Below are positions 1 to 64,000 of a stretch of DNA of 64,000 bases, piece after piece. Numbering within the stretch: position 1 is the first letter of the stretch; each line of letters starts with the position of its first letter. Below the pieces are notes generated by a model, which saw only the letters and a program-made list of their open reading frames with translations, was not told where the DNA came from and did no database searches. The position numbers and the translations under genes are program-made. Source of the stretch: Tipula vernalis (taxonomy: Eukaryota; Arthropoda; Insecta; Diptera; Tipulidae). The stretch spans positions 99,487,930-99,551,929 of the forward strand of contig OY282560.1 of NCBI GenBank assembly GCA_958295665.1, in the 5' to 3' direction.

Positions 1-240
1 ATTATTACTTATTCTTACAACTTTACACTATCGCGTTCCAAATACTAATAATCCAATTCGATCTTGTTCGCCTTTTTATATACACAAACCCAGCTTCTCG
101 AAAGTTCACGACTTTTCCAGTTGGAATAGCGTAGAAACACTACGCAACAACTCTTATCATGGAAAATTCCATTTAGTACAGTAAACATTGAGCTATTAGT
201 TTTACTTATTCTATTACACACTAGGTGTCACCGTCACATT
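1..240 (-). repeat. LTR-like repeat, family A, copy 1 (cut by window edge)
   Basis: Read on the minus strand, this stretch closely resembles 5385-5640 on the plus strand. Shared landmarks in order are a GTGACACCTAG start, GAATTTTCCATGATA, a TATAAAA box, GATCGAATTGGAT and GCGATAGTGTAAAG. TATA box followed by a short transcribed tail is what an LTR promoter looks like. Its 3' part lies beyond base 1. It sits downstream of the minus-strand Gypsy body, but that element's own 5' LTR (3973-4146) is different, so this is a separate element. Confidence 0.6.
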
Positions 241-520
241 ATTTTGAATTGGAGCGTGATTCAAGTATTTATTTGTCAATTCAGATAATAAATTTAACTG
301 AATAAAAAATGTATTTTAAATACAGAATCGATCGCTACACATGTTATGAATACTGTCTGATAAATTTTCCGTTGTGTTCCATGCTGTCTCATCGTCAACT
401 GCTGATTCCGGATCTGATGTCAACATCAGATCTAATGGTAAATGATCGGATCTGGTATGATTATTCTCGGTGCAGCGACGTCTTAACTGATTTACAGAAT
501 ACCGTGACGTGCGATTCGTG
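241..520. other. Unassigned junction downstream of the Gypsy-1 integrase
   Basis: No coding similarity is recognisable. A 3' LTR matching 3973-4146 was looked for here and not found, so the 3' end of Gypsy-1 is missing or was replaced. Confidence 0.4.
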
Positions 521-1888
521 TCAATAAGCCGTACTGAATAGATAACAATACCAAAACTGTTCATTACGGCGATGTACTTTTGCGTAGACGTTTTCGCCTA
601 GAGAGAAACTACGATGTCGGGCTCCGTGGTGTTTGTTAAATTGTTGCTCTTGTTGAATGTTGCGATCCGTACCATGTTCTGGCGTAGGTTTCAACAAATC
701 GAGTTCTATTCGAATTGGCCGACCCAAAAATAGTTCTGCTGGTGACTTCGATTTTTGTCTGTTTCGGTTGGGTGTTGATCGATATGCTTGGAGGAATTTG
801 GTGAGTATTTCCTTGTTTGTCCCCTCCCCCTTTTGTTTATTTAGTGCACTCTTTAGTGTATTGACAAATCGTTCGGGCCCGTTCGACATCGGGTGGTAGG
901 GTGGCGTTAAGATGTGATTAATTCCTCGAGTACGACAGAAATCACTGAATTGTTTACTTACGAATTGAGTCCCGTTGTCGGTTACCAATGTTTCCGGATT
1001 GCCATTATGTGAAAAAAATTCGCTCATCTTCTCGATGCAAGTCGTCGTTGACGTGAGGTTAGTGCATACTTGTACATCGGGAAATATTGAATATGAGTTA
1101 ACAGTGACCAGATACCATTCTCCGTCAATTGGTCTGGCGATGTCTGTATAGACTCATTCCACAGGGCGAATTGCACGTGGCCACGATTGCAGAAGAGTCT
1201 TCATGAATGATTTTGCGTTCTCGTCTGTGATGTCGTCATCAATATTAGGCCAATACACATAGGCTCGGGCAAGTATTTTCATTACTTCGATGCTGAAATG
1301 CGCTTTGTGCAACTGACGTAACATCAGATTTCGGTATCGTTTTGGAATGAAGATTCTGTCACCAAACATAACACAACCGGACACAAACGAGAGTGATTCA
1401 CGTCGATTGTAAAACTGCGCCAGTTCGTCGTCGTCCGGAATTTTCGCTTTTGAATTCAGCCAGTCTGATTTCAAATACTGAACGATTACTCTAAAAGTCT
1501 GGTCGCGCCTCATTTCAGTTTCGATCATTTTTCGTGTAATGGGTAATAGATCCATGATTTCCTCGATTTGATCGGTTATTTCTTCTTCGAGGGGGAGACA
1601 GGCAATTACGTAGTCTTCATCGTCAACTCGGTTTGAGGCGATGAGTTGTGATAGAATATCAGCTGTTCCAAAATCATTTGTCGACATGTATGATATGTCG
1701 AAATCGTATGTTGTTAACGTCAATGCCCACCATTGAAGTCGATTTGCGGTATACACGGGAATTCCGTTTTTCAATCCAAAAATGCTGAGAAGAGGCTTGT
1801 GGTCCGTTACTAATGTAAACCTTCTTCCGTAGATGTACCGATGGAATTTCTTGACTGCGTAGACAAGTGCAAGACCTTCCTTTGCCAC
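521..1888 (-). pseudogene. pol: Gypsy-1 RNase H and integrase
   Basis: One frame with an internal TGA at 1154-1156. RNase H is seen as AKEGLALVYAVKKFHRYIYG and TLVTDHKPLL. The integrase zinc finger half is LHKAHFSIEVMKILARAYVY. The core then reads IDGEWYLVTVNSYS, where the first catalytic Asp (normally V-D-S/A-Y) is Asn, codon at 1097-1099. The second Asp is in VTDNGTQF and the catalytic Glu in NGPERFV. So integrase is dead by substitution as well as by nonsense. The C-terminal tail ends at 521. Confidence 0.8.
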
Positions 1889-1904
1889 TTGACTGTAATT
1901 TTTC

Positions 1905-2575
1905 TCAGCCTTTGTTAGCGTTCGCGACGCATGATCGCAGCTGTGGAACGTTTTCAGGTGCTGGCATTGAAATTATTGCAGTAATTTTTGATGAATCTGT
2001 GGTGATGCCTTGGCTATTTACTATCATTCCCAAATAATTTACTTCGTTGCGAAAAAAATTACATTTCGTTAACTTCACTCGGAATCCGTACTCTTCTAAT
2101 CGTTTAAGGAGTCGTTTGAGGATTACTTTGTGAGTCTCCTCATTATTGAAGTGAACGAGAATATCGTCGAAATGCACGATGTTCCATCAAGGCCGGCTAG
2201 CATATCGTCTATTATTTGCTGGAAAATGCCGGGGGCGGATTTCACTCCGAATGGCAGACGATTGAATGTAAAAAGTCCCTTGTGTGTGTTGATTGTCAGG
2301 AATCTCTTTGATTTGTCGTCAACCTCGATTTGCAAATAAGCATCCGACAAATCGATTTTGCTGAATACTTTACTGCCAGCAAGCTGCGCGAACGTTTCTT
2401 CTGGACTTGGAAGTGGATATGCGTTGGTCTCGATGCATGAATTCAGCCCAGTTGAGTAGTGGCGCATATGCGTATATGACCGTTGGGCCGTTTGACCGCG
2501 ACGATGGGTGCTGCCCACTCTGAGTACTCGATCGGTGATATGATGTCGAGTTTTTGAAGGCGATCCAGTTCGCAT
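1905..2575 (-). pseudogene. pol: Gypsy-1 reverse transcriptase palm and thumb
   Basis: Two overlapping frames carry one RT domain. The first has KVFSKIDLSDAYLQIEV and FNRLPFGVKSAPGIFQ. The second has the active-site segment MHFDDILVHF, then KLTKCNFFRNEVNYLGMIV. The catalytic pair is present, but the usual aromatic residue before it is His (HFDD). A frameshift lies between the two parts at about 2125-2175. The RT-to-RNase H linker is missing around 1890-1910. Confidence 0.8.
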
Positions 2576-3612
2576 TCGACTCCCTCCAATGCCGCGAATG
2601 ACACCGGCCGCTTCGGTCGGTATATAGGACGAACGTCCGGCTTTATGTGGATGGTCGCTTTAGCCTTTAAACACTTCCTTGGTGTATCGCTAAATATGGT
2701 TTGAAATTCATTTTTGACTTCCGTAATGAATATGTCATGTTCTGATTGTATCGCATGAATGACATTACATATTTCGTTTATCGGACGGTCCCAAATGCCT
2801 AAACGTTCGATCCAGTCTATGCCTAAAACATCAAGCTCTGTAATATTTGTGACTAAACATTTACCAGAATATACTTGCCCGATGTTTTTAATCCCCAATT
2901 CACAGTCGAATTCTGCGATAATGGGGACGCTGTCCTTTGAAGCAGATTTTATTCCAGTTGGGCTGTATGTGGATCCAGGTAACCCCAGAGTTTGCCATGT
3001 TTGCTCTGAGATTATGGTCAGACCGGACGCCGTGTCGATCTGTAGTTTCACGCTGGTTCCGTTAATCTCGACGTTGATGTATTTGCGTCGGGATGTTATG
3101 TCACCATGATTTTTGTCGGTGTTGATCCCGTTGACACGTAGAACCTGTGCTCGTGGCTGATTTCTCGGCTTGTTGTATGTCGAAACTCGTGGTTTATTTA
3201 GTTGGCAATACCCTTCCTTATGACCTACATTATGACATTGGTTGCACTTGTGTGTCGCAAATTGGCAGTTTCGAACGGAAGGTCTGGATGGCCCAGCTGA
3301 TTGATTTTGAACCGTGTCCGTCTTTCTCGGTTTGCCTTTAAGTTGTTCCGACAGAGTTGAAAAACCTGGTTGCGTCTGCTTCATGGCGTTGGTGACTGGT
3401 TGAACTTTTGAACTTCCACCAATGATCGCTGTGTCGCGCTTGAGACTTAAAATACGTTGAGTTTCGGCGATTAGTTTCTCTAGTGATTGTTCGTTTGCAT
3501 CCTCCCCGTCCAATTTTGCGAGAAGGCGGGTTCGAATTTCGGCGTCTTGTGAGAATTTTAACCCGCGCACGAACATTAAACATTTAAACTGGTTATCGTT
3601 TAGCTCTTTCAA
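2443..3612 (-). pseudogene. gag-pol: Gypsy-1 gag C-terminus, protease and start of reverse transcriptase
   Basis: One frame carries the end of Gag with a CCHC zinc knuckle (CNQCHNVGHKEGYC, C-x2-C-x4-H-x4-C), then an aspartic protease with its active site as QIDTASGLTII, and then the RT fingers (LQKLDIISPIEYSEWAAPI, VAVKRPNGHIRIC). The protease has DTASG where D-S/T-G is normal, so one extra residue lies in the catalytic loop and activity is doubtful. The frame breaks just after RIC and RT continues in the neighbouring frame from about 2540. Confidence 0.8.
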
Positions 3613-3635
3613 TCTGAATTCTTCGCATTTTTGGT

Positions 3636-3950
3636 TTATCTGTGCTGCGTACGTGACATACCATAATCCGTGTTCTCATTCTTTGTGGTTTGAAGACACT
3701 TGTACCGAGTATTAAACAACGATTCCTGTCGTCCAAAAGCGTCTTTCAGTTTCTTCACAACCTCAGCGAATGAAAAATCCTTTGGAGTTTTCGGAAGAAT
3801 CATATCTTTAAATTTGTCATGAGCATTTGCGTCCAATTTGCGCAAAATCAAACGAATTCTTTTTGCATCGTTGAGGGATTTGGCGTCTTCCTGGAATATT
3901 TCCTCGTATAATTTTTTTTTTCTTTCACTATTGTAATATTTTATAATTAC
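3636..3950 (-). pseudogene. gag: Gypsy-1 gag, N-terminal part
   Basis: This would be the capsid region of the Gag structural protein. It reads KKLYEEIFQEDAKSL, then KLKDAFGRQESLFNTRY, a pattern typical of insect Gypsy Gag. There is no ATG upstream in frame: the frame runs directly into the primer site, so the usual leader and gag start are deleted. It ends at a stop at 3636, and the same protein resumes in another frame from 3612, a frameshift. Family is clear; subfamily is not. Confidence 0.7.
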
Positions 3951-3957
3951 AGCCGTT

Positions 3958-3970
3958 ATCCTCGTCGCCA
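3958..3970 (-). other. Primer binding site, tRNA-Ser(GCU) type
   Basis: The minus strand reads TGGCGACGAGGAT, complementary to the 3' end of an insect tRNA-Ser(GCU) plus CCA as I recall that tRNA. The identical 13-mer follows the LTR of Gypsy-2 at 32614-32626. Confidence 0.65.
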
Positions 3971-3972
3971 AT

Positions 3973-4146
3973 TGTTACCACTCTCGATGTTATGGTAAAC
4001 AAGTAAAAATCTACTAAGATGATTAGTATTATTTCGTATTCAATATCTTTATTTATATAATATAATGGACAGCGCGATATACATCGTGTGTTTTCTCTGT
4101 GACAGCTCACAGTTATATATAGTATTGTGTCCCGCCGCTAGGCACA
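3973..4146 (-). repeat. Candidate 5' LTR of Gypsy-1
   Basis: On the minus strand it begins TGTGCCTAGCGG and ends GGTAACA, the usual TG...CA pattern. It carries a TATATA stretch and an AATAAA signal and abuts a primer binding site after a 2-bp gap. The length of 174 bp is close to the 187-bp LTR of Gypsy-2. No partner copy is in the window, so the outer boundary is inferred. Confidence 0.5.
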
Positions 4147-5384
4147 AGTTTAAGTAAACACTTCTACGAATCAAATGTATTGTTACTCTACTTTATCGGA
4201 ATTATTCGTTATGATTCTTTTTGACCTTTTCGGCTGTGGTGCTGATTCTATTTGGTTTTACTTGGTGGATGTTGTAGAGTTGGTTAGCAGTGTCTGTCTT
4301 GCTGATTGCAGTTGCGCAATACTAGTTTTGACTGACTCTACCAACACCCTCGCATCAGATGTGTGTGTGACTTGTTCCTATGCTCTTTGAATTCAAATTC
4401 AACAAACATATGCTGCTACATTTCATCAAAAAAGCAGAAAGCATGTTTTACCGTTATTATATTAAGATTGGAAAAACATCAAAATTTGATGTAATTGACA
4501 TGAATTGATTTGAAATATTTTAATATTCCCTGACATATACATGAAGTGGCTGACTGTTAATCCAATTTATTTTCCATTTTGACGTACAACAACAAAGACT
4601 GTATATTATGCTGAGATTAACATTAATGAATTTAGTTTTGTTTTCGATTAGTTGACATGTAGTACATTTGTACTTTCGAATTTCTTTATATCCAGAAATA
4701 ATTGTGGTCGACTTAAAATTATTCTTATGAACCAACGAGTTTCTTAAAACTATACAGATTTGCCTCGCTAATTGACAAATTATATTCAATTAAATATGAG
4801 TCAACAAAAAAAAAAAAATTAATTTACAGAAACTATTATCAATGCAAGCATCTCACCGTTAATCTCTTTAAACGGGTTGGTATGTATAAATAATTTTGGG
4901 ATTATCAATTTGTCATTAATTCTAAATTAATCTTAATTATATATTTATTACTATTATGGGAATAATCCAAAAGAATTTACTTTCTCCAATTTATGTAACA
5001 ATTTGACGAAGCATCCATTATAAACTTATCAGCAGTTGTACCGGGTATTTCACGAAACGAGTGATAGTTTATTTATGAGCAATATCTCTGTTTAATAAAG
5101 AATATTTTCAGTTTTTCATTTTCTGCCCACGAGCTTTATTGACGGACATGACAAATGCCAGACGAATCCCCACACATGCCCACACAACAATAGCTAAACG
5201 CGATTAGATAAAGTCGATTAACCAATCTACCACTAATCTAATTGCATTGATATATACCAAGGTTTAGTTAGTGGCGCCACGAGTTTATCGTATCGGTATT
5301 AATACAAGTATCATCACTTTCGATTGAACTGATTTTTTTGAATTTGTTCAAAAATAAATCAAAAACAACAAAAACTTGTATTTA
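4147..5384. other. AT-rich stretch, no recognisable gene
   Basis: Read on both strands; short frames such as that at 4520-4789 show no domain motif or codon structure. It holds A/T runs and the segment before the family A LTR. I see no repeat boundary that I can defend. Confidence 0.4.
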
Positions 5385-5690
5385 GTGACACCTAGGGTAG
5401 AATAGAATAAGTTATTTAATAGCGAAAATATTACTCTACTAAAATCGAATTTTCCATGATAAAACTGTTCTAAATGTTTCTAGACTATTCTTACTGGGAA
5501 AATCATGAAATTTCTAGAAGTTTTGGTTTGAGTATATAAAAAGCGAACGAGATCGAATTGGATCATAAGCATTTGGAAAGCGATAGTGTAAAGATTAAAA
5601 AGTGAATTAGTAAGATATACAAATTAGAAGTGAAAAGTAAAATTGTGCGAATTATTGTTAATAAATTGTGTTGAATTAATTTTTGGTGTT
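5385..5690 (+). repeat. LTR-like repeat, family A, copy 2
   Basis: Plus-strand counterpart of 1-240. It starts near GTGACACCTAGGG, has a TATAAAA box at about 5534-5542 and the family hallmark GCGATAGTGTAAAGATTAAA at about 5580-5600. A third relative on the minus strand at 21040-21260 shares the TATA box and that hallmark. It runs directly into an integrase fragment with no normal leader or gag, so the element is internally deleted or recombined. Confidence 0.6.
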
Positions 5691-5699
5691 CAGCTAGGA

Positions 5700-5940
5700 G
5701 AAAATAAAAATGAAGACCGGCCCAATTTGAGCGAGATCGCGGACAAAATACCCATTGTCGAGGCTTATTGGGCTCAATGGGATAGCCTCCGAATAGCGAA
5801 TGGGTATTTAACACGAATATGGGAAAGCACGAATCACAAAGTTAAACAGTATCACAGAAGAGTAAGTGGGGGCCACCTAGGGATTAATAAAACCCTAGCC
5901 ATGATACGTCAACGATTCTATTGGGCATTATTTAGACCGT
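5700..5940 (+). pseudogene. pol: Gypsy integrase zinc-finger fragment
   Basis: Encodes the end of the RNase H-integrase linker and the N-terminal zinc-binding region of a Gypsy integrase: YWAQWDSLRIANGYLTRIWE, then HRRVSGGHLGINKTLAMI and RQRFYWALF. The two His of the HHCC finger are present; the Cys pair and catalytic core are absent. It lies inside what looks like an interrupted LTR (family A) and probably comes from a 412/mdg1-like lineage, judged by the finger sequence. About 80 codons survive. Confidence 0.75.
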
Positions 5941-5967
5941 CAATGATGGAACCATTCGCGATAAATC

Positions 5968-6008
5968 GAATTGTTTTGTTTTATTCACAATCCAGTGATT
6001 CGAACCTT
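5968..6008 (+). repeat. Dispersed motif next to LTR ends, copy 1
   Basis: The motif starts TTATTCACAATCCAGTGATT and continues CGAACCTTGATTGACAAGGC. Near-copies lie at 33901-33942 (plus) and about 21015-21052 (minus). In the minus copy it directly follows the family A LTR, so it is probably the LTR 3' end plus untranslated leader. Confidence 0.5.
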
Positions 6009-6012
6009 GATT

Positions 6013-6440
6013 GACAAGGCAAAAACGTAACAAGGAGGAGTGGTTCATCATGAATATATCAGTAAAGGATTTGAAAATTTTTTGAATCAATAAATTTTGG
6101 GGCTAGGCCTTTACCATCTCCAATTTTGTTCAAAACCAATTATACCAGCAAGAAATTTACCGAACCATAAATTTACAAAATTTTAAAGCTTTTGGACCTA
6201 AACGTTTTACAAAAATTCGAGATGAACATCGCCAGAAATTGGTGCCGAAAGTCTTTCAGCATTCTAGCTTTATTTAATATGCAATCGAAGACATATAGGT
6301 TTTGTTCCTTCGAACTGAATTATAAATAGAGAGACGTTAAATTTATCAACAAACACGTCAAATTTAAGAATTAAACAAACTATTAATAAACTGACAAATA
6401 CTAAAAGGAACAATGAATCAATAACAATTTTTGAACATTA
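6013..6440. other. No recognisable gene
   Basis: AT-rich, no domain signal in six frames. It ends at the mariner relic. Confidence 0.35.
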
Positions 6441-6740
6441 AGGGGGGACACAACTGAATGAGTATCAACGGAAAATATTGGGTCAAGGTAAAAGTTGTGG
6501 CGTTTTTTCACCAAAATTCAAACACAACTTTATTAAATCAAATATATGCCGCTGTGACCGATAACCTTTTGCCATTTTTCTGGTAAAACTACTATGCCAT
6601 CACTGTAGAACTTCTGGGATTTCTGGGCGAAAAACTAAACCAAGTGATTTTCAAAGGCCTCTTTCGAAGTCAGGAAATGGTAGTCGGGTGAGGCTAGGTC
6701 CGTGCTAGACGGTGACTGTATCAAAACTTCCTAGCCAAGC
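6440..6740 (-). pseudogene. mariner transposase C-terminal fragment
   Basis: The minus strand reads SSTDLASPDYHF, matching the end of the mariner catalytic domain where the third catalytic Asp sits (Y-S-P-D-L-A-P-S-D-Y-H-F type), then KEAFENHLV, FAQKSQKFYSDGI and LPEKWQKVIGHSGIYLI with a stop. Everything upstream of the third catalytic motif is missing. An internal stop lies after HLV. About 70 codons remain of a protein usually near 345. Confidence 0.65.
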
Positions 6741-7056
6741 GTGTGTGGTCAGGTATTATTGTTAGGCATAGTGAGGCATTGTTAGTGGTTTTACCTCAAT
6801 TCATTAGTAGTTGTCAGTAGAGTGTGAAATCAATCATCTGATTCCATTCCAATCCCACCAAATAGAAAGCATTACTTCACGTACCGCCTTGGACCACGAT
6901 ATTTTTCGTACATTATTGTCGTATGTGTGGGTCACACGTGTGGTGTGATTCAATATAAATACTCTTGTGGTGTGATAACAAGATCAATTTCGTGTAGTTT
7001 GGGTTCGGAATTTACAATTTTCTACAATCTCAAAAAGGCTTGAGATTTCAACATTT
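6741..7056 (+). repeat. Candidate 5' LTR (Copia-like or BEL-like)
   Basis: It carries an ATATAAATA box near 6951, ends TTTCAACA at about 7053, and is followed by a primer binding site matching initiator tRNA-Met. The 5' boundary is not defined; TGTGTGGTCAGG near 6740 is one possible start. Downstream come a Pao fragment and then Copia pol, so its owner is uncertain. Confidence 0.4.
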
Positions 7057-7067
7057 TGGTAGCAGAG
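7057..7067 (+). other. Primer binding site, initiator tRNA-Met type
   Basis: TGGTAGCAGAG is complementary to the 3' end (CTCTGCTACCA) of animal initiator tRNA-Met. The match stops after 11 bases. Confidence 0.5.
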
Positions 7068-7094
7068 CGTAGTTCTTCAACCTTTAATCATTCT

Positions 7095-7830
7095 TTACCA
7101 GCCAATCTAAAAGATCTATTATTTCCGACATTGCCCGAATTTTTGATCCTCTAGGACTTGTATCACCAGTTATCACTGTGGGAAAAATCTTCATGCAAAA
7201 ACTTTGGGAGCTAAAACAAGATTGGGATGCCTCTTTGCCTCAAGAACTTTACACCAAATGGACGACATATCAAGCTGAGCTTCCGAAATTAAACTTACTT
7301 CAAGTAAAACGTCATCTGTTTGCAAAACACTCACCAGACGAAGTAGAATTACACGGTTTCGCCGATGCTAGCGAGTATGCTTATGGAGCGGCCATCTATA
7401 CTCGTAGTATTAACAAGAATGGTGATGTTATTGTATCATTACTGTGTTCTAAGTGTCGCGTAGCTCCGCGTAGCCATTCTAGTTAGTCGAATCCTTCCGA
7501 TCCTGAGCTTCAAGGTCAGTCACACTATATATTGGGCCGATTCTACAATCATTTTGCACTGGATCAAGTCTTCGGTTTCTAGTTGGAAACCGTTCCTCTC
7601 AAATCGTGTGGCAGGAATTCAGCAGCTTACAGACATCGATAACTGGAATCAAGTAGAATCAAAATTGAATCCAGCAGACATTGTTTCACGTGGTCTCATG
7701 CCTAGAGAATTACTACAATCTACATTGTGGTTCATATGGAACTGCGTTTTTATCATCGCCAGATAAATATAAATCACCAGCGCAAGTCGAATCATATAAT
7801 GACGTACCCGAGCGGCGAGGCTAGAGATTT
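7095..7830 (+). pseudogene. pol: BEL/Pao pol fragment (RT tail, RNase H region)
   Basis: It opens with RSIISDIARIFDPLGLVSP, the hallmark at the end of Pao RT, continues LWELKQDWDASLPQELYTKW and the RNase H start VELHGFADASEYAYGAAIYT, and reaches LLCSKCRVAP where the frame fails. After a frameshift, 7554-7766 gives SNRVAGIQQLTDIDNW and NPADIVSRGLMPRELLQST, the RNase H-integrase linker. The real fragment extends upstream of the first possible start. No catalytic RT or integrase core remains. Confidence 0.8.
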
Positions 7831-7861
7831 CAACATAATTCAATATGTAGCAATATGTAGG

Positions 7862-8627
7862 TAGCAAAAGGGTTTATAAAATTAAAAAGGATTCAACAGG
7901 AACAATTACACGATATAAAGCCAGATTGGTGGTTCAAGGTTTCAGTCAAAAATTTGGAACTGATTATGATCGAGTGTCTACTCCAGTCGCAAGGCATAGA
8001 ATGTCATTAGTTTTGAAGCTAACACAGCATTTTTGAACGGAGATTTGGACGAAACAATTTACACGAGACAACCAACAGGTTTCATTCAGGAGGAGAATAG
8101 CGACAAAGTTTGCCTTTCGAGGAAGAGTATTTATTGACTCAAACAATCGGTTAGAATTTGGAATCTGCTGCAAATGCAATCAAATAATGTGAAAACATTT
8201 TAATGGAGAAATTTGAAATCCAAAATCTTGGATTGCAAATTGAACGAGATTGATTAACTGGAAGTTACACTATAAATCAAACTACATTTTAAATGTGGGA
8301 TATGAAATTTCATATGGAAAAGGAATGAAGGTGAAATGCTTCCAGATAATAAGCTATGTATATCAAAAGGCAATTGGCTGTTTATCAATCAACACTACTT
8401 CAGATATAGCAGCAAGCAATTCAATACTTGTGCAGAAAATATCCTAAATTATTTAATAGGACCGGCAACCTTAAAATTGCAGCTGGGAAATGGAGAGAGA
8501 AGACGAAGCAATACTCATCGGATATATCTTCAAATTATTTGGAGGAGTCATAAGCTGGAGATGCAAGAAAAAAACTTGTGTCGCTCTCTCATCAACTAAA
8601 CCAAGTTTATTAAACTATCGGATGCAT
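7862..8627 (+). pseudogene. pol: Copia reverse transcriptase and RNase H, first part
   Basis: Degenerate frames read KRVYKIKKDSTGTITRYKAR, LVVQGFSQKFGTDYDRVSTP, then AFLNGDLDETIYTRQPTGF and VCLSRKSIY, the order of Copia RT motifs. The segment holding the catalytic Y-V-D-D motif is deleted between 8170 and 8200. The text resumes with FEIQNLGLQIERD and ends with GYIFKLFGGVISWRCKKKT and CVALSST, the RNase H start. At least four stops or frameshifts are present. Confidence 0.75.
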
Positions 8628-8635
8628 GAAAAGAA

Positions 8636-9848
8636 GATACTGTTAAAGTTAGCCGAAAGTTGCCAGCGGAAAGTGAAAAGTCGATAATGCAGATTGTATT
8701 ACTCCAACTGAAAATTTCCAGTTGAAAATAAAAGCAATGGTAACGCAGATTGTGTCATCATGCGAAAGTAAAAAAAAATCGGTAAAGCAGATTGTGTTTT
8801 CTCATCCGAAAATAAAAAATGAAGTCGTTAGCAATTGGTAGTGTTTAGCCTAAAAATTAGTAAGGATGCATGAATAGCATTGAAGAACTTTGGCAAAACC
8901 TGGCTCCAGTTCCTCGTGGAAAATTCGTGAAAGCCAAAAAAATATTTTAAATTGGAATAAAATCATCCTCTAGAGTCTTATGTGTGGAGATATATTTTAT
9001 TGATGTGACTTGTCAATAGCTATCGAAGGAAAAAATTTAGTTCAAGTTTCCCAAGGGAAACCTGGGAAAATTTTATTTTTCAAGTTTCAAGCCGAAAGTA
9101 AAAAGTGAAAGTAGAAAATCTCAAATTTAACAAGTAACTAATACAGAATTGTGAAAAAACTCGAAACAAATTGCTTGTTTCCCACGGGCAACCTTGAACT
9201 GAAGTTTTTTCCTGCCAGAGCTATTGACAAGTCACATCAATGCAATCCATCTCCAGACATAACACTCTAGAGGCGGATTTTATACAAATTTTCTAATGAT
9301 TTTTGGAAAATCGATTTTCTGAGATTTCTCACGGGAAACTTGAAATGAATTTTTTTCAATTTAACCCAAAAACGATTCAGCTTCATTATACACTCTAGAG
9401 GCTGATTTTATTTCAATTTTATGGATTATTCTGATTTTCCGATATTTTCCACTGTTATGTAGATTAAACAAAGTTTTCCACGTAAGCTTGGTTCGCGAGT
9501 TAGGTTAATTATCCGAGTATCGGATATTTTGTTTAAAAGATAAAACTATTTTATCTCTTCCAGGAGAAAAAGGGGAGGTACCTTTGGTTATTTGAATGAT
9601 TTTATTGTTGAAGCAAGGATAAAAAGCAAAATATCCGACGCTCGGATAGTTAGCCGACCTCGCGAACCAAGCTCTAAGACTATTTACAAAAATTTATTTT
9701 TATTTCAATCCATGTATCCTATTTGCTTTCAGCGGTGTTTAAGAGGATACCACAAAATTTTTTATTTTCGACTGGAATGTTCATAATATAATCTGCATTA
9801 TCGACTTTTTATTTTCGGCTGAATACTTTCGGCTAACTTTATCAGAGT
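8636..9848. mobile_element. Foldback/MITE-like element inside Copia RNase H
   Basis: The ends are inverted repeats: left about 8638-8695 (TTAAAGTTAGCCGAAAG, AAAGTCGATAATGCAGATT) matches right about 9785-9846. Further nested inverted segments occur at about 8960-9036 against 9205-9285, sharing ATTGATGTGACTTGTCAATA and TCTAGAG. The octamer GAAAAGAA flanks both sides (8628-8635 and 9849-9856), and Copia coding resumes right after. No protein is encoded. An 8-bp target duplication fits P or hAT superfamilies; which one is unknown. Confidence 0.7.
9485..9673. repeat. Nested 189-bp inverted-repeat MITE
   Basis: Arms 9485-9531 and 9627-9673 pair over 47 bp with a few mismatches (AGCTTGGTTCGCGAG outward, CGGATATTTTG inward). 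TA lies immediately left (9483-9484) and one base to the right (9675-9676), consistent with a TA-target MITE. It sits inside the larger foldback element. Confidence 0.6.
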
Positions 9849-9879
9849 GAAAAGAACCATCTTGGTTTTGTCGAAAACT

Positions 9880-10132
9880 GACAATGGAATGGCAAACCAA
9901 CTGTGATTTATGAAGATAAACGTAATTGTCTAAAACTTATCAAATAAGAAAAGTTCAGTGATCGCTCAAAACATGTTGACATCAAATCTAATTTCGTTAA
10001 GGATCATGTTAAAAAGAACGATATAATTGGGAATATTGTCCAACTGAAGACATGTTTGGAGGCAAGTTAACTAAACCACTACCTGGACCAAGATTGAAAA
10101 AGATCAAGAAAACATGTGGATTAATGTAACTA
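9880..10132 (+). pseudogene. pol: Copia RNase H C-terminus, resumed after insertion
   Basis: Frames read VIYEDKRNCLKLIK, FSDRSKHVDIKSNFVKDHV and LTKPLPGPRLKKIKK, which are the last conserved blocks of Copia RNase H (E-D-N-Q, R-T-K-H-I-D, L-T-K-x-L-P). One stop follows LKLIK and one frameshift precedes LTKPLP. It continues the gene interrupted at about 8627. Confidence 0.75.
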
Positions 10133-10805
10133 ACTAAATGTGGATTAAAGTTAAAATTAATTGAGGAGGAATATTAAAATATACAATTAATTTTAATATG
10201 TAATTAAGTTATCGACTTGTAACCTACTTCAAGTAGAACAAAAATGCTTTAACAAATAACAAAATATTTTATAATTCTTGTGTGAACAACCGTCGTGAAC
10301 AGCAACATAATATTCTAAAAGTTTGACTAATGATGAGGTTTGTTAATACTGCCGATATAGCAGTAGAAAGATTTTTGCATTTATAGGTCGTAAAAATGAA
10401 CAAAATTAGAAAATTGCATTACCGTCAATAATATTAGAAATTATATTTGAACTTAGAAAATTGTGGTGGCAATCTACAATACAAGCTGGAACAAAGGTAA
10501 TAAATAATCTTACCATTTATGTATTAGGTGCATTAAATTTAAATGGAGAATGTTAGTGGTGGCGAACCCATTTTAACATGGCTTCGTATTATTAGTCCAA
10601 GGAGAAAAATGTATTAAAATGGCCATGGTTTAAACCTTACCATGCTTCCAGCCAGCTTCTCCTCTAATAAGAAAGAGTTTCTTGTCGGTGGGTATTTACC
10701 TGGATGCCGCGGGAATTTTTGATAGTACATCGAATTTTGATAATGATTCGCTTTTAAACGGATTTAATCTATAGTATGTTCAACAAGAAAGTTTAATGGA
10801 TGGGA
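10133..10805. other. Copia 3' end and unassigned sequence
   Basis: A purine tract followed by TATTAAAATATAC at about 10173 may be the start of a Copia 3' LTR. No second copy is available to test this. The rest shows no gene. Confidence 0.35.
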
Positions 10806-10915
10806 AATGACTGCAAAATTGGTTTGAGTGCAACCCAGCTAGCTTGGACTTTTAGGTCGAAATGACTTCAAAATTTGTTTGAGTGCAACCCAGCTAGCTT
10901 GGACTTTTGGGTCGT
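10806..10915. repeat. 55-bp tandem duplication in the Tc1-like relic
   Basis: 10806-10860 and 10861-10915 are near-identical (both hold GTGCAACCCAGCTAGCTTGG). The copies differ at only a few positions. Confidence 0.9.
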
Positions 10916-11510
10916 TGTCCTCTTGAAGTACCAATTTCACATTATTTCTTCAACAAACCAATTTTGTACAATTTCAACATAAATTTTTCGTCCAGGTTTT
11001 GTGTGAAGCAAATCACACGTCCAAATTCTTGCGCTGAGAAGCACCCGTACACATGTACCTTAACAGGATGTTTTATAGTTCGCTAAACCAATCTATTGTG
11101 TTGTGAAGACCATGCACGTTTTATTGGAGTATGTAGCCAAAACGATGACTCATCTGTGAATATTACGTAGCTCCAATCACGACAGATATTCTCCTGTGCC
11201 CATATTGCAATCGTTTTTTCATATGGTGTTCGTTCTTAGCTTGTCGGAATGTTAACGTAGGATTCTTGACAAACAAACTGACAATCTTCTTATCTTTTTG
11301 CTTTGAAGTTGTCCTAGTTAGGCCTCTACCAGGCTCATTATCAACATTTCCTGTAGCTTTACATCGCTCAGACCATCTGGTTACATAGTGCCTCGATACT
11401 GCCCAGGTACTTTGCTGTTTTTGCTACTGTCTATTTTGGTTCTTCAGGGTGTTTTGTGATGATAAAACTTCATAACGTTTTTTTGTAAATCACACTCATT
11501 TTTTTTATAC
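10806..11510 (-). pseudogene. Tc1-like transposase, broken
   Basis: Minus-strand frames give the helix-turn-helix part (VAKTAKYLG, then RWSERCKATGNVDNEPGRG, SLFVKNPTLTFRQA), then the catalytic domain: ENICRDWSYVIFTDESSFWL with the first Asp, HPVKVHVYGCFSAQEFGRV, and LQEDNDPK with the second Asp. The third motif (N-P-I-E or N-P-D type) is not found. The C-terminus is disrupted by a 55-bp tandem duplication. Several frameshifts and stops. TIRs were not identified. Confidence 0.75.
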
Positions 11511-11799
11511 GCTTCACTATTGAACTGCCGATGAAATTAATTTTAGTCATCAGTCTGCATAATGTTTGTATTAGTACGGTAAGTCGGTTACATAAGTGTG
11601 ATGTTTGTTGGGCATTTTCTATGTTCGTTTTTTTTTGTTACGCGCATGACAGCACGATAGTGAATTATTTCCTAAAACATTCCTAAATTTTTAAAACATT
11701 TTAGTATATTAGTAAACCAATCAATTAATGGTAATCAATAATGGTTTATTGAAACACACAAATGAAAAATCAGAGATAATAATACACTGTTAAATTATA

Positions 11800-14700
11800 C
11801 ATACTATTAACTGTAAAACCATGTCTGGAAATAAAACTATGAACAAAATGTAAATCATGGTCAATTCTTAACTTTGCAATTAGTGGAGACATTCTTTTGG
11901 AGCTAAAAGGGTTACATATGACGAAAATCATCCAAAGCCTAATTTGAACGGCTAACGTCCAATATTTAAACTTACTAAACAACCTTCGGTAGTTTGTCCG
12001 GAAATGCAACTGCTAACAAAATATAGACCATGGTCCATTTTTAACTAATCAAATATTGGGGACATTCTCTTGGAGCTATGATGGTTAGATCGGACGATAA
12101 TCACCCAAAGTTTAAATTGAACGGCTAACGTTCAATATTTAAATTTACTAAACCATCTTCGGTAGTTTGTCCCGAAATGAAACTGCTAATAAAATATAAA
12201 CCATGGTCCATTGTTAACTAATGCAAATATTGGGGACATTCTCTTGGAGCTATGATGGTTAGATCGGACGAAAATCACCCAAAGTTTAAATTGAACGGCT
12301 AACGTTCCATATTTAAATTTACTAAACCATCTTCGGTAGTTTGTCCGGAAATGAAACTGCTAATAAAATATAGACCTTGGTCCATTCTTGACTTTTGCTG
12401 TTAGTGGGGACATGCTATTGGAGCTATGAGGGTTAGATATGACGAAAATCACCCAAAGTTTAAATTGAACGGCTAATGTTCCATATTTAAATTTACTAAA
12501 CCATCTTCGGTAGTTTGTCCGGAAATGCAACTGCTAATAAAATATAGACCTTGGTCCATTCTTGACGTTTGCTGTTAGTGGGGACATGCTATTGGAGCTA
12601 TGAGGGTTAGATATGACGAAAATCACCCAAAGTTTAAATTGAACAATCTTCGGTAGTTTGTCTGGAAATGAAACTGCTAATAAAATATAGACCTTGGTCC
12701 ATTCTTGACTTTTGCTGTTAGTGGGGACATGCTATTGGAGCTATGAGGGTTAGATATGACGAAAATCACCCAAAGTTTAAATTGAACGGCTAACGTTCAA
12801 TATTTAAATTTACTAAACCATCTTCGGTAGTTTGTCCGGAAATGCAACTGCTAACAAAATATAGACCATGGTCCATTCTTGACTTATGCAAATATTGGGG
12901 AGATTCTCTTGGAGCTATGATGGTTAGATCGGACGATAATCACCCAAAGTTTAAATTGAACGGCTAACGTTCCATATTTAAATTTACTAAACCATCTTCG
13001 GTAGGTTGTCCGGAAATGAAACTGCTAATAAAATATAGACCTTGGTCCATTCTTGACTTATGCAAATATTGGGGACATTCTCTTGGAGCTATGAGGGTTA
13101 GATATGACGAAAATCACCCAAAGTTTAATTTGAACGACTAACGTTCAATATTTAAATTTACTAAACCATCTTCAGTGGTTTGTCCGGAAATGAAACTGCT
13201 AATAAAATATAGATCTTGGTCTATTCTTGTCTTTTGCTGTTAGTGGAGACATGGTATTGGAGCTATGAGGGTTAGATATGACGAAAATCACCCAAAGTTT
13301 AAATTGAACGACTAACGTTCAATATTTCGTCATCTTCGGTAGTTTGTCCGGAAATGCAACTGCTTAAAAATATAGACCATGGTGCATTCTTAACTAATGC
13401 AAATATTGGGGACATTCTCTTGGAGTATGATGGTTAGATCGGACGATAATCACCCAAAGTTTAAATTGAACGGCTAACGTTCCATATTTAAATTTACTAA
13501 ACCATCTTCGGTAGTTTGTCCGGAAATGAAACTGCTAATAAAATATAGACCTTGGTCCATTCTTGACTTTTGCTGTTAGTGGGGACATGCTATTGGAGCT
13601 GTGAGGGTTAGATATGACGAAAATCACGCAAAGTTTAAATTGAACGACTAACGTTCAATATTTCGTCATATTCGGTAGTTTGTCCGGAAATGCAACTGCT
13701 AATAAAATATAGACCATGGTCCATTCTTGACTTTTGCAAATATTGGGGAGATTCTCTTGGAGCTATGAGGGTTAGATATGACGTAAATCACCAAAGGTTT
13801 AAATTGAACGACTAACGTTCAATATTTCGTCATCTTCGGCGGTAGTTTGTCCGGAAATGCAACTGCTAATAAAATATAGACCATGGTCCATTCTTGACTT
13901 TTGCTGTTATTGGGGACAAGCTATTGGAGCTATGAGGGTTAGATATGACGAAAATCACCCAAAGTTTAAATTGAACGACTAACGCTCAATATTTCGTCAT
14001 CTTCGGTAGTTTGTCCGGAAATGCAACTGCTAATAAAATATAGACCATGGTCCATTCTTGACTTTTGCTGTTAGTGGGGACATGCTATTGGAGCTGTGAG
14101 GGTTAGATATGACGAAAATCACCCAAAGTTTAAATTGAACGATTAACGTTCAATATTTCGTCATCTTCGGTAGTTTATCCGGAAACGCAACTGCTAATAA
14201 AATATAGACCATGGTCCATTCTTGACTTTTGCTGTTATTGGGGACATGCTATTGGAGCTATGAGGGTTAGATATGACGAAAATCACCCAAAGTTTAAATT
14301 GAACGACTAACGTTCAATATTTCGTCATCTTCGGCGGTAATTTGTCCGGAAATGAAACTGCTAATAAAATATAGACCATGGTCCATTCTTGACTTTTGCA
14401 AATATTGGGGACATTCTCTAGGAGTATGATGGTTAGATCGGACGATAATCACCCAAAGTTTAAATTGAACGGCTAACGTTCCATATTTAAATTTACTAAA
14501 CCATCTTCGGTAGTTTGTCCGGAAATGAAACTGCTAATAAAATATAGACCTTGGTCCATTCTTGACTTTTGCTGTTAGTGGGGACATGCTATTGGAGCTG
14601 TGAGGGTTAGATATGACGAAAATCACACAAAGTTTAAATTGAACGACTAACGTTCAATATTTCGTCATCTTCGGTAGTTTGTCCGGAAATGCAACTGCTA

Positions 14701-17700
14701 ATAAAATATAGACCATGGTCCATTCTTGACTTTTGCTGTTAGTGGGGACATGCTATTGGAGCTGTGAGGGTTAGATATGACGAAAATCACCCAAAGTTTA
14801 AATTGATCGACTAACGCTCAATATTTCGTCATCTTCGGTAGTTTGTCCGGAAATGCAACTGCTAATAAAATATAGACCATGGTCCATTCTTGACTTTTGC
14901 TGTTAGTGGGGACATGCTATTGGAGCTGTGAGGGTTAGATATGACGAAAATCACCCAAAGTTTAAATTGATCGACTAACGCTCAATATTTCGTCATCTTC
15001 GGTAGTTTGTCCGGAAATGCAACTGCTAATAAAATATAGACCATGGTCCATTCTTGACTTTTGCTGTTAGTGGGGACATGCTATTGGAGCTGTGAGGGTT
15101 AGATATGACGAAAATCACCCAAAGTTTAAATTGAACGATTAACGTTCAATATTTCGTCATCTTCGGTAGTTTATCCGGAAACGCAACTGCTAATAAAATA
15201 TAGACTATGGTCCATTCTTGACTTTTGCTGTTATTGGGGACATGCTATTGGAGCTATGAGGGTTAGATATGACGAAAATCACCCAAAGTTTAAATTGAAC
15301 GACTAACGTTCAATATTTCGTCATCTTCGGCGGTAATTTGTCCGGAAATGAAACTGCTAATAAAATATAGACCATGGTCCATTCTTGACTTTTGCAAATA
15401 TTGGGGACATTCTCTAGGAGTATGATGGTTAGATCGGACGATAATCACCCAAAGTTTAAATTGAACGGCTAACGTTCCATATTTAAATTTACTAAACCAT
15501 CTTCGGTAGTTTGTCCGGAAATGAAACTGCTAATAAAATATAGACCTTGGTCCATTCTTGACTTTTGCTGTTAGTGGGGACATGCTATTGGAGCTGTGAG
15601 GGTTAGATATGACGAAAATCACACAAAGTTTAAATTGAACGACTAACGTTCAATATTTCGTCATATTCGGTAGTTTGTCCGGAAATGCAACTGCTAATAA
15701 AATATAGACCATGGTCCATTCTTGACTTTTGCAAATATTGGGGAGATTCTCTTGGAGCTATGAGGGTTAGATATGACGTAAATCACCAAAGGTTTAAATT
15801 GAACGACTAACGTTCAATATTTCGTCATCTTCGGCGGTAGTTTGTCCGGAAATGCAACTGCTAATAAAATATAGACCATGGTCCATTCTTGACTTTTGCT
15901 GTTATTGGGGACAAGCTATTGGAGCTATGAGGGTTAGATATGACGAAAATCACCCAAAGTTTAAATTGAACGACTAACGCTCAATATTTCGTCATCTTCG
16001 GTAGTTTGTCCGGAAATGCAACTGCTAATAAAATATAGACCATGGTCCATTCTTGACTTTTGCTGTTAGTGGGGACATGCTATTGGAGCTGTGAGGGTTA
16101 GATATGACGAAAATCACCCAAAGTTTAAATTGAACGATTAACGTTCAATATTTCGTCATCTTCGGTAGTTTATCCGGAAACGCAACTGCTAATAAAATAT
16201 AGACTATGGTCCATTCTTGACTTTTGCTGTTAGTGGGGACATGCTATTGGAGCTGTGAGGGTTAGGTATGACGAAAATCACCCAAAGTTTAAATTGAACG
16301 ACTAACGTTCAATATTTCGTCATCTTCGGTAGTTTGTCCGGAAATGAAACTGCTAATAAAATATAGACCATGGTCCATTCTTGACTTTTGCTGTTAGTGG
16401 GGACATGCTATTGGAGCTGTGAGGGTTAGATATGACGAAAATCACCCAAAGTTTAAATTGAACGACTAACGTTCAATATTTCGTCATCTTCGGTAGTTTA
16501 TCCGGAAACGCAACTGCTAATAAAATATAGACCATGGTCCATTCTTGACTTTTGCTGTTATTGGGGACATGCTATTGGAGCTATGAGGGTTAGATATGAC
16601 GAAAATAACCCAAAGTTTAAATTGAACGACTAACGTTCAATATTTCGTCATCTTCGGCGGTAGTTTGTCCGGAAATGAAACTGCTAATAAAATATAGACC
16701 TTGGTCCATTCTTGACTTTTGCTGTTAGTGGGGACATGCTATTGGAGCTGTGAGGGTTAGATATGACGAAAATCACCCAAAGTTTAAATTGAACGACTAA
16801 CGTTCAATATTTCGTCATCTTCGGTAGTTTGTCCGGAAATGCAACTGCTAATCAAATATAGACCATGGTCCATTCTTGACTTTTGCTATTAGTGGGGACA
16901 TGCTATTGGAGCTGTGGGGGTTAGATATGACGAAAATCAACCAAAGTTTAAATTGAACGACTAACGTTCAATATTTCGTCATCTTCAGTAGTTTGTCCGG
17001 AAATGCAACTGCTAATAAAATATAGACCATGGTCCATTCTTGACTTATGCAAATATTGGGGAGATTCTCTTGGAGATATGAGGGTTAGATATGACGAAAA
17101 TCACCAAAAGTTTAAATTGAACGACTAACGTTCAATATTTCGTCATCTTCGGTAGTTTGTCCGGAAATGCAACTGCTAATAAAATATAGACCATGGTCCA
17201 TTCTTGACTTTTGCTGTTAGTGGGGACATGCTATTGGAGCTGTGAGGGTTAGATATGACGAAAATCACCCAAAGTTTAAATTGAACGATTAACGTTCAAT
17301 ATTTCGTCATCTTCGGTAGTTTATCCGGAAACGCAACTGCTAATAAAATATAGACTATGGTCCATTCTTGACTTTTGCTGTTAGTGGGGACATGCTATTG
17401 GAGCTGTGAGGGTTAGGTATGACGAAAATCACCCAAAGTTTAAATTGAACGACTAACGTTCAATATTTCGTCATCTTCGGTAGTTTGTCCGGAAATGCAA
17501 CTGCTAATAAAATATAGACCATGGTCCATTCTTGACTTTTGCTGTTATTGGGGACATGCTATTGGAGCTATGAGGGTTAGATATGACGAAAATCACCCAA
17601 AGTTTAAATTGAACGACTAACGTTCAATATTTCGTCATCTTCGGTAGTTTATCCGGAAATGCAACTGCTAATAAAATATAGATCATGGTCCATTCTTGAC

Positions 17701-18519
17701 TTTTGCTGTTATTGGGGACATGCTATTGGAGCTATGAGGGTTAGATATGACGAAAATCACCCAAAGTTTAAATTGAACGACTAACGTTCAATATTTCGTC
17801 ATCTTCGGTAGTTTGTCCGGAAATGCAACTGCTAACAAAATATAGACCATGGTCCATTCTTGACTTATGCAAATATTGGGGAGATTCTCTTGGAGCTATG
17901 AGGGTTAGATATGACGAAAATCACCCAAAGTTTAAATTGAACGGCTAACGTTCCATATTTAAATTTACTAAAGGATCTTCGGTAGTTTGTCCGGAAATGA
18001 AACTGCTAATAAAATATAGACCTTGGTTCATTCTTGACTTTTGTTGTTAGTGGGGACACGCTATTGGGGCTGTGGGGGTTAGATATGACGAAAATCAACC
18101 AAAGTTTAAATTGAACGACTAACGTTCAATATTTCGTCATCTTCAGTAGTTTGTCCGGAAATGCAACTGCTAATAAAATATAGACCATGGTCCATTCTTG
18201 ACTTATGCAAATATTGGGGAGATTCTCTTGGAGCTATGAGGGTTAGATATGACGAAAATCACCAAAAGTTTAAATTGAACGACTAACGTTCAATATTTCG
18301 TCATCTTCGGCGGTAGTTTGTCCGGAAATGCAACTGCTAATAAAATATAGACCATGGTCCATTCTTGACTTTTGCTGTTATTGGGGACATGCTATTGGAG
18401 CTGTGGGGGTTAGATATGACGAAAATCAATTAAAGTTTAAATTGAACGACTAACGTTCAATATTTCGTCATCTTCGGTAGTTTGTCCGGAAATGCAACTG
18501 CTAATAAAATATAGACCAT
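11800..18519. repeat. Satellite DNA array, ~166-177 bp monomer, ~997-bp higher-order repeat
   Basis: About 40 head-to-tail monomers. Each holds TTTGTCCGGAAATG, ACTGCTAATAAAATATAGACC, TTGACTTTTGCTGTTAGTGG and GGGTTAGATATGACGAAAAT. Two classes are seen: a longer one with ATTTAAATTTACTAAACCATC and a shorter one with AATATTTCGTCATC. Variant markers recur at fixed distance: TTTATCCGGAAACG at about 14174, 15171 and 16169; the variant GGAGTATGATGG at about 13416, 14415 and 15411. That gives a six-monomer higher-order unit of about 997 bp. The left edge (11800-13300) is the most diverged. Many monomers contain CCATGG. No coding capacity. Confidence 0.97.
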
Positions 18520-19665
18520 TTACAGGATTAATAAATTATTTTGGGAAGTGTATTCCGATTTTGGCAACCAAAATGAGCCCAATTTATGAGTTATTAAAGC
18601 AAAGTAAAGGTATTTTGAATTGGAATCAGAATAGCCAGAAGCATTTGATCTTATCAAGAAAGAAATGATTTCGGATAGAATGCAGTATTAGCGCATATTT
18701 TTCCAGATGGGTCTGAACGACCAATTGAGTACGCGTCCCGAATTTTATCAGATGCAGAGCGAGGGTATGATACGTTGCAAAAAGAGGCGTTAGCAATTGT
18801 TTATGGCACTAGAAAATTTTTCCAGTATTTAATTGGAAATCATTTCATTTTGGCTACCGATCATAAGCCATTATTAACAATATTTGGACAACGCAAGGGT
18901 TTACCTCAAATGACTACGAGTAGGTTGCAAAGATGGGCGTTTCATTTAAGTGTGTTTAATTATACGATTAAATATGTCAAATCCGAGAAAAATTGTGTAG
19001 ATGTTTTGTCCAGGTGCCCGTTGAATGAACGCGTGGCGATTTTGGCAACGAAGGGGACGTTGATGTAGGTTATTTGTTTTTTTATAGAAACGAACAAGGA
19101 TATTCCGATTAGCGCAAACAGTATTAGGGAAGCAATAAACAGTGACCGAATTTACAGGTCGGTTATGCAAACGGTCAGTAACGGAGAAGTTAAAAGTTTA
19201 AGGAATGATTCGTTCAAAATTTTTAGATCAGTGGGGGCAGAGTTAGTAATCGATCAAGGTATTTTAATGCGTGGACATAGAGTATTGGTACCTGAGTCTT
19301 TACGTAAGCAAGTACTGATGTAGGTACATCGATCGCATTTAGGGATAGTTAAGACAAAGTCGTTACTCAGGTCATATGTATGGTGGCCAAATATCGACGC
19401 GGAGGTAGAAAATATGATAAAGGGTTGTTTACCTTGTTTATCGGTTCTTCCAAGTCCTAAAAAGGAAAATGTAATACCTTGGTCAGTCCCTGAACGTCTG
19501 ACCAATGAATGGTTTATATTTTCTTATCACGATAGACGCCATTTCGAAGTGGATTGAGTTGCAGTACACTTAATCGCCTACGGCTGAGTATACAATTAAA
19601 GTTTTAAAACACCATTTTGCCAGGTTTGGGAATTCTGATCAGTTCGTGTCTGATAATGGATCACT
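18520..19665 (+). pseudogene. pol: Gypsy pol fragment: RT end, RNase H, integrase start
   Basis: It begins mid-domain with LINYFGKCIPILATKMSPIY, the RT connection, directly after the satellite. The RNase H follows (YASRILSDAERGYDTLQ, then TDHKPLLTIFGQRKG and EKNCVDVLSRCPL). The clean frame at 18775-19068 is the middle of this. The integrase finger is HRSHLGIVKTKSLLRSYVWW with CLPC, and the core fades at HFARFGNSDQFVSDNG, keeping the second catalytic Asp. Frameshifts and stops are frequent. Gag, protease, RT palm and integrase end are missing. Confidence 0.8.
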
Positions 19666-21039
19666 GCTACCATATTTAAAAAAATCACAATCGAACGAGG
19701 CATTAAACACATTTATATGGCACTAAATGCAGTGCCTGGCAATATACATATTTATACAAATGTTCAAATGTTTAAAAAACGGTTTCCAGTTATCACACAC
19801 CTATATGTAAACACTTGAAACACCCTTCCTATATTTTACTGCTGGTTATAAAGCATAATTGAAATGAAATAAGAAAAAGTAAAAACTTTCATTTTCATTT
19901 GTAAACATAGAAAAAAAAAATTCAATTGAATTTGTATTTGTTGAGTACACTAGTAAGAAGTACACATTAAATAATTATTCATATTTGAAAATTTATTAAA
20001 TTTTATAATTTTAGAAGGAAAATGATCTTTTCAGCAGCAGTGTTCAAACAAAACACGATCAAATTTCTAATTAGAAATTTATTAGTTGGAAATATGTTTT
20101 GCGGATAAAAACCCATTGAACCAAATCGGTATAGGTAAAAATGTGAGATTGGTACGTTTAGTTTATACAGTTTATAAAATATGGAATCGAGGTATTGAGG
20201 CGGAAAATAAATGAAAATGTTATGCTTTACACGCACGTCAATCTTGTAAATAACTATAGTTAGTAAGTCGTTAAGACAATGGTTTGTTTTGTGTTTTTTT
20301 TATTTTTGCTACGCACAGTACCATTCCAAGTTGAATGTGTACACATAAGAAGGAATTCGTTTGTTAAATGGGTTAATGAGCCATTTAATTACGTACATAT
20401 ATCGAACCGTATAGAAAGGGAATTTTCTGTTTATTGATTGATAAGCATTTTAGATTTAGTGTATTGGTATATAAAGAGTGTGATTATAACTTTCCAATAA
20501 TAGTTAATGTGTTTGGCTCACAGCTAACTATACATGCTACATAATGACATTTAAGTACAATTTATGCGCTTCAATTATGCTTTTGTTATAGAAAATGTTA
20601 CTTTAATACCGCGCAACCATAAATTCATCACAACCATTACCATAAAGAAATGAAAAATAAAAAATCGTGAAAAATGTCTTATAAATGAAAGAGAAATTTA
20701 TTTATTTTTATTATTACTGAACTATCGTATTGTTTCTAAACTTGCAATTTTTATTGCATTTCAAGCGAATGTAGTATAAAGATCTTTATTCATAAATATT
20801 TGTATACACATAATTAAGAAGATCGTTCAGAAAGTTCGTAGCCTGCTCGAATAGGTGCTAGTAGGTTGCTTTCGATTGTTGTTCCCATTAACCGAAAGAC
20901 ATAAGCTGATGTCTCTCTGTTTTTCAGTAAAGTATTGTATTTGAATTGTGGAAGCTTCATTTCGGCTGATTTTTGAATAAGCGACTTTAGATTGTTTTGT
21001 AGTTGTTAGACTAAATTTTTTCGCTTTATCAATCAAGGT
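19666..21039. other. AT-rich intergenic stretch, no gene seen
   Basis: Contains A/T runs and short frames without motif. Nothing repeats inside it that I can see. The last part (20800-21039) may be leader sequence of the family A element to its right, on the minus strand. Confidence 0.35.
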
Positions 21040-21262
21040 TCAAATAATTGGATTGTGAATAAAAAATCCACTTAAGTATATTAACACAACAAAAAAAATA
21101 AAAATAAAAATCACTAAATTGCACATAATAAACTTTCACATCGCACTTTATCACTTTATGAATCGCACTATTTAATCTTTACTCTATCGCTTTCAGCTTA
21201 CAAGTATTAATTATTCAATATCAAATGCTTCTATTTATATACCGAAACAATCATTCAAGTAT
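21040..21262 (-). repeat. LTR-like repeat, family A relative, copy 3
   Basis: Minus strand: TATAAATAGAAGC box, GCTGAAAGCGATAGAGTAAAG and ATTAAATAGTGCG, ending at TTATTCACAATCC. The TATA box and GCGATAG block match 5530-5600. It lies just past a minus-strand integrase end, so it reads as that element's 3' LTR. Confidence 0.55.
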
Positions 21263-21770
21263 AATCCAGAATGTTCTCATTCCAAAGACTTGAGCACATA
21301 AATAATTCAGACACAATTTTAATTAAGAATGTTGCTCGTTTGTCATACCGCGCTTTCAACCGATCATTTGTACTTCATCAAATTCCCCTTTTATCCGGTA
21401 AACATAATCCTGTCCAGCCCCAAACGTTAGATCTCCAGGCAATTGTAGGTTATGTCCCATATAGTTCTAGCTGGTATTGCTCCTGTCGTACCATTTACCG
21501 TTGATCGGCAGACCATTAGGAACTTCGGTCTACGTCATTTAATCTTTCCATCATACCGTAAGACTGTGGAAGCAAAGGCGTCGTTCTTGTTTTACATGTA
21601 ACGAACAATTTCTATATTTCCTGACATACGACGGACTTGAAATTCCTTTCGCTATGAACGCATTCCGTCTGTATGAATTTTCATAGGTATACTCTGAAAC
21701 GATTAATCCAGTTTTTAACCATGTGACCACTTTTTGTTTCATTTGTCCTCCTGATTGTCAATCTCTCAGG
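21263..21770 (-). pseudogene. pol: Gypsy integrase core and C-terminus, degraded
   Basis: Minus-strand frames in order: NFKSVVCQEI, KTRTTPLLPQSYGMMERLN (catalytic Glu in MMER), NGTTGAIPART, then MGHNLQLPGDLTFGAGQDYV and KGEFDEVQMI. These are consecutive integrase motifs of 412/mdg1-like Gypsy elements. The tract between MERLN and the next motif is deleted. Stops are frequent. With the LTR at 21040-21262 it forms a 3' end of one element on the minus strand. Confidence 0.7.
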
Positions 21771-22555
21771 TGGCACCCGGTGCGGATATCGTCGTGCCAC
21801 CACAAGAATGAAAACTGTTACAATTAATAAAAATTCGATAAACGTAAAGTGTGATTTTATTTATCCTGCATTGGTGGCCAACTCACCGACCATTGATTTT
21901 ATGATGTAGCTAATTTTAACAAAAAGGGATCCGAATAACACATTTTGAAAGTATCGCAATTTAGACGACTTTACTCGGTCCAATTCAAATCAAGTATAAA
22001 ACTGGAATCTTTAGACGGTATGTAAAGACGATGGACTGGGGGATGGATGTGGGGAACTAGCACAATCTTATGCTTCGATTTGCTGGCCGATCCAACATGA
22101 GTTCATGGCTTCCGGTTTATGGCCTCTTAGATACCTATGAGGAAGTTTCTCAATTTCAGATTTACCGGTGTGAATTTTTTTCTTCGTTCTGTTAAGATTA
22201 AGTTTTCTGTCGAAGAAATTTTTGGTTTCGGTTGTGCATTCCAGATGTCGTACATCAGGGCAGTTTTCTTGAAAATGCTCAAATCATCAAAATAGGCTAA
22301 AAAATCAAGTAGATCGACTCGAATTAGCATTATTCCAACCAATTCCATTCCGCACATTTAGAATTTTACAAGAAATTGCCATACATTCTTAAATTTTCTT
22401 GATTAGAAAAAATATCATATTTGGTGTGCCAAATTACGACATAGTTCATTGGCAAGCCTCTTTAACTTTGTTCAGCATGAACTGAAGTTTTTAAAATAAA
22501 GCCACTTTTCTCGAGTTCGCAAAAAAACTTAAACGGCTGAAACCTTACATGGCGA
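21771..22555. other. No gene assigned; possible LTR end at about 21870
   Basis: An 8-bp inverted pair GGTGGCAC/GTGCCACC lies near 21770-21805. AATAAA-like sequence followed by TTATCCTGCATTGGTGGCC near 21860 resembles an LTR end plus primer site, but no partner was found. A minus frame at 22127-22357 contains AYFDDL, but no other RT motif surrounds it. Confidence 0.3.
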
Positions 22556-22912
22556 TCAGAACATCTCAAGTAAACTTATTCTAACATTCAATTCAATAAT
22601 CAAATCCAACCATAACTGAATCCTTTAATTTCTTACTCCTCCCCAATTCAATCTCCAACTCAACTTCTAACCTAAATCTAAAAAAATTCCCCAAAACTCA
22701 ACCCCAACTCAACTCCAACTCAAGCCCAAATAAACCCTTAACTTGACCACAACTAAATCCACTATTCAACCTAAAACTTTATAACTTTAAAACTTTAAAA
22801 CATTTATTAAAACCTCAATTTCGCTCAACCTTCAATTCAACCATACCCTACTCACATCTAAGCCTGCAACTCAACCCACACTCAAATCAACACTGTCCCA
22901 AAAATTACAAGC
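22556..22912. repeat. CAACTCAACC-type degenerate minisatellite, block 1
   Basis: Irregular short units such as CAACTCAACCCC and CTCAACTCCAACTCAAGCCC. It opens with GGCTGAAACCT then GATCAGAAC, a leader also seen at the start of the block at 26805. Confidence 0.75.
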
Positions 22913-23640
22913 GTAACGAAAGAAATTCCTCGCCTATAGGGAGAAATATCGAAATTTTGGCATAATCTCGAAAAATGACTAAATATTGCGATTATGATTT
23001 ATGTATATGTGTAATTCTGGCAGCCCTCAAATTCAGAGCTAATCGCATAACATTGTCATATACATAATTCGAATAAATTTGAAAATCATTAACAATCTCA
23101 ATTAATCCTAGAAATGTCGGAAAACTTAAAAAATCTAGAATTTAAAGCAGAACAATCACAGAAAAATTGGAATAATTTCTTTATTTTGTGAATCTCGATT
23201 GATCTCGAACAATTTCATAACACCGAAAAATCTGGATATTAATGAATAATTTCGGAAAGCCTGTCAACATTTAGAAAATCCACGAAAATTTCGAAATATT
23301 CCGAAAATTTATGTAAATATAACTTTATGTTACTTATACTATACTAAGCAAAATGCTACTAAGCAAGTTATGGCTAAGCTCGACAAAACGGCATGCAATA
23401 AGAATGGAACCCTCAAATAGTATCGGATAATTTGTTAAATATCGAAGAAACATATTCTTAGAATATACTCTAAGATTCTTGAGTAACATCGAACCACACT
23501 CGAATAATCTCAAAACATCTCGAATAACCTGACAGTTTCGAACTCCAATAATCTCGCGAAAATTTAAAAAATAGAAGGTATGAAATGTATGAAATCGGGA
23601 AGCGCCCGAAATTTCCAAAATCGGGAGAACCCCGCCAAAA
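22913..23640. repeat. Degenerate low-complexity tract rich in CGAAAAT/CTCGAATAAT
   Basis: Words such as CTCGAATAATCTC, TCGAAATATTCCGAAAA and AATTTCGAAA recur without fixed period. No gene. Confidence 0.45.
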
Positions 23641-25615
23641 ACAATCAAAAAAAGAATTCCAGCACTAATTGCAAAATTGCAACGCTAATTGACTATAGAG
23701 ACTGACTGGTTTGGCTCAAGTAACTGTTAATTCCCTTTCTAAAGATAAAAGCACTCCTAATGAAGGAAACATGTAATTGTTTTCAGTCGCGGTTAGATAT
23801 TTTTTCTAATAAGAAAGTTTCAACCATTTCTTCTTGATTTTTATGAACATGGTACATCGCAATCTACTTAGCAGTATTGCTTCCTTTTACAAATCAAATT
23901 CAATATTTTCTAATTAAAACTTGATTTATAAAAGGTTAAATTTGAAGTGCAAAAGGGTTAAACTTTGAGTACAAAACGTATTTTACAAATAAATTAACCC
24001 CAAACACTAAAATCGTTATCCTCTGATGGCGAAAGCTTTGAATTCAAACGAGTTAAGCAAATTGTCTTCTAAATCTACATATCTGTCAGAATCTAAAGGC
24101 ATTTTTATTTCTATGGAGTCATATGGTTCTAGTCGGAACTTTTTCACTTTAAGCAATCGAAAAGAAATTATTGTCTTTCTTTCTCTAAAAATTAGACGAT
24201 CACCTTATCTTAAAAATTTCGTTTTGTAAATTTGAAATGGTGGGCTTCTTTAGTCTGAGCTACAATCAATCTAATCTTGACTTTGCATTAATATTCAAAC
24301 GCTCGACAAATCTCGGGGGCTCCAATGGGCCCCGGCAGCTGCGGGTGCTGCGGGTACCTAGTTACGCCACTGCTAGAAATATATTTATGTAAAAAAGAGG
24401 TAAATCTATACGGAAAACTCGAGATTTCTAAAAAGTGCTCTCGAGCAAAAATATTTGGCCCTCAGAACAACGTTTTTTCTTCAATCGAACAAACTAAAAG
24501 CAAAAGAACCTAATTTTTCACCTTCAGAATTCTTTTTTCGGCTTAATCGAAAACGACATAAAATAATTCTTCCTCCCTTAAGTTTTCCGTCTTTTCTTGA
24601 ATTTCATATTCATCGAGTTTCAAATTCTAGATTACGATAATCATGCTATGAACGAAATGCAACAAGCCTAAAAGCATTTAAATCGCGTGTTGTTGTGACA
24701 TAGACTGAAAAAATAACTACATAATCTCGAATTCGCGACTAGCTAGTATGAGTCTGTTGGAGTTAGTCTTTAGTAAATATCGTGATGTGTGGCATTCCTA
24801 TACAAGAAATAAATAAAATGGAAAGCGAGTGGTGCACGTAATATGCGTTATCATAAACGATAATATGCGTCCAAATGTTCCAGATCTTGTCGGAGGGTGT
24901 TGGCCAAATAACGAACCCCGTCTTTAGAAAACTGGGATCGGCGCCGAAACTATTCCTTATTGTAAAACTCCACGTCTATTCTAACGTGAAATACCTTAGG
25001 ACGTTTAGATCGCATATCGACAGCATTATCTCGTAATCTACGGTACTCGTAATTCATCAGATTCTGATGACGAAGACCCATTAAATTTATTTTTCATTTT
25101 TTACTTAAATTTTCAAAAACTTATTTAAATTTAAATTTGCAATTCATTATCTACAAATATCTAGTTTTGTCCCAATTTTCGAAAATAGCCGTACCACTGT
25201 TTTAGCCATCGATATTGAGTTATAAATTCGAGGATACAATTTTAATCCAGGTTTGATTCAGTGGATTTATCCTCATTTAAAATTACGGGCCTAAGTGCCT
25301 CTTTTATAATATGACTCCGTTTTTCTTCAATTTGTAGCTAATTGATCAACACTCAAGCCTTTAGTTTGCAATGCAATATATGAGCCCAATTTATTTCCCT
25401 TAGTACATCATTCCAAAATAAATGTGAAATCACACAGCAAGCATAAGGTTCTGTGCGGCATTCTCTTGTGTCTAAATTTTCTTACTTATCACGTAATTTC
25501 TCACATGCTTAATTATTTATTTCATAGCCTACGAGCATTTATAAACTATCACAATTGATAAATTAAATTATTTACTATGGATAACTAGAAAGATATGGTG
25601 AGACTGAAAGTTTAA
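23641..25615. other. Noncoding stretch with small relics
   Basis: No gene recognised. A GC-rich island (about 24310-24372) holds GGGCCCCGGCAGCTGCGGG and GTTACGCCACTGC, unlike its surroundings, possibly a transposon end. Around 24740-24900 an LTR-like order (AATAAATAAAATGG, then TTGTCGGAGGGTGTTGG) is suggestive only. Confidence 0.3.
23925..23965 (-). repeat. Relic transposon end similar to the Tc1 TIR at 46788
   Basis: The minus strand reads CCCTTTTGCACTTCAAATTT followed by AACCTTTTATAAATC. The TIR at 46788 reads GGTTTTGCACTCCAAATTCA then ACCTTTT. About 80 percent of positions agree. Confidence 0.4.
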
Positions 25616-25619
25616 GAAC

Positions 25620-26480
25620 TCAATTTAGTGTTATATTAGCAAAATGGAATACGTAAGCCCAAGCTTGTTCGCGCATCTCTTCTGGTATGTTTTGGAGGTT
25701 CACTTGATTTAATGACCACTTTTTATGGTTCATTAGCCAGTTCGGATCATTCCACCATAAGCTGAAGTTTTGCAGCTTCAAACAGACTCATTCCCTTTTT
25801 GTAGGATGAGCGGTCAACTAATATAGTAAGATCGTAGAATCAATCCAGGCCGTGATCTCAATTTAGTTTTATGCCTAAATGTCTATAGATTTCGTTTTCT
25901 TTTTTCTTGTCTTGGGAAATTTTGTCGTACATTCTAAATTTCTTGACCACAAGGCTTAGAAAAATATTTAGAATTTGACTTTTATTGGGGCAAATCATCC
26001 AATGAGTCGAATAAATGAGTAGCCTTCGATAGAACATCTCGTTTGGTTATGATAGAGTGTTGATTTAGGTTTACTATGAACTTGAAATAGTCTTTTGCCG
26101 GGTTCCAGTACAGGCCTAATACATTGATTGAATCGGTTTCTTCGATTTCTAATACATTCGTCTCTTGGCTCGATTTTTTCCTAACTTTTGGCGGACAATT
26201 CAATAATTTTTGTTGGTTGGATAACCATTTTCTTAGACGGAAACTTGAGAATATGGTAATGATGATGACCTTCCTTTATTTAATGCCTTCTTCTATCGAG
26301 TCAGCTCCTGTCATTAAATCATCGACACATATTGTATTTGATTTGATGTACTGCACTCGGGAGCATTTTTTAAAATACATACGTAAAAATGCTCCCGAGT
26401 AGTTTTATTCAGAGCACGAGTAGCTAGTTTTGCAAATAATACGCCTCAAGCGGGGTTTCAGCTCTAATAATCATGTCGAT
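25620..26480 (-). pseudogene. pol: BEL/Pao pol fragment, highly degraded
   Basis: The clearest part (25982-26203) reads SINVLGLYWNPAKDYFKFIV and TKRDVLSKATHLFDSLD, matching the Pao RT thumb (L-G-x-x-W-N-P, then T-K-R-x-x-L-S-x-x-A-x-x-F-D). Further 3', at about 25700-25790, another frame gives LWWNDPNWLMNHKKW, the Pao RNase H-integrase linker. Stops abound and the catalytic RT motif is absent. A 16-bp perfect hairpin interrupts it at 26355-26400. Confidence 0.65.
26355..26400. repeat. Perfect 16-bp inverted repeat
   Basis: ACTCGGGAGCATTTTT (26355-26370) pairs exactly with 26385-26400 across a 14-bp spacer. It lies in Pao coding sequence. Confidence 0.9.
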
Positions 26481-26804
26481 GTTCTTTCCACGGGATAGCG
26501 GTTAACTTCGGAGAAATATAGCAAGACTGGCGCGTTCCCTATTTATTTGTTTGTTTCATTGTTTGGTCGTTTCTTATAGATTTATAAATAGAGTAATTTG
26601 TGGTAGGGAAGGACGAATCTTTCGTACCAAGGATTCTGCAAACAAAAATAATCCCGGTACTAAAGTGAAGATGCTGGAAGATTGAAGGTGGTCATTTTTA
26701 ATAATATATTTACAAAATGGTAGAATAAATTTATTTTTGGTATAACCTAATTTTATGCGTATTCACACTTTATTTTATTGCAGGATTACATTTTTAAAAC
26801 AGGG
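26481..26804. other. No gene seen
   Basis: AT-rich linker between the Pao relic and the minisatellite. No motif or repeat recognised. Confidence 0.3.
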
Positions 26805-27290
26805 CTGAAACCTCAAGAGGTGATCAAAACTTAAATCAATGAACCTCTTAAGTCAATGTTTAGCTCAACCTCAAACTCAATTTACAACTAAACCTCCAAC
26901 TCAATCGCAATCACCAAATTAACCGCCAACCCAACCCTCAACTGAATCACCAAATCAACCCCAAATCAACTTTAATATCAACCTTTAACCTAACCCTAAA
27001 TCAACCCTTAATGAATTCCCCAACCGAGCAACTCATTTAACCCCAATGCAAGCAAACTAAACCATAACTCAAGTTTAGCTCAACTTAGCTCGAACCAAAT
27101 CTCAACCGTCTGCTCAACTCGACACTTAATGGTCAACCCAATCCCAAAATCAATTTGTTTCGCAAGCTGCATGCGTGTACAAATTCAACTCAATTTAACA
27201 TCCCTTAAAACCCTAAACTCGACTCCAAATTAATCCCTAACCGAATTTCTCAATCAAATCCAACTCAATTTTAACTGAAACCCTATTCAC
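26805..27290. repeat. CAACTCAACC-type degenerate minisatellite, block 2
   Basis: Opens with GGCTGAAACCTC then GATCAAAAC, close to the opening of block 1, then irregular CAACTCAACC, AAATCAACCCC and CTCAACTTAGCTC units. Confidence 0.75.
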
Positions 27291-27780
27291 CATCATACCA
27301 TAATAGCAACGTACAATCATAACCTTAAACAATCAATCCATCATAACATTATTCTATTATACCATCATAGCATCGTAAGATCGTACCATCATATCATCAT
27401 ACCACCATATAGCCATCATACTGTCAGGCCATGATATCATCATACCATTCGACCGTCATATCATTATACCGTCATAACAACATACTGTTACACCATCATT
27501 CTAGATTAAACATCGTCATACCATCAAACGTACTAACATATATACAATCACACCATCATACAATAATACCAAACCATCTTACCATTATATCATCATAACA
27601 TCATAAGATACCATTATACCATCGTACCGTCATACCATCATACCATTATACCATCGTGCTATCATACCAACATACCATCATACCAACATACCACTATACC
27701 ATCATACCATCCTACCATCATTCAATCATATCATCATATCATCGTACCATTATACCATTGTACCATCATACTATATCATG
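27291..27780. repeat. ATACCATCAT minisatellite
   Basis: Dense imperfect units CATACCATCAT, TATACCATCGTACC and ATATCATC over about 490 bp, strongest at 27600-27770. It follows block 2 without a gap. Confidence 0.85.
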
Positions 27781-27781
27781 C

Positions 27782-27840
27782 AGGTTTTTCACTTCAAATC
27801 GAACCTTTTAAATTTCAAATTGAACCTTTTATGTTCCAAA
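27782..27840 (+). repeat. Relic transposon end similar to the Tc1 TIR at 46788
   Basis: AGGTTTTTCACTTCAAATCG then AACCTTTTAAATTTC, followed by a second AAATTGAACCTTTTA unit. The pattern matches the TIR and subterminal repeats of the element at 46788-48162. Confidence 0.4.
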
Positions 27841-27847
27841 TTGTACA

Positions 27848-28431
27848 TTTAGCAAATTATATGAATGACCAATTAGGATGGAGCTTGGCTATTAATAGGT
27901 TTCTAAAATGATTTTTAGAAACGATGAATGATTTCAACTATTTCAGTTTCGGTTACACACTTTTCTTGCCAATATTTCGCTTTAAACTTTGGGTTTTATT
28001 TCCCGAGTATTTGCTGTTAGAGCGATAAATTCAGAAAAATATAGTGTGTGTTGGCGGAGACGCGTCGCAGTATTGAAACTACTAACGGTAGTGTGGAGTT
28101 TCGGAATTAGAAACATTATTTTAAATCCTAATTTCCAATCTCGAATTTCATTATATGTAATCGGTTAAGGAATAGCAAAGTTCCATCCTACTAGGCCATA
28201 TTCCAAAATTTTATCTAAAAATCATTTTAAATCCCATTTCCAACGGACATGTCGAATTTCATCATAATCGGTTGAGAAATATGGAAGTTCCTTCATCCTT
28301 AGCCATATTCCAGAACTTTATCCAAAAATCATTTTAGAATCCGATTTCCTTCATGGATGTCAAATTTCACTGAAATCCGTTAAGAAATAGATAAATTCCA
28401 TCCCAATTGGCCATTCATATAATTTGCTAAA
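27848..28431. mobile_element. 584-bp foldback/MITE element with internal tandem repeats
   Basis: The terminal inverted repeats 27848-27881 and 28398-28431 match at 32 of 34 positions (TTTAGCAAATTATATGAATG at the outer end). Inside, 28118-28413 holds three tandem units of about 95-105 bp, each with ATCATTTTAAATCC, GAATTTCAT..ATCGGTT and GCCATATTCC..TTTATC. No protein. Its right end abuts the truncated 3' LTR of Gypsy-2. No target duplication is visible. Confidence 0.7.
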
Positions 28432-28483
28432 GTCAAAACTAAAAATAGTACGTTTAATACTTTAAAGCTGGCTTCACATGACA
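28432..28483 (-). repeat. Truncated 3' LTR of Gypsy-2
   Basis: Only the first 52 bp of the LTR remain, next to a normal polypurine tract. The other ~135 bp are replaced by the foldback element ending at 28431. Confidence 0.85.
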
Positions 28484-28497
28484 TTCCTCCCCACCAC
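28484..28497 (-). promoter_or_regulatory. Polypurine tract of Gypsy-2
   Basis: The minus strand reads GTGGTGGGGAGGAA directly before the LTR start TGTCATG. This primes plus-strand DNA synthesis in LTR elements. Confidence 0.75.
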
Positions 28498-28537
28498 AGT
28501 TGAGTACTGCGATCACAAATCTAAACGAACTGGTGTC

Positions 28538-29101
28538 CTATGTGGACGTTGGCTTCGTCGAATAACTGGAGTTGGATCTACTGTTGCCGTTGTTGGTTCG
28601 GACTCGGTTACCGAAACCTGTTGATTTTGCGGATCCTTGTAGTTGGTGTGGGCTGCTATCTAATGCCGCAGTCGGCGGGCTCTGTCGTTCTCGGATTGCA
28701 TCTGCATGCCTGCGTTTGGTGGTTTGATCGGGAAATGCAACGCTGTATGTCCATCTGTTATTTTGCTGTGTGATTGTCCCAGAGTTCCATTTCGTATCAT
28801 TGTCTGTTCGCACCCATACGTTTTCACCTGCATTGAAATGGCGTTCTTTGATGTTGTCTCTATCGTGGTACAACTGGCTTTTTAAATTATGTCTGTTTAT
28901 GTTATATTTAACGTAACATAAACAGACATAATTTAAAAAGCCAGATGGCTTTATGTTATCGCAGATTGTTGGAAGCCGTCGTCCCAAAAATATCTCAAAT
29001 GAAGCTTTGCCCGTTGTACTATGTGGTGTGTTGAGATAACTAAATAAAAATGCGTTGAGCTGAGCATCGAGATCATCGTTATCCTTCTCGCTTGACTTCA
29101 T
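28538..29101 (-). pseudogene. pol: Gypsy-2 integrase C-terminus
   Basis: Open for 187 codons: LNAFLFSYLNTPHSTTGKAS, FEIFLGRRLPTICDN, then the GPY/F-type domain ERHFNAGENVWVRTDNDTKW, and a Ser/Thr/Asn-rich tail. The catalytic Glu segment, expected just upstream, lies in broken sequence at 29100-29160. An inverted duplication at 28874-28944 inserts residues between KPS and LKSQLYHD without closing the frame. Confidence 0.75.
28874..28944. repeat. Perfect 31-bp inverted repeat in the integrase tail
   Basis: 28874-28904 pairs exactly with 28914-28944 across 9 bp; the arm starts CTGGCTTTTTAAATTATGTC. It looks like a templated snap-back duplication. Confidence 0.95.
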
Positions 29102-29161
29102 TCGTCATTTAAATGTTTGAATGAATCTTTCTGCTAATCCATTTGTCTTTGGGTGGTATGG

Positions 29162-29400
29162 CTAGGACGTAATATGTTTCATTCCCTCCTTCTCACAAAA
29201 TGTTTTGAATTCGTGAGACGTGAACGAGATTCCATTGTCACTAACGATTACTTGAGGCAGTCCATAACGAGCGAACAAACTGGTAAGCACTTTCTCAAGC
29301 ATGTTTGTCGTGATACTTGGTTGTTCCATGAGTATAATGGTATAATGGCACTTCTTGTTGACCGTTTCGGTTCTCTTGACAACTTTGGCGTCGTTCATCG
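29162..29400 (-). pseudogene. pol: Gypsy-2 integrase core, middle part
   Basis: Reads [20 protein letters not shown] and [20 protein letters not shown] with the second catalytic Asp. The first catalytic Asp and its surrounding strand are absent: the sequence passes from the finger region almost directly to MEQ, a deletion of roughly 50-60 codons by comparison with the family. The frame ends near 29162. Confidence 0.75.
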
Positions 29401-30045
29401 AGTTTTGACCACCATATGTAATACCGAGCCATTGCACGCATAGCTACAATACCCGGATGGCCGCTGTTTAGTCGTTGGAGTGCGGCTATACGTAATGATG
29501 CAGGTAGCACCATTCTTCCTTGCCACATGAGGATATGGTTTTCTACAGACAGTTCGTCTTTGCGCTGTAGAAACGATTGGAATTGTGATTGTTGGCACAT
29601 CTGTTGTGTCCACCCTTGCTTCACTGCACTAATAATGCGAGAAACCTCCTTGTCTTTATTGGACTCGACTGAGATGCTTTTCTCGCAGAACTGGAGGTCT
29701 TCCATCTTTGCTTTGCCAATGTAGTTAACGTCGTCTTCAATATTTTGCCTGTCGGAGTGTGGTTCTTCTGTTGTAGTCGGTATACGTGATAAAAAATCGG
29801 CAAAAATGTTTAATTTTCCCGGAATGTACTCGACGTTATAGCTATATGAATTTAATAGCAATGCCCATCGAATTAAACGATTATTAACGAGTTTAGGCAA
29901 ATTGCGATTCCTGCCAAATATCCGTGACCAATGCAAAATGTGTACCCGCTAGGAATCTGTCGAACTTTTGTACCCCAAAAATGATTGCAAGTGCTTCTTT
30001 GTCAATTGTGCCGTAATGTAACTGATGAGCACCTGATAATTTTCT
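29295..30045 (-). pseudogene. pol: Gypsy-2 RNase H end and integrase zinc-finger region
   Basis: Across a frameshift near 30045 the RNase H continues (DKEALAIIFGVQKFDRFLAG, LVTD), loses the H-K-P-L-L block, then in the frame at 29295-29936 reads NRNLPKLVNNRLIRWALLLN and YIPGKLNIFADFLSRI. The integrase finger is [20 protein letters not shown], but the Cys pair is lost because the frame changes after WWSKLDERR. Confidence 0.75.
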
Positions 30046-31443
30046 TTATGCAAGCGCAATTGGTAAGTCAATTCCGTCGCTGTTGCGATGACTAAGGAAA
30101 GCACCAATTCCTTTGTCTGATGCATCGCATGTAACATACAGATCCTTTTCATCATAATACGGGTGTAACACCTGTGCTCGTGAAAGCTGGAAATTAATTT
30201 CGTTGAAAATTGCTTGTTCATTGCTCGTCCATTTGAAACGTTGATTTTGCCCTGATAGTGTGTGTAAATCAGATGCTGTGCCGTGCAATTTCGGTATAAA
30301 TCGCTCGTAGAAATTTACAAGCCCCATAAATGAGCGTAACTCTCGGGCGTTCGTTGGTAGACTGGCGTTGATTATGGCGTCCAGTTTGTCTTGTGTTGGG
30401 AAGATTCCCTCTTTGTTGAAGCGACGTCCTAAGTACTCCACTTCGTTCTGTAAGAAAATGCACTTCTCTCGTTTGATCCGGAAACCCGCTTGTTGTAATC
30501 GTGTGAGTACTTCTTTTAAATTGTGCATGTGCTCGGCGTTGGTTTTTCCTGTCATAGCAATATCATCGAAGTATATCGCCACTGAGTCAATATTTGATAA
30601 TAATTTTTCCATGTATCGTTGGAAAATAGCTGGAGCGTTTGCTATTCCAAACGGTAATCGATTGTACCTGTAGTATCCCATGTGCGTTGAGATTGTGAGT
30701 AAATGTTGTGACTCTGGATGTACTTCGAACTGTAGATACGCATCCTTTAAATCGATTTTGGAGAATCGTTCTCCACCAGCAAGTATGCGCCGTAAATTAT
30801 CAAATAATGGTACTGGATGTTTCTCCAATAGCAAGCAGTCTCCGTTACGTTTTAGTACGTTTAGAGTTGGTGTAGCCCATTCTACCGGTATTTCATTTGG
30901 ATCGACTGGTGTCAAAACGCCTTCGCTGACTAATCTGTTGATTTCCTTTTCGACATTGTTCTGTATCCCGAATTTGACATATCGGGGGTCAAAGCGTTTC
31001 GGTTTTGCATCATGTTTCAAGTGTATTTTGACTTTGTAGTCTCTGATACGCCTCATTGTATCACTGAATAATTCGTCGTAATTTACAAACATATTTGCTA
31101 ACCCTGTGTGTGTTTGGGATGCCTGTATCATTGTATGTGATTCGGCGTTTGTAATCGAATAAACGTGTGCGGGAAATGGCATGTTGAAAGCCTCGCACCA
31201 TGGTAAACCAAACAAAAACGGGTTTGCCTGTTTCATGACAATTACTGGTAATTTGAGTGTTTCGTTGTTGTAGGTTAGGTGTATATCTGCCTGATTCAGG
31301 GTTTGTAATTGATGACTGCCGTAAGCCATCAGCTTAGGTGCCTGTATTAGCGTTGGTTGACCTATTTGTTTCCAGAGATGTTCATCGAAGATGGAATGTG
31401 ATGCACCAGAGTCGTAATCAAATGTAGCTTTGATTCCATTGAC
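30046..31443 (-). pseudogene. pol: Gypsy-2 protease and reverse transcriptase
   Basis: The frame opens right after the TAA at 31444. The protease active site is ATFDYDSGASHSIFDEH (D-S-G intact), followed by PVIVMKQANPFLFGLPW. RT: FSKIDLKDAYLQFEVHP, YNRLPFGIANAPAIFQRYM, the catalytic IYFDDIAMTG, then FIRKR-type thumb and LRSFMGLVNFYERFIP. RNase H starts at LYVTCDASDKGIGAFLSHR and the frame stops at 30046. All RT catalytic residues visible are present. An ATG at 31327-31329 lies inside the protease and is unlikely to be the true start. Confidence 0.85.
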
Positions 31444-31446
31444 TTA

Positions 31447-32581
31447 CTTGTTGCGCTTACTTGTTTTAGTAACATGATTTATAGTGTAAATGAAAACACT
31501 GCCATTATCACTGTTATTGCTGTTACTGTCAGCTGTGGACGTTGCCGCCATTTTGTTTCCCGACTTACGTGGATCACCTTTGGTGGGTGTTGCAGTTGTA
31601 GTATATCCACTGTTTTTTTTGTTGTTGATAAATTTGTGCTCTGCTCGTTTTAATGCAACATGACGAATAGTGACCACTTCGCCTGCACGAACGGCATATC
31701 ACATTTGTTACTGGACACGTACTGTCGTTTGTGTGTCTCTCTTTACCGCAACGTTTGCAATGATTTACGTATAAGTTTTGTGGAAGTTGTGTAGTGTTTG
31801 TGTTTCCATGTTTCGATGTTTTTTTTCCGTGTATTTTATTAACACTTTCTTGATTTCCGTTTGTTGCATTGGGTTTTAATACGTCGTTTTCTGCTCGTTC
31901 TCGTGACTGCACCACTTCGAAAACTTCTTTAAATGTCACTTTGCCCATCGTCCCCATTTCTTCATTTGCAGCGTTTTTCACGGTACGTGTTGCTTTCAGA
32001 TCCGGCCATCTCTGTCGAAGTTCGATTTCGGCATGTTGATGACGAATGCCAGTTGCGAAAAGATCGCGTAATTGACGATCGAGATTCTCAAAATTACAGT
32101 CACGGATAATTGGACGTAATTCGTTTGCATATTGTTCGAAGGATTGTGTTTTTTTGCGCGTACAATTCCAAAACTGTGACAATGCTTTAAATCGAGTCGT
32201 TTTGTGTGTATTTTGTTCGAACGGTGTGGTGGCATCCGTAAAAGACATTTTATTAAGTTCGTGATGAGTGTCCGGTGACAATGAACACAGGAATAAATCG
32301 CGTTTTGCGTTCACGTATAGTTCTGTGTTGGAACTATTAAGTCCTCTCATGCGACATTGCGCCTCGAAGGCATCCACAAAATTTTCTGCCGATGATGTTG
32401 AAGATGCGACATAATTTTTTTTAATTTCTCGAACTTCCTTTTCATATAAGTTTTGCGGAGTTTGTTGTTGGGTATCTGTATCTCGATTTTGTCCCCGTAT
32501 CACTTGTCCTACTGTTTCCATAAGCGCGGCGTTATTCCGGCTGATCAATTCCACAAATTGTTCAAATTGCTGTTTATCCAT
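31447..32581 (-). pseudogene. gag: Gypsy-2 gag
   Basis: Starts ATG at 32581 (MDKQQFEQFVELISRNNAAL), 33 bases after the primer site. The frame to 31574 is 335 codons: capsid region (TSSAENFVDAFEAQCRMRGL, LRDLFATGIRH), then two zinc knuckles, CKRCGKERHTNDSTC and CRSCRRSGHYSSCC, the first with an extra residue before the last Cys. The tail switches frame near 31640 and continues (VALKRAEHKFINNKKNSGYT) to a TAA at 31444-31446, which separates it from the protease in the same frame. Almost intact; it could still be translated to the shift. Confidence 0.8.
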
Positions 32582-32613
32582 TTTGTTTATGGACGAAATA
32601 ATTTGTGAATTTA

Positions 32614-32626
32614 ATCCTCGTCGCCA
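32614..32626 (-). other. Primer binding site, tRNA-Ser(GCU) type
   Basis: TGGCGACGAGGAT, three bases inside the LTR end. Identical to the site of Gypsy-1. Confidence 0.7.
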
Positions 32627-32629
32627 GTA

Positions 32630-32816
32630 TGTTATGTTTAGTGTTTCTAAACAAGATATTGTTCGTAGATTAAAATAATAAGTGTGGATTAATATTCTTT
32701 ATTAATATTTCGAATTACATGTGTCTGTTCGTGTACAGGAAAAACTCTAACCTAACATACTACTGTCAAAACTAAAAAGAGTACGTTTAATACTTTAAAG
32801 CTGGCTTCACATGACA
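32630..32816 (-). repeat. 5' LTR of Gypsy-2
   Basis: On the minus strand it starts TGTCATGTGAAGCC and ends CATAACA, 187 bp. The first 52 bp recur at 28432-28483 with one difference, which confirms the 5' boundary. Confidence 0.85.
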
Positions 32817-32919
32817 TTGTCTTAAACAATATTTGTGTAAAGTTTGGTTCAAATCAATCAAAGCGTGTGGATTTATTTAAATATCATACAATATCCTGTT
32901 ATTTAGACAAATACCCACT

Positions 32920-33145
32920 AAACACTAATCCAACGCCAACTCAACCCCAATTTAAGCCGCAAATGGCTTTCAATTTTATCCTCAAACCTCCATATATAAA
33001 AAATTAGTCCACTTTTTACTATATCTTAATGAAACCCCAACTCAACTCAAACTCAACTTCAACTCAACCCGAAAATTGACCCCTAACTTAGCCTTCAACT
33101 CAACCCCGAACTCAATGCCCAACTCAATATTTAAGCCAGCACATA
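32920..33145. repeat. CAACTCAACC-type minisatellite, block 3
   Basis: Units such as CCAACTCAACCCC, CAACTCAACTTC and TTCAACTCAACCC. The order and density match blocks 1 and 2. Confidence 0.7.
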
Positions 33146-33540
33146 TAAAAAATTGGTAAATATTTCTATAACCAGGTGTTTTCGGTCAATTCGTATGGCA
33201 GGTGACCCAGTCCCCTTGACCATAGAAACAGATTGGCGAAAAAAAAATTCTAAATCGTACAAACCGTTTTCGAGATACCAAGCGTACATACATCCAGACG
33301 TCCACACATCCAGACATCCAAACAGACGCATGGAGATTTTTTTGTTTTTTTAGATTCAAAACGTCGGGAAATGTGGTTTTGGATCAACCAAATGTTTGGT
33401 CATTTTTGACAGGATTTCAATACATTGGCCTTTTTAGACCGAATTAACTAACATTTGTTAGGTTTTGTGTTAACTCTAACATTATTTTATGCATTTAGAG
33501 TTTTGATATTTAATTAACAGTGTACATATGTATTTAATTA
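33146..33540. other. No gene; short CATCCAGACRTCC repeats
   Basis: A motif CATCCAGACGTCCACA repeats three to four times at 33290-33325, after AAACCGTTTTCGAGATACCA. This resembles a transposon tail but is not assigned. Frames on both strands mirror the low-complexity text. Confidence 0.35.
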
Positions 33541-33544
33541 GACA

Positions 33545-33835
33545 ATGAGTTTCGGGTTGAGCCGATGGTTGAGTTTCGGTGGTGCGAGGGGTTTTGTTAT
33601 GAATTTATTTGGAAGTTGAATTTGTGATTAAATTGGGTTGCTTTACATTGAGTTTATGTACGGATCTAATATTTTCGGACCCTGTTGAAGGGTTGAATAA
33701 AAAGTTGATTTGGGGTTGAATTGAGAGGTGATTGAGTTGAGGGTTGAGTTTGTGATTGAGTTGGGATTGAGTAAGGAATGAAGTTACATTGAGTTGACTT
33801 GATATGAGTTCATGTATCTCGTTAGATTTCAATCC
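33545..33835. repeat. GGGTTGAG-type minisatellite, block 4 (inverted relative to block 3)
   Basis: Units GGGTTGAATTGAG, GAGGGTTGAGTTTG, the reverse complement of the CAACTCAACC blocks. Blocks 3 and 4 therefore face each other across about 400 bp. Confidence 0.7.
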
Positions 33836-34241
33836 TTTATATCTATATATATTTTCTATTTGTTCACAAATTAATTTGTGTTATAATTTGAGGTGGTTAT
33901 TTTATTCACAAACCAGTGATTCGAACCATTATTAATAAGGCAAACAAATAAACTATATGACAGAGTCACATAGATATGCTGTGTTTAGTAAAGATGGTCC
34001 TAAAGTGAAACTCAACGGAGTTAAGTTTAACAGAGATAATTTAATAGTGCAATAAACAAATAAATAAAAGTGAATAGTGAAAAGTGACTTTATGGGATTA
34101 TTGTGTAATTTTTATTATGTAAATAAATATAAATTTTAATTAAAACATGCAAACATGCAAACAATATGATGTAAATAATCGTATGATTCATTAACATTCA
34201 AATAGAAAACTGGGGTATCATCTCTATACATATATGTATGT
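33836..34241 (+). repeat. Relic with dispersed LTR-adjacent motif, copy 2
   Basis: TTATTCACAAACCAGTGATT then CGAACC and AAGGCAAAC at 33901-33942 matches the motif at 5968-6008. The 300 bases after it show no gag. Confidence 0.45.
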
Positions 34242-34257
34242 CCCACGTTGGGCGCCA
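34242..34257 (-). other. Primer binding site, tRNA-Lys type
   Basis: The minus strand reads TGGCGCCCAACGTGGG, the tRNA-Lys primer site used by gypsy-clade elements. Sequence to its right (34258 on) would be the LTR in minus orientation; no coding remains on either side. Confidence 0.55.
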
Positions 34258-36040
34258 TCATAATTTTATGTCACATAACCTTTAATTAGTTAATCCATTC
34301 ATTAATCACTAATCATTGATGCAGAGATAATTTTTATTATTAACCAGTAAGTAGCAGTTTATCGATAAAAAGTGAAAATACCTTTTAGATGTATGATGCC
34401 GTATACACTACATATGTAGGTACTCGTACCGAGGTATGTAGATAATGAAAACATTATAAAGGAAAAATAATTTATCGTTCATGCGAAAATTTTAAAAAAA
34501 TAGATTGCATTTTTCAGATAGGTAAAGGTAAGTTATAGATATACGATAGAAAGGTGAAATTATTTTTACAGCTAATTGGAAACGTAATTGTTGTTAATTA
34601 AAGATTAATTTATTCAGGAAATTTAATTATAATTGCTCGATGGCATTAACATTTTACTTTTTTTCTTTTTAATATTATTTTATTCTATATAGATCAAAAT
34701 GTTAAGATTAAGAAAGTTTTTCTCCACGTTATCTTTGGTAAATTAAGCAAAGTGCATGCGCGCTTAAGCAGAGCTGTCTCAACATGAATATTGCAATTGG
34801 TTTATTATGAATTATGTTTATAACTTTTAAAGTAGCACCACACTCTGAAATATGTTTATGTTACAATATGCCGCGTTTCTTGCATTATGTGCATCTTCTG
34901 AGACTAAAACGAAACCAATTTAGAAATGTTTTTTTTTTATGAATCAAATCACAATGAAAGTAAAATTATTTTACGTTTAACAAAATAGAAAAAAAAACCT
35001 TTTATAAGATGTACGTTTGTATGTGTCTACATATCTATCTTCATACCATATAAACATATAAATGTTCATCTTCGATAAGGTCAAAGATCTTCCAGTGTCT
35101 TATACTCGTACGTAAATTTTAATGTTTTTTTTTATTTTCTTTCTTCTATCTTCACGATTACAATCTTTGTGTTTTGTACGTGTATACATAACACATATAA
35201 TATAGTTGGTTGGCTTAATGTATGGCTTATAAGAGGTTTTGAAAAATAATAGAATACTTTCACCATGAGCGCATCTAATTAGAGAAACAAAAACATTTTA
35301 GTTAAATTTGATTATTATTGTAAGCGACTAGTTCATAGAAATATTAAAAATTGATTGATTCCAAATTCGTTCCGAGCTTTACGGAAATTAGTAATTTGTT
35401 TTTTTTTTTTGAAGTACAGTAGTTCAAAACATGTGATTTACAACATGTGAATATTATACTTGGTTAGTTATAAAATATAATATCCATTACTATAAAATAT
35501 TCTGGTATCGATCACGTTTTTAGTTTTTATTTCCGATGATCTTAAATATTGGGAAGAGATTTTTTTTTTTTATTTGCTTGTTTTGGCGTAAACGGTTGAC
35601 CAAACTCAATCGTCTTTTCGTAATGTTTCTAAATTCTAATACAATTTTGTATCTTAAGCTTCAGATCTAGCCAAAAAGGCAAAAGTCATGTGAAATTTAA
35701 AATCACACTTACATTTGAAATTTCTCTTTAAAAATAATAATTCAAAGATGCAACGGGTGCTATTCAGGTTTCCCAATATACTGGCAGCGAAAATCTGCTG
35801 ATGGAAAAATGACATGATGGCCGTTCTATATTGTTTATTGGGTAAAAGATGTAATCAAAATTTACAAACTTTTGATTTATACTTAACCTATATGTTAGTT
35901 CTCAATATTAACTTTTACTTAGTAATTACTTTAATTTAAATAGCTGGGTCTATAAAGGAACTTTTTTTTAAAACGCCGATATATAAACCTTTATAATATT
36001 GCCCTTAAAGCGTTGGGATGTTGTTCTAATTTCAACTGGT
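34258..36040. other. AT-rich stretch, no gene seen
   Basis: Possible LTR remains next to the primer site; otherwise long A/T runs and no domain in six frames. Confidence 0.35.
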
Positions 36041-36049
36041 ACTTTTTCA

Positions 36050-36720
36050 TGTACTGCTATACTGTTGTTTCGATGTGTAGATCCTGATGTATGTTTGTGT
36101 TACGTATATACTGGGATATATTCTTGACTGCTTTCGTTGAAATTTTATTATGTTGGAAGCATTGAATTGAATACCATACCAACCGGTTCATTTGTTGATG
36201 TAAGCCTTCTATCTGAACGTAGGTGGAGAGATATTTAACATTTTGATGTTTTGGTAGAATGATATTAGTCTCACAGGCGGATTGATACTTCCCCATTTAG
36301 TTAGTCACTTTTCTACCTGGTCTAAATGTTCTTGTAAATTTCTTTATGCTATCGTTGAATTTTGTTACGTAATTTGACATTGATGTAGCTCTGCTGTGTA
36401 GATCAAATATAACGAATTTCCTTTTGTTTCATCTTTACCAAGCTTTAGAATCATTATGATTTGCGAAATTTTCCAGGTTTCAGAAAAGTATCTGTTCTCA
36501 TTATAGCGTTGAAGATGTACATATGTTATTATACATAGTTTAAGCATTTTACCAGTTATCAGATGATACCCTAGGTGCTTTTCTTGGATCAATATTTTCC
36601 TTGATTTTTTCTCTGCTTGGCGCTACTTGTATTTAATTGGCTGGGTTTCCTCATCTTCTGCATCAACAAGTATCAATTCGGGTCTATTAATTTGCTCGTA
36701 GTTTATAGATAAGTTTATAG
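36050..36720 (-). pseudogene. Jockey-like LINE reverse transcriptase fragments
   Basis: The minus frame at 36365-36592 reads GYHLITGKMLKLCIITYVHL, RYFSETWKISQIIMILKLGK, matching the start of non-LTR RT (P-G-Y-D-L-I-T-G-K-M, then W-K-x-A-x-I-x-M-I-x-K-P-G-K). Upstream text EDEETQPIK fits the usual linker. The frame at 36057-36296 reads VKYLSTYVQIEG and YIRNTNIHQDLHIETTV, the RT C-terminus. The catalytic core between them is deleted. Only non-LTR element seen in the window. Confidence 0.65.
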
Positions 36721-37014
36721 AAATTTTTGGGCAAATATGTTTGCTTTATCTGCATCACTGTTTGAGTCTGCAAAATCCCAATTCTGTATATTGCTTTCGA
36801 TGCTCAGCCTCTATTCCCTAAATATTACGACTTATGCAGACTTTTTATTTCAATTAATATAACCGCACAAAACAATCGTTTAATAATGTCAATTCACTAT
36901 TTTCACCCGCCGACTGCGACTGATTCTAGTACGTTACACTTTACTCTTCTATCTGTCGTCAACAATGCAACTGATTTTTAATCGATTCTTTCGACAATCA
37001 CTTCTGGCTCTTCT

Positions 37015-38461
37015 CTACAGAGCCACAGCCAGCATAGATTCATAAGGGGTAATAATTGGTTGGCCAGCTAGAAAATGACCCGGCGATAATGTTGACAAAT
37101 CAGTTGGATCATTACTTATCGGCGTCAAAAGTCTTGAATTCAAACATGCAGCGATTTTTGCTAACAACTTGGCTAATTCCTCAAAGGTATACAACTGTGC
37201 TCCACCTTCTTTTTTCAAGTGATTTTTGACTGATTTAACTGCGGCTTCCCAAAGACCTCCTTGGTGCGGGGCTTTCGGTGCATTATAGTGCCACTGGATA
37301 GAATGCGCCTGCAGATATTCATTACTGCTGTGCTTTCCATAGTTCGACCTCCTCATAGAGACTTCTGTCAGCCCCAACAAAATTACCCCCGTTGTCACTA
37401 TACATATGATGGACGGCTCCTGCTCTCAGATTCACAAACCGAATCAATGCAGCAATGAAGGAGTCGGCATCCAATCTGCTGACCAACTCCAAATGAACCG
37501 CCTTGTATACCATACAAACAAATACCGCTATATAACCTTTTATTGTCACATTACGACCTTGCTTTAATTGTACCGGGCCAGCATAATCGACGCCGCAATA
37601 GTAAAACGCTGGTGTCGGCTCTAGTCGGTAGGCCGGCAAGTCTGCCATCATCTGTTGAGCCGCTTCTTGTCTGTGTCGGCAACATCTCACACACTGATGC
37701 ACAACAGGCGCAGCAGAATTCGACATTGCACAATCCAGTACTTGTTTCTTAAATACTGCGTACAAAGTTGCACCCCCCCAATGACATAAATCTTCGTGAG
37801 CCTTGATAGCGATTTTATTTGCTAACATGCTTTTATGATCCAAAATAATTGGTCTCCTTTCACTGAATGGTAACTGTGTGCTGTCCAATCTTCCTCGTAT
37901 TCTCAGCATCTTCCTGTCATCCATCCATGGTGTTAACATCCATAGTCGACTGGATCTTGGCAACCCTACATTTCGAAGCACTGCCCTATATTCAGCTGGA
38001 AATGATTGTTTTTGAGATATAATCAACCAATAATTCAATCCATTGTCAATTTCGTTAACTGATAATCCAGGAACGAGTACTCTCTCTCCTCCTATCATCA
38101 CTGTGACAACATTGCTCCCTTCTAACGTTGGTATTTCATGGTTAACCAAAAGGCTGTTTGCCTTATTATCATTAGTCCTTACTCGTCTCCTTCTGACAGT
38201 TTCAAAATACAACCTACAAAATCGAATAACATACGCCGCTATACGACATACTGACTCATAAGACGATATTTTGTTCATTAAATCGATTTCTTGATTATCA
38301 CTCCCGACCATCGTTAGCAGGCCATTATCAAACTTTACCGCTGGATCCTTGCATTCCGACTGAATCTGCTCCATTACTTCTTTCCCAAATACCTTCGGGG
38401 CCCATATTGGCCAACCTTCAACATCCTACCTTAACAAGTCTGGACCTTTCCACCATAATTT
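37015..38461 (-). pseudogene. pol: Pao-C integrase
   Basis: It begins at the deletion joint with WWKGPDLL in one frame, then 37322-38374: AAYVIRFCRLYFETVRRRRV, KMLRIRGRLDSTQLPF, the finger (KAHEDLCHWGGATLYAVFKK, VHQCVRCCRHRQ), the core with GVDYAGPVQLK (first Asp) and MYSDNGGNFVGADR (second Asp). After a frameshift near 37390, 37015-37398 gives PHQGGLWEAAVKSVKNHLKK with the catalytic Glu and AACLNSRLLTPI. All three catalytic residues survive. Confidence 0.85.
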
Positions 38462-39519
38462 GTTGGTGTTGACCTACCGGTTCGAAATTTCATGACAATA
38501 TCTAGCAAGTCCTTTTGAAGACGTGGTCCGGTGTACTGTACATCATTTAATGACTTCCCGTTTGAGGTTTTTGCAGCACCGCCAAAAATGATCCTAAATT
38601 TACGGTCAACCGAAACCGCGTGATGTGGTATATAATTCATCGGATCCAATATGGTTGCTAGTTGCATGTGTCCTAGAGCCTCATATTCCGTCATGAATTC
38701 GAGGTACTTTTCCATATAGGACGGATCCCGTTTGAACTTATTCTCCTGACAGAAAAATCGTCGAAGAGCCATTGCTCTTGATACTCCCAGCTCTGCATCA
38801 GGCTTTAACGGTATTGTAACACTGTATCGATTGGCTGCCTTTCTAACTGTTTCTTGAAAGTTGTCTTCGCAATACTGATCCTCAATTGATAATACCTTTT
38901 CCTGTATCTCGTCCATTTCCCATAGCTTCTGAATTAGTAACCGTAGTTTATCCTTCACTACCAGACCTGTCATTTCGATATCGTCTTTTGGGTCCTGCAT
39001 CGTTCCCTCTCCAGAGACGATCCATCCGAACGACGTGTTTTGAGCTAGCAACCCAAACGAATTTCGCACTATTCCTTCTTTAATGTGAGCTGCCAAAACG
39101 CCAATACCAATTAATGCCTCTATACGACCTTGCCTGAAATATTGTGGGTCTGCCAGATCCTTGCTCGTAATATTACAAAATGGCTCGGGGCTAAATGACC
39201 TTTGCGGATGGTCGGGTATAACCTCTGACAGAACTACAAACCTTACTCTTACGATCAGCTTCTCTAGCTGATTATGCCATAATTCTACTTGTACCTCTCC
39301 TTTAGTTTTTGCTAAATTTCCATCAACACCCCTTATGCTGGTTGTGGCTGCTGACCTTACTAATCTAAATTCTGACACGACCTGATTGTTGATTACATTG
39401 GTTTGAGATCCGGAATCACAAATCATCCTTATTGGTGTTGAGAACTGACTGCCCGTTTTTAACCGAAAGCAAGCAGTGGCTAAGACCGCAACTGGTGATT
39501 GGCTTACAACGTGATGCAC
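38462..39519 (-). pseudogene. pol: Pao-C protease and RT fingers
   Basis: The retropepsin active site is RMICDSGSQTNVINNQVV (D-S-G intact) in a BEL-type protease, followed by TSFGWIVSGEGTMQDP, SVTIPLKPDAELGVSRAMAL and RT start YEALGHMQLATILDPMNYIP, HHAVSVDRKFRIIFGGAAKT, LNDVQYTGPRLQKDLLDIVM. In this last segment the RT would normally proceed to the palm. Instead the next bases belong to the integrase N-terminus, so the frame closes at 38431. Confidence 0.85.
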
Positions 39520-39561
39520 TGACTGAATTTTTTGTTCCGAGGCCTTCAGTCGGGCTACCTG

Positions 39562-40961
39562 CTATTGAGTGCTCCTCTGTGGTGGTTCCTTGGTGGAACC
39601 CTCTGGTTGAAGGTTATGTTTGGCCTTATGGCACAACTTAAAGTGGTGTCTCGTTGGTGTGTTCGGACAATTACTGCAACCTTCCTTTGTACAAGACCCG
39701 ACTAAATGACTTGGTTGCAAACAGAATTTGCACAATTTATGCTGGAACACAATTGCCAATCGCCCACGTAAATTTAAGTTGTTAAACTTATCACATTTGG
39801 TAATTTCATGCTTGAACATACAACCTTGCATCACATATTGACTTGCCTCATTCCACTTCCGTGGCTCATTCTTTATACGAGGGAACTGGTTGTTATAATT
39901 CCCAACGTTGTCATTTTTATTAACCTGTAATCTATTATATGGGTTCTATTGATCAAATCGGTTAAACCTCTTATAATGGTCGCCTTGATATTGAAACTAG
40001 CCCCTCGTCACTTCATTTCTTCCACCTTGCCTCTCATAAACATTCGAATCATTCTCTTCAAATTCCCGTCGCCCCTTTGACTTGACATCCAAGAACTTCC
40101 CGAGTTCGCCCAGTGTTAGCAGGCGGCCTTCACCCACCTGATTACGATATTGCTCCCATGCATCCAATGTGTACTTAGGTAACCGTTGTTTTGCGTAATG
40201 AATCCAAATTTGATCCCACAATTGCTCCGGCTTTGCAATAGTCTCCAGTTATCTGATTCCACCATTTAAGGAGTCTAGTATCACCCGCAAAGAATCATGA
40301 GTTTCACGTTCCTGGTTTTTAACAGCATACATTCTCCCCAAGATGCTATGGATGGCACGATAGTTGTCATTGTATGCCTTCATCATTATTTCCCATGCTG
40401 CTTCAAAATTGTCCCGCGTAAGTTGCCATGGACCCAATGTCAACGCAGCGACAACGACAAGAACAAATCCCGAAACGCCAGCCATTCGGCTGGATTCCCG
40501 TTAAACTTTCCTATCCTAGGGGGCCCACTAGGTTCCATTCTAATCACCGCAGGTAATCGATCTGCGGCGACCTTCCCTGTCGAGGAACTACTACCTTGCT
40601 CAATACTAACTTGCTTCCCGATCCTATCTTGGATTTTATCCATTGCAGACATAAATCGGTCTTCCAATTCAATGTAAACCTTGCTTGTGACCAGGAGGTG
40701 GCTTTGCCGATACTCCAGGTCTGCTTCCTCGAATGATTTGAAATGTTGTCTCAGCCTTTCTTGACGTATATTTAATTCGGCAACTGTCAATAGTTGTAAA
40801 CCTTCCTCATTTGATATCTCAGAAAAAAATCGTTCTAGGGACTCAATATGTCGCTCTCTTAAGACATATAACCTTTCTCGATTCAACTGCCCGGATTTCC
40901 TTTCCCCATCAACCATTTCCCAATCTCCCGCCTCTAGTTCTGGAGGTGCTTCGTCGCCCAT
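39562..40961 (-). pseudogene. gag: Pao-C gag
   Basis: The start is the ATG at 40961 (MGDEAPPELEAGDWEMVDGE). A charged helical region follows (RQERLRQHFKSFEEADLEYR), then the DUF1759-type core (PPRIGKFNGNPAEWLAFRDL). A frameshift leads to NFEAAWEIMMKAYNDNYRAI (frame 40249-40485), another to 39997-40221 (YTLDAWEQYRNQVGEGRLLT), and the zinc-binding tail is CKFCLQPSHLVGSC plus CSNCPNTPTRHHFKLC (39562-39834). At least three breaks; each piece is well conserved. Confidence 0.8.
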
Positions 40962-40989
40962 TTCGATACTCCTATAAATTAAACTCAAT

Positions 40990-41389
40990 AAAAGAAATTA
41001 ATGTTAGCCCGCTGTCTTCTACTGGACCCCTTTATACTTGACTCCAAGTCAATTACACCCCCATAACCTTTTTCCCAATCATTTTCCATTCCCAATTTGG
41101 TTAGGCGGAACACCTTGAACAACATGCGGTTCCATCCCAATATTCCTTTTCTTTTTCTATTCTCTACATAAAAATTTTGTTCAACCATTATTTCATACAT
41201 TCTTTTGCTTAAACTATCATTAAACCACCCCAAATATAATAAAAATTAATACAAAATATAGACTGTCAAGACCAGTCGAGCCGTCCGAATCCATTTAACA
41301 TTGTTTCTTCCACAAGTTTGCTCAATACAACGTAGCATTATTATTATTGCTTTTCTACAAAATGGCTCAATTTCCTAAGGGCCCATCTA
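40990..41389. other. Leader or flank of Pao-C, no gene assigned
   Basis: Should hold the Pao-C 5' LTR and leader if present, but no repeat partner was found. A minus frame at 40985-41233 has no known motif. Confidence 0.3.
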
Positions 41390-41610
41390 GGTTCACTGGA
41401 TTTTTCGGACATAAGATACTATTATGTCTTGTTCCACAACGGTGGCATGCACCTGGCTCCTAGCATGTAAACGAGGAGTGTCGCGGATATAGGCAGTCCA
41501 AGCAAACTCCTTTGCTTAACGCCATATACCATCTCTCTTGCAATCCTGCCCGTAACATGTGGTTACATCTGTAAATTTTGTGGTTTCCCCTACATATGGG
41601 ACATCGCCTA
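41390..41610 (-). pseudogene. gag: BEL/Pao-like gag zinc-knuckle fragment
   Basis: The minus strand reads RRCPICRGNHKIYRCNHM, WYMALSKGVCLDCLYPRHSS, a TAG, then ACHRCGTRHNSILCPKNP. The spacing C-x2-C-x4-H-x4-C, C-x2-C and C-x2-C-x3-H-x4-C matches BEL/Pao Gag tails. It differs from the knuckles of Pao-C, so it comes from another element. Confidence 0.65.
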
Positions 41611-43775
41611 TCACTTTCCATTGGGGGAGGGTTGCAGTGGAGGTGAGAGCTCTCAAATAGATTTTCTCAAAAACGGGACCGAGAGTAGAAGATTTATATT
41701 GTCGTGACCAATTGTGATATTGGGGGAGGGGTCTCCAAATTTATTTGGAATTTATTTTTCATCCGTGACATCTTTTAAGGATCTTGCCCAAAATAATGGA
41801 AAATATTTGTAAAATATAAAGGGTTGGTTTGGTGATTTATAATGGACGCTATTCAAAAACATTCTTATTAAGGACAATACTTTAGGCAGAAATGATGTTC
41901 AAGCTGTGAAATGAAATACTTCAATACATTTAATTTAGACCCGATTGGAATGGATATATACAGTCTGTTAATTAGTGGAGAGTAAATGGCTTTCTGCTGT
42001 AGTAACTTTTTGCTTGTTTTGCACCACAAATTTCCAGATATACATAGTTACAGAGTTATTGTTGTAATGCTCATTTTTACTTAGTTGTTTTTACATTATA
42101 TTTGATCTATATAAAATCCAAAAGAAATGCCACCGGAGGAAGCCAGATATTATTTTTCTAACCGACACATTGCCAATTTGAAACTAAGCTCAAAGTGTGA
42201 TTTGACATCTCTTCCACTAAATAAACCAGCTGTAGATCAACATTTATTTAGAATTTACCATGAAGTGCAGGCTTAGCAAGGAAATGTCTTATCTACAACT
42301 GATTGGGGATGACAGGCCTTAAGGAACATTTTTGTACCCATCTCAACAGATTTAACTGCAGCTCCAGCCAATTTACTGAAATTAATTTCATGCACTCGCA
42401 TGAAAACTTTTTCAATAAATTTTTCAGGTGTGGTACCTTAATAAAATAGCAATATCTCTGGAATGAGAGGTAGTATAAATTTGTTTAATATCTTAAATAA
42501 CGCAGAATTAAATTATCTACATCTTCCAGGAACAAGATTTGTTTAGTTGGGACCATTATCTACTCCAAAATAATAGCCAAAAAACGCATTTACTTACTAC
42601 ACTATGTTAAATAATGCGACTCTCAGAAATTGGCTTGAACAGGCAGCGTACCGGATTGAAAAATTCCACATCAAGCTTTCCAAATATGTAAAAGCATTAC
42701 AGAATATTAACCAGTCTCTTAAAAAAATTTCCTAATTATTATTAAACTTTCATTATGATTAATTAACAAACATATGAGCTCCTCCATTCCATGACTTCAT
42801 GAGAATGGATGTTGAACATTTTCACAAGCAGACAAAAAGAAATGTAATAAATTTTACGATGATGCTACCATCGATTTCATGTTCTTCATTAAACTTTCTT
42901 CACGAGCTACAGAAAAAAACACAACAACAAAAAGTACCATGCAAGTGTTATTAGTACCTAAAAGTGTACGGATAAGTTAATTAAAATAAATTTCATTGTA
43001 CACAATTTCCTTTTCTATTACATTTCTGTTGAGCAGTCGACTTTTGTCTTATTGTCTGCTATAATGATAATTCCGGAATCAAGTCAAACCAAATTTTATT
43101 ATCAAATCAAAAATGTATAAACAAAAAAAAAAGAAAACTTTCCAAGTCACATTTTGTATTGTCGTCGTTGTTAGTTAAGTTTTACCTTTATTTATTTCAA
43201 TTAAACCACCAAAAGTAACAATAATAGGAACTTTATTGCTGTGCATTTTGTATTGTTTATACTTCTTTATAGTAAATAAATTTTAATTTTGTATTAAGCA
43301 ATTCGCACAAATTTTCACAAAACAATAAAAAATTGTTTTGATGTTTTTTTTTCCTCTAAATTATAATACTTTGTCGCACCTATTAAATGAGCGGGGGGGA
43401 AAATTGGTTTGGTCTGATGATGATGATGATGATGATGATAACACCTAAACTTGTAACCGCGCTCATTCGCATACAGTAAATACTATATACACTATTATAC
43501 GGAAATTAAGTTGAATTTTGTTATAAATTGGTTTGGTTTACTTGGTTGGTGCGCGGCTTATTGAATTAACACCTTATACAATACTCGTACATGTCGTGAT
43601 TTATTATAATTTATGCAAAAGCTAATGTATTAAATCTTATAAAAGAAGTGATTATATCTAATAAAGTATGTTTGTGGTTTGTGTAAAATTTCCACAATAC
43701 TCAACTTCTTATAAAGTAATAATATTGTACTTATATTCATTGTGCAAACTCATGAATGACCCAAAAATGACGAGA
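41611..43775. other. AT-rich stretch, no gene seen
   Basis: No protein motif in six frames and no internal repeat besides a (GAT)n microsatellite at 43415-43439. Base composition is very AT-rich. Confidence 0.35.
43415..43439. repeat. (TGA)8 microsatellite
   Basis: Eight perfect TGA/GAT units. Confidence 0.95.
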
Positions 43776-43779
43776 ACTT

Positions 43780-44400
43780 TGAATCGACGGCCAAAAATGA
43801 CAAAAACACTTATTCCATCTTTTAGCAAGAATGTCCTAAACATGCTCTATATGATAAATCTGCCAAGTATTCATTCACGAGTCTGGCAAGATGATGTCTC
43901 GCATTATCGTCCATTCCCACGAAATTATCGCCTATAAATGTTACATAGGGAACAACGCATTCAATTAATATTTCGTTGATGTGCGAATGGCTGTTATAGG
44001 TCCCATTTGAACCAGGTAAAGCTCGACACGTGTTTCCATCGAAATTTCCGCCGGTACTAGAATTGATCCACCTCGAACTCTTTCGCTAAAGGTGTTTGGA
44101 ATGTAACGCTTCCCCGGTCATCACCGCTTAATCGTTTTTGCCTATCAAGAGAGCGCAAACAAAATTTCGATTCATCGGTGAATAAGACTTGGCTCCAATC
44201 AAGTTCAGTCCATTTTTCATGTTCCCTGGCAAATTGTTGCCGCCGAGCATTACGTTTTTGTTTTAAGTTTCCAGCTAAGTAGTGCGGGTCAAAAGATATT
44301 CCCAACAAAAAAATTTTTTTTTATGGTTTCGATTCACCAAGAGAAATCAATCCGTGACGCAAACGAATGATTTTTCTACCTGTCAAGTTGTTCGATTCGT
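43780..44400 (-). pseudogene. Tc1-like transposase fragment
   Basis: Minus strand: GRKIIRLRHGLISLGES, RNARRQQFAREHEKWTELDW, then SQVLFTDESKFCLRSLDRQK with the first catalytic Asp, HINEILIECVVPYVTFIGDN and FVGMDDNARHHLARLVNEYL with the second Asp. In another frame NTWQIYHIEHVWD-like text fits the third motif region but is broken by a stop. HTH N-terminus missing. Unrelated in sequence to the Tc1 copies at 10806 and 46788. Confidence 0.65.
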
Positions 44401-44544
44401 CAAATAAAAAAAAATTCAATCTGTCGAGCAAAATTTTAGCTTGCTTGCAAATCTAGATTTTTTGGCAGATTTACCCATTTTTTTGTTGTTGGGTATTTTT
44501 TTCTTTTCAGCGTTATTTTCTGTAATTTATAAACTGAAGTTTTA

Positions 44545-44628
44545 TAGATTTAGACTCTGTCCGAAACCTGTGATAAATAGTTTTTAGTACTAATTTTTGA
44601 CATTTATCTAAAAATACTGCATTCACTC
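44545..44628 (+). repeat. Short repeat at the BEL-D insertion site, copy 1
   Basis: TTAGACTCTGTCCGAAACCT then GTGATAAATAG and TTTTTGACATTTAT recur at 56560-56645 with about 80 percent identity. Confidence 0.6.
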
Positions 44629-44880
44629 TGTTCGAGCTTCGAGGCGATTTTATTTGTGGACTGTATTTTTCTTTTACTAGGAATGATTAACACACATTTA
44701 ATATATAATCGTGTTTTTTCTTTCTTTACTTTTTCAAATAAATTTTTATTTCACATTAAGAACCTTTGTTTTATCGACTATTTAGTGTGAAGCACATATT
44801 AAAAAGAATTCTCGTAATTTCGATAGATGGCAGGACTCAACCGGTAACTTTTGTTATATTCGACAGTACAGCGGTTGACA
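44629..44880 (-). repeat. 3' LTR of BEL-D
   Basis: 252 bp, TGT...ACA ends, similar to 55438-55665 throughout. It holds a 24-base segment (around TCGTAATTTCGATAGATGGC) absent from the other LTR. Confidence 0.9.
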
Positions 44881-46452
44881 TTTTGCCGCGCGTTGAAATA
44901 TTATTTTTCAACATTCTTCCTTGGAAGCATCGAGTGGTAGTGGACATAGTTTTGTAATGGCTCGTCATATTATACCAGATTTGATTTTGACGGATGCAAC
45001 GCTTGTTCGGTCATCGCGTCCTGGATGGATTTCAACGATTTGTCCTAATAGCCAAGATGCGGGTGGTAAACGTTCGTTACTTACGAATACTAGTTGTCCA
45101 ATACGAATATCTAGTTTAGATGAAATACATTTTGAACGCTGTTGTAACGTGTTCAGATATTCCTTCGACCATCTCTTCTAAAAAGACTGAACCATGGATT
45201 GAATCTTGCTCCATTTTGGCAGTCTACCGATCGTGGTATTGGTTATATCAGGTTCATTTAGAAAGACGTAGTTCGTCCCAGTAAGAAAATGACTGGAAGT
45301 AGGCGGTGTAAGGTCGTTACGGTCGTCGGAGGGTTGAGTTAACAATCGTGAATTGAGATAACCTTCAATTTCGATGATAATCGTTGTTAGTTCTTCGAAG
45401 TTTAACAATTGTTCAGCTACTACCCGTTTCATATGGAATTTTATGGATTTAACTCCAGCTTCCCATAAACCGCCGTGATGAGGTGAGCCGGGAGGTATGA
45501 ATTTCCAGACAATTCCTTCATAAAGATGTTGAACTCTTGGAGTATGTTGTTTGCTCCCACAAAATTGGTGCCGTTATCACTGTACATGGTAGCCGGCTTT
45601 CCCCGTCTGGCTATGAATCTCCTTAAGGCGACCAAAAAGCATTTGCTGGTAAGGTCACTAACCACCTCCAGATGAAGCGCCTTTGTGCAAAAGCAAACAA
45701 AAACTGCAATATACGATTTATATTGCGCCGAACTACGAGGGTTTTGGTTGCGCGTCATAAATAGTCCACAGTAATCAACGCCGACGATGTGAAATGCACG
45801 ATTAGGTGTTACACAGTCTGCGGGTAAATCGGCCATGAATTGTATCATTGGTTTGGGTTTTAATTTAAAAGATCTGACGCATTGATTAACCATCCCCTTT
45901 GCTTGGGTTTTACCATGTATTGGCCAGAATGTATCGCGCACTTTCGACAGCAAGAGTTGCGGCCCACAGTGAAAATATTTTTCGTGATGGTGACGCATTA
46001 TAATCGTAGAGACATGATGTTTGTCCGGAATGAGAATTTGATGCTTGCGATCAAACGTTAAGTTGCTGTGCCGGAGTCTTCCTCCGACACGAATGATTCC
46101 GGATGGATCAAGAAATAGTACCAATTGCTTAACCGAGCTTTTCGGTCTTACTTCGCCATTTTTGTGCAAACTCTTAAGTTCGTCTGAGAACGATTGAAGC
46201 TGCACCATTTTTATTACGCAGTTTCGTCCGCGCAACATTTCCTGAGCTGACAGCGTTGATTGAAATATTCGGTGGTCATGCGACATTCGAGCATTGTCTA
46301 TAAATCGAAGACAATATGAAGTGACTCTCAGTAACGTGACAAATGAGGAATAGCGTTGAAGTAAACTATAATCGTCAACCGGAGTCGCGTGAGTATGCAA
46401 TGACACTCGGCCAATGGGCCTTAATTCGGGCAATTCAATAGACAATACATAT
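44881..46452 (-). pseudogene. pol: BEL-D integrase
   Basis: Resumes right after the nested transposon: SIELPELRPIGRVSLHTHAT, VTSYCLRFIDNARM, GIIRVGGRLRHSNLTFDRKH, finger HHEKYFHCGPQLLLSKVRDT with VNQCVRSF (second Cys is Ser), core VGVDYCGLFMTRNQ (first Asp), MYSDNGTNFVGANN (second Asp). A frameshift near 45520 leads to PHHGGLWEAGVKSIKFHMKR with the Glu and EIEGYLNSRLLT. The C-terminal part (45178 down to about 44900) is in further frames: IRIGQLVFVSNE and LGQIVEIHPG. Confidence 0.85.
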
Positions 46453-46490
46453 CGCCCCTTCGGAGTAACAAAGACGTAAGTGCAAATTTG
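46453..46490 (+). repeat. Left terminal inverted repeat of the DUF7869-like transposon
   Basis: CGCCCCTTCGGAGTAACAAA then GACGTAAGTGCAAATTTG. Partner at 51471-51507. Confidence 0.8.
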
Positions 46491-46787
46491 TAAAAGTCTG
46501 CGAAAACGTCTTTAAAGTTTGTGAAATTTTTAAAGTTCAAAATGACGGCTATAGAATACAACTTTTGCGGAATTTAAATGTTCAGTGAATCCTTTAATTT
46601 GTACTGTTGTCAGCATCAGTTGATTTTTTTTCAATAGTTTGCAGTATACCCCTTTTAGAGGTTTTATGTCAGAAGACCTCCTCAATTGTGCCATTGTTGT
46701 CCTGGGGCTTCGTAATATTTTTTTAATTAAAACAATTAATTCAATATGTGAGTTCAATTATTATTTCGTATTTTTATTATTTATATA

Positions 46788-48162
46788 GGTTTTGCACTCC
46801 AAATTCAACCTTTTACAAAACATGTTCATCCTTTTCCAAATCAAATTCGCCTTTATCCAAATCAAATTCACCTTTATACAAAACATATTCATCCTTTTCC
46901 AAATCAAATTCAAACTGCCAAATTAAAATTCATAATAAAGGCATTTTATTGGTTAATAATATTATAATAAATAATATAATAATAGGGTTGAGCATGGGCG
47001 AGTAAGGCGAGAGAAAAACTAAATGATGGCCTGACTGATCCACAAACTCACGAACTTCCTGCGTCTTATGAATTCTTGCATTGTCAAGCACCAACCAAGC
47101 ATTTATTATAGATAAAGTTCGGAGTTTTGTAAATAATCCATTAAGAAATTCACAAAATATATTTGAATTAACTGACGAGTTGCCAATTATTTTGTGATGT
47201 ACTACTTCATTTATGTTCATGGCAGCGATGAGTGAAACGTTACGGCCTCTTACGGTAGGAACCACTACTACATGTGCCGCCGTATTTATCCGCGATCGCG
47301 CCTTGCTTCGTCGAAGGTGGTAGTTGAATCCTGATTCATCAATAAAGATTATATTTTCTCTTGATTGTGGAGCATGTAGATGCCGCATTAAGACGATCAA
47401 GGTTAATCGTAGCACATTTTAATGTTATTTTTAATTGTTTTAAACCGTTGCTTATCGTAGATGTACACAACTCAATGTTGTCAGTTTCCATAATTGTTGC
47501 GAATATTTTCAGCGTAATCCTGGGGTTTTCTTCTATTAAGCACTCAATTTTATTTAAAATTGTTGAATTTAATTTTACGATACGTCCGCCACCGTATTTT
47601 TTCGATAATCTCACCGCCATTTTTATTACAATAAAATCTCTTATAATTGATTTGGCTGTACTTTTATTTATTCCAGCCATTTCTGCAGACTCACTAATGG
47701 AACGTCCTTCGTCATAAAATTTAATTAAAATATTTTTTTTTCAACGCTGGTACGGTTGTGTTTGATCATTATTACTTTTTTTTTATATACATATTATATT
47801 TGATTTTAATTAATTAGTAATTTTGCATTTTGAGTGCAACCACTATTGTATGTATTGAAGTATTGAAAATGAACTAACAACAATTAATCATTAAGGTAAC
47901 AGCGATTTTTGATAACAGTAAAGGTTTATTTATTTTATTATATTAAATAAATTCTGTTGGTTATCGTCTACGGTTGAATTTGATTTGGAAAGGGATGAAT
48001 ATGTTTTGGATAAAGGTGAATTTCCTTTGGATAAAGGTGAATTTCCTTTGGATAAAGGTGAATTTGATTTGGATAAAGGCGAATTTGATTTGGAAAAGGA
48101 TGAATATGTTTTGTAAAAGGATGATTGTGTTTTGTAAAAGGTTGAATTTGGAGTGCAAAACC
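46788..48162 (-). mobile_element. Tc1/mariner-superfamily element with long repeat-rich TIRs
   Basis: Terminal sequence GGTTTTGCACTCCAAATTCA (46788) pairs with 48143-48162; TATA lies outside both ends, consistent with a TA target duplication. The inverted ends are long: left about 46788-46918, right about 47970-48162, built of alternating AAATCAAATTC and CCTTTATCC/CCTTTTCC units. The right arm has extra GGATAAAGGTGAATTTC copies. It sits 14 bp beyond the stop of the DUF7869-like gene. Confidence 0.85.
46930..47765 (-). pseudogene. Transposase of the Tc1/mariner element (DDE_3 type), truncated
   Basis: The N-terminal part (47339-47700) is a helix-turn-helix: YDEGRSISESAEMAGINKST then KKYGGGRIVKLN and NPRITLKIFATIM. 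The frame at 46930-47415 holds the catalytic domain: NIIFIDESGFNYHLRRSKAR (first Asp), GRNVSLIAAMN, AWLVLDNARIHKTQEVREFV (second Asp) and LVFLSPYSPMLNPI. The catalytic Glu after N-P-I is missing: the text turns into an Ile-rich run and a stop. One frameshift near 47400. It cannot transpose itself; TIRs remain usable in trans in principle. Confidence 0.8.
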
Positions 48163-48178
48163 TATATTAACAGAAAAA

Positions 48179-51021
48179 TTAGTAAAGATTGTTAAAAAAA
48201 TTTTCGTAATATTTGGGAACAATATTTGTATTTATCATTTTTATTAAATCATCTTTTTTTCTACCCGAGATGATTATTTTGCCCTTGTAAACTTGTTTAA
48301 GAACAACAATATTACTCGAGTTACTATTTTTTTTGTTGATTGAACGACCCCTGGTTCTAATCGGAGCTTCGATCCAATCATCTTCATACCCAAGTTTATA
48401 ATGGTAAGAATTCGCTCCCTTTTTGAATTCCACCATCTTTATTTGAGTAATCTTTATTTGATCACCGTTTAAATTTTTTATTGCGTTAAAATTCATGTCC
48501 TCGGCCAACGATTTTAAATCAAAGAAGTCGCTGAATGTTAATTCATTAACTTTAAATGGCTCTCCTCGCTTTTTGCAGTACGTATAAGAGAAACGTACTG
48601 ATCTGGGACGTATATCGGTCCAGATTTTCTCGCTCTTTTTATATTCTGCTCTATAACAGAATGGGCTGTATCTCCCTCATTTTGAGTGTGGCCTCTTATA
48701 AGAAATTTGTGGGTTATGCTGTTTATACTTAAATAAGTAACTGCATATAGATACATAGCCATTACGAAACTGAAACAAAGACTATCACTACAATTTAACA
48801 AAAATTTAAAAGTATTTACCTAGAATACCAACCGGTTTTTTTGCTGTCCACAACAATTATCCGAATAAAAAATTAGGTCACAGTTGGGATGACTTTGTTC
48901 TATTTCTTTTAAATATTTAAGGACACATGAACCGATTTCAATTGCTCCTCGGTGTCTCAAACCTTCGTGCCAAAAATAACACCTGGTAATTTTTGTGTTG
49001 GTATCTGTGATCTGAAAACAGGCAATCATTTTAAAACCGCATTTCATTTCCAAAATCTGTTTGAACACAAAAATTCAAAATGATCGATTTGAATATCAAA
49101 ATTATATGAACATCTATAAAATGCTAGAAATCATCGATTTTATTAGAATAACACTTCATTTATTTGGAGAATCAGATCAAATTATACTTACAGGAGATAA
49201 TCAAATTATACTTACTGTAAAATTATAGCAGTTCAGTTTTGAGTGGTAAAAAAATGCGGAAGAATCTCCTATTGGGACAGGCATTACAGCCTGTAAATCG
49301 TAAATTGCAACAATTTGAATCGAACCGGAGTCCTTACTCTTTTCAATGTCTTTTGCTTTCTCTTGTCGACTTAATTCTTTCTGTTTTTGATGTTCTTTAT
49401 AACTCTCCTCTAATCTTAATTTATCATCTCCAGTTGAGTTCTTGAAAGCTTCACATTGCTCACATTGATCCTTTTTTGGAACATGAAACCCAATGTTGAA
49501 TTCAGTATTGAATATGTAAGAATACGCATCATAGTTCGCTGATGGCTTATCAGCCAACTTACGTAGAGATTCATAATTTCGGTGCATCTCTGCTATGGTA
49601 AGTCCACCATCTATAAATTCTCGGCTGTTGGTAGATCGCACATAGTGACTTTCTATTCTAGGTATAGAATTTATGTGTACCCGTACCGATCCTGTAACTT
49701 CTTCATCTAGTTTGGAATGATGATTGTGTTTGCCTCGATTGTCATCTGGTGTTGCTCCGATCCCACTAAATTTAGCCTCCACAACAGTGCGAACAGATCT
49801 CGCTTTGATTCCTAGTGTACTCATTAGGAACGGCTTACATATTTGAATTTTTTTTCCGTCTTGTAGAAAAACAAATGAACAGTTTGGTCTTCTGGGCTGA
49901 ATAGAATTCATCTTCACTCTTCTATATTGAACCTGTAAGATCTCAATACATGTACCCAAAAAATTGCGTTGCTTTTCAAATGAAGATAACGACCAATATT
50001 GTTGAAATAAGATTTTCCTTGCATCTTCTGGTACTTTAGTCGCACAGCTAAGTCTGCACTTACAGGGTGGACCCATTTTCCTTTCCTCTACAATTTTCCC
50101 ACGAGATGATAAATATGATTTACCTGCATTTTTTAACATTTTTCGTTTGTTATTTTTCCACTCCTCAGGTTTTCTTTGTCTTTTTTTCCCTTTTTTCTTT
50201 GCTGAAGTGTTGTCATCATTTACAATAGAATTTTCATTATCATTTTCTAAGTTGCCAGAATTTTCATTATTGTCAGTATATACAGAAGTATGTTTTCTAC
50301 CCCCCGAGTCGGTATCAGATGACGAAGATAAACCGATTTCTGCAGGAGGTATATATTCATTGCTGTCATCTGCAGAAAATGGATCTTCATCTGACGAGTT
50401 TCCTACTTTATAACTTGAGCAGTTTACTCGCTTAAATCTTAATTTCAAATTCGGCTGTTGTTCCTTTTGAGAAATTTCTGAAACTGAAACGGAGAAAGTT
50501 TCTTGATAAATTCGACATAATGTTGCAAATTTGAATTTTTTGTGATTAACTGTTTTATACATACCATGGTTAGATTGATCATTTGAAAATGAGTTAAAAT
50601 CCATTTTCGTAGGATCAACTTCTTGTAAAACACATAAATCACTTTGCAGTTTTACAGGTACCTTAATTTTTTCCGAAGGCATGAAGGAATTTGGTTGTTC
50701 AAGAAAGCTTTCATTTTCGTTCGTTACGATTATTTTATCTAAAAATTAAACCATTTGTAAAAAAAAATGCAGTTTTTTTAATAAAATAGCTATCATATAA
50801 TACATAAACATACTTTCATTGCTTTGGCATGTTTTAGGAGGATTGTTAATACAATCAGCCTCTGTTGCTGAATATTTTTTCACATTTTCCGTATTTTCTT
50901 CGGCTTTTTGAGAATTTGTTGCCGCGGTCATTTGAGCTAAAAATTGAAAAGTTTTTGATGTACCGGCCACATTTTGTTCTTCTAGTGCTAATCGCATTAA
51001 CTTTAGCCCTCGAGGCTCCAT
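48179..51021 (-). CDS. DUF7869-like putative transposase gene, four exons, one frameshift
   Basis: Exon 1 51021-50814 starts MEPRGLKLMRLALEEQNVAG. A 75-bp GT-AG intron leads to exon 2 (50738-49216): acidic Ser-rich and KKKGKKRQRK nuclear-type region, MGPPCKCRLSCATKVPEDAR, RGKHNHHSKLDEEV, SIPRIESHYVRSTNSREFID, VPKKDQCEQCEAF. A 204-bp intron leads to exon 3 (49011 to about 48830) with IFYSDNCCGQQKN. Exon 4 (48769-48179) has HKFLIRGHTQNEGDTAHSVI and LTFSDFFDLKSL. Exon phases agree at the first two introns; the third donor reads GG where GT is expected. One A is missing from an A-run (T-run 48570-48574), shifting frame before GEPFKVNEL. Family function is unproven; conserved Asp blocks and TIRs suggest an RNase H-fold transposase. 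Confidence 0.75.
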
Positions 51022-51470
51022 GTTTTTCAAACTAAAATATTATTAAAATTAAAAATCACTAACAGAACACAATATTTAACTGTTTAGTTTTGCATACAAA
51101 TTACTGTTATTCAGAGGAACAAAGACACATTCCTCAGTAGTACAGTTTTCATAAATTCATAATGACATTAAAATTGAGAAAACATCAACATAAAGTACAT
51201 TTGGGTCTTTGTTAATCCAAAATAAATTATTATATTTTTGTCATAATTACCTTTGTGACGTTGTAGTACTAATACCTCCACTCGATATGAAATCTCGTTT
51301 ATAACTGAATAATCGGACGTTGTTGTTCCCGTTAGGAATATCATTCGCACAAATACAACAAAGACACAACGCATTCTAACGATTAGTATTCGAGGTACAA
51401 TTAGGTCTTTGTAAATACAGATAGTTGAAACGTTTTGTAACCGTTTGGCATTAAAATCTCGGTTTTCAAA

Positions 51471-51507
51471 AAATTTGCACTTATGTCGTTGTTACTCCGG
51501 AGGGGCG
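51471..51507 (-). repeat. Right terminal inverted repeat of the DUF7869-like transposon
   Basis: Reverse strand reads CGCCCCTCCGGAGTAACAAC then GACATAAGTGCAAATTT. Confidence 0.8.
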
Positions 51508-52956
51508 AATGTCGATATCCGTGTTGAGAGCTTCACAATAATATTCATATAAAAAGGCTGGTCCAGTCCACCAACTTTCCAAGGTGTTGAATGTGCTGAT
51601 TTCGTTGGCCATAATTCCTTTATCCTCATCAATATGCCTCCATACGATTGACAACATTAGCTCTTGTATTTCATTCACCCGACTGGCGATGAACGTTTTC
51701 AATAAGTTAGTAGGCGTTTTAAGCCATGCTAGAACTATTGTTGAGTCTGATCATAGCGTTGCTTTTTCGATGTTCAATTTCAAGGCATCCATAGTCTTTT
51801 TAACGAGTCGTGATAGAAGCAGTGCTGCGCATAATTCTAAACGTGGTATGGTAACATTTTTTAGCGGTGCGACTCGACTTTTACTGCATATTAATTAAAC
51901 CGTTATTTCATTGTTATCATTGATGCATTTCACATAAATGCAAGCACCATACGCTGATTTTGCTTGCATCAGCAAAACCATGCACTTCTATACGATTACC
52001 ATCAGTATTAACGCAGCGCGTAAGCGTAACTGTTTGAATTGCTGGTAGTTCACGTCGGAAATTCTTCCAAAATTCGGCCTCATGTTGCGAAAATGCCAAA
52101 GCCGTTGTAGAAATAATTTTGCTGTTACGATTATTGGGCCTAGAAATCCTAGCGGGTCGAATACCTTCGCTACCTCTGATAACACAATTCGCTTTGTTAC
52201 CGTTCGATTTGGTTCAAGATAATCAACGTTGAGCGTGAATACATCTTCGATGGGGTTCCATTTTATACCGAGGGTCTTTATTATTTGGTTAGTATGAGTT
52301 TCGTCTAAACTCAATTGTTGTTCTCGATCATCGATTGGAATTTGCTGCAGCAATGCAGTAGAGTTTAATGAAAACTTTCTTAGTTTCATGCCTCCCTTTG
52401 TTAACATGTTTGACAGTTGTTGTGCGTTTCTGTAAGCTTCTTCTTCAGTAGATGCACCTGTAAGTACATCATCCATGTAGAAGTTATTCATGATATAGGT
52501 TGGTAGCTGATAGTTCTCCGATTCGTCAATATGTATTTGTTTCAACGTTCGTTGTGCTAAATGCGGTGCCGCCGATGTTCCATACGTTATGGTTCGCATT
52601 TCATATGTGTGGATTGGGTTTTTCCGTTCGTTTCGCCATAATATTCGTTGGTACCTTCGATGTTCCTTTTTTACCCAAACTTGGCGGTACATTTTTTCGA
52701 TATCCGCCGTGAATACGATATTCGAAAGTCCTGATAAACTTTTTGCCGATGCATCGAAGACGACGCGACATATGGTGGTCGAGCTTGTTGGTTTTATTAT
52801 GGTGTGATGCGGTAAATAAAAACTGTTCGATTGGTCAGCGGTATCATCAGAAACCAGTTCCATATGACCCAAGCTAATATATTCAGCCATGAATTTGATG
52901 TTCTGATTCCTTAAATCTTCGTTACGCTCGAGTCGTTGTTCTAAGTACATGAACAT
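51508..52956 (-). pseudogene. pol: BEL-D reverse transcriptase and RNase H
   Basis: The RT frame 51988-52956 holds NQNIKFMAEYISLGHMELVS, TTICRVVFDASAKSLSGLSN, then after an in-frame deletion of the central fingers IVFTADIEKMYRQVWVKKEH, the catalytic NNFYMDDVLTGASTEEEAYR, LGIKWNPIEDVFTLNV and VLSEVAKVFDPLGFLGPI. RNase H starts in frame 51917-52099 (NRIEVHGFADASK) and breaks. The linker frame 51514-51702 reads FIASRVNEIQELMLSIVWRH and LESWWTGPAFLYEYY, and is cut at 51507 by the nested transposon. Confidence 0.85.
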
Positions 52957-52985
52957 TTTAACGCTGCTTGTTTTGAGTCACCCAA

Positions 52986-53678
52986 TTATGAAATATTTTC
53001 GTTGAAGGGTAGCTCCACGGTGTAGCGACCAGTAGATGCCTCTCTGGAATAAGTTTTGACAAAAATGTTCTCACACTCTTTTTCTTCCGGTGTAAAATGG
53101 CCTTGATTTATGACTGGTTCGAGTTGCCACAGTTGTTTCAATTCTTCTTGAAGCGTAGTATCCGCTAAATCAATCGTAACATTAAGCGCAATGGAATCAT
53201 TGAAATCAATACCTTCCATTTTACCTTCAATGATAAAACCGAATGACGTGTTTTGAAGTATTGGTAATCTTTTGTGTAAACGAACCTGCTCCATAAGCAG
53301 ACATTCATCGTCGATTTGTTGCGGAATATTAAATTGAGGATCGGCAAATTTTATATGCGAGGGAATTAACCAGTTCTTCACACTGTTGCATTTGTGTGGA
53401 AGTTTCCAAGTAATGTTCGGTACGATCATAAATTGAAGATGTTGTGAGTATGATGTTAATCGTGAGGCTATTGTTGTGGACACAGCTGATTGCACGACCG
53501 CTGTTATTCCGCTGATACCTTTAATATTCGTTTTGCTAGACTGATGCGATAGTTTTAGTTTCTCAACCATCTCTTGCGTAATAAAATTGTATTGCCGCGC
53601 TGCATCTAACAAAGCTCGACACGGATGTACCCTTCCGTAAGAATCCTGAATGTTCACTATATCGCAGTTGACAACCAA
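52986..53678 (-). pseudogene. pol: BEL-D protease region
   Basis: Open for 230 codons. The retropepsin site reads CRALLDAARQYNFITQEMVE: family members have D-S-G at the position of DAA, so the protease is inactive by substitution. It continues LTSYSQHLQFMIVPNITWKL, QNTSFGFIIEGKM, LQEELKQLWQLEPV and YTVELPFNENIS, the linker to RT. The frame ends just before the RT frame at 52956. Confidence 0.8.
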
Positions 53679-53782
53679 ATGTAACCTTCCAGTTGCGCAC
53701 CTTCCGATGCTACACAGACTTCTCTGATTGCAATTTCCTCAGTCAAATGCGCAGTTAACGCCGTTCGACCTGACGAATCTGC

Positions 53783-55250
53783 CTATAACGAGATATTAGA
53801 CATATGATTAAAAATATTTGAATTCGCAGAATACGACTGTGTTTTTTCGAAGTGTGAATGGAGCAATGTGTGATGCCTTTGTCGACAAACATTGCACAAT
53901 CGCGACCGACACGTATCTACGGAATGGCCCGAACGTAGGCAATTGATGCATAAATTTAACTGGTTGACTTTATTAATTCGCTCCGAAACGCTGAGTTGAA
54001 TAAACTGCGAGCACTGCGACGCGTAATATAATTTGGACTCACACAGACTAAAATATACACACTCGGGTGGATCCTTTGGACTAATTTTAATGAATGGCTT
54101 ATTCGATTCCTTATTTAACGATATAGCTGTTGATTTCGGTGTTGTTATGGACTGGGATGGCTTTGATTCAATTGCGTCCAATAACTCGAGCACGATTGTT
54201 TAAAAAATTCAGCATTTTTTCCCACGTTGGTTTATTTCAATACACATTTCCCACAATGTCTTCGTTTCTCCGATTATACGTGCTGAAATTATGTTGACAA
54301 TAATGATGTCCCAATAATCAACAGATTGTTTCAATGTTTTGAGCGCTGTCAAATGATTAACACAATTATCTATCAATTTATGCAGCTCCGCTGATGTTTC
54401 AGACCTCATTGTACTGAGATTTAAAATTGAGTTTACGTGTTTGTCTATGATCAATCGAGCGTTATCATACCGATTAACAAGTGCACTCTATGCCTGTTTG
54501 TAACCCTGTTCTGACAAGTCGATGTTATCCACAAGCTTATGAGCATCGCCACTCAAATTACCCACCAGATAGTGGAAACGCTGAATATCCGATAAACTTC
54601 TTTCTTCATTTATCAGCGATTTGAAAATGTCTCGAAATGAAACCCATTCATCATATTTTCCGGTAAATGTCGGTAGTTTTATAAACGGTAACTGTATTTG
54701 CATCCTTTTTATGCCATCTGATGTGCTCGTTCTTAATTACTCCGGCGATGATGTGTTGGGTTTTTTGAACTCGTTTATTTTTGATTGCAACCCCGATTTC
54801 ACTTCAATGAATGCGGCTTCGAAACTATCATGATATAAACATATTTGTTGTTTACTCGTGGACTAATATCACCAATAAAATTTTTTTTTATATAATAAAA
54901 CACAATATTTCGGTTTTGTCGCTTTCTTTAACGTGATATTTATTTAATTTGTAAATGAAATTACGATTGTTTCGGATGTTACTCCTTTATCAAATTTCTA
55001 ACAAACACAAATAAAATTTTTTTTTATCGTGATATATTTCGTGTTCGTGATTGTAATCCGTTAATTCAAGAATTTCGGCATTTATATCGAGAAAATTTTC
55101 GTAGATCTCCGATACGATCTCCAACCGAGTCGAAAATTCATCCGAATTTGCTTGCTTTTCGTTTAACCAAGCTTTTTGTTTTGTTAATCGTTGTTTTACA
55201 TACCCGCGTTTGGATACGATCACGTTTATACAATCTTCAATGTCGCTCAT
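53783..55250 (-). pseudogene. gag: BEL-D gag
   Basis: The start is at 55250 (MSDIEDCINVIVSKRGYVKQ), an N-terminal coiled region typical of BEL Gag. Noncoding sequence at about 54870-55010 interrupts it. It continues HDSFEAAFIEVKSGLQSKIN, then the DUF1759 core (PFIKLPTFTGKYDEWVSFRD, frame 54488-54703), a TAG in place of Trp after GYKQA (54488), and ALVNRYDNARLIIDKHVNSI. The zinc tail is LCINCLRSGHSVDTCRSRLC then NVCRQRHHTLLH (53783-54193). Several lesions, order intact. Confidence 0.8.
54870..55027. repeat. Short insertion in BEL-D gag flanked by a 16-17-bp direct repeat
   Basis: AATAAAATTTTTTTTTAT occurs at both sides (near 54875 and 55010), bracketing about 135 bp of AT-rich noncoding DNA that breaks gag. 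Could be an LTR remnant or slippage-derived. Confidence 0.4.
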
Positions 55251-55419
55251 TTTTAATAATTAATTTTTAATAACAAATCGCTTCTTATTCCTCGAGACGA
55301 TATGGTGATGCAGAATGATGCACTGTTGGAACGTGATGGAATAAAGCGCTTGCGATTTGCGTTGTACGATAACGAGATGATATTGCGATTTCGATAATAT
55401 TCACAATTACACAAAATGC

Positions 55420-55434
55420 GGTTCTGAAGGACCA
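55420..55434 (-). other. Candidate primer binding site of BEL-D
   Basis: TGGTCCTTCAGAACC lies 3 bases inside the LTR end on the minus strand, in the right place for a primer site. The tRNA is not identified. Confidence 0.45.
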
Positions 55435-55437
55435 AAA

Positions 55438-55665
55438 TGTTCGAGCTTCGAGGCGATATTATTTGTGGACTGTATTATTATTTTTTTACTAGGAATGATT
55501 AACACACATTTAATATATAATCGAGTTTTTTCTTTCTTTATTTTTTCAAACAAATTATTATTTCACATTAAGAACTTTTGTTTTATCGACTACTTAGTGT
55601 GAAGCACATATTAAAAAGGACTCAGCCGGTAACTTTTGTTATATTTGACAGTACAGCGGTTGACA
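55438..55665 (-). repeat. 5' LTR of BEL-D
   Basis: 228 bp. Differs from the 3' LTR by one 24-bp gap and scattered substitutions, so the insertion is not very recent. Confidence 0.9.
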
Positions 55666-55798
55666 CACCCAAATAATCACAGGCAATTCCTATCTATGAT
55701 CATTTTTGACAACTCCAAAATAAATTCATTTAATGATTCATATAGTCGCCTTAGCGTTTTATTTCAAAGAAATTGATGTTTCTCACTCGCTCTGCCGT

Positions 55799-56565
55799 AG
55801 TCTAATGGCCAGTCTCCACTCGTCACGACGAACAAAAAATGGCATGACGTCATGGCAAAATTGGTATATAATACTTACAACTACTAACATAACAAATAAT
55901 TATATTTTCTCTGTTTTTGTTTATAAAATGGAAATCTATTTACATGTGTCATTTTGGATTAATAAAATATTCATTCAAACCAAATATAGACTTGTCCTCC
56001 CATTTATATTTGTAGTTTTTACTTTAGGATTTTTTAATTTATATGTATAAATAAATTAAATTCAAGCTGCTGAGAAATATGTTAAGCTGAAAGAAATGTA
56101 TTAAGCCTTTAATAATATGAATGTCGCTCGTTTAGCCACCGATAGCAATCAAATAAAATTCTCCAACTGAAATTACAATTAAAAATTATGTACAAGTCAA
56201 GCCTTGTTTCAAAAATCATTATTAAATTAAAATAATTCAAAAGTAACATTTCATTATCAAAAAATTATGTTTTTTGTTATTGTTACAATTATTATTAATT
56301 CTCTAATGATTTTGAAGAAACAAAATTTTTTTTGGCATGGCACAAATAATTGAGAATAAAATACAAATTGCTCTCACTTTGTCGTGACAAAATTTCAAAA
56401 AAGATGGATATTGTGATGTTTTGGTTCTCTTCGTCACGAGTAATGCGCATGAGCACAATCAGCTTTGTTTATGTATTCATACCAATTTTACCCAATAAAC
56501 AATAATTGGCACAAGCTCGTGCCAATTTTTCTTCGTCGTGACGAGTGGAGACCGGCCATTAGACT
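55799..56565. mobile_element. 767-bp foldback MITE
   Basis: Arms 55799-55843 and 56520-56565 are inverted repeats of about 45 bp (AGTCTAATGGCC, then GTCTCCACTCGTCACGACGA). An inner palindrome TTGGCAC/GTGCCAA lies at 56506-56526. No frame has a protein motif. A GT dinucleotide lies outside each end; the target duplication is unclear. Confidence 0.75.
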
Positions 56566-56645
56566 GTGACCGAAATCTGTGATAAATATTTTTAGTACAA
56601 ATTTTTGACATTTATTTGAAAAATATTCCTCTACATTCATAAATT
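56560..56645 (+). repeat. Short repeat matching the BEL-D left flank, copy 2
   Basis: TTAGACTGTGACCGAAATCT then GTGATAAATAT, TTTTTGACATTTAT. It follows directly from the MITE end. Confidence 0.6.
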
Positions 56646-57195
56646 TTTATTACGCTGCCCGAATTGTGTAATAATTTTTTGAAGTATTCCCCTTCTGTCA
56701 TGTTGTTGTTCGATTTTAATGGCAAGCAATCCTTTTATACACTTCGAACTCGCTTTCGTTTTATATTATATACAGGACGATGGTGCAATAATTCTCGCCA
56801 AAATGTTGGAAAATATATTACGATATAATTAGGCTTTTATACAGGAAGTGGGAATGTCATGGGTGGTCTTAAATCAGAATTGTAACGAAAACTAAAAGAT
56901 ATTGGAGTCAACCTAGTGCATAGAATTCAACGTTTTAAATCAATCGATCTGTTGTAATAATATGAACTTACCTTAATTTGAATATAATATAATGTAAACG
57001 TATCTTTAATATGAAGTAAAAGAGTACATGTAAACATGATGTAGAGGGCGACACAAGCTAGATGATACATGCAGGAATTGGAAGTGTCAGAGTGTGTTGT
57101 AGCCGACTTTGTTAAGAATTATAAGAAATAAAAAGTAAATAAAATAAAAGTAATTGTGCCTTAATAAAATAAATAAAGGTAGAAACATACAAAAC
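56646..57195. other. Probable leader of Gypsy-3, LTR not resolved
   Basis: No coding. AATAAA-like words lie at 57130-57175. No match to sequence after 60476 long enough to define LTRs was seen. Confidence 0.3.
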
Positions 57196-58202
57196 ATGGC
57201 ACAGTTGGTGAACCTAAATAAACTAGACCCGATGATTTACAAGGGAAAAGGCAGATTGAATTGGATTAAATTCAAAAGGCAAATTACAAATTATATGAAA
57301 GCCGCGTGTATAGACGAAAAAAATCAAGAGGTAAAGGCTGCAATACTGATTAACCTCGTTGGTGAAGGTACTATAGAAATATTAGAATCTTTAAATTTAA
57401 AACAAACAGATAAAGAAAATTATGAAGAATTAGTGAAAAAATTAGACGAATTTTTTATGCCAAAATGCAACGTAATTTACGAAAGGTACAAATTCTGTAA
57501 TAGAAACCAACAAGATGGCGAAAATTTTGATCAATTTTATACAGAAGTAAGACAATTAAGCAAAAATTGTGATTTTAATAGGCAAGAGGAAAGCCTGACA
57601 GGCGTGACAGGCTAATTTTTGGATTACGAGATTTTGGGCTACAGGAAAAATTAATAAAAATGGAAGATCCATCATTGGAGAAAACAGTTGAGGAATGTAA
57701 AATCAGTGAAACGACGAGAGCCCAAGCAAGGGAAATTCAAAAAGAAAAAGAAATTAATTATGTAAATTCTCGTTGGTGGAAAATAAATAAAAAAGAAACA
57801 TCAAAGAATAGCAATATCAATCAGCAATATAGGACGTTTGGAGTAAATAATTACCAAAATAAAGTGAATAATGGAAACGTTAAAAAGGGCGAACAAAATG
57901 GCGGACAACGTTGTGAGAAACGTAATGGAATGCATGAATGGAGGAAATATCCAGCATACGGGGCCACGTGCAACAAATGCAACAAAAGAAATCACTATGC
58001 AAAATGTTGTAAATCAAAGCAGGTACAAGAAGTAGAGGTAAGCGACTTTGTGATATATACAATTGAAAATTATATTGATAAGCATGATAGTTGTAATAAT
58101 TTTGCGAAAAATTTTGAAAATTATTTTGATAAAAATATTATAAATGATAAAAGTGGTAAAGTAAATTGTAATGGAATGAAAGTATTAATAAGTCAATTGT
58201 AA
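57196..58202 (+). pseudogene. gag: Gypsy-3 gag
   Basis: The start is the ATG at 57196 (MAQLVNLNKLDPMIYKGKGR). Capsid part: WIKFKRQITNYMKAACIDEK, KKLDEFFMPKCNVIYERYKF, GENFDQFYTEVRQLSKNCDF. At 57597-57613 GACAGGCGTGACAGGC, a short tandem duplication, throws the frame off and brings in a stop at 57615. The reading resumes in the 57660-58202 frame (KMEDPSLEKTVEECKISETT), with one good zinc knuckle CNKCNKRNHYAKCC and a decayed one upstream (CEKRNGMHEWRKYPAYG, missing a Cys). Confidence 0.8.
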
Positions 58203-58231
58203 TATAGAATGAAAATGCTCAAGTTTCGTTT

Positions 58232-59137
58232 CCTTACCTGCAATGGACACAGAAAATTAAAGTTGTTAATACAATTATTGATTTCAAATTAGATTCGGGG
58301 GCGGACGTTAATTTGATCACAGAAAATGAACTGAACAGCATAAATAGTGAGATTAGTTTAGAACGTACAAATGTAGGGCTCAGAGCATATGGTGGTATAA
58401 AAATTCCAGTATTAGGTAGTATATATTTAAATTTAAAGTGGAAAAATTTGATGTATAAGGAACCATTCATAGTAGTAGATTTGAAGGCTACACCCATTCT
58501 AGGACGTGAGACGTGTCAAAAGTTAGGTTTAATTAAAAGGATTTTAGAAATTACCAAAAGTGATAAAGAAGGCTTTATAAATAACAATATAGAAATATTT
58601 AAAGGTTTGGGTAAATTTTCATTGAAATTAGATTTAAAAATAAAAGAAAATGTGCAACTGGTTATAAGGCCACCTAGGAGATTACCTTTAACTATAAAAC
58701 CGAAAGTAGAAAAAACACTACAGGAGTTGGTAACATTAAATATTATTGAACCATTAGATGAAACGGCAGAATGGATAAGCAACTTAACAGTAGTGGAAAA
58801 ACCAAATGGCACACTACGGCTCTGTTTATATCCAACATTTTTAAATGAAGCGCTGATGAAGGAACATTATTTAATTCCGACATTAAATAACCTTAAGAGT
58901 GTATTAACAGGGGTCGAATATTACACAGTGCTAGACCTCAAAGATGGGTTTTATCAAATTGAGTTGACTGAAGAAGCGTCAAAACTTTGTTCTTTCAGTA
59001 CTCCTTTCGGTAATTTTAAATTTAATAGATTGCCGTTCGGGCTAAATGTAGCACCAGAATCGTTTCAAAAATTAAATCAGAAAAATTTTGATATATTACG
59101 ATATATTAATTACGGGGAAAACAGAGGCCGAACATGA
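58232..59137 (+). pseudogene. pol: Gypsy-3 protease and reverse transcriptase, first part
   Basis: The protease site is IDFKLDSGADVNLIT (D-S-G intact), then TPILGRETCQKLGLIKRI. RT: ETAEWISNLTVVEKPNGTLR, YYTVLDLKDGFYQIELTEEA, FNRLPFGLNVAPESFQK. The RT frame then loses register just before the catalytic motif. The usual strand between ESFQK and the active site is shortened. Confidence 0.85.
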
Positions 59138-59714
59138 ATCCAAATTAATAAAAGTAGTGAATAGAGCAAAACAATTAAATATCAAATTCAATCCTGAAAA
59201 GGTTCAGTATAAAGTAAAAACAGTGGCATATTTAGGGCACATTTTTGGTAAAGATGGTATGAAACCAGATCCTAATAGAATAAAGGCTATAAAGAATATG
59301 GAGAATCCGAGATATAAAAAAGAACTTCAGAGGTTCTTGGGAATGGTGAACTATCTGCGGAGTTTTCTTCCAAATTTGGCCAAAGACACAGAACTTCTTC
59401 GGGCACTTTTAAAGAACAACATTGAGTTCTTTTGGACGGATAAACATACAGAAGTGGTAGAGCTTTTAAAAAATAAAATAATAAGTGCACCTGTATTACA
59501 AATATTTAATGCTAATGAACATATAATAATACAGACAGACGCATCCAAAAGTGGATTAGGTTGTGTACTTTTGCAGGATAAAAAGCCAGTAGGATACGCG
59601 TCAAGAAGTCTAACAAATGCCGAAATTAATTACGCGCCAGTTGAAAAAGAATTGTTGGCCATACTGTACGCGTGTATAAAATTCTATGATTACATTTATG
59701 GTAAACAAGTTTAA
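59080..59714 (+). pseudogene. pol: Gypsy-3 reverse transcriptase end and RNase H
   Basis: It opens with IYYDILITGKTEAEH. The family pattern is Y-x-D-D-I-L; here one Asp is missing (Y-Y-D-I-L), so the polymerase site is lost. Then FNPEKVQYKVKTVAYLGHIF, LQRFLGMVNYLRSFLPNLAK, RNase H IIIQTDASKSGLGCVLLQ, VEKELLAILYACIKFYDYIY. A TAA at 59712-59714 interrupts it before the T-D-H-K-P-L block, which continues in the same frame. Confidence 0.85.
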
Positions 59715-60476
59715 ATTAATACAGATCATAAACCCTTGGTTAGTATATTAAAGAATGAAATATAGTATGCAAGGTAAATTAGTCGCGACTACAAAGAATG
59801 AAAATTAAATTGTTGAAATATAATTTAAAAGTAGTATATGTCCCTGGGAAAGATCTTCATATCGCGGATCATTTATCGAGATCTTATATGAAAGATGAAT
59901 CAGCATCGGAATTTACAGAATCTAACGAAGTGGTTCATTCTATTAATGTTCTGTTAGAATACCGTAATCATCCGGTGTCGGACTTGAAAGCATCTCCAGC
60001 TCAACTACTGATGAGTAGACAAACAAGGACTATGGTTCCAATGAAGAATTCGTTGTATAAACCACAAGTACAATTAAATGTACATAATCGGATAATCGAA
60101 ACGCAAAATAAAACTAAAAAAAATTATGATCAAACTGCTAGGTTTCGTAGACAATTTCTACCTGGTGAGAATGTAGTCTATAAAAAAAATGGATTGTGGA
60201 AACCAGCTAAAATAATAAATAGACATTCATGATTCTCCTCGGTCATATATGATTAAAAATGAAAACAATAGGATTCTACGAAGAAACCAAATGCATATAA
60301 AATCTTCACGGAATCAATTCAACATTAAGACTGTAAAGGAAACAGACAATGCTCCACAGCCGGTTACAAATATGTCAAATAATTTAACGAATACTAATAA
60401 CAACGAAAATTGGGTAACAAGAGCTGGTCGAATTACGAGACCACCTAAATATTTGAATGAATATGTAAGGAATTAA
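59715..60476 (+). pseudogene. pol: Gypsy-3 RNase H end fused to integrase tail
   Basis: After INTDHKPLVSILKNEI and a disrupted stretch, 59798-60232 reads MKIKLLKYNLKVVYVPGKDL, HIADHLSRSYMKDESASEF, then without a break EYRNHPVSDLKASPAQLLMS, which is the integrase region after the catalytic Glu. The finger and whole D-D-E core are deleted, and the join is in frame. GENVVYKKNGLWKPAKI is the GPY/F-type domain. One more frame (60249-60476) gives the end ENWVTRAGRITRPPKYLNEY. Confidence 0.8.
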
Positions 60477-60951
60477 AACAGGAAGGAAAGGAAGTTTGGG
60501 CATCAATGAATTTATTTTAAGTTTTTATATATTTAGAAGTACATATTTTATATTATATTGAGGTATATGTATAGGTATATAAATAGTAAGAAATGCACAT
60601 GCGTATTGACAAAACCAACAAAAATGTTTATACAAGCCAAACAGTACAAACACTTAAGATATAAAAAAGTACGTTAAGGTATAGTATTAGTGATGCGCAT
60701 AAAATAAATCAGAAAGTACACAAAACAAATTACTGCGTAATTTCGTATAAGGCCCATAATTTCGTGCACAGAGCGAAGGAATCGCCTTTTTTACGATTTA
60801 TAAAAAACACGTTGTTAAAAAGATTCAGATGTAAATTTTGATTTGATCCGGATCACTATGCGTCAAGAAACGCAGGTATAGAAAAATATTCGTGTATTGG
60901 GAGGATGGAGTCGAGTTCATAGATACATGCAATTTTCGGACGGCGTTTTTT
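60477..60951. other. 3' flank of Gypsy-3, no gene
   Basis: Purine tract, then AT-rich DNA that may include a 3' LTR. No second copy supports a boundary. Confidence 0.3.
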
Positions 60952-61122
60952 AGGGATTAAGTTTGGGTTGTGGATTGAGTTGGAAGTTAGCTAGAGTTAA
61001 ATCCATGTACGCTTGCATTTTAGGGTTGAATAGAGCGTTGGGGTTGGGGTTGAGTTGAGGGCTAAATTTATGCTTGAGTTGGGATTGATTACGTTTTGAT
61101 TGGAGTTCATTCAGCGGTGTTC
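60952..61122 (+). repeat. 170-bp GGGTTGAG-type repeat, copy 1
   Basis: GTTGTGGATTGAGTTGGAAG, then GTTAGCTAGAGTTAA and GGGTTGAATAGAGCGTTGGG recur at 62879-63050 in the same order and orientation, about 90 percent identical. Confidence 0.9.
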
Positions 61123-61342
61123 CAAATAATTCAAACAAGGTTAGCTCGATGTGAGCAGATTCGGATTCAGCATTCTTGTTTCTGTTTCTTTTTTTTTTTG
61201 TTTTTTTTGTTGCGCTTTCGTTATAATTTTTTGTCTGGAACCGACAAAAAAAAATTTCCTTTCCTTCGGTTTTGTTTTATGTAAAAAAGTGTACGGTGGG
61301 CCGGGCGTATTCCGGGATGTTTGCCTTAGAATTGTTCCTATA

Positions 61343-62629
61343 CAGGGTGACTGACACGAAGTGTTACCAACTTCAGACTGTTATTGCTGTCAAACCAGTG
61401 ATGACAGAGCGCTCAAATTTACACTAATGACAGTTCATTCCATTGTTTACAAGCGTACAGAAGCATTTTAGTGGGAAATATTCCGGAAAAAAGTTATCCG
61501 CAATGGAATTCAAGCGTAATAGTGTGATTTCTCTATATTTGGCTGGAAAATCACAGCCGCAGATTGTTAGCCAGTTAAAACATCTGCATGTGAATAAAAT
61601 GTTTGTGTATCGCACCATAAATCGTTATAACGATACTGGCAGCATTGCAAAACGCCATGGTGATGGACCGAAACGCACTGCAACATCGCCGTATATCATT
61701 CGGAAGGTGAAGGCCAAATTGGCTCGGAATCCGCGCCGTAGCGGCAGAAAAATGGCTCGTGAGGCGAACATTTCGCTCGAACGGATGCAGCACATATTGA
61801 AAAATCATCTTGGGCCAAAGGCCTTGAAATTACATAAAACGCATGGTCTCACCGATGCTCAAAAAAACGTTAGAGTGGAAAGAGCAAAGGAGTTGTTACG
61901 CTTGCACGAAAGTGGCGATTTGCCGAATTTGGTTTTCTCCGATGAGTCACCGTTCATTATTGAGCAATATGTGAACAAGCAAAACGACCAGATTTACTTG
62001 CCCAGCCATTATACTGAAAATTTGGGCCAACGGATGGTGATGGTTTGGGCCGCCGTAACGGCCGAAAGCCGTTCACCGCTCGTTTTTTTGGACCGTGGCA
62101 TCAAGATAAATGCTCAAATTTATGGGGACCATGTGTTGGAGGGAGCGTTGATGCCTTAGGCACAAAAACATTTCGGCCGCAGAGCTTGGACATTTAAACA
62201 GGACTCGGCGCCGAGTCATAAAGCGCGCGTCAATGAAGATTGGCTGAGAAACAACGCTCCGCGGTTCATTTCCACTGCCCAATGGCCACCAAATTCCCCG
62301 GATGCAAATCCGCTAGGTTTCTCGGTTTGAAGTATTTTGAAGAGCAAGGTTGGGACAAAAAAATACCAAAGTGTCGATCATCTCAAGCAAGCGCTTCGCC
62401 CGGGAATGTGCCAAAATACCGCAGAGCCACTTTCGTGCTGCATGCAATAGCTTTGTTGGCCGTTTGAAGGCCATAATCGCGGCTAAAGGTGGACAAATCG
62501 AAAACTGCTAGTGCAATTCGAAAATTTAAATATTTGTGAACATTTTTTACTTTGATTCAATAAAATTCATCAAAAAATTAAAAATTCTGTGGCATTTTGT
62601 TTTGGCAACACTTCATGTCAGTCACCCTG
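61343..62629 (+). mobile_element. maT-like (DD37D) mariner-superfamily element
   Basis: TIRs of about 28 bp: CAGGGTGACTGACACGAAGT at 61343 and its inverted partner ending at 62629. TA lies outside both (61341-61342, 62630-62631), the expected target duplication. It contains one plus-strand transposase gene with three disabling lesions. Length 1.29 kb is normal for the family. Confidence 0.9.
61503..62511 (+). pseudogene. maT-like transposase, disabled
   Basis: The start is the ATG at 61503. An HTH pair covers residues 1-110 (SVISLYLAGKSQPQIVSQL, then SGRKMAREANISLERMQHIL). Catalytic domain: NLVFSDESPFIIEQ with the first Asp, MVMVWAAVTAESRSPLVFLD, then after TAG at 62157-62159, TFKQDSAPSHKARVNEDWLR with the second Asp, and WPPNSPDANPLGFSV. 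The third catalytic residue, expected as N-P-L-D 37 residues after the second, is Gly. A TGA follows immediately. Both stops replace Trp. One frameshift near the end; the family's final segment reaches a TAG at 62509. Confidence 0.85.
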
Positions 62630-62631
62630 TA

Positions 62632-63180
62632 CTTTCAATCAATCAATCAAGTTGAACAATTTTTTATATACTCTGGTTTGAGGATTGGGATGTGATGGAT
62701 TTGAGTTAGGGTTGGATTAAGATTTAGTGAGCAGTTCAGCTGGGAATTTATTAGTGTGTTGAATTTACGGTTGAGTTAGAGTTTTCTTAAGTTGAGTTCA
62801 AATACGAATGTAGTTTTTAAGACCATATTGATTTTAAAGAAGTCGAACTAAAGGTTGAGTTAGGATTGAGTCGAGTTCTAGGGATTGAGTTTGAGTTGTG
62901 GATTGAGTTGGAAGTTAGCTAGAGTTAAGTCCACGTGTGCTTGCATTTTAGGGTTGAATAGAGCGTTGGGGTTGGGGTTGAATTGAGGGCTAAATTTATG
63001 CTTGAGTTGAGGTTGATTACGTTTGGGTTGGGGTTCATTCAGCCGTTCAGAAGATTAAGTTGGGATTTCAGGGATTGCATTGCAATTGACTTTGTGGTTG
63101 GAGTGGGAGGTTGAACTGAACATTGAGTTAGAAAGTTTAGTTAACGATTGTTTTGAGAGTTGAGTTAATTTTCAGGACCA
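62632..63180 (+). repeat. GGGTTGAG-type minisatellite, block 5, with 170-bp repeat copy 2 at 62879-63050
   Basis: Irregular units GAGTTAGGGTTGG, GGTTGAGTTAGAG, GAGTTGGGG. The part 62879-63050 duplicates 60952-61122; the maT element lies between. Confidence 0.85.
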
Positions 63181-64000
63181 AAGTTCTGATTACCTCGTAA
63201 GGTATCAGCCCTTACTTATTTTGAAAGTTTGATGGCAAAAGTGCTTTCCCGTGTATCTAAATTTTTGATATTTTTGTAGAAGGCGAGAAAACCGAAAAGA
63301 CTTCCATGTTCATACATATGTATGTATATACACTACACGGAAATAACTAAATTGACTAGCTGTTCATGTTTGAACGTTCTTCGTGCACAAATTTAATTAA
63401 AAGAGAAAGCAAACGCTAGTTGTATGACTGATAAACCAATAAAAAGATTTTGTAAAATTTTGTAGAAATATGCTAATGTACTTTTGGCATCGATAAGCAA
63501 AATTTATTAAACAATACTTAGGGTCTATTCCAATTACCGACTTATTTGTTTTCACCGACTTATTCAAATAAGTCTGCTGATGAGGTGACTCATTTTCTAT
63601 CTCTTTCTTTCATAAAAAACTTATTTGGGTTCATGTAAACAATACAGTTCTGATCCATGTAACCCCGAAAATTCTGTCATATTCATAACATTTTGTTGTC
63701 TTGTGTTCTGTCATATTCATAATAATTTGTTGTTGCGGTGAAATATTTTAAAAGCTTTATTAAATATATTTATTATTTACATAAAATTAAATTGTTATAT
63801 TTCTGAACATAAATTGTCTCTGAACGCTGAAGCGCTGATTTGGGGTTGATAAATTTCATCATTAGAAAATAATTTTCATTTTGAAATTCCTCGTCTATGG
63901 TCATGAGATCTCCAACGTTTAGACAAATGTTATGTAGTATCAGCTGTCAAAATAAGTCAGCAAAATGAATTGGAACGAGTTTACCGACTTATTTAAGATG
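63181..64000. other. No gene; possible MITE running off the window
   Basis: TCTATTCCAATTACCGACTT at about 63524 has an inverted-looking partner around 63967-63995 (GAATTGGAAC, TTTACCGACTTATTT). The end of the window prevents a decision. Confidence 0.3.

What the first reader, a model, noticed from the sequence alone, without database searches (positions are those of the whole stretch)
46453..51507. Candidate little-described DNA transposon family: TIRs plus spliced DUF7869-like gene
The gene's product has S-D-N-C-x-G-Q-x-K-N and H-x-F-L-I-x-G-H-T-x-N-E-x-D blocks found in many uncharacterised insect proteins. Here it is enclosed by 34/37-matching inverted repeats beginning CGCCCCTTCGGAGTAACAA and inserted in a retroelement. 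That argues such proteins can be transposases of a mobile family. The superfamily assignment is open.
Basis: partly seen in the sequence, partly recalled or inferred. Interest (0 to 1): 0.75.

Follow-up and report, generated by a model that had tools for sequence, protein, structure and literature searches.

The report
DUF7869 cut-and-paste DNA transposon
The stretch is a DNA transposon with matching inverted ends that carries a DUF7869 gene, which now looks like its transposase; relatives of that gene sit between their own matching ends elsewhere in the same genome, so many unnamed insect proteins are probably transposon machinery, most likely of the already described Sola type.

Summary
Confirmed and taken further. 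The 5,055-bp element (46453-51507) has 37-nt inverted ends matching at 34 positions (best of 20 shuffles 29). Its BEL/Pao host has 34 copies spanning the insertion point without it; 10 of 10 fetched agree on the empty site. The ends recur in this 1.27-Gb genome: 15 copies have both, one of them 99.1% identical to the window copy outside its nested Tc1-like insert. A second DUF7869 family has other ends in 8 pairs (24 sites, 0 in the control). Of six further DUF7869 loci, 5 have inverted ends. Perfect 4-bp duplications flank 14 of 27 copies, 4.8 expected; 12 of 14 are AWWT. Three Asp are near-invariant in 240 relatives. DUF7869 is therefore very probably a DDD transposase. Duplication, triad and size fit Sola (Sola2), but no Sola transposase could be compared and no fold could be modelled. 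The window copy has a frameshift and blurred junctions.

The parts
46453..46489 (+). left terminal inverted repeat (37 nt, starts CGCCCCTTCGGAGTAACAA)
   Evidence: 34 of 37 match the right end; same ends at other loci
51471..51507 (-). right terminal inverted repeat
46453..51507 (-). whole element (5,055 bp with nested insert; about 3.68 kb without)
   Evidence: L034 is 3,675 bp and 99.1% identical over both parts outside the nested insert
50814..51021 (-). exon 1 of the DUF7869 gene (starts MEPRGLKLMRL)
   Evidence: splice motifs by eye
49216..50738 (-). exon 2, with the CxCxxxC motif and first Asp (YDLQ, codon within 49282-49308)
   Evidence: tblastn 56% identity to P0001 (L033)
48833..49011 (-). 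exon 3, with the second Asp (SDNC, within 48843-48870)
48179..48769 (-). exon 4, with GHTQNEGD (third Asp, within 48666-48693); frameshift near 48570; stop at 48179-48181
   Evidence: compare L034
46787..48163 (-). nested Tc1/IS630-like transposon (DDE_3 transposase in pieces), inserted downstream of the DUF7869 stop codon in a TA-rich site
   Evidence: absent from L034 at the same point
51119..51412 (.). subterminal repeats ACAAAGAC (51119, 51205, 51358, 51405; also 48775 and in the left TIR at 46468): 6 of the 7 occurrences in the window lie in the element; possible transposase binding sites (inference)
   Evidence: 5-6 per element in L031-L034
51508..53738 (-). host BEL/Pao pol, upstream part (up to the end of RNase H)
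45441..46452 (-). host BEL/Pao pol, downstream part (integrase)
   Evidence: empty sites

Best explanation
A cut-and-paste DNA transposon whose own gene, the spliced DUF7869 gene, encodes its DDD-type transposase. The transposase is thought to bind the ~37-bp ends (5'-CG...) and perhaps the subterminal ACAAAGAC repeats, cut at both ends, and join them to a 4-bp staggered cut at an A/T-rich site of the form ANNT (mostly AWWT), which is filled in as a 4-bp duplication. The window copy landed in a BEL/Pao pol gene, took a Tc1-like insert and a frameshift, and is now probably dead; very similar copies elsewhere show that the family moved recently. Most likely it belongs to the Sola superfamily (Sola2 branch; about 0.6). 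Shown: ends, copies, duplication length, empty site, conservation of three Asp. Inferred: catalysis by DUF7869, RNase H fold, binding sites, superfamily.
For: TIRs beyond chance. 15 copies with both ends, 1.3 to 9.2 kb; L034 99.1% identical, L031 98.6-99.4%. Second family: 24 TIR sites against 0 in the reversed control, 8 pairs; four long copies fetched, 99.1-99.5% identical, three with a stop-free 656-aa frame and the fourth with 560. Six other DUF7869 loci: 5 with TIRs of 28-36 matching positions (L080, L081, L082, L084, L085), 1 (L083) without. 4-bp duplications perfect in 14 of 27 copies, 4.77 expected when flanks are mispaired, reached by 0 of 200,000 shuffles; leaving out ATAT/ATAT pairs, which being palindromic could also be outer TIR bases, 7 of 20 against 1.55, reached by 35 of 200,000. 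Empty sites: 34 matches across the junction, 10 of 10 fetched alike there, one with a single base difference. 66 DUF7869 stretches at about 59 places in the genome, a lower bound. Asp484 239/240, Asp562 240/240, Asp604 239/239, 41-43 residues between the last two in 238 of 239. A crude propensity average, read by eye, gives the strand and helix order of RNase H folds with the three Asp at the expected places.
Against: 13 of 27 copies lack a perfect 4-bp duplication, among them young ones and the window copy, whose flanks carry 7 bp absent from the empty sites. On the first 13 copies alone 2 bp also gave 6 full matches (p=0.087, 4 bp p=0.0165) and 12 bp gave p=0.006 with no full match. No structure model could be made. 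Profile comparison of the DUF7869 core with the BEL/Pao integrase gave nothing above shuffled controls; that test has little power. No Sola transposase was available. L083 has no clear TIR in the 5.2 kb fetched. Transposition was not observed.
Confidence: 0.92

Rival explanations
1. DUF7869 transposons are a superfamily of their own, not Sola, that happens to share 4-bp A/T-rich duplications and a DDD triad.
For: No other transposase model of Pfam is among the 14 families that hit any of 37 members at E<=0.1; C/DxxH in 1 of 96 and CxxC in 0 of 96 between second and third Asp; 5'-CG termini in all seven sets of ends seen, some of them related to each other (single copies vary, and in four loci I placed the border at CG by hand).
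Against: AWWT duplications, a DDD triad and size are those reported for Sola2/Sola (PMC3627910 section 11 read; PMC10741241 passage).
Confidence: 0.3
2. The DUF7869 protein is a passenger or a captured host gene, and the element is moved in trans by a transposase of another family.
For: Biochemical function of DUF7869 is untested; Pfam lists it as a domain of unknown function.
Against: Families with different ends all carry DUF7869; in the window (apart from the nested Tc1-like insert) and in the four family-2 copies it is the only long frame seen (frames over 400 aa). Three acidic residues are nearly invariant. 5 of 6 further loci have TIRs.
Confidence: 0.05
3. The inverted repeats are a chance or assembly feature around an ordinary single-copy gene.
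For: The window copy has no clean target duplication.
Against: Shuffles, recurring ends, empty sites, 99% identical copies at other loci.
Confidence: 0.01

Closest known systems
Sola superfamily, Sola2 branch
   Same: DDD transposase, 4-bp duplications, most elements 2-9 kb, TIRs 11-1124 bp (Sola; PMC10741241 passage); A/T-rich AWWT duplications such as ATAT, AAAT, ATTT (Sola2; PMC3627910 section 11); Sola is reported from mosquitoes and Sola2 from bivalves (PMC7728395, PMC10294476 passages)
   Different: No sequence comparison made; ends and protein motifs of published Sola2 families were not seen; two of 14 duplications here (ACAT, ATGT) are ANNT but not AWWT
piggyBac and Kolobok
   Same: 4-bp duplications
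   Different: they use TTAA (Kolobok and piggyBac: PMC9587614 passage); none of the 14 perfect duplications here is TTAA; no Pfam match
Pfam DUF7869 (PF25273)
   Same: all 37 members scanned and the window product match it
   Different: listed as a domain of unknown function
hAT / MuDR / P / Kolobok / Dada group
   Same: TIR elements with DDD/E transposases; MuDR duplications range from 4 to 10 bp (PMC10045372), so length alone does not exclude it
   Different: the shared C/DxxH signature is found in 1 of 96 only; no Pfam match

Membership tests
Sola superfamily (Sola2) | 4-bp target site duplication | tested here: met
   14 of 27 perfect at 4 bp against 4.77 mispaired; 7 of 20 against 1.55 without ATAT/ATAT. 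On 13 copies: 4 bp 6 full, p=0.0165; 2 bp 6 full, p=0.087; 12 bp 0 full, p=0.006
Sola superfamily (Sola2) | A/T-rich AWWT duplication (reported for Sola2 in dictyostelids) | tested here: met
   12 of 14 perfect duplications are AWWT; definition from PMC3627910 section 11
Sola superfamily (Sola2) | DDD transposase | tested here: inconclusive
   three near-invariant Asp, but fold and catalysis untested; Glu602 (237 of 239) could be the third residue instead
Sola superfamily (Sola2) | transposase sequence converges with known Sola transposases | not testable with these tools
   no Sola sequence available; Bao et al. 2009 not held
Sola superfamily (Sola2) | TIRs (11-1124 bp), most elements 2-9 kb | tested here: met
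   TIRs about 29-37 nt; end-to-end lengths 2.7-4.3 kb for L034, the family-2 copies fetched and five further loci; range from PMC10741241
piggyBac / Kolobok | TTAA duplication | tested here: not met
   0 of 14 perfect duplications
hAT/MuDR/P/Kolobok/Dada | C/DxxH between second D and last D/E | tested here: not met
   1 of 96; definition from PMC10045372 and PMC9587614
CMCT (CACTA, Mirage, Chapaev, Transib) | C(2)C between second D and last D/E; mostly 5'-CA termini | tested here: not met
   CxxC in 0 of 96; termini are 5'-CG; definition from PMC12730594 passages
PHIS, Ginger, Academ, IS481EU, Novosib and others | transposase similarity | tested here: inconclusive
   no Pfam transposase model other than DUF7869 hit, but not every superfamily is known to have a Pfam model; some make duplications of about 4 bp
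Pfam DUF7869 | score above gathering cut-off | tested here: met
   41.5 bits against 26

The most novel reading that the evidence does not exclude
DUF7869 defines a transposase superfamily of its own: large, mostly unannotated, spread through insects and at least one mollusc, with 5'-CG termini, ANNT 4-bp targets and an unusual habit of leaving blurred or filled-in junctions (here a filler that is the inverse complement of the target), hidden in databases as hundreds or more of 'uncharacterized proteins'.
Probability: 0.27. Interest if true: 0.75.

Novelty: new member of a known kind. Interest (0 to 1): 0.55.

Why it matters
DUF7869 proteins are listed as uncharacterised genes in many insect genomes. 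Showing that they lie between inverted ends with 4-bp duplications turns a Pfam family of unknown function into a probable transposase family, warns that such gene counts are transposon counts, and offers recently moved copies for a direct excision test. If it is Sola2, the result links an orphan Pfam model to a known superfamily; if not, it is a new superfamily.

Tried and rejected
Structure prediction was asked for six times and never opened, so fold searches were not run. PDB sequence search with the profile gave 15 hits, all in the N-terminal low-complexity part, best E=0.043. NCBIfam gave scattered hits in one or two members of 37, best E=0.0011. No relative confirmed by tblastn in viral contigs, GTDB genome contigs or plasmids; DNA search in phages empty; exact TIR pattern in viral contigs 0. 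hhalign against BEL/Pao integrase negative, score 13.9 against 11.6-17.5 in eight shuffled controls. Duplication lengths of 2-12 bp were compared on 13 copies: 3 and 5-11 bp show nothing, 2 bp is not significant, 12 bp has p=0.006 but no full match and was set aside. In one search hits with 3 mismatches are noise (90 hits in all against 81 for the reversed control), so only the 34 hits with up to 2 were used. Left out of the duplication count: L043, L047, L048, L050 (second end not found in the stretch), L049 (no similarity: chance hit), L083 (no TIR); three further <=2-mismatch sites (in L027, L029, L030) were not followed; one of the two C2:1994 copies with identical flanks was not counted. 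No paper in the held CC-licensed library contains DUF7869 or PF25273; that says nothing about subscription journals or Repbase Reports.
Full report
What is there. The element runs from 46453 to 51507. Its ends match at 34 of 37 positions; dinucleotide shuffles of the region, with the nested insert left out, never exceed 29 of 37 in 20 trials, and the 19-base end is never met in 100 shuffles of the window. Inside, on the minus strand, four exons give an 834-residue reading (X at the frameshift included) whose only Pfam match is DUF7869, E=1.4e-10. A Tc1/IS630-like transposon (46787-48163, DDE_3) is nested downstream of its stop codon.

Host and empty site. The flanks are the two parts of a BEL/Pao pol gene. 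Of 37 BEL/Pao proteins returned, 26 carry both flank peptides in order (three of the upstream matches are weak, E 0.019-0.044). In the genome itself the joined 600-base flank has 45 matches: 34 run across the junction without the element at 84-93% identity, two are the window's own halves, and nine are shorter pieces, one of which (279-600) also crosses it. Ten of the 34 were fetched around the junction; all ten read GAC(A/T)AT^ATGTCGAT there, the T in one of them. The window reads GACAATACATAT|element|AATGTCG, that is 7 bases more than the empty site. This is compatible with a 4-bp ATAT duplication blurred by small changes, but it is not a clean duplication. The added ACATAT is the inverse complement of ATATGT at the target.

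Copies. The window lies in a 1.27-Gb assembly of 340 contigs, three of them 371-464 Mb. The 19-base end occurs at 34 places with up to 2 mismatches. Of 20 stretches fetched, 15 have both ends. L034 is 3,675 bp and 99.1% identical to the window copy in both parts outside the nested insert, which it lacks; L031 is 98.6-99.4% identical and has another 1.13-kb insert; L032 is a 1,323-bp internally deleted derivative, 98-99% identical. L034 reads 833 residues without interruption, the window copy 713. The remaining 11 copies align in pieces at 78-96%, so the family is old as well as recently active.

Other DUF7869 families. A search with a butterfly relative (P0001) gives 66 matched stretches at about 59 places, a lower bound (59 of 6,467 candidates scored). 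One group with equal frame lengths was followed: four copies 99.1-99.5% identical, 3.93-3.95 kb, with ends CGCACCTCCCATTCAAGACTAT. Those ends occur 24 times with up to 2 mismatches against 0 for the reversed pattern, in 8 pairs, two of them 1,043 bp long with the same flanks. Six more loci were then taken from the list, all with stop-free matches and not chosen by their flanks: 5 have inverted ends of 28-36 matching positions, 1 (L083) has none. Some of these ends resemble each other or family 2 (L085 shares CCCATTCAAGACTAT). One of the five (L081) belongs to a divergent clade (about 35% identical to P0001), so the rule is not confined to close relatives of the window gene.

Target duplications. 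On 13 copies, 4-bp flanks agree perfectly in 6 (19% expected, p=0.0165); 2 bp also in 6 (33% expected, p=0.087); 12 bp has p=0.006 without a full match. With all 27 copies counted, 14 are perfect at 4 bp against 4.77 expected: ATAT 7, AAAT 3, ATTT 2, ACAT 1, ATGT 1. ATAT is palindromic and could be outer bases of the TIR; without ATAT/ATAT pairs 7 of 20 are perfect against 1.55 (35 of 200,000 shuffles reach it). In L080, L081, L082 and L085 the inverted match ran one to four bases beyond CG and I set the border at CG, as in the multi-copy families. Thirteen copies are not perfect, including young ones; I cannot explain this. Imprecise joining, filler synthesis or recombination between copies are possible.

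Protein. Two searches gave 371 and 687 relatives; the 120 best of each were listed and compared, 240 in all. Asp484 is kept in 239 of 240, Asp562 in 240 of 240, Asp604 in 239 of 239, Glu602 in 237 of 239, Glu527 in 240 of 240 (P0001 numbering). The spacing between the second and third Asp is 41-43 in 238 of 239. The strand and helix order (crude average, read by eye) fits RNase H, but no model could be made. Named rows come from Lepidoptera, Coleoptera, Hemiptera, a caddisfly, a stick insect and the limpet Lottia (orders from general knowledge); several species appear more than once (Euphydryas editha four, Sitophilus oryzae three rows). Most rows have no name.

What it is. The evidence for a transposon is direct; that DUF7869 is its transposase follows from its being the gene shared by families with different ends and from its three near-invariant Asp. 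Cut-and-paste rather than another mode is inferred from TIRs and short duplications. Among known superfamilies, Sola encodes DDD transposases with 4-bp duplications (PMC10741241, passage), and Sola2 elements of dictyostelids have AWWT duplications (ATAT, AAAT, ATTT; PMC3627910, section 11 read). Sola elements are reported from Aedes and Culex mosquitoes (PMC7728395, passage) and Sola2 from bivalves (PMC10294476, passage). This agreement makes Sola2 the most likely home, but the defining test, sequence convergence with Sola transposases, could not be made. TTAA superfamilies, the C/DxxH group and the CMCT group fail tested features; other superfamilies with duplications near 4 bp are disfavoured only by lack of a Pfam match.

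Reliability. Exon borders are my reading of splice signals, not transcript evidence. Counts from the genome are lower bounds by the tool's own statement. That the host is a mosquito is a guess from three contigs of 371-464 Mb and is not used in the argument.

Noticed in passing
window 46787-48163: Nested Tc1/IS630-like transposon with long internal inverted repeats made of CCTTTTCCAAATC-like units; its transposase is in two pieces. L034 lacks it.
   Followed up: partly
window 11822-18519: Tandem satellite array, main period 164 bp, 39 copies, 88% matches.
   Followed up: no
window 521-1153, 30046-31443, 58208-59137: Pieces of further retroelements (rve; RVT_1 and RT_RNaseH_2; RVT_1). Of six ORFs scanned there, two (28538-29104, 37322-38425) had no hit at E<=0.001.
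   Followed up: no
window 61431-62159: ORF with a paired-like helix-turn-helix (HTH_32, E=4.1e-05, under its cut-off); looks like a Tc1-type transposase.
   Followed up: no
L031 2919-4051: 1.13-kb insert with inverted ends GTA(C/G)TGCGATTTTGTTGTGTACATG inside another copy of the element.
   Followed up: no
L066-L069 (C2:199460729 and C2:199497332): Two 1,043-bp, probably non-autonomous family-2 copies about 37 kb apart with identical flanks (14 bases each side seen), so probably a segmental duplication; both have ATGT on both sides.
   Followed up: partly
window 46447-46452: Filler ACATAT at the left junction is the inverse complement of the target ATATGT.
   Followed up: no
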